Shown here piece by piece: positions 1 to 39,653 of a stretch of DNA of 39,653 nucleotides (position 1 is its first letter; each line of letters starts with the position of its first letter). The notes under the pieces were generated by a model. It did not search any database. It worked only from the letters and a program-made list of their open reading frames with translations, and was not told where the DNA came from. Source of the DNA: Erysipelotrichaceae bacterium OttesenSCG-928-M19 (GTDB lineage: Bacteria; Bacillota_I; Bacilli_A; JAJDGJ01); the NCBI GenBank assembly GCA_030265585.1, contig JAJDGJ010000009.1, forward strand, positions 1 to 39,653. The letters are read 5' to 3'. A program made the translations under genes and the position numbers.

Positions 1-51
1 ATGTGATATTATATTAAAGCGGACTAAACAATTAGTATGGAGGTAGAAACA

Positions 52-240
52 ATGGCGAAAGTATGTCAATTAAGCGGAAAAAGAGCTTTATCTGGAAATA
101 AAAGATCTCATGCTTTAAATGCATCGAAAAGAAAATGGAATGTAAACTTACAAAAAACGACTGTCATGATTGATGGTAAACCAACAAAAGTTGTAGCAAG
201 TGCTAGAGCAATTAGATCACTTAGAAAAGCAAACGTTTAA
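52..240 (+). CDS. rpmB: 50S ribosomal protein L28
   Basis: [34 protein letters not shown] matches L28; start moved to ATG 52 because TATGGAGG lies just upstream. Confidence 0.95.
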
Positions 241-241
241 G

Positions 242-268
242 CTATAAGTTAACTACTTATAGTTTTTT
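242..268 (+). terminator. Rho-independent terminator after rpmB
   Basis: CTATAAGT-loop-ACTTATAG followed by TTTTTT. Confidence 0.8.
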
Positions 269-292
269 ATTATTTAAGATGGAGGAATCAAG

Positions 293-625
293 ATGTCTCA
301 ATTACCAAGTTGCCCACAATGCAACTCAACGTATACTTATGAAGATGGCTTTTTCTTAATTTGTCCTGAATGTGGTCATGAGTGGCAACAAGAACAATCA
401 AACAATGATGATAACGTTATTAAGGATGTTAACGGTAATGTTCTAGTTGATGGAGATACTGTTATCATTATTAAAGATTTGAAAGTCAAAGGAAGTTCAA
501 CTTCACTAAAAAAAGGAACTAAGGTTAAAAATATTAGATTAGTTGAAGGAGATCATGATATCAATTGTAAAATTGATGGTTTTGGAGCAATGGAATTAAA
601 ATCAGAGTTTGTAAAAAAAGCATAG
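293..625 (+). CDS. PhnA/YjdM-like zinc-ribbon protein
   Basis: CPQC...CPECGHEW zinc ribbon then [25 protein letters not shown] domain typical of the PhnA/YjdM family. Confidence 0.88.
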
Positions 626-630
626 ACAAT

Positions 631-657
631 AAAACACTTTTAGTTTAAGTGTTTTTT
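631..657 (+). terminator. Rho-independent terminator
   Basis: AAAACACTT / AAGTGTTTT stem followed by T-run. Confidence 0.8.
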
Positions 658-689
658 TGATTATTTATGTACACATCTTTACGATAAAC

Positions 690-698
690 TGCTATAAT
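690..698 (+). promoter_or_regulatory. Extended -10 promoter element for the 46-aa zinc-ribbon ORF
   Basis: TGCTATAAT upstream of AGGAGGTG RBS and ATG 721. Confidence 0.5.
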
Positions 699-720
699 AA
701 TAATGATAGGAGGTGTCTTT

Positions 721-861
721 ATGATTTATAATGCAGGTGAAAAACCAGGTGTTGGAACTTATGTTTGCACAGTATGTCAATATGAAGTAGAAATAAAAGA
801 TGCAAATGAGGAATTACCAATCTGCCCAGTATGTGGTGTTGAAACATACGAAAAGAAATAA
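721..861 (+). CDS. Small rubredoxin/zinc-ribbon-like protein (46 aa), absent from the ORF track
   Basis: Own translation MIYNAGEKPGVGTYVCTVCQYEVEIKDANEELPICPVCGVETYEKK*; two CxxC knuckles; RBS AGGAGG upstream. Confidence 0.85.
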   Translation: MIYNAGEKPGVGTYVCTVCQYEVEIKDANEELPICPVCGVETYEKK

Positions 862-872
862 TAAACAAGAAG

Positions 873-901
873 AAAACAAGATGAATGTTCATCTTGTTTT
901 T
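873..901. terminator. Bidirectional terminator between convergent genes
   Basis: AAAACAAGATGAA-TGT-TTCATCTTGTTTT perfect stem. Confidence 0.85.
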
Positions 902-2120
902 ATTTTCTTAATTTAACTTGTCTTTTATTAATTGCTTTATTTTTTTTATTTAATTTGTAATAATATGACTTTGTTGGTTTACCTTTTTTATAATAAGTAA
1001 TATAATAATACTTCTTATTTTTCTTTGTTTGTTTGTATTCTTTAATACTATAAAGCTTTAATAAATGTTCGTTTGGTTTTGGCGCCTCACGATAAATCTT
1101 TCTTTGAAAAAGCTTTCCTTTTTTATAATAATATTTTTTCTTCCAATCTTTTGCTTTAGTAAGATCAGGATCAGTATTTTTTGTAATAAAATGATACTTT
1201 TTCTTTCCTTTAGAATAGCCAATTTCATGTTCAATATCATAAGCCTTATAACTATTATAAATATTTTTATAAACTATTTTACCATTGTTATACATATAAT
1301 ATTTTTCCTGATCAAATTTCTTATGTTTTTCCCAACTAGATCTATATAAGATAGCTCCTAACGTATTGTAAGTATATTCGATGCTTTTTTTAGGACTTTC
1401 AATACCATATCTAGCATATTTGCCATTATTTTGTAAGGTCATAGTATAAACCTTATTCTTATTTGATTCATCATAATAAGTCATACTATAGTCAGCATTA
1501 GCTTCCTTATTACTACTAGATTTCTCGACAATCACATTTTTGCTTACCTTATTTTCTGTTTTACTTGTTAATGTTTTTTGATTTTTTGGTAAAACTCTTT
1601 TATCCCATAAGCCATATGAATTAATAAAGTAATATGATTTTTGTTTGTTTGTAGTAGCGATATCAATAAAGGTTGCATAGTATTCCTTACTATTTTTTAA
1701 ACGTTCACCTTGAATACCAGTTTTTTTAAGTTGTGTGTTTTTATATAAAACAACCTTTTTAAAAGTGTTTCTCTTACCTTTTAATGAATCGGAACAGCCG
1801 ATTCCAGTGGTGTATAAAATATTATCCTCAGTCAAAATATAAGTAACTCTCTCATCTAAATAATAATCAATGATTTTTTTGTTTTCAATTAAATCATTTA
1901 TCAATATTTTATTTCCAATACTAATATCCTTATTAGTTCCATTACCTAAATTTCCATTTTTATTTGTTCCATAAACTTCTAGAGTTTTTTTCTCTTCATC
2001 ATAAATACTAATTACTTTTTTGTTCGACAAATTTTGTCCATTATCTTTGGCATTTATATTAATATTAAAATTAATAAATAATCCAAAACATATTATTACT
2101 ATAAAATGTCTCTTCATCAT
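900..2120 (-). CDS. Secreted protein with one recognisable RCC1-like motif and Lys/Tyr-rich basic C-terminal domain
   Basis: Signal peptide MMKRHFIVIICFGLFINFNININA; RCC1-like LEVYGTNKNGNLGNGT; C-term KKYYYITYYKKGKPTKSYYYKLNKKNK. Confidence 0.75.
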   Translation of the reverse strand: MMKRHFIVIICFGLFINFNININAKDNGQNLSNKKVISIYDEEKKTLEVYGTNKNGNLGNGTNKDISIGNKILINDLIENKKIIDYYLDERVTYILTEDNILYTTGIGCSDSLKGKRNTFKKVVLYKNTQLKKTGIQGERLKNSKEYYATFIDIATTNKQKSYYFINSYGLWDKRVLPKNQKTLTSKTENKVSKNVIVEKSSSNKEANADYSMTYYDESNKNKVYTMTLQNNGKYARYGIESPKKSIEYTYNTLGAILYRSSWEKHKKFDQEKYYMYNNGKIVYKNIYNSYKAYDIEHEIGYSKGKKKYHFITKNTDPDLTKAKDWKKKYYYKKGKLFQRKIYREAPKPNEHLLKLYSIKEYKQTKKNKKYYYITYYKKGKPTKSYYYKLNKKNKAINKRQVKLRK

Positions 2121-2182
2121 AACCATCTCCCTAAGTAATTGTTTCTTTCCTTTAGTATACCTTATTTTATAGTATAGTCAAT

Positions 2183-2226
2183 AAAAAAAGATTTAGCTGA
2201 CAAAACAAATTTTGTCGTAAATCTTT
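2183..2226 (-). terminator. Terminator of recA
   Basis: AAAGATTTA...TAAATCTTT with nested GACAAAA/TTTTGTC, followed on the minus strand by a T-run. Confidence 0.8.
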
Positions 2227-2232
2227 CTTATT

Positions 2233-3234
2233 TTATTCAGTTTCAGGATTTAATAATTTTTCTCTAATTTTTTGATTTAACATTTCACAAAATTCAGGAT
2301 TATCAGCTAAGTACTTTTTAACATTTTCACGTCCTTGGCCAATCTTTTCACCTTCATATGAATACCATGCTCCAGATTTTTCAATTATTTCAAGTTCAGC
2401 ACCAACATCTACTAGCTCACCAGTTTTTGAAATACCTTCACCATACATTATATCAACTTGAGCTGTTTTGAAAGGTGGAGCAACTTTATTTTTTACTATT
2501 TTAATATTAGTACGGTTCCCAACAATATCTGTACCGTTTTTAATCGCTTCACTTTTTCTAACTTCAAGACGTACTGATGAATAGAATTTTAAGGCACGCC
2601 CTCCTGGTGTTGTTTCAGGATTTCCAAACATAATACCAATTTTTTCTCTAAGTTGATTAATAAATATAATAGTACACTCAGATTTATTTAATAAGCCACT
2701 AAGCTTTCTCATTGCTTTTGACATTAAACGAGCTTGTAAGCCTATTGTTTGATCGCTCATCTCACCATCTAATTCAACTTGAGGAACTAAAGCTGCTACT
2801 GAATCAACTACAATTAAGTCAATCGCCTGAGAGCTCACTAGAATCTCAGCTATTTCTAAAGCTTGTTCACCACTATCTGGTTGCGATAAAATTAATTCAT
2901 CAATATTTACTCCTAAATTCTTAGCATAAACTGGATCAATCGCATGCTCTGCATCAATGAAAGCTGCTTTTTTTCCTTGTTTTTGAACTTCAGCTATGGC
3001 ATGTAAACTAAAAGTTGTCTTTCCACTTGATTCAGGTCCATAAATTTCAATAATTCTTCCTTGTGGATAGCCCCCAATTCCTAGAGCTAAATCTACTGTT
3101 AATGAACCTGATGGAATGACTCCAATATCAACATGTGTTCGCTCTCCTAAAACCATTATGGCACCTTCACCATATTGTTTTTTTATTTGTTTTAGCGATG
3201 CTTCCAATTTAGCATCCATTTTTGTATCAGACAT
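2233..3234 (-). CDS. recA: Recombinase RecA
   Basis: GPESSGKTT Walker A, full-length RecA similarity ([28 protein letters not shown]). Confidence 0.99.
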
Positions 3235-3278
3235 TTATTTTCCTCCTTTATATTATTAGCTCACTATTTAATAATTCC

Positions 3279-3854
3279 TTATTTTCTTAATGTATCTCTA
3301 TTTTTTATAAAATAATCAATTCCTGAAGCTACTGAAATAAAAGTAGTCAAATAAATTAAATATAATAACCAATTGGCTAAGGCTACATCAGGAAAAGCAA
3401 ATAGTAAAATTAAACATATTGTGACCATCTGAAAGACTGTTTTTAACTTACCATATTTACTTGCTGCCACAACAATATTGTTTTCCACACAAATTAAACG
3501 CAAAGCATCAACAATAGTATCTCTTGAAATCATTAAAATTGTTACTAATACTGGAATATGGTTAGTTGCAGTAAAGAAAATCAGCAAAGTATTAACCAGT
3601 AATTTGTCAGCTACAGGATCAAGAAATTTACCTAAATTAGTAATCGTATTCGTTGTTCGTGCAATATGACCATCAACTGCATCTGATAAAGCAGCTATTG
3701 CAAAAATTACTAAAGCAATTAAATAAGGTAGATACATTTTAAAACCAAATAAAGCAATGCTGTAATAATTTTGATAGGGAAATAATAAAACTATCAAAAT
3801 TAACGGAATTAATATAATTCTAAAAATTGTTATTTTTGTTGCTGTATTTAACAT
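3279..3854 (-). CDS. pgsA: CDP-diacylglycerol-glycerol-3-phosphate 3-phosphatidyltransferase
   Basis: CDP-alcohol phosphatidyltransferase motif DAVDGHIARTTNTITNLGKFLDPVADK; start set after AAGGTGG RBS. Confidence 0.95.
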   Translation of the reverse strand: MLNTATKITIFRIILIPLILIVLLFPYQNYYSIALFGFKMYLPYLIALVIFAIAALSDAVDGHIARTTNTITNLGKFLDPVADKLLVNTLLIFFTATNHIPVLVTILMISRDTIVDALRLICVENNIVVAASKYGKLKTVFQMVTICLILLFAFPDVALANWLLYLIYLTTFISVASGIDYFIKNRDTLRK

Positions 3855-3925
3855 ATTATAAACCACCTTAAATTATGAAACCCCAACTTACTAGTTGAGG
3901 TTATTAATAACTATTTCAACACTTT

Positions 3926-5401
3926 TTACATAAAGTTACTCCACACAAAGTATCCTAAATATATTAATAATAGAATAATAAAGATAAATAAAGCATAGTC
4001 AACTATTTTATCCTTCTTTATTTTCTTAGCATCCTTTTCATCAATTTCAATTTTTGAATCGCCTAATGCTTTAGCAATTTTTAAATCCATTGATGTTTTT
4101 GTTAAATCCTGAGTAATTGCTTGTAAATCTTGTTCAGAATCTAAGTTCTTTTCTAATTCATTCAAAATTTGATCATTACTTTGACTAACTTCTTCGATTG
4201 TAAACTCAGGACGTGCCTCCACTGGATTAGTTTCAATAACTTTATCAATTTCAACAACTTTCTCAATATTTTCGCTAGGCTCAACTGGCATTTGAGCATC
4301 TGTCATAATATTATCATTAACTGGTAAGGTTTCTTCATTAATCGGCAAAGATGCCTCACTAGCATTAGAAACTGTTTCGATTTCTATACCATTAGTTAAA
4401 TCAATAACAGCAGTAGAATCTAAGATAGAATCTCTGTTTTCATTAAAGAAATTATTTGTTGGATGTTCGGCAACAGTATCAAGTTCAGAAATATCATCTT
4501 TGGTTGCCTCAACATCATCATTAATCTTTTGAATATCATCTAAAAGTGAGTTGTTCAATAAGTTTGGATCTTCCTCAGCTTTTAACTCAGTATTGTTTTC
4601 AGGTTCAAGTTGTTCTTCAACCTCTTGAAAAGTTGGTGATTGCAGAAAAGATTCTGTAAATGATGGCTGAACAACATCTTCTCTTTCAGGTGATTCTAAG
4701 AAAGATTCTGTAAATGATGGTTGCATATTTGTTTCATTTACTTCAACAGGGTTTATAGCATCATTTAAATTTGTCATAGCAACATCATCGTTAACAAGAC
4801 TAGTATCATCTTCTTTAGCACTAATTAAATCATCTAGCATTTGATTAGCCAAAATCTCATCTGGAATAGTCTCTTCTTCGTTACCTAGATTATTAGTATC
4901 TATTGGAGTCGCTTCTTCAAAGTACTCATTTAAATCAACTTCAACATTTTTATTGATTTCATCAATTAATTGATTAATTTCCTCATTTTCTATTTCCGGT
5001 TGTAACTGCTCTTCAATTATTTCAGTATTAACTTGTGATACTTCACCAACTGGATCTTTTTGAATTGGCTTAACATCATAATCTTGTAAATATTTTTTTA
5101 CGATGTTTGGATCCATTTGTGTCTTGATTGGTTTTTCCTTAACCTCTACCGGATTTTCAATAAAATCCTTTATATCTGCTTGAAGATCATTTAAAACATC
5201 ATTCTTATTCAATTTTAATAAATCAGCATAACTACCGACAAAGACTTGTTGATAAAATTCCTGATTCTTAAAAAATGAGAAATCACCATTCTCTATAGCT
5301 TCAATATAAATTTTTTGCACCTTTGTTGCCTTAACAACTTCATCTATTGACATCCCCTGCGCTAGACGCTGTTCTTTCAATAAATTTCCCACACTATTCA
5401 T
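3926..5401 (-). CDS. RodZ-like HTH protein with long acidic linker and C-terminal TM anchor
   Basis: N-term MNSVGNLLKEQRLAQGMSIDEVVKATKVQKIYIEAIENGDF is a RodZ-type HTH_25; located next to pgsA/recA; single TM at the extreme C-terminus. Confidence 0.8.
   Translation of the reverse strand: MNSVGNLLKEQRLAQGMSIDEVVKATKVQKIYIEAIENGDFSFFKNQEFYQQVFVGSYADLLKLNKNDVLNDLQADIKDFIENPVEVKEKPIKTQMDPNIVKKYLQDYDVKPIQKDPVGEVSQVNTEIIEEQLQPEIENEEINQLIDEINKNVEVDLNEYFEEATPIDTNNLGNEEETIPDEILANQMLDDLISAKEDDTSLVNDDVAMTNLNDAINPVEVNETNMQPSFTESFLESPEREDVVQPSFTESFLQSPTFQEVEEQLEPENNTELKAEEDPNLLNNSLLDDIQKINDDVEATKDDISELDTVAEHPTNNFFNENRDSILDSTAVIDLTNGIEIETVSNASEASLPINEETLPVNDNIMTDAQMPVEPSENIEKVVEIDKVIETNPVEARPEFTIEEVSQSNDQILNELEKNLDSEQDLQAITQDLTKTSMDLKIAKALGDSKIEIDEKDAKKIKKDKIVDYALFIFIILLLIYLGYFVWSNFM
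4635..4723 (-). repeat. Intragenic direct repeat, about 35 bp with 54-bp period
   Basis: GGTGATT...AAAGATTCTGTAAATGATGG(C/T)TG at 4635-4669 and 4689-4723; encodes QPSFTESFL(E/Q)SP twice. Confidence 0.85.
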
Positions 5402-5478
5402 GTAATCACCTCTTGAGTTTAACTTGTTTATTCATATTTGATTATACCATATTATTATTTAACTACACAACAACATTA

Positions 5479-6417
5479 CTATAACATATTTTTTCTTTTA
5501 AGAATTAAATAAATAACTGCTGTTAAGCATACTGAGAAAAATGAGACAAATCCAGTCGATTGAAATATTGCTGGTAATACCTCTAAATTTAAGTTTATTC
5601 CATAAAAACTAAAAATCATTGTTGGAACAGTTAATAAGATTGTAACACTAGCTAAGATTTTCATCGTATTATTCAAATTATTTGAAATCAAACTTGAAAA
5701 CGCTTCTCTTAATCCCACAATAACTCCAATATTAATATCTGTCATATCGATCCCTTGGTTAATTTCAATTAATGTATCTTCTAACAAATCGCTGTCATCT
5801 TCAAAGCGATGCACCCATTGAAAACGATTTAATTTTTTTAAGACACTCTCATTAGAACGTAGTGCAGATTTAAAATATACTAACGTTTTTTCTAATGATA
5901 ATAACTCAACAATTGCTTTGTTATCTGGCGATTTAGTCATTCTTTGTTCAATCTCTAAAGAAATTTTATCAATTTTTTGTAAAGCTTTTAAGTATTCTTG
6001 CGCCATATAATACATTATTTGAATCAATAGTTTATTTTTACGTAAAGTTGAAACTATTCTGATATTTCGATTAACCAAATTATTGATACAACTTACACTT
6101 TGCGGAGCAATCGTAATAACATAATCATCTAGAATAACAACTCCTAAAGGCACCGTATCATAATATAAGTTTAATTCATCATCAAATGATTCGTTTACAA
6201 CATTAACCACAATCAAGTATTGATTATCTTCTCTTTCTAAACGAGGCATCTCTTCTAAATCAAGTGATGCACTCAAAAAATCGTAGTGGCACTGTGTCTT
6301 CTTAAAAACCTGCATCATCTCTTCTTTAGTTGGGTCCTCTAAATGAATCCAACAATCTGGTTCAATTTGCGTAATAGAATCTAACTTTATCCCATTGTTT
6401 TTATAAATATTAAGCAC
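5479..6417 (-). CDS. corA: CorA-family divalent cation transporter (2-TM-GxN type, GIN variant)
   Basis: Two C-terminal TMs with FSFYGINLNLEVLP at the signature position; CorA-like cytoplasmic domain. Confidence 0.88.
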   Translation of the reverse strand: MLNIYKNNGIKLDSITQIEPDCWIHLEDPTKEEMMQVFKKTQCHYDFLSASLDLEEMPRLEREDNQYLIVVNVVNESFDDELNLYYDTVPLGVVILDDYVITIAPQSVSCINNLVNRNIRIVSTLRKNKLLIQIMYYMAQEYLKALQKIDKISLEIEQRMTKSPDNKAIVELLSLEKTLVYFKSALRSNESVLKKLNRFQWVHRFEDDSDLLEDTLIEINQGIDMTDINIGVIVGLREAFSSLISNNLNNTMKILASVTILLTVPTMIFSFYGINLNLEVLPAIFQSTGFVSFFSVCLTAVIYLILKRKNML

Positions 6418-6444
6418 TCTACCACCACCTTATTATTTCTTAAA

Positions 6445-6806
6445 TATCTAAATATCATAAGCCATGTTCTGTTCTCTAATTTAGAGCGACAATCATTTAT
6501 CTATGTATTACTACATCCTAGTATAAGTTCATTTCCCTATAACTAAGTGCCCCTACCATAATTTGGGTTTCTCTTTTGTGGGGTTTACCTCGTTCCATTT
6601 AAAGAGTTTCCTCCTTAACTTCGTCACTGTGGCACTTTTACAGACGCCATCCCTATCGATTGACTTAGGATTTTGTTCAGCCTTCAGTATTACTACTGAC
6701 TAGATTTATTGTTTCATCTAGCACAATCACTACAAACATCGCAGTTTGTAAGAGCATGGACTTTCCTCTATAATCTAAAATTACAGCGATTGTCTCAATT
6801 TAGATA
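6445..6806 (-). ncRNA. rnpB: RNase P RNA (Firmicutes type)
   Basis: Minus strand contains GAGGAAAGTCCATGCTC near the 5' end and AGAACAGAACATGGCTTATG near the 3' end; ends pair as TATCTAAAT/ATTTAGATA (P1). Confidence 0.95.
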
Positions 6807-6816
6807 TTTTATCCTC

Positions 6817-7140
6817 TTATTTTTCTTGATTATATACTTCTTGTTCTAACTTAGATAATCTTTTTAAAATATCAATGGTATTAATTTGTTCTGTTGGTAC
6901 CATTTCATTTGAAACAACTTGATTTTTAAGTGTCTCATCAATTTCTTTGATTAAATCTTCATTAGTTTTTTGTAATGCTCTAATATGTTCCTTATATTCA
7001 GCAACAATTTTTTCAAACAATAAATAATCCTCATAGACAATATCTAAAAAGACATCAACTTGTTTAGCTGAATAACCCTTGATATCAACATCAAATTCTT
7101 TATCTAAGATTACTTCACTATTTAATTTCAATTGTTCCAT
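6817..7140 (-). CDS. gpsB: Cell division protein GpsB (DivIVA-like)
   Basis: DivIVA N-term (LDKEFDVDIKGYSAKQVDVFLDIVYEDY), coiled coil; conserved gpsB-rnpB / recU-pbp synteny. Confidence 0.92.
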   Translation of the reverse strand: MEQLKLNSEVILDKEFDVDIKGYSAKQVDVFLDIVYEDYLLFEKIVAEYKEHIRALQKTNEDLIKEIDETLKNQVVSNEMVPTEQINTIDILKRLSKLEQEVYNQEK

Positions 7141-7248
7141 TTTATCACCTCTTATTATATTGTCATTATCCTTATATATTATACATTTTTACGAAAGTGT
7201 TTTCAAGTGAAAGTATTTCATTTATAATATAAAAAAGGAGTGTTGAAG

Positions 7249-7821
7249 ATGATTAACTATCCAAATCAAAAAAAAGAAGGAACTAATAATAATAAAAATG
7301 ATAATAGTTCTAATCGTGGAATGTCATTAGAACAAGATTTAGACTATACTAACAAATATTATTTACATCATAATATTGCGAATATTCATAAAAAACCCAC
7401 CCCAATTCAAATTGTTAAAGTAGATTATCCCAAAAGACAAGCAGCTAAAATAACTGAAGCCTACTTTAAGCTGCCTTCAACAACAGATTACAATGGTATC
7501 TATCAAGGAAAATACCTTGATTTTGAGGCAAAAGAGACAAGAAACAAAACAAAATTTATCTTTACTAATATCCATAAGCATCAAATAGAACACTTAAAAA
7601 GTGTTATCTATCATGGTGGGATTGCTTTTTTCATTATTAAATTTACTTCATTTAATGAGGTCTATTTACTTAGTGCACAAATTGTGATTGATGCGATAAA
7701 TAGTGGCGCTAAATCATTAAGTTATGATATAATTAACGCCGAAGGTTTTTTAATAAAACAAGGTTATCAACCACGTCTTGATTATTTAAAAGCAATCGAT
7801 CAATTAATAAATTTGAGGTGA
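7249..7821 (+). CDS. recU: Holliday junction resolvase RecU
   Basis: [39 protein letters not shown] motifs; AAAGGAG RBS before ATG 7249. Confidence 0.96.
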
Positions 7822-7825
7822 AACA

Positions 7826-10471
7826 ATGAACAATAGAAATCCAAGACAAAGTCTAATTGACAAAGTAAATGATTCTAATATTCATGGAGAGTATGAAGAA
7901 TATAACCCAATTATTGATCACGAAGAAATTCCCCTTCAAAAAATAAAAAAACAACGTAGAATATTTAATAATCGATTTTTTAATAATATATGGCAAACCT
8001 TTTTTTCTAGTAAAGATATTGAAAGCAAACCATTACGTTATTTTGATCGCTTTTTAAAAATTAGTTTTAATATCGGATTGGTAGCTTTTCTAGCTTTTGC
8101 AGTAATTATCATTACTAGCCCTAATCAATATACTAAAGAATTAATTTATCGTAAAGATGATACTTTAGTTTATGATAGTAAGAACAAATTAATTGGTAAA
8201 ATATCGCAGCAACGTGCTGATGGAGAAAATGTTCAAAATATTACGTATGATCAAATGAACCAAGGCATTATCAACTCTGTTGTTGGTACTGAAGATGCTG
8301 GTTTTTTTAAACACCATGGTTCAGATATTTTAAACACTGTTGAAAATGGTTTTAAATCAATTGTATTAAGAAATTCAAGTGCTGGTGGTAGTTCCATTAC
8401 CCAACAAATCATTGGTGAAAGTCATGTTGGAAGAATTGGTAACTCATCAATTACTAGAAAAATCAGAGAAATCTTTCTTTCAGGAATTGCTGAAACCCAA
8501 TTGTCTAAAACACAGATTTTGGAATCATATTTAAATTATTTTGGATTTGGACAAGGAAATGTTAGAGGTGTTGAATTGGCTAGTAAGTATTTTTTCAACA
8601 GTCATGTTACTGATTTAGATTATATTCAATCTTCTATTTTAGTAGGTACATTAAATATGCCTTCAGCTGCTAATCCTCTAGGAACAGCAACTGAAAATGG
8701 TTATGTTAATGAATCACAAAACCGCTTGGAAACAGTGCTTCTCGCTAATAAAAATCAAGGTTATTTAAAAGATAGTGAGTATTATTTATTACAACAAGTA
8801 CAGGTTGCTAACGAAGTCGATTTTAATAAAACAACAACTTCAAATCCTTATCAAGCTTATATTGATGTCGTCGCTAAAGAATTACAGGAAAAATATAATG
8901 TTGATCCTTTTGTAAAGTCATTAAAAGTTTATACGAATATGGATACTAGTGCACAAAAATATGCTAATGAGATAACTAATAAAGAACATGTCTATGTTCC
9001 AAATAATAAACTTAATTTTGGTTTTATGGTTTCAAAAACACAAACTGGTCAGATTGTTGCCTTAAGTGGTGGAAAGCAATATCGAAAAAGTGGCGCTTAT
9101 CTATTCAATAATGCCACTGATAATAAACAGCAGCCAGGTTCAGCCTTTAAGCCAATCATCGACTATTCCCCAACCTTTGAGTTTTTACATTGGTCTGATC
9201 GAACACCAATTAGTAATGCAGCCTATAAATATCCTAATACAGGAGAAAGTGTTAGTAACCACGACAATCAAGTCGGTGGTGTTTACACAATGGATCAAGC
9301 GCTAGCAAACTCTCGTAACTTAACTGCCTTACGTGCTATGGAAGCTGTTTATACTGAAGTTGGCTTTGATAAATTAACAGAATACTTAAATCGCTTTGGT
9401 TTTAATTTCAGCTCTAGTGAAGTTGTTCCTGCCTATGGTTTAGGGGGATTAGAAACTGGTGTGACACCAAAACAAATGAATGCTGCTTATCAAACCTTTG
9501 GTAATGGTGGTTATTATATTGAGCCTTATACCATAAGACAATTCAGTGATGAAGATGGTAATGTCACAAAATATAGTACTGAGAAAAAACAAATAATTGA
9601 TGAGAAAACTGCTTTTATGACTTCAACTACATTAGAACGTTCTACTAAAGTATCTGGAAGCTATGTTGGAACAGCAAACTACAATGCTTCACCATATGCA
9701 GCAAAAACAGGAACTTCGAACTGGGATGAAAGCGGTGAACAATATGGTATTCCTAATCTATCACCAAAAGATACTTGGTTTGCTGGTTATACAACTGAGT
9801 ATACGATGAGTGCTTGGGGAGGCTATGATACTAAAGAAATCAAAAAAGGATACTATCCAGATTATGCTAGTGGCGCTCATGATTACTCAGCTAAAATATG
9901 GGGAGCTATGATGACTAAATTAGCAACCGGAAAAGAAAAATCATATTTGGAAATGGATTTACCAGAAGGTATTGTTGAAAGATCATTTGATACTAAAACT
10001 CCACCTCCATACAAAACATCATATTATTCAGGTTATAATAATAAAGCATATTTTTACTCGGATAATGTTCCAAAGGGTTATTCAAATACTTATGATAACT
10101 CTGATTTAAAAACCTCGTTATCGGTTTCTGGTTCTAGAATAAGAGCGAAATTTAGTGAAGCACCTACAAACTATCTACAAACTTTAGTTGTTGGTTCACA
10201 ATCAGCTAGTGGTTCTAGTACTTTAACATTGAACGCTAATGACTATGACATTGTTACTGCCTATTTTACTTACAATGGAAAACAGTATGCGACAACTTCA
10301 AAATGTTATTATAGTGGTAAACTGTACAATAGTTGTCCTAAAAAGAAAAATAATAATGAAGACAATAATAATGATGAAGAAGAATCAATTGAAGAAACTG
10401 ATCCTGAAACTTCAGCATTTAATTTCTTTCCCAATAGCAGCGTCTTTGGTATCGCTTTTAAAAACTTTTAA
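7826..10471 (+). CDS. ponA: Class A penicillin-binding protein (PBP1A type), copy 1
   Basis: Glycosyltransferase motifs EDAGFFKHHG, GGSSITQQ; transpeptidase PGSAFKP (SxxK), SRN, KTGTS. Confidence 0.96.
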   Translation: MNNRNPRQSLIDKVNDSNIHGEYEEYNPIIDHEEIPLQKIKKQRRIFNNRFFNNIWQTFFSSKDIESKPLRYFDRFLKISFNIGLVAFLAFAVIIITSPNQYTKELIYRKDDTLVYDSKNKLIGKISQQRADGENVQNITYDQMNQGIINSVVGTEDAGFFKHHGSDILNTVENGFKSIVLRNSSAGGSSITQQIIGESHVGRIGNSSITRKIREIFLSGIAETQLSKTQILESYLNYFGFGQGNVRGVELASKYFFNSHVTDLDYIQSSILVGTLNMPSAANPLGTATENGYVNESQNRLETVLLANKNQGYLKDSEYYLLQQVQVANEVDFNKTTTSNPYQAYIDVVAKELQEKYNVDPFVKSLKVYTNMDTSAQKYANEITNKEHVYVPNNKLNFGFMVSKTQTGQIVALSGGKQYRKSGAYLFNNATDNKQQPGSAFKPIIDYSPTFEFLHWSDRTPISNAAYKYPNTGESVSNHDNQVGGVYTMDQALANSRNLTALRAMEAVYTEVGFDKLTEYLNRFGFNFSSSEVVPAYGLGGLETGVTPKQMNAAYQTFGNGGYYIEPYTIRQFSDEDGNVTKYSTEKKQIIDEKTAFMTSTTLERSTKVSGSYVGTANYNASPYAAKTGTSNWDESGEQYGIPNLSPKDTWFAGYTTEYTMSAWGGYDTKEIKKGYYPDYASGAHDYSAKIWGAMMTKLATGKEKSYLEMDLPEGIVERSFDTKTPPPYKTSYYSGYNNKAYFYSDNVPKGYSNTYDNSDLKTSLSVSGSRIRAKFSEAPTNYLQTLVVGSQSASGSSTLTLNANDYDIVTAYFTYNGKQYATTSKCYYSGKLYNSCPKKKNNNEDNNNDEEESIEETDPETSAFNFFPNSSVFGIAFKNF

Positions 10472-10500
10472 TATTTGGTGTTCATTTAAATATTTTTATA

Positions 10501-10509
10501 TGGTATAAT
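10501..10509 (+). promoter_or_regulatory. Extended -10 promoter for PBP copy 2
   Basis: TGGTATAAT in the 68-bp gap between the two PBP genes. Confidence 0.6.
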
Positions 10510-10539
10510 TAAAAATATTTAGTACTAAGGAATGAAGTT

Positions 10540-12876
10540 ATGAAAAAAAGAAATATTAAAAAGAAAACAAAAAAATCTTTACCAATAAAAATTCTTGATA
10601 TTTTTTTAAATATCAGTTTTTTTGGTTGTCTTATTCTTGGCGGCTATTTTATCTACTCATATACCCAACTACCTGCCTTGGAAGTTGATAATATGATTCG
10701 TCCTAATGATAGTTATGTTTATGATAGAAAAGATCGCTTAATTGGTACGATTTCACGTAAAAAAGAAAACCAAGAAAATATTAGTTACAACGCTATGAAT
10801 CAATCAATCATTAATACTTTAGTTGGAACTGAAGATTCAACATTCTTCACTCACAAAGGTATCGATATTATCAATACGGCCGAGAGTGCTTTAAAATCTG
10901 TAACTGGAACAGTAAAATCTGGTGGTAGTTCAATTACGCAACAAATAATTGGTTGGTCACATTTGGATCGTAATGAAAGAACTGTTTCTAGAAAAGTTAA
11001 AGAAATTCTCTTAGCCTTCAAAGTTGAAAGAGAAATTGATAAAAGTGAAATCATGGAATTATATTTAAACTATTTCTTCTATGGTAAAAATAATATTCAT
11101 GGTATCGAAAAAGCAAGTGAGTTTTTCTTTAATAGAAACGCTTATGAATTAGATGTTGTTCAATCAGCTTTAATGACAGGAACCCTAAACTCACCTTCGA
11201 CCTATAATCCTTTAGGTACTTACGATAGTGCAACAAAAACATATACTAATTATTCAAAAAATCGCTTAGATAATGTTTTATTAGCTAATAAAAACCAAGG
11301 TTATATTCCAACATCAGAATATTTTTTACTACAACAAGTTCAAGTCGAAAATACTGTTGAAATTAATGATATTACTAAATCAAATAAATATAATTCTTAT
11401 ATTGATTTAGTACGTCGTGAAATGGAAGATAAATATAAAGTTGATTTAACAACAACTTCAACAAAGATTTATACTAATATGGATGTTAAAGCACAAAAAC
11501 ATGCTGACAATATTATTAAAGGTAAAATAGCTGGTGCTGAATTACCTGAAAAGGATATGAACTTTGGCTTTGTATTATCTGATACACAAACCGGAGCAAT
11601 ACGAGCTGTTGGTGGTGGAAAACAATATCGTAAAGGTGGCTCAATGCTATTAAATAATGCGATTGACTTAAAACAACAACCTGGTTCTGCTTTTAAACCA
11701 ATTATTGACTATGCACCAACTTTTGAGTTTCTTCATTGGCCTAATAAAGCACCAATTAGTAATGCTGCGATGAAATATCCGGGAACTAATACATCAATTA
11801 GAAACTATGATGGAACAACTGGTGGTGTGATGACAATGGATAAAGCCATTGCAACTTCAAGAAACTTAACGGCAGTTCGAGCTATGGAAGCCGTCGTTAA
11901 TAAAGTTGGTTTCGATGGCTTAAACAAATATTTAACTGCTCTAGGTTTTGATTTTAAAGATAGCGAATTAGCTTATGCATATGCTCTTGGTGGTACTAAA
12001 ACTGGAGTTAGTCCAGTCCAAATGAATGGTGCATACCAAGCTTTTGGAAATGGTGGCTATTATATTGAACCATGGACAATTAGATATTATACTAATGAGG
12101 ATACTGGTAAAAAGATTGTTAATCCAACTAAACCAGTCCAAGCAATTGATAAAAGAACATCATTTATGATTTCCAATACTTTAGAAACTTCAACTAAATC
12201 TTCAGGTTTATTAGCAGCTGCTAACTTTGGTGGTATTCCTTATGCTGCTAAAACAGGAACATCTAACTGGGGTACTGAAGGTGCACAATATGGTATTCCT
12301 AACCTTTCCCCTAAGGACTCTTGGTTCTCAGGTTATACAAGTCGCTATACTTTATCAGTATGGAGTGGCTATGATGCTAAAGGGATCAAAAAAGGTAAAT
12401 ACCCAGCTTGGGGTCGACAACATGATTATGCTGCTATTATTTGGGGTTCTATGATGAGAAAAATGAGTAATGGTAAAGAAAAATCATACCTGAATGCAAA
12501 AGTACCTGAAGGAATCGTTCAATCTTCATTCGATCCAAAAACACCAGCACCATTTAAATTCCCAGCTGGTTCGGGAGATGTTGGTTATTTCTATACAGAT
12601 AATCTACCAAGTGGAACGGCTAAGCCAAATGTCGAAGAAAGTGATTTTGTAATCACAGCTTCATATTCTAATGGTAAATTGACTGTTTCATTCAAAGATG
12701 TTGATGTTACAGGTGTCAAACAAACAGTTAAGATTGGCAGCAAGACTGCTAATTCTGGTGGCACTTATAATATGAAAGAAGGCCAAGCCTTCACCGCATA
12801 TTATACTTATGATGGCAAAATATACGGCACAATAAGTGGCTGTGTTAAAAATAATAAACTTACAACAAAATGTTAA
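10540..12876 (+). CDS. Class A penicillin-binding protein (PBP1A type), copy 2
   Basis: EDSTFFTHKGID, GGSSITQQ, PGSAFKP, SRN, KTGTS; extended similarity to the upstream PBP. Confidence 0.96.
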   Translation: MKKRNIKKKTKKSLPIKILDIFLNISFFGCLILGGYFIYSYTQLPALEVDNMIRPNDSYVYDRKDRLIGTISRKKENQENISYNAMNQSIINTLVGTEDSTFFTHKGIDIINTAESALKSVTGTVKSGGSSITQQIIGWSHLDRNERTVSRKVKEILLAFKVEREIDKSEIMELYLNYFFYGKNNIHGIEKASEFFFNRNAYELDVVQSALMTGTLNSPSTYNPLGTYDSATKTYTNYSKNRLDNVLLANKNQGYIPTSEYFLLQQVQVENTVEINDITKSNKYNSYIDLVRREMEDKYKVDLTTTSTKIYTNMDVKAQKHADNIIKGKIAGAELPEKDMNFGFVLSDTQTGAIRAVGGGKQYRKGGSMLLNNAIDLKQQPGSAFKPIIDYAPTFEFLHWPNKAPISNAAMKYPGTNTSIRNYDGTTGGVMTMDKAIATSRNLTAVRAMEAVVNKVGFDGLNKYLTALGFDFKDSELAYAYALGGTKTGVSPVQMNGAYQAFGNGGYYIEPWTIRYYTNEDTGKKIVNPTKPVQAIDKRTSFMISNTLETSTKSSGLLAAANFGGIPYAAKTGTSNWGTEGAQYGIPNLSPKDSWFSGYTSRYTLSVWSGYDAKGIKKGKYPAWGRQHDYAAIIWGSMMRKMSNGKEKSYLNAKVPEGIVQSSFDPKTPAPFKFPAGSGDVGYFYTDNLPSGTAKPNVEESDFVITASYSNGKLTVSFKDVDVTGVKQTVKIGSKTANSGGTYNMKEGQAFTAYYTYDGKIYGTISGCVKNNKLTTKC

Positions 12877-12882
12877 CTTAAG

Positions 12883-12915
12883 AAGAATGATTACCAAATT
12901 AATCATTCTTTTTTT
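12883..12915 (+). terminator. Rho-independent terminator after the PBP pair
   Basis: AAGAATGATTA/TAATCATTCTT stem and T-run. Confidence 0.85.
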
Positions 12916-12973
12916 ATACGCGTAATTTTTTAAAAGCAACATTTTCCTATACTATGCTAATTTCAAAAAATAA

Positions 12974-13002
12974 TTGCGTAATCATTAAATTTACTATATA
13001 AT
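12974..13002 (+). promoter_or_regulatory. SigA-type promoter of potABCD
   Basis: TTGCGT - 17 nt - TATAAT. Confidence 0.65.
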
Positions 13003-13051
13003 AAGTCTTACTAAACTTTTAGTTTTATAATATAAACAAAGGAGGATGACA

Positions 13052-14101
13052 ATGAAAAAATTAATTGAGTTAAAAAACATTTCTAAAGCATTTGATGAAA
13101 ATCAAATCTTAGAAGACTTCAACTTATATATTAATGAAAATGAATTCATAACTTTAGTAGGCCCATCAGGATGTGGAAAAACCACCTTATTAAGGATTAT
13201 TGGTGGTTTTGAAAGTGCTGATAGCGGTCAAGTTATTTTTAATAACAAAGATATTTCTCTATTGGATGCTAATGAGCGTCCTATAAATACCATCTTCCAA
13301 AAATATGCATTATTTCCTCATTTAAATGTCTATGATAATATTGCTTTTGGTTTAAAGATGAAAAAGAAAACAAAAGAAGAAATTGATGAGTTAGTCAATT
13401 GGTCATTAAAATTAGTAAACTTAGAAAAAATGAAGACACGCTCTATCGATCGTCTTTCTGGTGGGCAGCAACAGCGAATTGCTATTGCACGAGCGATTGT
13501 TAATAAACCTAAAGTATTGCTTCTTGATGAACCTCTAGGAGCTTTAGATTTAAAACTACGTCAAAATATGCAATATGAATTGAAGGAGCTTCAACAAGAT
13601 CTTGGTATTACCTTTATCTATGTAACCCATGATCAAGAGGAAGCCTTAAGTATGTCTGATACTGTAGTTGTTTTAAATGATGGAATCATCCAGCAAATTG
13701 GAACTCCTGAAGATATTTATAATGAGCCAAAAAATCGTTTTGTGGCAAATTTTATTGGTGAATCAAATATTATTAAAGGCAGATATCTAGGCAATAAATT
13801 AGTAGAATTTGAGAATACTATTTTTGAATGCGTTGATACTAATTTTGTAGTTGATGAACCATGTGATGTTGTCATAAGACCAGAAGACTTTGATGTTGTT
13901 CCTTTAAAACAGGCTAAACTTACAGGTATAATTACTGATAAAGTTTTTAAAGGAGTTCACTATGAATTTTGTATTGATATTAATGAAAAGGAATATATTG
14001 TTCATGCTTATGAAGACAAAGAAATTGGCGATCAAATTGGTTTAAGTGTTGATCCTTTTGAAATCCATTTAATGAAGGTTAACGAAAATGAAAACACGTA
14101 A
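13052..14101 (+). CDS. potA: Spermidine/putrescine ABC transporter ATP-binding protein
   Basis: [28 protein letters not shown]-like C-term; operon context. Confidence 0.95.
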
Positions 14102-14906
14102 TATTAGTTTACCACTCTATCTCATTTGGCTTTTTGTCTTAGTCTTTATTCCTTTTTTAATAATGTTATTTTTATCATTCACTAAAACTCGAGGTCTTGA
14201 TTTCTCACATTTAGTTTTTTCTTTAGATAATTTTAAAGATATCTTAGATCCTATCTATTTTGATGCTTATGTGAATTCAATTGTTCTTTCAGCAATTGCT
14301 TCTTTATTGTGTCTATTAATTGGTTATCCTGTAGCCTATATTTTAACTAACTTAAAAAGTAATAAGTTAAAGAATATCTTACTAGCAATGTTTATTTTAC
14401 CAATGTGGTCTAATATGTTACTGCGTATCATCGGGTGGGAAATACTATTTAATCCCCATAGTATTCTCAACAGTATTGGCATTAGTTTTGATTTAATTGG
14501 TAGTCCATTAGCAATCATCATTGGGATGGTCTCAACTTATTTACCATTAATGATTTTTCCAATTTATACCTCACTAAACAAACTAGAGAGCTCACTTCTT
14601 GAAGCAAGTTATGATCTAGGGGCTAGTAAGTTTCAAACTTTTAAAAGTGTTATTCTTCCACTATCTTTACCTGGTATTTATAGTGGTCTAACAATGACTT
14701 TTCTACCAAGTGCCACTAACTTTGCTTTACCAGAAAGACTAAGTGGAGGCAATATCAATCTTTTAGGAAATATCATCAATAGTAATTTTGGTAAATCATT
14801 TAATTATGGTTTTGGTAGCTTGTTATCAGTAATTTTAATAAGTGTTATTTTTGTTTTAGTCTTCTTTATCAATCGTAAAGACAAGGATGGTGATTTATTA
14901 TTATGA
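14088..14906 (+). CDS. potB: Spermidine/putrescine ABC transporter permease PotB
   Basis: BPD permease EAA-like loop ([26 protein letters not shown]); overlaps potA. Confidence 0.93.
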
Positions 14907-15694
14907 TGAAAAAATCTAGTAAAGTTTTATTAGTTATCTTAGCTTTAGCTGTTTTATATATACCCATTTTAATAATTTGTTTTTTATCATTTAATGATTC
15001 ACTACGACCATATGAATTTAGTGGCTTTACTTTAAAATGGTATAGTGAAATTTTTGCAGAAAAAACTTTATATGAAGCAATCATTAATTCTTGGATAATT
15101 GCCTTGTTTGCTACTGCTATTTCAACCATCTGTGGCACTTTCATTGCAATTAGAATAAGTAAACTCAAACAAAAACATCGTCAGACTGTTATGTTTTTAA
15201 ATAATTTGCCGATTGTTAATGCTGATATTGTTACTGGTATTTCACTGATGATTATCTTCAGTATCTTAGGTCTTCATTTTGGAAAATACACAATGTTATT
15301 AGCTCATATCTTCTTTTGTATTCCCTTTGTTGTTTTAAGTGTCTTACCACGCTTAAAAATGATGGATGAAAATAGTTATGATGCCGCACGTGATTTAGGT
15401 TGTACACACCTCCAAGCTGTTTTTAAAGTTATTATCCCTGCTATCAAAGTAGGAATAATTAGTGGCGCCTTAATTGCTTTTACGATGAGTATCGATGATT
15501 TTATTATATCCTATTATACAACTGGTGATGGTTTTTCCAACTTCTCAACATGGATTTATTCACGCTTAAATCGACGCTCATTTTCACCAGCAGCCTATGC
15601 TTATAATACAATCATCACTTTTGGTTTATTAATTATTTTAATTTATATTAATTTAAATAGTAAAGGAGACAACAAACATGAGAAAAAACATTAA
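14903..15694 (+). CDS. potC: Spermidine/putrescine ABC transporter permease PotC
   Basis: BPD permease (DAARDLGCTHLQAVFKVIIPAIKVGI); SIDDFIISYYTTG typical of PotC. Confidence 0.93.
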   Translation: MMKKSSKVLLVILALAVLYIPILIICFLSFNDSLRPYEFSGFTLKWYSEIFAEKTLYEAIINSWIIALFATAISTICGTFIAIRISKLKQKHRQTVMFLNNLPIVNADIVTGISLMIIFSILGLHFGKYTMLLAHIFFCIPFVVLSVLPRLKMMDENSYDAARDLGCTHLQAVFKVIIPAIKVGIISGALIAFTMSIDDFIISYYTTGDGFSNFSTWIYSRLNRRSFSPAAYAYNTIITFGLLIILIYINLNSKGDNKHEKKH

Positions 15695-16760
15695 ACTATT
15701 ACTATCTTTTCTTCTCATTAGCTTCCTTATTGGCTGTAGTCCTAATACTAAAAACGAAAGTCTCTACATTCTTAATTGGGGTGATTATATTAATTATGAT
15801 CTTCTCGATAAATTTGAAAAAGAATATGATGTTGAAGTAATCATTTCTGAAGTGGAATCTAATGAGGCTATGTATGAACAGATTAAAATGAATCGAACAT
15901 CTTTTGACATTGCAATTCCTAGTGATTATATGATCGACCAATTAGAAAAGGAACATCTTCTTAAAGAAATTGATTATAGTTTATTAAAGAATTATGATAA
16001 GAAAATGTTTTCTACTATATCTAGTGAACATGCTCCTGAATCAAAGAACTTTATTCCCTATTTCAATGGAACGATTGGAATTATGTACAGTACAAAAAAT
16101 ATTAAGGATATCAAAAAAACCATTGAAGCTAATGGTTGGTCGACACTTTTTGATGATGGTTTAATTAAGAATGCTAAAGTTGGTATGTATAACTCAAGTC
16201 GTGATGCTTTTGCAGCTTCACTGCTTCATCATAGCTATAGTCTTAACACAAACAATGATAGTGAACTAAATCAAGCCTATAAAAGTCTTAAAAACACTAA
16301 ATACAATGTTTATGGTGATGATAATCTAAAAAAGAATATTGTAACGGGAAATCTTGATTATGCTTTAGTATACTCTGGTGATTATTATGAAGAGCTTATC
16401 GTAGCAACTGAAGAAGAGCGTACGATTAATTTTGGCTACTATGTTCCCAATAATACTAACTATTGGCAAGATGGTATGGTTATTCCTAAAGATGCTAAAA
16501 ACTATGAACTTGCTCATACTTTCATTGATTTTATGCTTGAAGATGAAAATGCAATAGAAAATACTGAATATATTGGCTATGCATCACCTATCAATAGTGT
16601 TATGGACTATTTAGAAAGTGATAATGAATATGATTATTTAACTAGTGATCCTTTTTATAATCCAAATGAAATTAAGAACTTAAAACCTGAATCATTTAAA
16701 TTTCTTGGTATTGAATATATGATAAAATTAGAAGAATTATTTACTAAATCAAAAAGTTAA
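15678..16760 (+). CDS. potD: Spermidine/putrescine-binding lipoprotein PotD
   Basis: Lipobox LIGC; LYILNWGDYINYDLLDKFEKEYDVEV typical PotD N-term; operon. Confidence 0.95.
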   Translation: MRKNIKLLLSFLLISFLIGCSPNTKNESLYILNWGDYINYDLLDKFEKEYDVEVIISEVESNEAMYEQIKMNRTSFDIAIPSDYMIDQLEKEHLLKEIDYSLLKNYDKKMFSTISSEHAPESKNFIPYFNGTIGIMYSTKNIKDIKKTIEANGWSTLFDDGLIKNAKVGMYNSSRDAFAASLLHHSYSLNTNNDSELNQAYKSLKNTKYNVYGDDNLKKNIVTGNLDYALVYSGDYYEELIVATEEERTINFGYYVPNNTNYWQDGMVIPKDAKNYELAHTFIDFMLEDENAIENTEYIGYASPINSVMDYLESDNEYDYLTSDPFYNPNEIKNLKPESFKFLGIEYMIKLEELFTKSKS

Positions 16761-17294
16761 GTATTGGTCTTTACTAATACTTTTTTTATAACTTTATAAA
16801 TACAATAACCAATTAGATAACCAATTATATTTAAAAAAAGATAGTATAAATTAAACTGCATACCTAAAATTGGCAATAATTTAATTAAAGTAAAAGTAAG
16901 TAAAATTATTATAAAAAACTTGTGCCTTTTAAAAATATAATAAAATAAGAAAAAGAGCAATAAATTTATATGTGAATAAACCATAAAATATGTATGCATA
17001 CTACTTAAAGGATAGTTGATTAAATTGTAAAAATAGAAAGCTAGCTTAGATAAGAAGTTAGCATCAATAATATCATTTTGAGCAATAAACACTTTCATAA
17101 TACCAATAATAATTAGTAAATAAACTACTTTTAAAGCTATTACAAAAAAGATATGTTTACGTTGCAACACTAAAAATACTATTAAACAAGCTAATAATAA
17201 ACTTGCATTAATAGAGAGACTAATATTTTGAAAACTAAAGATTTATAGTTGATAAAAAAAGATTTGTTTTAACATTTTTATAGACTCCAATCAT
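16757..17294 (-). pseudogene. Small multi-TM membrane protein gene, apparently frameshifted near 17237-17240
   Basis: ORF 16757-17170 starts inside a hydrophobic helix; upstream frame stays open (SFQNISLSINASLLLACLIVFLVLQRKH) and joins, on deleting one T in CTTTAG, an ATG-initiated MIGVYKNVKTNLFLSTINL; TATAAT precedes that ATG. Confidence 0.55.
16760..16787. terminator. Terminator downstream of potD (convergent with minus-strand gene)
   Basis: AGTATTGGT/ACTAATACT then TTTTTTT. Confidence 0.75.
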
Positions 17295-17309
17295 TTTTAT
17301 TATAGCATA

Positions 17310-17335
17310 AAAAAAATAAGCATTTAGCTTATTTT
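17310..17335 (-). terminator. Terminator of the murJ-rsuA-ECF-S operon
   Basis: AATAAGC-ATTTA-GCTTATT flanked by A- and T-runs, overlapping the stop codon. Confidence 0.7.
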
Positions 17336-17884
17336 TATTGTTTTATTTAAAACCATTACGATTGGCGGTACCACGATTACAGCTGCAATTATTTCTAAAA
17401 CACTATTAATACTAAAGACAGCCATTAAAACTTGAGTAAAGCCTTCTGGAAATGAGTGTCTTGCAAAAATAAAGATCATTCCTAAAACCATTACCGTATG
17501 TAAGAATGTTGCAATAGCACTCGTTAAAGCTAAAGCAAAGGTCTTATTATTTATTACTTCAACTAATTTTTTAAAGAGATAAAAAGCGATTAAAGCAAAT
17601 AGAATTCTTGGTAAAACACTGACTAATGGATTTTGAAAAACAATGTCAGCAATACTACTTGGTCTAAACATTGCTACTAACCAACTTGATACCCCAAAAG
17701 TTGTTCCTGAAATAAGCGCTAGACTACGTTCATTAAAAGATATTGAGCCAATTATTGTTGGAATATGGATAATTGTTATTGCCATAACCCCAACTTGAAT
17801 ATAGCCTAAAAAAGGTACTGCCGCCATTAATAAAATAATAGCGATGATCATGGCACTAAAAGCCATTTTTCTTGTTTTATTCAT
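17324..17884 (-). CDS. ECF transporter S (substrate-specificity) component, substrate unknown
   Basis: MNKTRKMAFSAMIIAIILLMAAVPFLGYIQVGVMAITIIHIPTIIGSI typical of ECF S-components; start after GGGAGG. Confidence 0.8.
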   Translation of the reverse strand: MNKTRKMAFSAMIIAIILLMAAVPFLGYIQVGVMAITIIHIPTIIGSISFNERSLALISGTTFGVSSWLVAMFRPSSIADIVFQNPLVSVLPRILFALIAFYLFKKLVEVINNKTFALALTSAIATFLHTVMVLGMIFIFARHSFPEGFTQVLMAVFSINSVLEIIAAVIVVPPIVMVLNKTIKIS

Positions 17885-17905
17885 TTGTCCTCCCACTATC
17901 GTCCA

Positions 17906-18628
17906 TTATAGGTACGATGTTTCAAATATTTTTTTGACTTCACTATCTTCAAGCAAACGATATTCACCCAATTCCAGTCTATTATCTAGCTCTAGATTGC
18001 CAATTTTTGTTCGTTTTAATTCAATAACTTCCATATTAATTGCTTTGAACATCCTTTTTACTTGATGAAATTTACCTTCTTCTATTATCAGCTTTACTAT
18101 TGCATAATCAACGCATTGTTCAATTAGCTCTACTATTGCAGGAAGGCATTGTAAGCCACCATCAATTATAACACCTTTTTCTAATAAAATAAAGGCAGAG
18201 ACATCTATTTGTCCCATCAATTTTGCATAGTAAGTTTTTTTGATTTGTTTTTTTGGTTTAGTAATGTTGTGTGCAAAATCACCATCATTAGTAATCAATA
18301 GTAATCCAGTTGTATCAATATCTAAACGGCCAACACAAAATAACTTATTGACATTATAATCAGCAATTAAATCAAAGACAGTCGCATGGATTTCATCATG
18401 ATTTGCACAAACATAATCTTGAGGCTTATTCATCATTAAATAAAGTTTATCCTGATGATTAACAATCTCATCATTAACACTAACAATACTCTTGGTTTCA
18501 TCTAATTTAAAATCATCATCTTTAATAATAATATGATCAACTTTAACAAAGCCTAAGCGGATCAACTTTTTCACTTCTTTTCTAGTGCCATAACCATTAT
18601 GAGCTAATAGTTTATCTAATCTAATCAT
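17906..18628 (-). CDS. rsuA: 16S/23S rRNA pseudouridine synthase, RsuA/RluB family
   Basis: S4 domain N-term MIRLDKLLAHNGYGTRKEVKKLI; VGRLDIDTTGLLLITNDG active-site motif. Confidence 0.93.
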   Translation of the reverse strand: MIRLDKLLAHNGYGTRKEVKKLIRLGFVKVDHIIIKDDDFKLDETKSIVSVNDEIVNHQDKLYLMMNKPQDYVCANHDEIHATVFDLIADYNVNKLFCVGRLDIDTTGLLLITNDGDFAHNITKPKKQIKKTYYAKLMGQIDVSAFILLEKGVIIDGGLQCLPAIVELIEQCVDYAIVKLIIEEGKFHQVKRMFKAINMEVIELKRTKIGNLELDNRLELGEYRLLEDSEVKKIFETSYL

Positions 18629-20237
18629 ACTGAACTCCTAAAACACCAAATACTCTCGTAATAATATATTTTGGAATCAATTTCAAACGCAAGGCTATCA
18701 CTAAATAAATTCCTGCTCCTAATAAATAAAGTAAGACTGTTTCGGCAAAGACACCACTGAAAGTTGTCGTACTAATTAAATTAGCTAGAAAACTTATAAT
18801 TAAAAACATTATTGAACTAGCTCCAAAGCTTAAAAATAAAGTTGCAAAGAATTTTTTGTATTTTAGTTTGAAAAGGTTCTTTAACACAATCATTGATGGA
18901 ACAGTTGATAGCAAACATGCTAAAATACTTGACATTGCTAGTCCCATAATACCAAAATACTTAACTAAGAAGAAAGTTGCTAAAATCTTAACTGTTGTCG
19001 CAAAACCAATAAAAACCAAGGCTCTCTTACGCTGTGATAATGATAACATCATATTATCAACAATAATTGAGAAAGTATTAATAATAGCATAGATAGCAAA
19101 GTAATTAAAAATATATGAGCCATAATCAGCATTCTTACCACCACTAATTACAAAGAATGTTTCATAGCTAGCAGCCATCATTAGTAAAGCTATGGGTACT
19201 AATACAACAATTGTACCTTCCATAATATTCATAATTAACTCTCTAATTTTTAAAATGTCTCTTTGAGCATACGCTTCAGCTAAATGAGGTACTAGGGCAA
19301 CTGATAAACCCGTACTTATCGTCATTGGAATCGTTAATAATTTATTAACACTAACACCATATATAGTATAAAACTCAACAGCATCATAAGTTGTAAAACC
19401 ATTGGCAACTAACCCTCTAATTGTATACATCAAATCAATTAGATCATTTGATTGCGCTAATAAAATAACCATTATATATGGCAAAGCAATTGAAAATAAT
19501 TCTTTATATAAAACCTTCGTTGGTATTTCCTTATTAGTTTGAGCTTCTTGACCTTCTAAATAATAATTATGAAATAATTTACGTAATTGTCGATATTTAT
19601 TGACTAAATAAAACAATGAAAAAACACTACCTAAAGTTGCACAAAAAACAGCAAAATAAACAGCAAATAAATTAGAAACAATACCGCCACCTGCTAAAAG
19701 TAGAATAGCTAAAATAAATGAGGAATTAATAAATTGTTCTACTAATTGAGACATTGAAGAAATTTTAATTTCCATATACCCTTGAAAGAAACCGCGAATA
19801 ACACTAATAATTGGCACAAAAATTAATGCCAGGGCAATAATTTTAATTCCTGTTGAGACATTAGCAATTATCTGAGGCTCTGTACCATTAGTAACAATAA
19901 TATTAGCTAATGGTGCCGATAAAATAATTAATCCTGAAGCACAAATAATCCCAATGACAAACATTAATAAAACATTGGCACGTAGTAATTTAAAACTAAC
20001 TTGATAGTTTTTATGGGCATTATATTTGGCAATCATATTAGCTGTTGCAAAAGGAATCCCTGCTGTTGCAATCAATAAAACATAGGCATAAATACGATAG
20101 GCAGAGGTAAAAACAATCTGCTGTTCTACTTCTAAGAATTTATTAAAAGGAATTAAATAAATAAAACCTAAAACTTTTGAGAGAAAAACAGCAATTGTGC
20201 CCCATAAAGCACCTTTTAGTAGTGAGTTTTTGCTCAT
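18621..20237 (-). CDS. murJ: Lipid II flippase / polysaccharide export MOP family (YtgP/MurJ-like)
   Basis: Multi-TM MOP-family protein, LKGALWGTIAVFLSKVLGFIYLIPF; ytgP-pseudouridine synthase adjacency as in Bacillus. Confidence 0.82.
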   Translation of the reverse strand: MSKNSLLKGALWGTIAVFLSKVLGFIYLIPFNKFLEVEQQIVFTSAYRIYAYVLLIATAGIPFATANMIAKYNAHKNYQVSFKLLRANVLLMFVIGIICASGLIILSAPLANIIVTNGTEPQIIANVSTGIKIIALALIFVPIISVIRGFFQGYMEIKISSMSQLVEQFINSSFILAILLLAGGGIVSNLFAVYFAVFCATLGSVFSLFYLVNKYRQLRKLFHNYYLEGQEAQTNKEIPTKVLYKELFSIALPYIMVILLAQSNDLIDLMYTIRGLVANGFTTYDAVEFYTIYGVSVNKLLTIPMTISTGLSVALVPHLAEAYAQRDILKIRELIMNIMEGTIVVLVPIALLMMAASYETFFVISGGKNADYGSYIFNYFAIYAIINTFSIIVDNMMLSLSQRKRALVFIGFATTVKILATFFLVKYFGIMGLAMSSILACLLSTVPSMIVLKNLFKLKYKKFFATLFLSFGASSIMFLIISFLANLISTTTFSGVFAETVLLYLLGAGIYLVIALRLKLIPKYIITRVFGVLGVQYD

Positions 20238-20396
20238 TAAATCACTTCCTTAAATCTAGTATATTATATCACAATCATAATTAAAGACAAAGCTCTCTTC
20301 TACCATTACAATATTTATTCTTAATTATTTATGAATATTAAAAAAGATACTCTAAATTGAATATCTACTAACTATTTTAATTATTGAAACTTTTCA

Positions 20397-20717
20397 TTAA
20401 ACATAAATAAAAAAAGAAAAAATTGAAATTACTAATAATATATATGTCCAATATTTTAGAGGAATAAAAAATAAACTATCATTATCTTCAAAATAAAATT
20501 CTTCATTTGTTTCAGCATCAATATAGAGTTTTTTAGGACGACTAGCAAGCCAAGAAACAAAAAAATAATTTATTATTGCACACATAAACATGCTTAGTGC
20601 TGTTACTTTAGCATCAGAAATTGTAATACCTACTAAATCAGTAAGACCATAGACAATTCCAAAACAAAGCATAAAAAATATTAAAATTAAAAATCCCTTC
20701 CCACTCCAAATTATCAT
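20397..20717 (-). CDS. Small 3-TM membrane protein, paralog A
   Basis: Shares (M)IIW.GKG N-term and DSLFFIP(L/M)KYWTYIL C-term with 20739-21056. Confidence 0.7.
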   Translation of the reverse strand: MIIWSGKGFLILIFFMLCFGIVYGLTDLVGITISDAKVTALSMFMCAIINYFFVSWLASRPKKLYIDAETNEEFYFEDNDSLFFIPLKYWTYILLVISIFSFFIYV

Positions 20718-20738
20718 AAATAAATCTCCTTAATTAAT

Positions 20739-21056
20739 TTAAAATAAAAGCATGTAAATCGCATAACATCCTAAAATATAAGTCCAATACTTCATTGGAA
20801 TAAAAAATAAACTATCTTCACTTTTAAAAAACCCTTCTTCATGGTTTTCACTATCAAGGTATTCCTCATTAGAATTTTGACCAAATTTCAAAACAAATAT
20901 ATAATTTGCCCAAGCACTTAAAGCACTACCTATTCCTAGAGATTTCCTAATCCCTATTACATAGCCTAGCCATTCTCCACCAACAAAAACAATACCAATA
21001 AAAAATACTAAAAATAATACCGTTATTATTCCTTTACCACGCCAAATTATCATCAT
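20739..21056 (-). CDS. Small 3-TM membrane protein, paralog B
   Basis: As above; tandem with paralog A. Confidence 0.7.
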   Translation of the reverse strand: MMIIWRGKGIITVLFLVFFIGIVFVGGEWLGYVIGIRKSLGIGSALSAWANYIFVLKFGQNSNEEYLDSENHEEGFFKSEDSLFFIPMKYWTYILGCYAIYMLLF

Positions 21057-21117
21057 ATTTCTCCAATTTTATTATATTTATATTAATGATATCAAATAAA
21101 ACTAAACTAAACAATAA

Positions 21118-21144
21118 AAAAGTGCCTATTCACGATAAGCACTT
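21118..21144 (-). terminator. Terminator of the rhodanese gene
   Basis: AAGTGC...GCACTT then TTTT on the minus strand. Confidence 0.65.
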
Positions 21145-21422
21145 ATACCACCTTTTAAATTAGTAACTTGATAACCTAATTTACTTAAATAATCACACGC
21201 AGTAGCTGAACGCATTCCACTAGCACACATTATATAATATTGTATCTCTTTCTTTAAATACTTATCAGGATTATTCAATAAGGTTTCTAGTTCAATATTT
21301 TTAGTACCTTTAATTTTACTTACTTGATACTCTTCTTTAGTTCTAACATCAATAATATTTGGATTTTTCATTTCTTTAATTTCATTGATATTAATTTGTT
21401 CAAAGTTCTTCTTAAAAAACAC
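21126..21422 (-). CDS. Rhodanese-like sulfurtransferase
   Basis: IIDVRTKEEYQVSKIKGTKNIEL; active-site CASGMRS. Confidence 0.92.
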   Translation of the reverse strand: MFFKKNFEQININEIKEMKNPNIIDVRTKEEYQVSKIKGTKNIELETLLNNPDKYLKKEIQYYIMCASGMRSATACDYLSKLGYQVTNLKGGISAYRE

Positions 21423-21447
21423 TATTTCTTTCTCTCCTTACAATAAA

Positions 21448-23097
21448 TTATTTCTTAAAATATTCATGGTATAGCTTATAACCACCACTTAAGTTATATA
21501 TCTTTTTCTTAAAACCATTCTCTTTTAAAATACGCGCTGCTAAATGTCCTCTTAACCCTACTTGACAAGTAATATAAATATCCTTACTAAAGTCTATTTT
21601 ATCTAAATTAGCTCTAAGATTATCAATATCAAAATTAATTGTCTCAGGGATATGACCTAAATTATATTCATATTCCGTTCTGACATCAACAAATTGAGCA
21701 TCTTTTAAGTTAGCAATATCCTGAACATAAAATGGTTCAAACATACCGCGTTCAATATTTGTTGCCACATAACCGATAATATTAACTGGATCTTTAGCAC
21801 TTGAAAATGGTGGTGCATAACATAATTCTAAATCAGGTAAGTCATCAATTGTTGCCTTAAATTTAATTGCCGTGGCAATTACGTCGATTCTCTTTTCTGT
21901 TCCTTCTTTACCAAAAGCTTGAGCACCTAGAACTCTCTTTGATTTAGCATCATAAACCAATTTCAATGTAATATCACTTGCATCAGGATAATAACCAGCA
22001 TGGTTTGCACGATGAACATGAACACTTTTAACATCATAGCCTTGTGCTTTAGCACTAGCTTCATTTAAGCCAGTTGCTGCAGCTATATTATCAAAAATCT
22101 TTACTACTGAGCTACCAAGTGAACCATTATACTTTGTTTCAATACCATTAATATGATCCGCAATCAATCTTCCTTGGCGATTAGCTGGCCAAGCTAGAGG
22201 TATTTTAGTTGGTTGTTGACTAACAAAGTTTAAAACCTCAATTGCATCACCACCAGCATAAATATTAGGATCAGATGTTTGATTATATTCATTAACTTTA
22301 ATAGCTTTAGTAACACCTAATTCTAACCCAGCTTCTTGAGCCAATTTTGTTTCAGGTGCAACACCAATCGCCATAATATTTAAATCACTGCTCAAAATAC
22401 TATCATCACTTAAAATAACTTTTTTACCTTCGTTCTCAAATTTTTTAACAGATAAACCAAGTTTAAAATCAATGCCCTTTTTAGTCATTGCATTTTGAAT
22501 TAGCTTAGCCATTTCATCATCAAATACTTTCATCACCTGAGTCGCTAAATCAATTATTGTTACTTTAATTCCTAAATGATTTAAGTTTTCAGCCATCTCT
22601 AAACCAATAAATCCAGCCCCAACAACAACAGCTTCCTTAATATCATTATTAGTAATATGAGCTTTAATTTGATCTGTATCTGGGATATTTCTTAACTTAA
22701 AAACATTTTTTGCTTCATCTTGACCTTCAATTGGTAACATAATTGGATTAGCCCCTGGAGCTAACACAACATAATCATAAGCTAAATTATATGTCTCATC
22801 AGTTTTTACATCTCTAACAACAACATGTTTTTGTTGACGATCAATTTTTATTGCCTCACTAAAGTTACGAACATCAATATTAAAACGTGCTTTCATACCT
22901 TCTTTAGTTTGAACAATTAAATTATCACGTTCTTTAATAACATCACCAATATAATAAGGTAGCCCACAATTTGCAAAAGAAATATATTCATCTCTTTCTA
23001 ATAGAATAATTTCATCTTCCTCATTTAATCTTCTTAGTCGTGCTGCAGCACTAGCTCCAACAGCAACACCACCAATAATTATAATTTTTCTTGACAC
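21448..23097 (-). CDS. CoA-disulfide reductase with C-terminal rhodanese domain
   Basis: FAD motif IIIIGGVAVGASAAARLRRL, SFANCGLPYYIGD active Cys, C-term rhodanese CQVGLRG; GTG start after AAAGGAGG. Confidence 0.92.
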   Translation of the reverse strand: MSRKIIIIGGVAVGASAAARLRRLNEEDEIILLERDEYISFANCGLPYYIGDVIKERDNLIVQTKEGMKARFNIDVRNFSEAIKIDRQQKHVVVRDVKTDETYNLAYDYVVLAPGANPIMLPIEGQDEAKNVFKLRNIPDTDQIKAHITNNDIKEAVVVGAGFIGLEMAENLNHLGIKVTIIDLATQVMKVFDDEMAKLIQNAMTKKGIDFKLGLSVKKFENEGKKVILSDDSILSSDLNIMAIGVAPETKLAQEAGLELGVTKAIKVNEYNQTSDPNIYAGGDAIEVLNFVSQQPTKIPLAWPANRQGRLIADHINGIETKYNGSLGSSVVKIFDNIAAATGLNEASAKAQGYDVKSVHVHRANHAGYYPDASDITLKLVYDAKSKRVLGAQAFGKEGTEKRIDVIATAIKFKATIDDLPDLELCYAPPFSSAKDPVNIIGYVATNIERGMFEPFYVQDIANLKDAQFVDVRTEYEYNLGHIPETINFDIDNLRANLDKIDFSKDIYITCQVGLRGHLAARILKENGFKKKIYNLSGGYKLYHEYFKK

Positions 23098-23098
23098 A

Positions 23099-23335
23099 TT
23101 AATCCTCCTTTGTAAGTTTATATTCCTCTTCATAGAATTTTAATTTTTCAATTAAATCTTTTAAATCACTTGGTTTAACAATCGTTATTCCAATCTTTGA
23201 GTCAGCTAAGACAATTAATTCTTCATTAGGTTTAAACTCAAAATAATCTCGTGCATTTTTAGGGATAACAATTTGTCCTCTTTCGCCTACTTTTACTGTA
23301 CCACAAATACAACGTCCATTTTTTAAATCCATCAT
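23099..23335 (-). CDS. AbrB/SpoVT-like transition-state regulator with Cys-containing N-terminus
   Basis: GTVKVGERGQIVIPKNARDYFEFKPNEELIVL swapped-hairpin AbrB fold signature; N-term NGRCICG. Confidence 0.9.
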   Translation of the reverse strand: MMDLKNGRCICGTVKVGERGQIVIPKNARDYFEFKPNEELIVLADSKIGITIVKPSDLKDLIEKLKFYEEEYKLTKED

Positions 23336-23475
23336 CTCACTCCAATCATACTTTTCATACTTATTATACAGTGCTTACCTTATAAAGTAAATTCTATTGC
23401 TTACTTTTGATAAACAACAGTCATTCTTCACAATAATCCTACAACATTATAAAATATAAGGATTATAATAAGAGC

Positions 23476-23500
23476 ATAATAATTATTTTATAATTATTAT
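23476..23500. repeat. Perfect inverted repeat, 11-bp arms, 3-nt loop
   Basis: ATAATAATTAT-TTT-ATAATTATTAT. Confidence 0.75.
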
Positions 23501-23530
23501 ATAATCATAATAATTCCCCTTTATTACAGA

Positions 23531-23555
23531 AAAGACTTTCCCCAGAGTCTTTTTT
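23531..23555 (+). terminator. Orphan plus-strand terminator
   Basis: AAAGACT-TTCCCCAG-AGTCTTT followed by T-run; no plus-strand ORF upstream. Confidence 0.65.
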
Positions 23556-23669
23556 GTTCATATTTAAGACACTAATATTACATAATAAAGCTACACTTAT
23601 ACATCTATAATATATTATAATATGATTGTATTATTAATAATAATATTCATGAATTTTCTCCAAATAGAA

Positions 23670-23699
23670 GAAAGACACTTAAACAAGTGTCTTTTTTCT
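23670..23699 (-). terminator. Terminator of the lipoprotein gene
   Basis: AAGACACTT-AAAC-AAGTGTCTT stem, flanked by A/T runs. Confidence 0.75.
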
Positions 23700-24093
23700 A
23701 TTCATCTAAAATTTTTTGATTTAATTTCTCTAATTCTTTTAAAGTATCATTGAACTTCTTAGCATTCTCATTATATTTTTTAATGTCCTTTGCTTGTTTA
23801 CTATCGTTTAATACCTTAATATAGGCAATTATCTCTTTATCTTTAGCAATTATTTCTTTTTGTGTCTCTTGATATTTATCATCTAAGACAATGGCTTCTT
23901 TGCGTTCTACTATTTCTTCAAGCATTTCTGTCTTTTCATTTAATTCTTCTTGATCATTAAGCTCATAAATTCTCGTGTTGACAATATTTATAAATTCATT
24001 TGAAGTATCGATGAATTTATCCTTACTATTAAAAGAACAACCAACGACAAATAATATTACAAAGATTGACAATATTTTTAAAGTTTTTCTCAT
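23698..24093 (-). CDS. Small coiled-coil lipoprotein
   Basis: Lipobox LFVVGCS; helical Lys/Glu-rich body. Confidence 0.75.
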   Translation of the reverse strand: MRKTLKILSIFVILFVVGCSFNSKDKFIDTSNEFINIVNTRIYELNDQEELNEKTEMLEEIVERKEAIVLDDKYQETQKEIIAKDKEIIAYIKVLNDSKQAKDIKKYNENAKKFNDTLKELEKLNQKILDE

Positions 24094-24115
24094 TATTATC
24101 TTCCTTTATTAAAAT

Positions 24116-24580
24116 TTATTTAGTGATTGCTAACCACTCAGAAAAATTGCTATATTTCTCTAATTCAGCAATGCTTAATTCAATTGCTGTATTCATACTA
24201 CCACAAGCTGGAAAAACAGTTGTAAAACGCTTTAGTGATTCATCAAGGTAGACTTTCATTTGTGGATTTTTTAAAGCAAACGGACAAACACCACCAACCT
24301 CATGTCCTGTGTGTTCTAAAACCTGTTGAGCATCTAACATTTTTGCCTTAGCTTTAAAATGATCTTTATAAAGACGATTATCGATCTTAACATCACCTGC
24401 CATCACAACCATAAAGACATCTTCTTTATTAATAAAGGTCAATGATTTAGCAATCCTTGCCTCTTCTACACCTAATGATTGCGCAGCTAGAGCTACTGTC
24501 GCCGATGAATCAGGAACATGGATAATATCATCCTTTTTATTAAATTTATCAAAAAATAATTCAACCTCTTTTATTCCCAT
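24116..24580 (-). CDS. ybaK: YbaK/EbsC-family aminoacyl-tRNA deacylase
   Basis: RIAKSLTFI, GDVKID, HEVGGVCPFAL, ACGSMNTAIEL motifs. Confidence 0.92.
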   Translation of the reverse strand: MGIKEVELFFDKFNKKDDIIHVPDSSATVALAAQSLGVEEARIAKSLTFINKEDVFMVVMAGDVKIDNRLYKDHFKAKAKMLDAQQVLEHTGHEVGGVCPFALKNPQMKVYLDESLKRFTTVFPACGSMNTAIELSIAELEKYSNFSEWLAITK

Positions 24581-24591
24581 AAAACCACCCC

Positions 24592-25146
24592 TTATTTATA
24601 GATAACTAATTTATCTGTTTTTAATTTTTTAACTGTATGTTCATTGTTATCGTTACGATAATTATTTACTTCTTCATCACTATCCTCTAATCTAATTACT
24701 TGATGTGATTTACCGATTGCAATCAAATTCTCAGGATAAAAATCTTCAACACCAATTATTTCTTTTACTTTAGCACGATCAAAGCTATTAATACAAACAC
24801 TAGCATAGTCTTGTTCAAAAAGATATTCTCTAATTATTTGAACTGCAATACCTATATCGATACCATAAAGTGTTTCTTGATTACGTTTTCTAAATGTTCC
24901 AATAACAATATAAGCTGATGGTGCTTCTTCTAATGGAATTTTATGAGAGATAGGTAAATTAGTTGTGTTGAAAATCAAATCTCTTTTATCATCATTAACT
25001 AATGCATATCGTAAGATCTGTTCATTACGGGCACTAGAAGCTAATCTAACATGATCAATTACACTTAAAAGAAACTCACTACTAATTATCGTTGCTTCCA
25101 TTTCTCGTTGTGTTCTTAAATTTTTAATAACATCATAATATGCCAT
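24592..25146 (-). CDS. Nitroreductase-family protein
   Basis: LASSARNEQILRYALV..., GIDIGIAVQIIREYLFEQDYASVCI; start after GGAG. Confidence 0.82.
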   Translation of the reverse strand: MAYYDVIKNLRTQREMEATIISSEFLLSVIDHVRLASSARNEQILRYALVNDDKRDLIFNTTNLPISHKIPLEEAPSAYIVIGTFRKRNQETLYGIDIGIAVQIIREYLFEQDYASVCINSFDRAKVKEIIGVEDFYPENLIAIGKSHQVIRLEDSDEEVNNYRNDNNEHTVKKLKTDKLVIYK

Positions 25147-25239
25147 TTTTATCACTCCTTCAATAGTTCAATTATATCATTTTCATGCAATTATACCAAC
25201 TGTTTTTAAAAAATGTTATAATTGAAACAGGTGATGATA

Positions 25240-26445
25240 ATGAAATGTGCAATCTTAAGTATTGGCAATGAAGTTGTTGAAGGTTTTGTGCTTAATAGTA
25301 ACGCAACTTACTTTGCTTCAAAATTAAATGAGCTTGGCATTAAAGTTAATAAACATCTAACAATAATAGATACAGAGACAGAAATAATTGCTGCTATTGA
25401 CTATTTAAACAAGGATCATAATTTAATTATTGTTAGTGGTGGCTTAGGTCCAACTGGTGATGATATTACTAAAGAAAGCATTGCCAAAGCTCTAGGTTTA
25501 ACGCTAAAAATTGATGAACATGAATTACAAAAATTAAAAGATTTCTTTAAAATGCGTAATTATAATTATTCTAGTGTTAATGATAAACAAGCCTTATATA
25601 GTGAATTAGATACAATTTTAATCAACCAAAATGGAACAGCTAATGGCTACTATTTTACTAAGGATCAAGTTGTCTATTGTGTTTTACCAGGACCACCAAT
25701 TGAAAATCGTACTATGTTTGATAGTTTTGTTAAAACACTAAGTACTGAAGAAGTTTTTGAAAAAGATCTATATCTAATCAATATTGGTGAAAGTAATGCT
25801 GAAGCAACAATGAAGCATCTCTATCAAAAATATCCGCAAGTTTATATTGGCTGTTATATGCAAGATTTTGGAATTAATTACCGTTTAAAATCAACAAATA
25901 AACAACAAATAGAAGCTTGTTTTCTCGATTTAAAAACAATTTTTAAAGATAATTATCTATGTGCTAGTAAAGATCCACTTGCAGATTTTGTGAACTTTTT
26001 AATAGCTAACAACATTACAATTAGCTTTGCAGAAAGCTGTACCGCTGGTTTAGCTGCCTCTTTTATTGCCTCAATACCAGGCAGTTCACATATTTTAAAA
26101 GAATCAATAATTACTTATTCAAATGAAGCTAAGCAAAAATATCTAAAAGTTCCTTTAGATCTTCTTAATAACTATGGTGCTGTTTCTCAAGAATGTGCCC
26201 AGGCAATGGCACAAGGATTATTTGAGAAAACAAATAGTGATTTATGTATTGCAATAACAGGTATCGCCGGACCAGATGGCGGTAGTACTACTAAACCAGT
26301 TGGACTAGTTCACTTTGTTTTACATTATAAAAATAAAAATTATTATTTTGTTCAGAATTTTATAGGACAGCGCAATTTAATTAGAACACGTGCTGCCAAA
26401 TCAATTATTTTCGAGACTTATCGACTTTTACAACAAACAATTTAA
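25240..26445 (+). CDS. cinA: CinA-family competence/damage-inducible protein (nicotinamide-nucleotide amidase)
   Basis: SIGNEVVEGFVLNSNATYFASKL, SGGLGPTGDDITKE, C-term AESCTAGLAASFIASIPGSS. Confidence 0.95.
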   Translation: MKCAILSIGNEVVEGFVLNSNATYFASKLNELGIKVNKHLTIIDTETEIIAAIDYLNKDHNLIIVSGGLGPTGDDITKESIAKALGLTLKIDEHELQKLKDFFKMRNYNYSSVNDKQALYSELDTILINQNGTANGYYFTKDQVVYCVLPGPPIENRTMFDSFVKTLSTEEVFEKDLYLINIGESNAEATMKHLYQKYPQVYIGCYMQDFGINYRLKSTNKQQIEACFLDLKTIFKDNYLCASKDPLADFVNFLIANNITISFAESCTAGLAASFIASIPGSSHILKESIITYSNEAKQKYLKVPLDLLNNYGAVSQECAQAMAQGLFEKTNSDLCIAITGIAGPDGGSTTKPVGLVHFVLHYKNKNYYFVQNFIGQRNLIRTRAAKSIIFETYRLLQQTI

Positions 26446-26467
26446 AAGCTTAATCAAGCTTTTTTTT
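26444..26467. terminator. Terminator between convergent cinA and CmpB-like gene
   Basis: AAAAGCTT-AATC-AAGCTTTT then T-run. Confidence 0.75.
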
Positions 26468-27274
26468 GTTATCTAAATCTTGTTTTACTAGTCTTGAACC
26501 AAAACTATGCCCTTTATCCTTAGCAATTGTGTGATAGTTACGATATAGCCTAGTTAGTTGTTTTCTTGGTTTACTAATTTTTTCTCTAGTCTTTTTAACT
26601 CTTGTTTTTATCTCAGTAAGACGTTTTTCATTGTCCTCACTAAGCTTTGTTAGATAATCGCTAATACTTAGCCTATTTTCTAACATTGCCTCTAAATCAC
26701 TATGATATTTTTCAGAGATTTCTTCAAAATCTTTAATTGTACGTTCAACGATATTCATATTAACAATAATATTACGTAGGTTAACTAAATTACTAATTGT
26801 AATCATGATATCAATCAATAATAATAAGGCACTAATAATACTAAAAGAATGCAAAAAATTATTGGTGAAATGCTCTAAGTAGCTCATAATTAATGGTTGA
26901 ATTGTGTGGATCATCACAATACAAAGTAATCCCCAAGCAATAGTATTTTCTAAACAGACATAACCATGTAGATTAAACTTTTTATTTGTATAATCCCACC
27001 ATCTTGTTGCAAATATTTTTTCTAATAAAAATCCAGTAATAAATTCTAATAATGAAGCTAGAAGCGCTCCTAAGACAAATAACACTAAGATGTTATTATA
27101 ATAAGGTTCCAGAAAATAAATAATGATAACCATTCCTAGACCATATACTGGACAAATTGGTCCATTTAAAAAACCACGATTAATAAATTTCTTTTCTTTA
27201 ACAGAAAAAAGTATGGTTTCCATGCACCAACCTAAGAAACTATAAACTAAAAAAAATAAATAATACTGTTCCAT
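26450..27274 (-). CDS. Putative ABC-transporter type IV / CmpB-like membrane protein
   Basis: FLGWCMETILFSVKEKKFINRGFLNGPICPVYGLG, WWDYTNKKFNLHGYVCLENTIAWG typical of this family. Confidence 0.85.
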   Translation of the reverse strand: MEQYYLFFLVYSFLGWCMETILFSVKEKKFINRGFLNGPICPVYGLGMVIIIYFLEPYYNNILVLFVLGALLASLLEFITGFLLEKIFATRWWDYTNKKFNLHGYVCLENTIAWGLLCIVMIHTIQPLIMSYLEHFTNNFLHSFSIISALLLLIDIMITISNLVNLRNIIVNMNIVERTIKDFEEISEKYHSDLEAMLENRLSISDYLTKLSEDNEKRLTEIKTRVKKTREKISKPRKQLTRLYRNYHTIAKDKGHSFGSRLVKQDLDNKKKLD

Positions 27275-27330
27275 ATGACACCTCTTAAAAATTAATTATA
27301 GCATATCTATGACACTGATTAAATCACATA

Positions 27331-27364
27331 CAAAAAGCAACCCTAAGTTTAACTTGAGTTGCTT
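27331..27364 (-). terminator. Terminator of the coiled-coil protein gene
   Basis: AGCAAC...GTTGCT stem with T-run on the minus strand. Confidence 0.65.
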
Positions 27365-27368
27365 CTTT

Positions 27369-27725
27369 TTATTCACTTAATAACTTTTCAATAGCTATTA
27401 ATTCTATTTCATCATATTGTTCATTAGTATTGAAATCTTTTAAAAGATGTTTAATCTCATGTAATGCTTTTCTTTGTTCATAATAAACTTTTAGGCGATT
27501 ATCACTATCCTCAAGTTTATCTAAATCATTGTTTAATTTTATCATTCTTTGAGAAATATCATTCATTAACTTCATTTCTTGAGCATGTTGATTTGCAACT
27601 GCTTCTAAATCATTTAATGATTGCTTTCTCTTCTCAAAATCACCACGATGAACATTATCAAAACCATCAATATGATTCATTATTGCTTCGATAGCATAAG
27701 CTTCTCTTTTAACTAAGTTTTTCAT
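27369..27725 (-). CDS. Hypothetical coiled-coil protein (118 aa)
   Basis: Intact ORF with RBS; predicted helical. Confidence 0.65.
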   Translation of the reverse strand: MKNLVKREAYAIEAIMNHIDGFDNVHRGDFEKRKQSLNDLEAVANQHAQEMKLMNDISQRMIKLNNDLDKLEDSDNRLKVYYEQRKALHEIKHLLKDFNTNEQYDEIELIAIEKLLSE

Positions 27726-27805
27726 TTTAAAAACCTCCCAAAACCTTAGCTATCTACTATTATTATATCTAAAATAATCTAGTTTTCAAATGAAATACTT
27801 TATAA

Positions 27806-28054
27806 TTAACGACGGCAAGCTTTAGGTATTTTTTTCCCTAAATTTTTACCTTTAGCATACCACTTTTTATTTGCTTTACTTTTCTTAGCTTTATGCCAAT
27901 GATTCTTATGTTTACCATACCATGTCCCTTTACATTTTCGCACTGTGCTTTGTTTTAACATGCCTGATGAAGCATCTAGCTCATTTGTTTCAAAAGCTAT
28001 TGGCGTACAAACCAATGATAACATCATAACAATACTTAATATTTTCTTTTTCAT
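27806..28054 (-). CDS. Small secreted cationic Trp/His/Lys-rich protein with two mature Cys
   Basis: Signal peptide MKKKILSIVMMLSLVCTPIAF...; mature KCKGTWYGKHKNHWHKAKKSKANKKWYAKGKNLGKKIPKACRR; RBS AAAGGAG. Confidence 0.75.
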   Translation of the reverse strand: MKKKILSIVMMLSLVCTPIAFETNELDASSGMLKQSTVRKCKGTWYGKHKNHWHKAKKSKANKKWYAKGKNLGKKIPKACRR

Positions 28055-28142
28055 AAACAGACTCCTTTATAGCTATTGCTTGTTATTATATCATCTTCTT
28101 TTATTTAAACAATTACTATTAATCCTTTAATAACTTTTATTA

Positions 28143-28175
28143 AAAAACATTAGATCTAATACTTTCTCTAATGTT
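28143..28175 (-). terminator. Terminator of the nrdI-like gene
   Basis: AACATTAG...CTAATGTT then TTTT on the minus strand. Confidence 0.65.
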
Positions 28176-28194
28176 TCTTTTAATATTAATAATT

Positions 28195-28542
28195 TTATAT
28201 TGAGGCAATAAATTCTTTTACTTTAGCAACATCTTCTTCATTACCCTCTTTTTGAATTTTTGCAATAATTTTTAAACCATATTGCTCGGCAATTTTATCG
28301 GCTGCAAAGTTAAAAGTATCAGCATGACGTTCTTTATCACCATTAACAACAACACCTTTAACAAAAGCCTTATTAGCTTCTAGAAAGGCAATTGCTGCTT
28401 GTGATATTTCACCTTGTCCTTCATTTCTCGTAACAAAGATAACATCTTCATTTATTTTTTCTTCAACGCTTTGGATTGGCTGATCTAATTTCTGCGCAAA
28501 CTTCTTTCCTGTTCCAAAACGACTATCATATACTACTAACAT
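28195..28542 (-). CDS. nrdI: NrdI-like flavodoxin
   Basis: KGVVVNGDKERHADTFNFAADKIAEQYGLKIIAKIQKEGNEEDVAKVKEF matches the NrdI C-terminal pattern. Confidence 0.72.
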   Translation of the reverse strand: MLVVYDSRFGTGKKFAQKLDQPIQSVEEKINEDVIFVTRNEGQGEISQAAIAFLEANKAFVKGVVVNGDKERHADTFNFAADKIAEQYGLKIIAKIQKEGNEEDVAKVKEFIASI

Positions 28543-28619
28543 ATATCTTACTCCTCTATCTTTATTCTATTATCATCATATCAAGAATAACTAAAATCGT
28601 AAAATAATATGCTTACAGA

Positions 28620-29360
28620 CTAGACAATAAATTGTCCTTCACTATAAAGAAATGCTACCATCATAATTATAATTGCCCCTATCAATAAACCAATTACTTT
28701 ATAAGTAAATAATAAGATATTGATTGCCTTTAGTTTTTTATAAGGATTAGTTTTATTTGCATCAATACTAACCTTTCTTAAAGTTAGTTGGAAATTATCT
28801 TTTATTAAGTCTATCAAATTTACAACATCCTCATCATTCTTTTTCAAAACAAAGTAATGCAATGGTTTTTTTACTAGAATAAAAATATAGCTGCTATTAT
28901 CATCATATCTAATAATATTAGTCTTTTTAAAGAAATATTTTCCTAAATATATTTCATTTTTGATAAAGTTTACTTTAGTTATTGAGCGACTTCTTTCGTC
29001 GATAATTTTCTTATCCAAAGTTTCATAAATTTTATTATAAGTACCATTATAGTTAAACTTCGTTTCTTCATCATGAAACGTTGCTAATTTAGCTCTACCA
29101 ATCATATTTTGAATAATAAGAAAACTAACCATTAAAATAGCTAAAACCAAGGCTAAATAATAATTATCAGTAAAGACAATAAATAAACTTGCCATAACAA
29201 TACAAGCAATTATTACAATAATTGTTATCATCATATTTCTTTTTACTTCTTTTTCTAATTTTATTTCATCATAGAAATCATTAATATTTAAAGGATAATT
29301 GTTTAAATATAAATCACTACTATCCTTAGTATTGTTTACTTCACCATATAAATCTACCAT
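28620..29360 (-). CDS. Membrane protein, possibly YcxB-like
   Basis: Two N-terminal TMs plus soluble region and a C-terminal TM; no firm family signature. Confidence 0.6.
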   Translation of the reverse strand: MVDLYGEVNNTKDSSDLYLNNYPLNINDFYDEIKLEKEVKRNMMITIIVIIACIVMASLFIVFTDNYYLALVLAILMVSFLIIQNMIGRAKLATFHDEETKFNYNGTYNKIYETLDKKIIDERSRSITKVNFIKNEIYLGKYFFKKTNIIRYDDNSSYIFILVKKPLHYFVLKKNDEDVVNLIDLIKDNFQLTLRKVSIDANKTNPYKKLKAINILLFTYKVIGLLIGAIIIMMVAFLYSEGQFIV

Positions 29361-29505
29361 ACTATCTCACCTTTTAAATAAATTATTATTTTAGTACTTA
29401 AATCAAGCACTTTAAATTATAGCATATTCTCATTAAAAATTTAGTCTTTCTTGTCTACATTAATTAAATATTATTTTTATTTATCATAATATTACCTTTT
29501 TTAAT

Positions 29506-29532
29506 TGCTTTCTTTTTTTACTATGTTATAAT
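29506..29532 (+). promoter_or_regulatory. Promoter of LRR protein gene
   Basis: TTGCTT - 15 nt - TATAAT with extended -10 TGTTATAAT. Confidence 0.55.
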
Positions 29533-29562
29533 ATAAATAATTACACATGGAGGTTAATATAC

Positions 29563-32043
29563 ATGAACAAATTCGCAAGGATACTATTTACTGCAGTCAT
29601 GTTTTTTTCCTTTGTCTTCATAAAAAGTGAATTAAACATCAACATTAACGCTGCCACACAAGGCGGAGTAGGTTATACTTTTAAGCAAACCTTCCCTGAT
29701 GAGAATATGGCAAATGGCATGGCAGCTAATTTTAATAAAACAATTGATTCAAAAATTACAACTGAAGATTGTACAGTTAGATCAATTGAATTATCAAAAA
29801 AAGGAATTACCAATTTAAGTGGCATTGAACATTTTAAAGAGATTGATTACATTAATATATCTAATAATTTTATAACTGATTTAAATCCATTATCTTCATT
29901 AACTAAGGTAACAACGGTATATGCATATAATAATAATATTAGCAATATCAAACCACTATTCTCGCTTACAAATATTGCTTTTCTTAATCTTAGTGAAAAC
30001 AATATTGTAGATATTAGTGGAATTGATAAATTGGAAAAGCTTAAAGTCTTAAATTTAGCCTACAATAAAATAACTAATATCGATGCAATTTCCAAGCTTA
30101 AAAATTTAAATAGCCTTAGTTTATATTATAATCAAATCAAAAAAATTAGTATCCCTTTTACTTCAACTGAGTTTACGAATATTAATCTAATTAATAATGA
30201 GATAGAGGATATTTCTGGCCTTGCTACTGTTGAAAAGGCAACATTATTATATTTAGGCGACAATAAGCTATCAAATATTGATGCTCTAAAAAACTTGATA
30301 AACACAAATAGAATTAACCTACAAAACAATAATCTTACTGATATAAGTTCTTTAGCAAACAAAACACAACTTACAGATCTTCATTTGGATCAAAATAAGA
30401 TTTCTGATATTACATCATTAGAAAATCTAACCCTTCTTAAGGTACTATACCTACATAATAATGAGATAACTGATATTGACAACTTATGTAATCTTGTAAA
30501 TCTTGAAATTTTATGGCTAAAAAACAACAACATTAAAGATATCTCATCTTTAAAGAATATGAATACAATGAATACTTTATATTTAGAAGATAATAAAATT
30601 GAAAACATTTCAGCATTAGAGCAAATGAAATATTTGGAAATACTTGAACTTTCTGAGAATTATATAACTGATATTAGTGTTTTAGAAAAATTGCCTAGTC
30701 TTAAAAAAATATTTTTAAATAATAATAGCATCACCAATTTTTCTACTATTTCAAAAATACCAAATTTAAACTATGTTTCACTTTCGAATCAGGGTATTCA
30801 TATACCAATTGGTAGTGTTCAAACAGGCTTTGAACATTTACTACAGGATGTTTATGATTACAATGGAAACAAATTAAAGGTTAATAGTAATGTATATTAT
30901 GGCACAATAATCGAAAAAAATACTAAAAGCTATTTTAAAATCAGTGAAAATGATCCACTAAAAAATAGATATTATTATAGTTACACTATGCCTGCTCAAA
31001 CAATTAACGGAGTAGATATTAGCTCTTTTAAGGTAGAGTTCTCATTACAAAATAAAATAGCTAATTGTGATTATATTGATAACTTTACTCTTTGTGCAAC
31101 AGATTTCACAATAAAACAATCAGAAGTAGATAATTATTCAGTTAATAGTTATCCTTGGGGTACTGGTAATGTCTATTTTGAAGAGCTGATTTATAAAAAA
31201 GGTAACTCCTCTAGTTCGGATAAACATCTTCCATTTAAAACACTTTACACTAATATGAAATCTAGTAATCTTGAAAAAAAACCTGGTATTTATCAATTAG
31301 TATTTTATTACCCTAGTTATCCCCATTTAACAAAAATTGTTAATGTTACTGTTGTAGCTGATAATACTACACCTGATAATCAAGACAATCCACCTACAAA
31401 TGGTGCCACAAAGCAAGTTAAAGCAGGTTATTCTACTTACTATTATCAATATAAAAATAATAATTGGTTTAATTATCGAACAATCTATGACAGTTCAACT
31501 CGAAAAATATTTTATTATTATGCATATGATGATAGTAAATGTAAAAGCAGTGCAGCAGTTTCACAAAATTGCGCTCGCTTAAATCAAAAAATTGATAGAC
31601 GACTATCTAAAAATAAAATAGTCAGAGAAGAGAAATGGATTTACAATGTTAAGAGCAAATTAACTCATTATTCAAAAAAAGAGTTATCTAAAAATAAGTT
31701 AATTAATACTAGAGTAATAAATAATAAATATTATAAAAACAATACTACTTTAGCACAAATTAAGGAATATTCTAAAGCGAAGAAAACAGCAAAATATACA
31801 AAAACAAGAACCAGAACTTTTAGTGCTAAAGGTCTTAAAAAGCTTGATATTACCTATAAATATAAAAAGGGTAAAAAAGCAACACGAATAGAAAAAAGAT
31901 TTAATAACAAAGGTAATACTAAAGGTAAAGCCTATTTATATAAAACATATTATAAAAAAGGTAAAGCTTATAAAACTAATAAGTACACTTACAATAAAAA
32001 AGGTAAATTATCAAAAGCAAAAAAAGTTAAAATAAGAAGATAA
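29563..32043 (+). CDS. Secreted internalin-like LRR protein with Lys/Tyr-rich basic C-terminal domain
   Basis: Signal peptide ending NININA; more than 12 LRRs (LxxLxxLxLxxNxIxDIxxL); basic C-term, no LPXTG. Confidence 0.9.
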   Translation: MNKFARILFTAVMFFSFVFIKSELNININAATQGGVGYTFKQTFPDENMANGMAANFNKTIDSKITTEDCTVRSIELSKKGITNLSGIEHFKEIDYINISNNFITDLNPLSSLTKVTTVYAYNNNISNIKPLFSLTNIAFLNLSENNIVDISGIDKLEKLKVLNLAYNKITNIDAISKLKNLNSLSLYYNQIKKISIPFTSTEFTNINLINNEIEDISGLATVEKATLLYLGDNKLSNIDALKNLINTNRINLQNNNLTDISSLANKTQLTDLHLDQNKISDITSLENLTLLKVLYLHNNEITDIDNLCNLVNLEILWLKNNNIKDISSLKNMNTMNTLYLEDNKIENISALEQMKYLEILELSENYITDISVLEKLPSLKKIFLNNNSITNFSTISKIPNLNYVSLSNQGIHIPIGSVQTGFEHLLQDVYDYNGNKLKVNSNVYYGTIIEKNTKSYFKISENDPLKNRYYYSYTMPAQTINGVDISSFKVEFSLQNKIANCDYIDNFTLCATDFTIKQSEVDNYSVNSYPWGTGNVYFEELIYKKGNSSSSDKHLPFKTLYTNMKSSNLEKKPGIYQLVFYYPSYPHLTKIVNVTVVADNTTPDNQDNPPTNGATKQVKAGYSTYYYQYKNNNWFNYRTIYDSSTRKIFYYYAYDDSKCKSSAAVSQNCARLNQKIDRRLSKNKIVREEKWIYNVKSKLTHYSKKELSKNKLINTRVINNKYYKNNTTLAQIKEYSKAKKTAKYTKTRTRTFSAKGLKKLDITYKYKKGKKATRIEKRFNNKGNTKGKAYLYKTYYKKGKAYKTNKYTYNKKGKLSKAKKVKIRR

Positions 32044-32051
32044 TATTATAA

Positions 32052-32083
32052 AATAGCAGCACTTAATTATTAGTGCTGCTATT
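32052..32083 (+). terminator. Strong hairpin downstream of LRR gene
   Basis: AATAGCAGCACT-TAATTATT-AGTGCTGCTATT perfect stem; weak T-run. Confidence 0.65.
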
Positions 32084-32116
32084 TCAATCTTTATATAGTA
32101 TTTATTATAAGCAACC

Positions 32117-32146
32117 AAAAAGAGCAACTTATTAAAAAGCTGCTCT
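32117..32146 (-). terminator. Terminator of the mgl-M20 operon
   Basis: AGAGCAGCT...AGTTGCTCT then TTTT on the minus strand. Confidence 0.7.
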
Positions 32147-32162
32147 ACTAAAAACTAGTACA

Positions 32163-33332
32163 TTATTTATCTTCAAGATATTTTAAAGTCAGTTTAAGTT
32201 GCATTTCGACGGCAATGCTTAGTGCATCCTCATCAAGATCAAATTTAGGATGATGATGTTCATAAGTAGTATTTTTAGCTTCATTAGCAATTCCAACAAA
32301 ATAATAAACACCACGAATGTCTCTTAGAAACTCTGCAAAATCATCTCCAAGCATTACACTAACATTTTCAGTGATGACATTTTTTAAGCCAACAACATCA
32401 CTTGCTATCTCCTTAACTAAGCTACTCATTTCTTTATCATTGTTTAATAGTGAATTACCACATTTAAGTTCAACTTCACACTTAACTTTATAAGAGTGAG
32501 CTATAGCTTTAACTAATTCAACAAAATCATTTCTTACTTGTTCATCTTCATTATGAAGACATCTAATTGAACCTTCCATCTCTAACGTTGCTGGAATAAT
32601 CGTTGGTTTAGTACCTGCCATAATTTTACCAAATGAGATAACTGTTGGTTTTTGAGGATCATAGGCAAAACTTTGAAGTGAGTTTATTGCATTGATGATA
32701 TGAGAACTAACATCAATTGGATTAATCGCTTTATGTGGAGCACCACCATGTCCTTGTAACCCAGTTAATTTAATTCTAAAGTAATAACTTGAAGCCATAA
32801 TAGGACCTGAAACAATCCCAATTTCACCTGTTTTATGATACGACCATAAATGTAAACCAAAAACTGCATCAGGACGTGGATCTTCTAAAACACCTTCATC
32901 TATCATTAATTGAGCAGCTGCATCTTCTTCATTAGGCTGGAATACAAATTTTATTTGTCCAGAAAATTTATCGCGATATTCTGTTAATATTTTTGCAACT
33001 ATCAACATTATTGCTGCATGTCCATCATGTCCACATGCATGCATTACACCATTATTTTGCGATTTGAAGGGCAAATTAGTTTCTTCGACAACCTCTAAAG
33101 CGTCGATATCACAACGCAACATCAATGTTTTTCCTGGATACTTACCCTTTAATACTGCTACCACACCTGTTTCAAGACATTTTCTAACTTCTAAGCCTAA
33201 ACTTTCTAAATATTCAAAAATAAAACTTGCTGTTTGATACTCTTGGAGACCAAGTTCTGGGCTTTGATGAAATTGTCTTCTTAATGCGATTAATTCATCT
33301 TGATATGACTTAATTTTATTTTTAATATCCAT
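32163..33332 (-). CDS. M20-family amidohydrolase / N-acyl-amino-acid deacylase
   Basis: MHACGHDGHAAIML, FQPNEEDAAAQLMIDEGVLEDP, GLHLWSYHKTGEIG motifs. Confidence 0.93.
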   Translation of the reverse strand: MDIKNKIKSYQDELIALRRQFHQSPELGLQEYQTASFIFEYLESLGLEVRKCLETGVVAVLKGKYPGKTLMLRCDIDALEVVEETNLPFKSQNNGVMHACGHDGHAAIMLIVAKILTEYRDKFSGQIKFVFQPNEEDAAAQLMIDEGVLEDPRPDAVFGLHLWSYHKTGEIGIVSGPIMASSYYFRIKLTGLQGHGGAPHKAINPIDVSSHIINAINSLQSFAYDPQKPTVISFGKIMAGTKPTIIPATLEMEGSIRCLHNEDEQVRNDFVELVKAIAHSYKVKCEVELKCGNSLLNNDKEMSSLVKEIASDVVGLKNVITENVSVMLGDDFAEFLRDIRGVYYFVGIANEAKNTTYEHHHPKFDLDEDALSIAVEMQLKLTLKYLEDK

Positions 33333-33352
33333 TTTATTAACCCTACCTAAAT

Positions 33353-34525
33353 TTAAATTAAAGCCAATGCTTGCTCTAAATCTGCAATCAAATCATCAAC
33401 ATCTTCAACACCTACTGAAATACGTACTTGTCCTTCATAAATTTCAACAGCCTCGCGCTCTGCTAAACTCATATCAAAGTGTGACATTGAAGGTGAGTGT
33501 TGAATTAATGAATCAACATTACCTAATGAGGTAGCAAGTGAAAAGACTTTAACATTATTTAATACAGTACGCACTGCATCAACACCACCAATAATATCAG
33601 CCGACATCATCCCACTGAAACCTCTCATTTGTTTTTTTGCAATGTCATGGCTTTTATGAGTGGCTAGACCTGGATAGTATACTTTACTTATTTTTGGATG
33701 AGCAGCTAAATATTCAGCTACCTTCATGGCATTTTCACAATGTCTCTCCATTCTGATTGCTAATGTTTTTAAGCCTTGCATTAATTGCCAGGCTCCAAAT
33801 GGATCTAAAACTGCTCCAAAACATTGTAGATAGGGCATTCTTAATATATCCATATCCTTTTTACACCCTGCAACAACACCAGCTGTAACATTACCATGAC
33901 CACCAATATATTTTGTTGCTGAATGAACGACTAGATCAGCACCAAGTTGTAATGGATTTTGTAAATAAGGTGAAGCAAAGGTACTATCGACAACTAATTT
34001 TATCTCATTTCTTTGGTGAACAACTTTAGCAATCTCTTCAATATCAGATATTTTTAAAGTTGGATTAGCTGGTGTTTCAACATAAACAACCTTGGTGTTT
34101 TCCTTAATTGCTGCTGCTACTGCATTCACATCTGTTGTATCAACTATAGTATACTCGATCCCATAATTTGGAAAAATTTTTGTAAACAAGGCAAAAGTAC
34201 AGCCATAGATGACATCACCAAATATCAAATGATCTCCAGCTTTTAACTGTGCCATCACTGCCATTGAGATTGCTCCTAGTCCTGAAGCAAAAGCAATTGC
34301 ATCTTCAGCACCCTCAAGATATGCAATTTTTTCTTCAAATTCTCTTACAGTTGGACTACCAAATCTTGTGTAAACAAATCCCTCATCAACATGTTGATTA
34401 AGATAAACGGCAGTATCAAAATCAGGTAAAACAAAAGTTGATGTTTGATAAATTGGACTAACGTGACTCCCGTGAACCGGATCATGAAATTGCTTTGCAT
34501 GAATTACCGCTGTATTTCTTTTCAT
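33353..34525 (-). CDS. Cys/Met-metabolism PLP enzyme, most like methionine gamma-lyase
   Basis: PLP Lys motif VVHSATKYIGGHGNVTAG; YGCTFALF Cys as in methionine gamma-lyases; SLGNVDSLIQHSPSMSH. Confidence 0.88.
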   Translation of the reverse strand: MKRNTAVIHAKQFHDPVHGSHVSPIYQTSTFVLPDFDTAVYLNQHVDEGFVYTRFGSPTVREFEEKIAYLEGAEDAIAFASGLGAISMAVMAQLKAGDHLIFGDVIYGCTFALFTKIFPNYGIEYTIVDTTDVNAVAAAIKENTKVVYVETPANPTLKISDIEEIAKVVHQRNEIKLVVDSTFASPYLQNPLQLGADLVVHSATKYIGGHGNVTAGVVAGCKKDMDILRMPYLQCFGAVLDPFGAWQLMQGLKTLAIRMERHCENAMKVAEYLAAHPKISKVYYPGLATHKSHDIAKKQMRGFSGMMSADIIGGVDAVRTVLNNVKVFSLATSLGNVDSLIQHSPSMSHFDMSLAEREAVEIYEGQVRISVGVEDVDDLIADLEQALALI

Positions 34526-34593
34526 AAAAATAACCTCCTCGATTGACTATTTTATTTATATTTATGATATAATTATCAAAACCATTCAACAAC

Positions 34594-34634
34594 ATACAAA
34601 TTGTATATCAATTGTTTATTATTTCTATACAATT
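34594..34634. promoter_or_regulatory. Candidate PucR operator in divergent intergenic region
   Basis: ATACAA-A-TTGTAT palindrome (34594-34606) plus perfect AATTGTATA (34599-34607)/TATACAATT (34626-34634) inverted repeat. Confidence 0.5.
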
Positions 34635-34651
34635 AGTCTAGGAGGTGCCTT

Positions 34652-36211
34652 ATGTTTAGTGTTAAAGATTTTGTAAACTTAAAAGAAATTAATACTGCAA
34701 ATGTTTTGACTTGCATCAATATTCTTAATCAATATCCAATTGAATATATTGCTGTTATTGAAACACCTGTTGATAATTTTGTTCGTAAAAATGAGCTAGT
34801 TTTAACAACGGCTAAAGGTTGTGATACTGATACTACACTATTCAATTATTTGAATGATATCTATAATTCTGAAGCAGCAGCTGCTGTCATTGCTCGCCCT
34901 AATAATGATTTAATGCTATCAAAAAAAACAATAACATACTTTGAAGAAAGAAAATTTCCGATTATTATTATTCCTTGGGAAATTCGTTTTTCAGATTTAT
35001 TGGAAATTGTTTTTAAAAAGATTAGAGATAATACATTATTAGAAATAAATTTCTATGAGGAAATTCAAAGCACACTGCTTAAAAGTTATTTAAATAATGA
35101 AGACCTTTTACAAGCAACTAATATTCTTTCCCAGAATTTTAAATGTGATGTTGCAATCTTAGATATAAATTTTGAATTGCGTGGCTATTCTAATCCCAAG
35201 TTTTTAAACTATTATAACTGGCCTGCCTTAAATTTAATAAGTATTGATAGTAATGAACAAAATTATGGTTATATCTTTTTTTTGTTGAATGATGACTCAC
35301 ATCACTACAATAGTTCACTTATACAACGTTATATTATTAATTGTCTAACCTTATGGTTTGATCGTGAATGGATGATTTATGCTACTCATCAAAATGCAAA
35401 AGATAATTTTGTCACTAAATTAACCCAGGAAAACCTAAAGTCATCAAAATCATTAGATTCTCATGCTTTACTACTTGGTTTCAATCTTAATCTTCCTTAC
35501 ACTTGTCTTGTTGGAAAACTAATTAATACCAATATTGAAAAACATGTTAATCTAGATGATTGGATCTATGATAAATGGTTAAGTGTTCAGGAGCTAATAA
35601 TAAACACTGCTAGAAAAATCCATTTAAAAGTTATGTTTACATATCATGATAACGTACTAATCATTTATTTAGAAAATAGCAAAATCAATAGTGAACAAAA
35701 AATTACTGCTTTTTTAAATGACTTTGAAAGTTTTTTCAAAGTTAATTATCCTGATGTTTTATTCAGTTGGGGTATCAGCAATATTAATGATGATTTATAT
35801 ACTTTTAAAGACAAGTATGAAAATGCTAAGTTAGCTCAAAAACTATGCGAAAACAATAAAGGACAAATAACTAGATTCACTTATGAAAGTACTATCACCT
35901 ATCATTTAATAAATAGCCTTTATCAAAATGAAAATGTTAGTGATGATCTCTATAATTTAATTGCCCCTTTAGTTGATTATGATAGTAGTTATGGTTTAGA
36001 GTTAATGAAGACCTTAAAAATTTATTTACAGACAAGAAATGCTTCACAAACAGCTCAACAACTTCATCTGCATCGCCAATCATTATTATATCGCTTAAAT
36101 AAAATAGAACAATTAATTAAGCTTTCTTTAAAAGACTATAATAATATCTTCTTACTTGAAATGGCTTTACGCTTACATTATGATTATCTTGACAAAGAGA
36201 TGGCTAGCTAG
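34652..36211 (+). CDS. PucR-family transcriptional regulator
   Basis: PucR N-terminal domain (MFSVKDFVNLKEINTANVL...) and C-terminal HTH_30 (YLQTRNASQTAQQLHLHRQSLLYRLNKIEQL). Confidence 0.9.
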   Translation: MFSVKDFVNLKEINTANVLTCINILNQYPIEYIAVIETPVDNFVRKNELVLTTAKGCDTDTTLFNYLNDIYNSEAAAAVIARPNNDLMLSKKTITYFEERKFPIIIIPWEIRFSDLLEIVFKKIRDNTLLEINFYEEIQSTLLKSYLNNEDLLQATNILSQNFKCDVAILDINFELRGYSNPKFLNYYNWPALNLISIDSNEQNYGYIFFLLNDDSHHYNSSLIQRYIINCLTLWFDREWMIYATHQNAKDNFVTKLTQENLKSSKSLDSHALLLGFNLNLPYTCLVGKLINTNIEKHVNLDDWIYDKWLSVQELIINTARKIHLKVMFTYHDNVLIIYLENSKINSEQKITAFLNDFESFFKVNYPDVLFSWGISNINDDLYTFKDKYENAKLAQKLCENNKGQITRFTYESTITYHLINSLYQNENVSDDLYNLIAPLVDYDSSYGLELMKTLKIYLQTRNASQTAQQLHLHRQSLLYRLNKIEQLIKLSLKDYNNIFLLEMALRLHYDYLDKEMAS

Positions 36212-36213
36212 GT

Positions 36214-36242
36214 TTGACATTCACTCCACAATATTATATAAT
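36214..36242 (+). promoter_or_regulatory. Consensus SigA promoter of rpsD
   Basis: TTGACA - 17 nt - TATAAT, exact consensus. Confidence 0.9.
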
Positions 36243-36249
36243 GTAAAGG

Positions 36250-36405
36250 CTATGGAATAACAGCAGTCCATTAAGTAAATTAGACATGAAACAATTTATT
36301 GATTAGTAATCAGCTGTTAGATGAACATCGTTTGTTTCATCACTAGTTGAAGATGATGGGTTTGTTATTGTTGGCTACAATAATAAAGAAAGAGGTATTT
36401 AAAAG
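36250..36405 (+). promoter_or_regulatory. Structured rpsD 5' leader, putative S4 autoregulatory element
   Basis: About 155-nt leader with TAACAGC/GCTGTTA (36258-64/36313-19) and ATGAAACA/TGTTTCAT (36286-93/36333-40), interleaved. Confidence 0.65.
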
Positions 36406-37008
36406 ATGGCAAGATATACAGGACCATCTTGGAAGTTATCTAGAAGATTAGGATTTTCAATTCTAGAAAACGGAAAAGAGTTACAAAAAAGACCATATGC
36501 TCCAGGGCAACATGGAAAAGGAAGAAGAATTAAATTATCAGAATATGGTTTACAATTACAAGAAAAACAAAAAGTAAGACATATGTATGGTGTTAACGAA
36601 AAACAATTTAGAAAAACATTTACTAAAGCTAAGAAAGTTGATCCAATCCATGGACATGGTTTCTTATTCTTATTAGAATCTCGTTTAGACAATATTGTTT
36701 ATCGTATGGGACTTGCAAACACAAGACGTGGTGCTCGTCAATTAGTTAATCATGGGCATATTCTAGTAGATGGTAAAAAAGTAGATATCCCATCATTTAC
36801 AGTTAAGCCTGGACAAACAATCGGTGTTAAAGAAAAATCAAAAAATCATGCATCAATTAAAGAAGCATTAGAGAATCGTGTTCATATTCCTGAATATGTT
36901 ACATTCGATAGCGCTAAAATGGAAGGAACATATGTAAGACTTCCAGAGAGAAATGAATTAAACCAAGAAATTAATGAATCTCTAATCGTTGAGTTCTACA
37001 ATAAATAA
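36406..37008 (+). CDS. rpsD: 30S ribosomal protein S4
   Basis: [19 protein letters not shown]..., S4 RNA-binding domain [31 protein letters not shown]. Confidence 0.98.
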
Positions 37009-37014
37009 TAACTA

Positions 37015-37044
37015 AAAATTACATTTTATAATGTAATTTTTTTT
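37015..37044 (+). terminator. Terminator of rpsD
   Basis: AAATTACATT/AATGTAATTT then TTTTTTT. Confidence 0.8.
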
Positions 37045-37180
37045 GTCCAAAATTCGCCTTTACAATTGTAAATTTTTGACAGCTTACTATTTTATTTATA
37101 CATATTCATCATATGCTATAGTTTAATTTTATTATATAGGTAAAATGAATGGAATTATTAGATTTTTTTATGCTATTCAA

Positions 37181-37210
37181 TTGACACATTCAAATTTCCT
37201 ATGGTATATT
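37181..37210 (+). promoter_or_regulatory. Promoter of pntAA-pntAB-pntB
   Basis: TTGACA - 18 nt - TATATT with extended -10 TGGTATATT. Confidence 0.6.
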
Positions 37211-37320
37211 GTTAGTGAATTACAATATGATAGTTAAAGAAATCTATAATTGTTAAGAAACAATTAAATACCCACTTTAATGAATCATATTAAACAAAAA
37301 AATATAAGGAGGAAGTATAA

Positions 37321-38499
37321 ATGAAATACTCAAATTCATTATTTGGCGTACCTAAGGAAATCATGGAGAATGAAAACCGTGTTGCTTTAGACCCAAGTGC
37401 AGTAAAAAAACTAGTTGATGAAGGGGCAACAGTTTGGGTTGAAACAAATGCAGGTATGGGATCAATGTTCAGAGATGAAGAATATGCAGAAGCAGGAGCA
37501 GTTATCAAAGAAAATGTTAAAGACATTTTTGATAATGCAGATGTAATCTTAAAGGTTAAAGAACCACAATTCAATAAACAATTGAATGAACATGAAGTTA
37601 ACCTATTAAGAGAGGGTCAAACAATTATTACATTCCTACACCCTGCTACACCATCAAATCATGATACAGTTAGAACTTTAGCAGAGCGAGGAGTAACTTC
37701 AATTACCTTAGATGGTATTCCACGTATTACTAGAGCTCAAAAGTTAGATGCTTTAACTTCAATGAGTACTGTAGCTGGTTATAAAGGAATGATTATGGCA
37801 GTTAATCACTTAACAAAATTTGTACCAATGATTGGTACTGCTGTAGGAGTAATTAAACCTGCTAATGTCTTAGTAATTGGATCAGGAGTATCTGGATTAC
37901 AAGCAATTGCAACTGCAAAACGTTTAGGTGCAACAACAACTGTTGTTGATATTAGACCAGATGCTTTAGAACAAGGTAGTAGTTTAGGAGCAAAAAGTTT
38001 TGATGTAGGTGTACCAGCTGAGTTAAGTGTTGGTGAAGGAGGATATGCACAACAATTACCTGAAGAGTGGCTGGAAAAAGAGCGTGAAAAACTAAAAGAA
38101 ATTGTAGCTGATCAAGATATTGTTTTCTTAACAGCATTAGTTCCTGGGAAAGTAGCACCAAAATTAATCACTAAAGAAATGGTTGATAGTTTAAAAGATG
38201 GTTCAGTTGTTGTTGACGTTTCAATTGATCAAGGTGGAAACTGTGAGCTTACAAAACCAGGTGAAGTATATGTTTATAATAATAAAACTATTATCGGTAC
38301 TAAAAACATTCCAGGACATATGCCACAAAGCTCAACTTGGATGTTTGCACAAAATATGGTAGCTGTTTTAGATTTATTATATGTTGATGGGAAAATAAAC
38401 TTAGATTTAAGTGATGTTATAATTGAATCATCTTTAGTAACAAAAGATAAACAAATTATGCACAAAGGTGCACTAGAAGCAATGGAGAAAGCTAATTAG
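37321..38499 (+). CDS. pntAA: NAD(P) transhydrogenase subunit alpha (part 1)
   Basis: AlaDH/PNT N- and C-domains: FGVPKEIMENENRVALDPSAV, VLVIGSGVSGLQAIATAKRLGA; followed by pntAB and pntB. Confidence 0.95.
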   Translation: MKYSNSLFGVPKEIMENENRVALDPSAVKKLVDEGATVWVETNAGMGSMFRDEEYAEAGAVIKENVKDIFDNADVILKVKEPQFNKQLNEHEVNLLREGQTIITFLHPATPSNHDTVRTLAERGVTSITLDGIPRITRAQKLDALTSMSTVAGYKGMIMAVNHLTKFVPMIGTAVGVIKPANVLVIGSGVSGLQAIATAKRLGATTTVVDIRPDALEQGSSLGAKSFDVGVPAELSVGEGGYAQQLPEEWLEKEREKLKEIVADQDIVFLTALVPGKVAPKLITKEMVDSLKDGSVVVDVSIDQGGNCELTKPGEVYVYNNKTIIGTKNIPGHMPQSSTWMFAQNMVAVLDLLYVDGKINLDLSDVIIESSLVTKDKQIMHKGALEAMEKAN

Positions 38500-38501
38500 T
38501 A

Positions 38502-38780
38502 ATGGGTAGTATCTTACTATTAGTTATCCTATTCCTTTCAACAATTATTGGTTATAAAATGATTTCAAATGTACCAAGTTTATTACATACTCCATTGATG
38601 TCATCAATGAATGCCTTATCTGGAGTAACTGTACTTGGTGCTCTAACAATTACAGCGATTACAACTAAATTAATATTTTTTGGATATCTTGCGATTATTC
38701 TAGCAATGATAAACGTTTGTGGAGGTTTCTATGTTTCTGATAGAATGCTACGAATGTTCAAAAGTAGTAAAGGAGATTAA
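38502..38780 (+). CDS. pntAB: NAD(P) transhydrogenase subunit alpha part 2 (membrane)
   Basis: 3-TM protein, GYKMISNVPSLLHTPLMSSMNALSGVTVLGAL. Confidence 0.95.
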   Translation: MGSILLLVILFLSTIIGYKMISNVPSLLHTPLMSSMNALSGVTVLGALTITAITTKLIFFGYLAIILAMINVCGGFYVSDRMLRMFKSSKGD

Positions 38781-38783
38781 TAT

Positions 38784-39653
38784 ATGTCTGATACTGTTTA
38801 TTATATTGTCTCACTTGTAATCACTGTTGGAGTTTTATATGGAATTAAACTATTAAATAGTCCTAAAACTGCTGTAAATGGAAACAGAACAGGTGCTGTA
38901 TTCCTATTACTAGCAATTATTATAACAATGGTAAATGCTAATATTATGTCATTTATTGATATTTGGATTGCTTTAGCCATTGGTGCTGTTATCGGTGTTA
39001 TTTGGGCAATGAAAGTAAAAATGATTCAAATGCCACAACTTGTTTCTGCCTTCAATGGATTTGGTGGTGGAGCATCAATGTTAGTAGCTGTGACTCTAAT
39101 CTACAATGGAATTGAATCACAATTTGAATTATATTCAGCTCTAGCTGCATACTTAATTGGATCATTTACTTTTGCAGGTAGTATGGTTGCTACTGGAAAG
39201 TTATCTGGTAAATTACCTCAAAAACCAGTACCATTTAAATCATTAACATCTAATGCCTTAGTTGTAGCTATGATTTTATGGGTAATTGCCCCTGCTTTAG
39301 GAATGTTTGCTGTAACAAACATAGTATACATTATTCTTGGTTTAATTATTTCAACTGCTTTTGGTTTAGTGTTAACATTCCGTGTTGGTGGTGCTGATAT
39401 GCCAATTACAATTTCACTACTTAACTCATTTAGTGGAGTTGCGGGAGCAATTGCCGGATTGGCAATTAGTGATCCATTATTAGTAGCAATTAGTGGTATT
39501 GTTGGTGCTTCAGGATTAATCTTAACACAAATCATGTGTCGTGCTATGAATAGAAATCTTGGAGATATTCTTTCTGGAAAAACAACAACACAGGATAAAG
39601 ATAAACCAAAGACTGATACTACTACAAAAGCAGATACTGAAAATAAAAAAGAA
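38784..39653 (+). CDS. pntB: NAD(P) transhydrogenase subunit beta, truncated by window end
   Basis: Own translation from ATG 38784: multi-TM with LVSAFNGFGGGASMLVA and RVGGADMPITISLLNSFSGVAGAIAG; no stop before 39653. Confidence 0.94.
   Translation, partial: MSDTVYYIVSLVITVGVLYGIKLLNSPKTAVNGNRTGAVFLLLAIIITMVNANIMSFIDIWIALAIGAVIGVIWAMKVKMIQMPQLVSAFNGFGGGASMLVAVTLIYNGIESQFELYSALAAYLIGSFTFAGSMVATGKLSGKLPQKPVPFKSLTSNALVVAMILWVIAPALGMFAVTNIVYIILGLIISTAFGLVLTFRVGGADMPITISLLNSFSGVAGAIAGLAISDPLLVAISGIVGASGLILTQIMCRAMNRNLGDILSGKTTTQDKDKPKTDTTTKADTENKKE

Follow-up and report, generated by a model that had tools for sequence, protein, structure and literature searches.

Which compound is degraded by two enzymes encoded side by side and divergently from a PucR-family regulator is the question raised by one locus in a 39,653-nt stretch of Erysipelotrichaceae DNA (the window, i.e. 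the whole stretch analysed). The initial annotation described the layout as pucR divergent from the genes of a methionine gamma-lyase (MGL)-like PLP enzyme and an M20 deacylase, which is confirmed by the open reading frames, the Pfam domains and the gaps between genes. The features are as follows:

32146-32121, minus strand: terminator-like hairpin directly 3' of the M20 gene
32163-33332, minus strand: M20 amidohydrolase gene, 389 aa (PF01546 and PF07687)
33353-34525, minus strand: gene of the MGL-like PLP enzyme of the Cys/Met metabolism fold, 390 aa (PF01053, E 5e-143)
33809-33826, minus strand: QCFGAV segment of the PLP enzyme, residues 234-239, in place of the KD(M/I/L)TGAV of true MGLs
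34526-34651: divergent intergenic region between the PLP gene and pucR, 126 bp
34596-34637: imperfect inverted repeat inside this intergenic region
within 34526-34651: weak candidate operator, TGTATGTTG-like, from a motif picked post hoc and equalled in score by 23 of 1000 shuffles
34652-36211, plus strand: PucR-family regulator gene, divergent, 519 aa (PF07905, PF13556 and PF17853)

The PLP and M20 genes are spaced by 20 bp and the hairpin following the latter suggests a two-gene operon; as terminator-like hairpins are no more frequent in this region than in shuffles, the position of this one is the sole argument for considering it a terminator. The same PLP-M20 gene order is found again in distant genomes, so this pairing is not due to chance, and among 48 loci of ordinary MGL/CGS relatives, none was seen with an adjoining M20 or PucR homologue. 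The regulator scores 63.6 bits for PF07905 and 63.3 bits for PF13556, above the Pfam gathering scores, and its homologues adjoin the PLP gene in most loci of the clade defined below that are long enough to show a neighbour; such a conserved vicinity argues for a probable co-regulation of the PLP and M20 genes.

Regarding the PLP enzyme, its fold is clear because 94 PDB sequences match it. In common with true MGLs (TIGR01328; PDB 7bqw and 5dx5), it exhibits this fold, the segment of the PLP-binding lysine (SATK, K205), a YGC(T/S) motif and about half of its residues, and elimination chemistry is expected here too. The YGCTFALF motif pointed out earlier is indeed present, starting at residue 107, and its Cys, the active-site residue C116 in P. 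putida MGL numbering, is common to the whole clade and to true MGLs, and is thus non-discriminating. Beyond this resemblance, the enzyme scores 467.8 bits against the MGL equivalog model, below the curated cut-off of 549.7, and belongs to a discrete and monophyletic clade (support 100/100) at 60-75% identity, all other matches found being at most 52% identical. Where MGLs have KD(M/I/L)TG, with a Lys-Asp pair (K240-D241 in P. putida numbering), the clade has Q(C/T)(F/L)-G, as QCF-GA in the window, and HPASMTHS of MGLs is replaced by HSPSMSHFD. A second gene of the same genome (L002) passes the MGL cut-off with 570.1 bits and, judging from this score, is a bona fide MGL encoded elsewhere.

The M20 enzyme carries the HACGHDGH motif and is related to YxeP and N-acyl-glutamine aminoacylase. 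In the phylogeny, it falls inside a 100/100 clade of M20 proteins from loci linked to the PLP clade or to the ectoine hydrolase DoeA/EutD, and is therefore a member of the DoeA-linked deacetylase lineage. Neither CpsA, an NCBIfam label (382 bits for a cut-off of 500), nor DoeB2, the N(2)-acetyl-L-2,4-diaminobutanoate deacetylase (NF038260; 271.2 bits for a cut-off of 550), was taken as its identity; DoeA-adjacent M20 relatives themselves reach just 265-284 bits with the latter model. With DoeB2, the window enzyme shares the M20 fold and the reaction proposed here, but represents a separate lineage by score.

It is the genomic context of relatives that brings ectoine into consideration. The PLP clade gene and doeA occur in one operon in eight loci from five other lineages, the DoeA-containing loci comprising L020/L025 and those of Sporolactobacillus (L022/L023), Alkalibacterium (L033/L037), Halanaerobium (L048) and Clostridium bovifaecis (L051/L122). 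A PucR gene, an M20 gene of the lineage seen in the window and a TRAP transporter of the ectoine type usually accompany them, and RidA, acetate kinase, Pta or 2-oxoacid:ferredoxin oxidoreductase (POR) occur in some of these operons. The DoeA-like proteins score under the strict TIGR02993 cut-off and have as nearest solved structure the ectoine hydrolase 6twk; the nearest structures for DctP are 4pfi, then 3gyy, 2vpn and 3fxb, the last two, of TeaA and UehA respectively, being structures with ectoine (PMC5924519). The deepest branches of the PLP clade are DoeA-adjacent. At the genome level, DoeA was found in 10 of the 24 PLP-clade genomes, in 0 of 392 genomes of the window's phylum and in 3 of 44 genomes of a Clostridia-type sample containing no PLP-clade genomes. 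A genome retrieved via DoeA alone (G437) has the PLP-M20 pair, while two others (G431 and G432) have DoeA and lack the PLP clade.

Gene content, clade membership and the operon context of relatives, which are directly established, point to a PucR-controlled two-gene cassette degrading N-acyl-2,4-diaminobutyrate and sharing descent with the ectoine operons of anaerobic and halophilic Bacillota, a reading based on sequence comparison to which we give a probability of roughly 55%. The M20 enzyme would strip the acyl (acetyl) group to yield L-2,4-diaminobutyrate (DABA), from which the MGL-like enzyme would eliminate the gamma-amino group as ammonia to form 2-iminobutyrate; hydrolysis of the latter would release 2-oxobutyrate and a second ammonia, and 2-oxobutyrate would enter fermentation to propionate with ATP formation. 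The substrate, the reaction, the PucR ligand and the retention of this role by the window's own enzymes are what we infer, the gamma-elimination of ammonia from DABA by an MGL-type fold being proposed from context only. The RidA, acetate kinase, Pta and POR of relatives' loci fit an imine/2-oxobutyrate product. No DABA-transaminase-like match was seen at E<=1e-40 in two Alkalibacterium genomes; aminotransferases scoring under the TIGR00709 cut-off occur in several genomes, where a DoeD-type transaminase could offer an alternative route for DABA.

Compared with ectoine catabolism in Proteobacteria (DoeABCD or EutDE-Ssd-Atf, with UehABC or TeaABC), the relatives' operons share the ectoine hydrolase and the ectoine-type TRAP transporter, and an N-acetyl-DABA deacetylase step is expected in both. 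In contrast, M20 replaces EutE, PucR replaces EnuR and the MGL-like enzyme replaces a transaminase plus a dehydrogenase, its proposed gamma-elimination substituting for the DoeD/DoeC route, whereas the window proper encodes PucR, the PLP enzyme and M20 only. According to a 2026 survey, experimental validation of ectoine catabolism is limited to a few Proteobacteria, and DoeA-PucR-amidohydrolase clusters in Bacillota are predicted and termed provisional (PMC13188858). These putative clusters, ordered pucR-eutBCD-atf-abgB-thrA-adh-eutD, likewise place PucR beside an amidohydrolase and EutD with EutE absent, but carry atf, thrA and adh, and the main text of the survey names no MGL-like enzyme (PMC13188858). 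Nothing relevant on a DABA gamma-lyase or on anaerobic degradation of ectoine was found in the literature searched. The analysis offers a two-enzyme lower ectoine pathway open to testing, with a candidate enzyme for the PLP-dependent removal of ammonia from diaminobutyrate by gamma-elimination. The broader proposition that the PLP clade is a new C-N gamma-lyase which, with a distinct M20 deacetylase and PucR, allows oxygen-independent fermentation of ectoine or N-acetyl-DABA with propionate and ATP as products in anaerobic Bacillota, including gut lineages, is possible, at slightly less than even odds.

Closer to home, no TIGR02993 match for DoeA and no TRAP DctM, the sole transporter type searched, were found in the window's 62%-complete genome, and the natural substrate of its cassette is uncertain for this reason. 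The same chemistry could be applied in this gut-type lineage to a non-ectoine N-acyl amino acid, e.g. peptide-derived DABA or a different gamma-substituted amino acid like canavanine. This would fit the missing DoeA and TRAP in the genome as available and the position of the window enzyme as sister to a group from gut and rumen, whose members mostly have no DoeA and are flanked by the amino-acid carriers AgcS or BrnQ or by alanine racemase (Alr), and whose substrate may accordingly differ from that of DoeA-linked relatives. However, the residues around the examined motifs are nearly identical between DoeA-adjacent and gut members, which suggests a single substrate, and NSJ-143 combines the PLP-M20 pair with a DoeA cluster at a distance; a non-ectoine substrate is considered unlikely.

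Degradation of N-acyl-diaminobutyrate retains the inducible two-step logic, deacylation then PLP-dependent elimination, of the initial annotation, but the sulfur substrates and products which the latter assigned to it (mercapturates, methionine and thiols) are unsupported. That a C-S lyase and an M20 deacylase release thiols from N-acyl-cysteine S-conjugates or N-acyl-methionine would agree with the MGL fold, the YGCTFA Cys and about 50% identity to true MGLs, as well as with the M20 kinship to YxeP and N-acyl-glutamine aminoacylase. Against this view stand the sub-threshold MGL score and the loss of the KD motif, in addition to the MGL paralogue; relatives of both genes repeatedly adjoin ectoine hydrolase, TeaA/UehA-related TRAP and EutB/EutC, and no sulfur genes were seen among their annotated neighbours. 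On cut-off, motif, paralogue and context, methionine salvage or mercapturate cleavage was discarded as the lead reading and is deemed improbable. Genes labelled "methionine gamma-lyase" may then, in a number of genomes from gut and rumen, be unrelated to sulfur, with consequences for methioninase surveys and for predicted methanethiol production.

A role of the PLP enzyme at another step of ectoine or hydroxyectoine utilisation, e.g. on 3-hydroxy-DABA or as a racemase, would suit the EutB/EutC/EutA-type genes of some loci and its match to NF041088, racemases being included in the wider PLP family, but is very improbable since EutB/EutC are missing, within the stretch read, from most DoeA-adjacent loci, so that a hydroxylated substrate is not their common denominator, and RidA, acetate kinase and POR fit an imine/2-oxoacid product.

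As for regulation, the intergenic site was not retained as a conserved PucR operator, given its weakness in the shuffles. Recurrent elements in the region preceding the PLP gene are a motif resembling TGTAWGTTG and a TATCAT-like -10.

The pairing of a methionine gamma-lyase (MGL)-like PLP enzyme with an M20 deacylase is real and recurrent, and the best reading places it in a PucR-controlled module for the catabolism of ectoine and 2,4-diaminobutyrate (DABA), with a probable new gamma-lyase specificity of the PLP enzyme. In the window, the three genes lie where the initial annotation had placed them, the family of each being confirmed by Pfam and NCBIfam:

32163-33332, (-), M20 gene
33353-34525, (-), MGL-like PLP enzyme gene
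34652-36211, (+), PucR gene
32146-32121, (-), terminator-like hairpin directly beyond the M20 gene

Given the 20-bp spacing between the PLP and M20 genes and the hairpin past the latter, the operon is probably formed by these two genes alone; the flanking genes, for an internalin-like leucine-rich-repeat protein on one side and rpsD on the other, look unrelated to the cassette. The gene arrangement suggests control by PucR, for which the candidate operator motif is weak. The internalin-like protein (826 aa, 29563-32043, (+)) is secreted and has a lysine-rich C-terminal repeat region.

For the PLP enzyme, the matches in a genome-contig search lie at 60-75% identity, with a gap then down to <=51%, and a later whole-genome search again found no sequence between 52% and this clade. 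In a maximum-likelihood tree, the window enzyme and 35 clade sequences group together (100/100) on a long stem. The KD(M/I/L)TG motif of MGL is replaced by Q(C/T)(F/L)-G in clade members, HPASMTHS and AVSLGD become the nearly invariant HSPSMSHFD and ATSLGN, and the YGC motif is retained. Because three genomes from the same genus or family (G001-G003) hold full-length relatives at only 42-49% and no PucR match, the cassette was either gained by the window's lineage or lost from its relatives; the GC content of the PLP gene is 0.359 vs. 0.26-0.34 in the other window genes sampled. A tree of the M20 proteins that these genomes encode is a separate line giving the same story: the window M20 belongs to a clade (100/100) whose 23 sequences all come from loci with a link to the PLP clade or the ectoine hydrolase DoeA (the single row tagged as unlinked duplicates a linked one), and the remaining 33 rows, mostly same-genome paralogues, lie outside, these being the best-scoring part of a longer match list, which limits the test. 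The probability that both genes belong to ectoine-linked lineages is put at about 0.8.

DoeA occurs within the cluster at eight loci from five lineages, with the following gene content:

Gene order or content of ectoine-type operons in clade relatives
L020 and L025, the loci nearest to the window enzyme (75% identity): PucR (divergent), PLP, M20, DoeA, DctQ, DctM, DctP
Sporolactobacillus: PLP, PucR, EutB, DoeA, EutC; M20 shortly downstream (G062:C12:26544)
Alkalibacterium: PucR, PLP, M20, DoeA, an unassigned gene, RidA (in locus L033, acetate kinase ahead of RidA)
Halanaerobium congolense: Pta, DoeA, GntR, PLP, M20, TRAP, POR-gamma
Clostridium bovifaecis (content): PLP, PucR, M20, TRAP, DoeA, second M20

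The DoeA-like protein of the L020/L025-type operon has ectoine hydrolase DoeA (6twk/6twj) as best solved relative (E 1e-111) and scores 447 of 613 for TIGR02993, under the strict cut-off, as does every DoeA-like protein found in clade genomes. The top solved relatives of the DctP binding protein are 4pfi, 3gyy, 2vpn and 3fxb, of which 2VPN (TeaA) and 3FXB (UehA) are both complexes with ectoine (PMC5924519). The Sporolactobacillus ectoine cluster holds, immediately past EutC, a second MGL-family gene, which is more distant, at 43% to the window enzyme (L022:12345-13170, L023:12337-13170). Two protein families are also kept beside the Alkalibacterium operon (L033:9899-11086 / L037:7733-8881 and L033:1802-3058 / L037:818-2071), the L033 copies giving no family match in a Pfam search.

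Ordinary MGL/CGS relatives from the genome-contig search occupied 48 loci, and none of these had a PucR or M20 homologue, or DoeA, nearby. At E<=1e-60, DoeA was present in 10/24 clade genomes, in 0/392 genomes of the window's phylum and in 5/46 of a Clostridia-type sample, two of the five being clade genomes (Fisher p ~5e-14 and ~9e-4, respectively, as a guide only, relatedness being ignored). To reduce circularity, the check was repeated on three genomes picked via DoeA alone. In G437, a clade PLP gene lies immediately ahead of a linked M20. Its ectoine-type cluster of PucR, M20, TRAP and DoeA (L118, 679-18999) is flanked by two further M20 proteins, a fold-type-II PLP enzyme (PALP), a DcuC carrier, a sigma-54 activator and an alanine racemase. 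The other two, G431 and G432, have no PLP-clade member and carry clusters (L116, L117) with three POR subunits, glutamate dehydrogenase, M20, DoeA, TRAP and an arylmalonate-decarboxylase-like (EutA-like) gene; DoeA is thus accompanied more strictly by M20 than by the PLP enzyme, and in some genomes the last step may fall to another enzyme.

The chemistry of the PLP enzyme's family is mostly gamma-/beta-elimination and replacement, and RidA hydrolyses 2-iminobutyrate. In the known route, N-alpha-acetyl-DABA arises from ectoine through ring opening by DoeA; removal of its acetyl group gives DABA, from which transamination yields aspartate semialdehyde, and this is then oxidised (PMC5924519). In the proposed mechanism, to which we give slightly better than even odds, M20 would carry out the deacetylation and the PLP enzyme, from its family chemistry, would eliminate the gamma-amino group of DABA, yielding 2-iminobutyrate and then 2-oxobutyrate. 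Fermentation of the latter to propionate would need RidA, 2-oxoacid:ferredoxin oxidoreductase, Pta and Ack, whose genes occur in clade loci. No DABA-transaminase-like match at E<=1e-40 was found in the two Alkalibacterium genomes.

Neither DoeA nor TRAP DctM was found in the window's own genome, a 62% complete MAG. Since the sister group of the window enzyme is mostly from gut and rumen and mostly without DoeA, the substrate of the cassette may be N-acyl-DABA, or an amino acid related to it, of other origin. Regarding ectoine catabolism, a precedent for DoeA remote from the pair is given by Lachnospiraceae NSJ-143 (G066), which has the M20 closest to the window's (58% identity): here a gene for a branched-chain amino acid carrier comes after the PLP-M20 pair, and a separate cluster of DoeA, TRAP, two M20s and EutB lies on a different contig, an arrangement that the window's genome could share. 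The sulfur role initially proposed, i.e. thiol release from mercapturate-like conjugates or methionine salvage, is demoted, as the window PLP enzyme (467.8 bits) misses the TIGR01328 cut-off of 549.7 and so is not an MGL by this curated test. A second PF01053 enzyme of the genome (L002, G000:C55:1222-2367) carries the KD motif and passes the cut-off with 570.1 bits, which makes it the stronger candidate for the MGL of this organism.

For Bacilli and Clostridia, a 2026 paper predicts ectoine clusters, termed provisional, that contain PucR and the amidohydrolase abgB and lack eutE (PMC13188858); the words lyase and cystathionine are absent from its main text, and the figures may show the gene as a grey arrow. 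No description of a DABA gamma-lyase was found in the literature searched, mostly non-subscription papers. Elsewhere in the window, an RNase P class B RNA lies at 6453-6801 (-) (284.5 bits), and spermidine/putrescine-type ABC transporter ATPase and permease genes (PotA/PotB-like) at 13046-14906 (+) are followed by tandem ORFs up to 16760.
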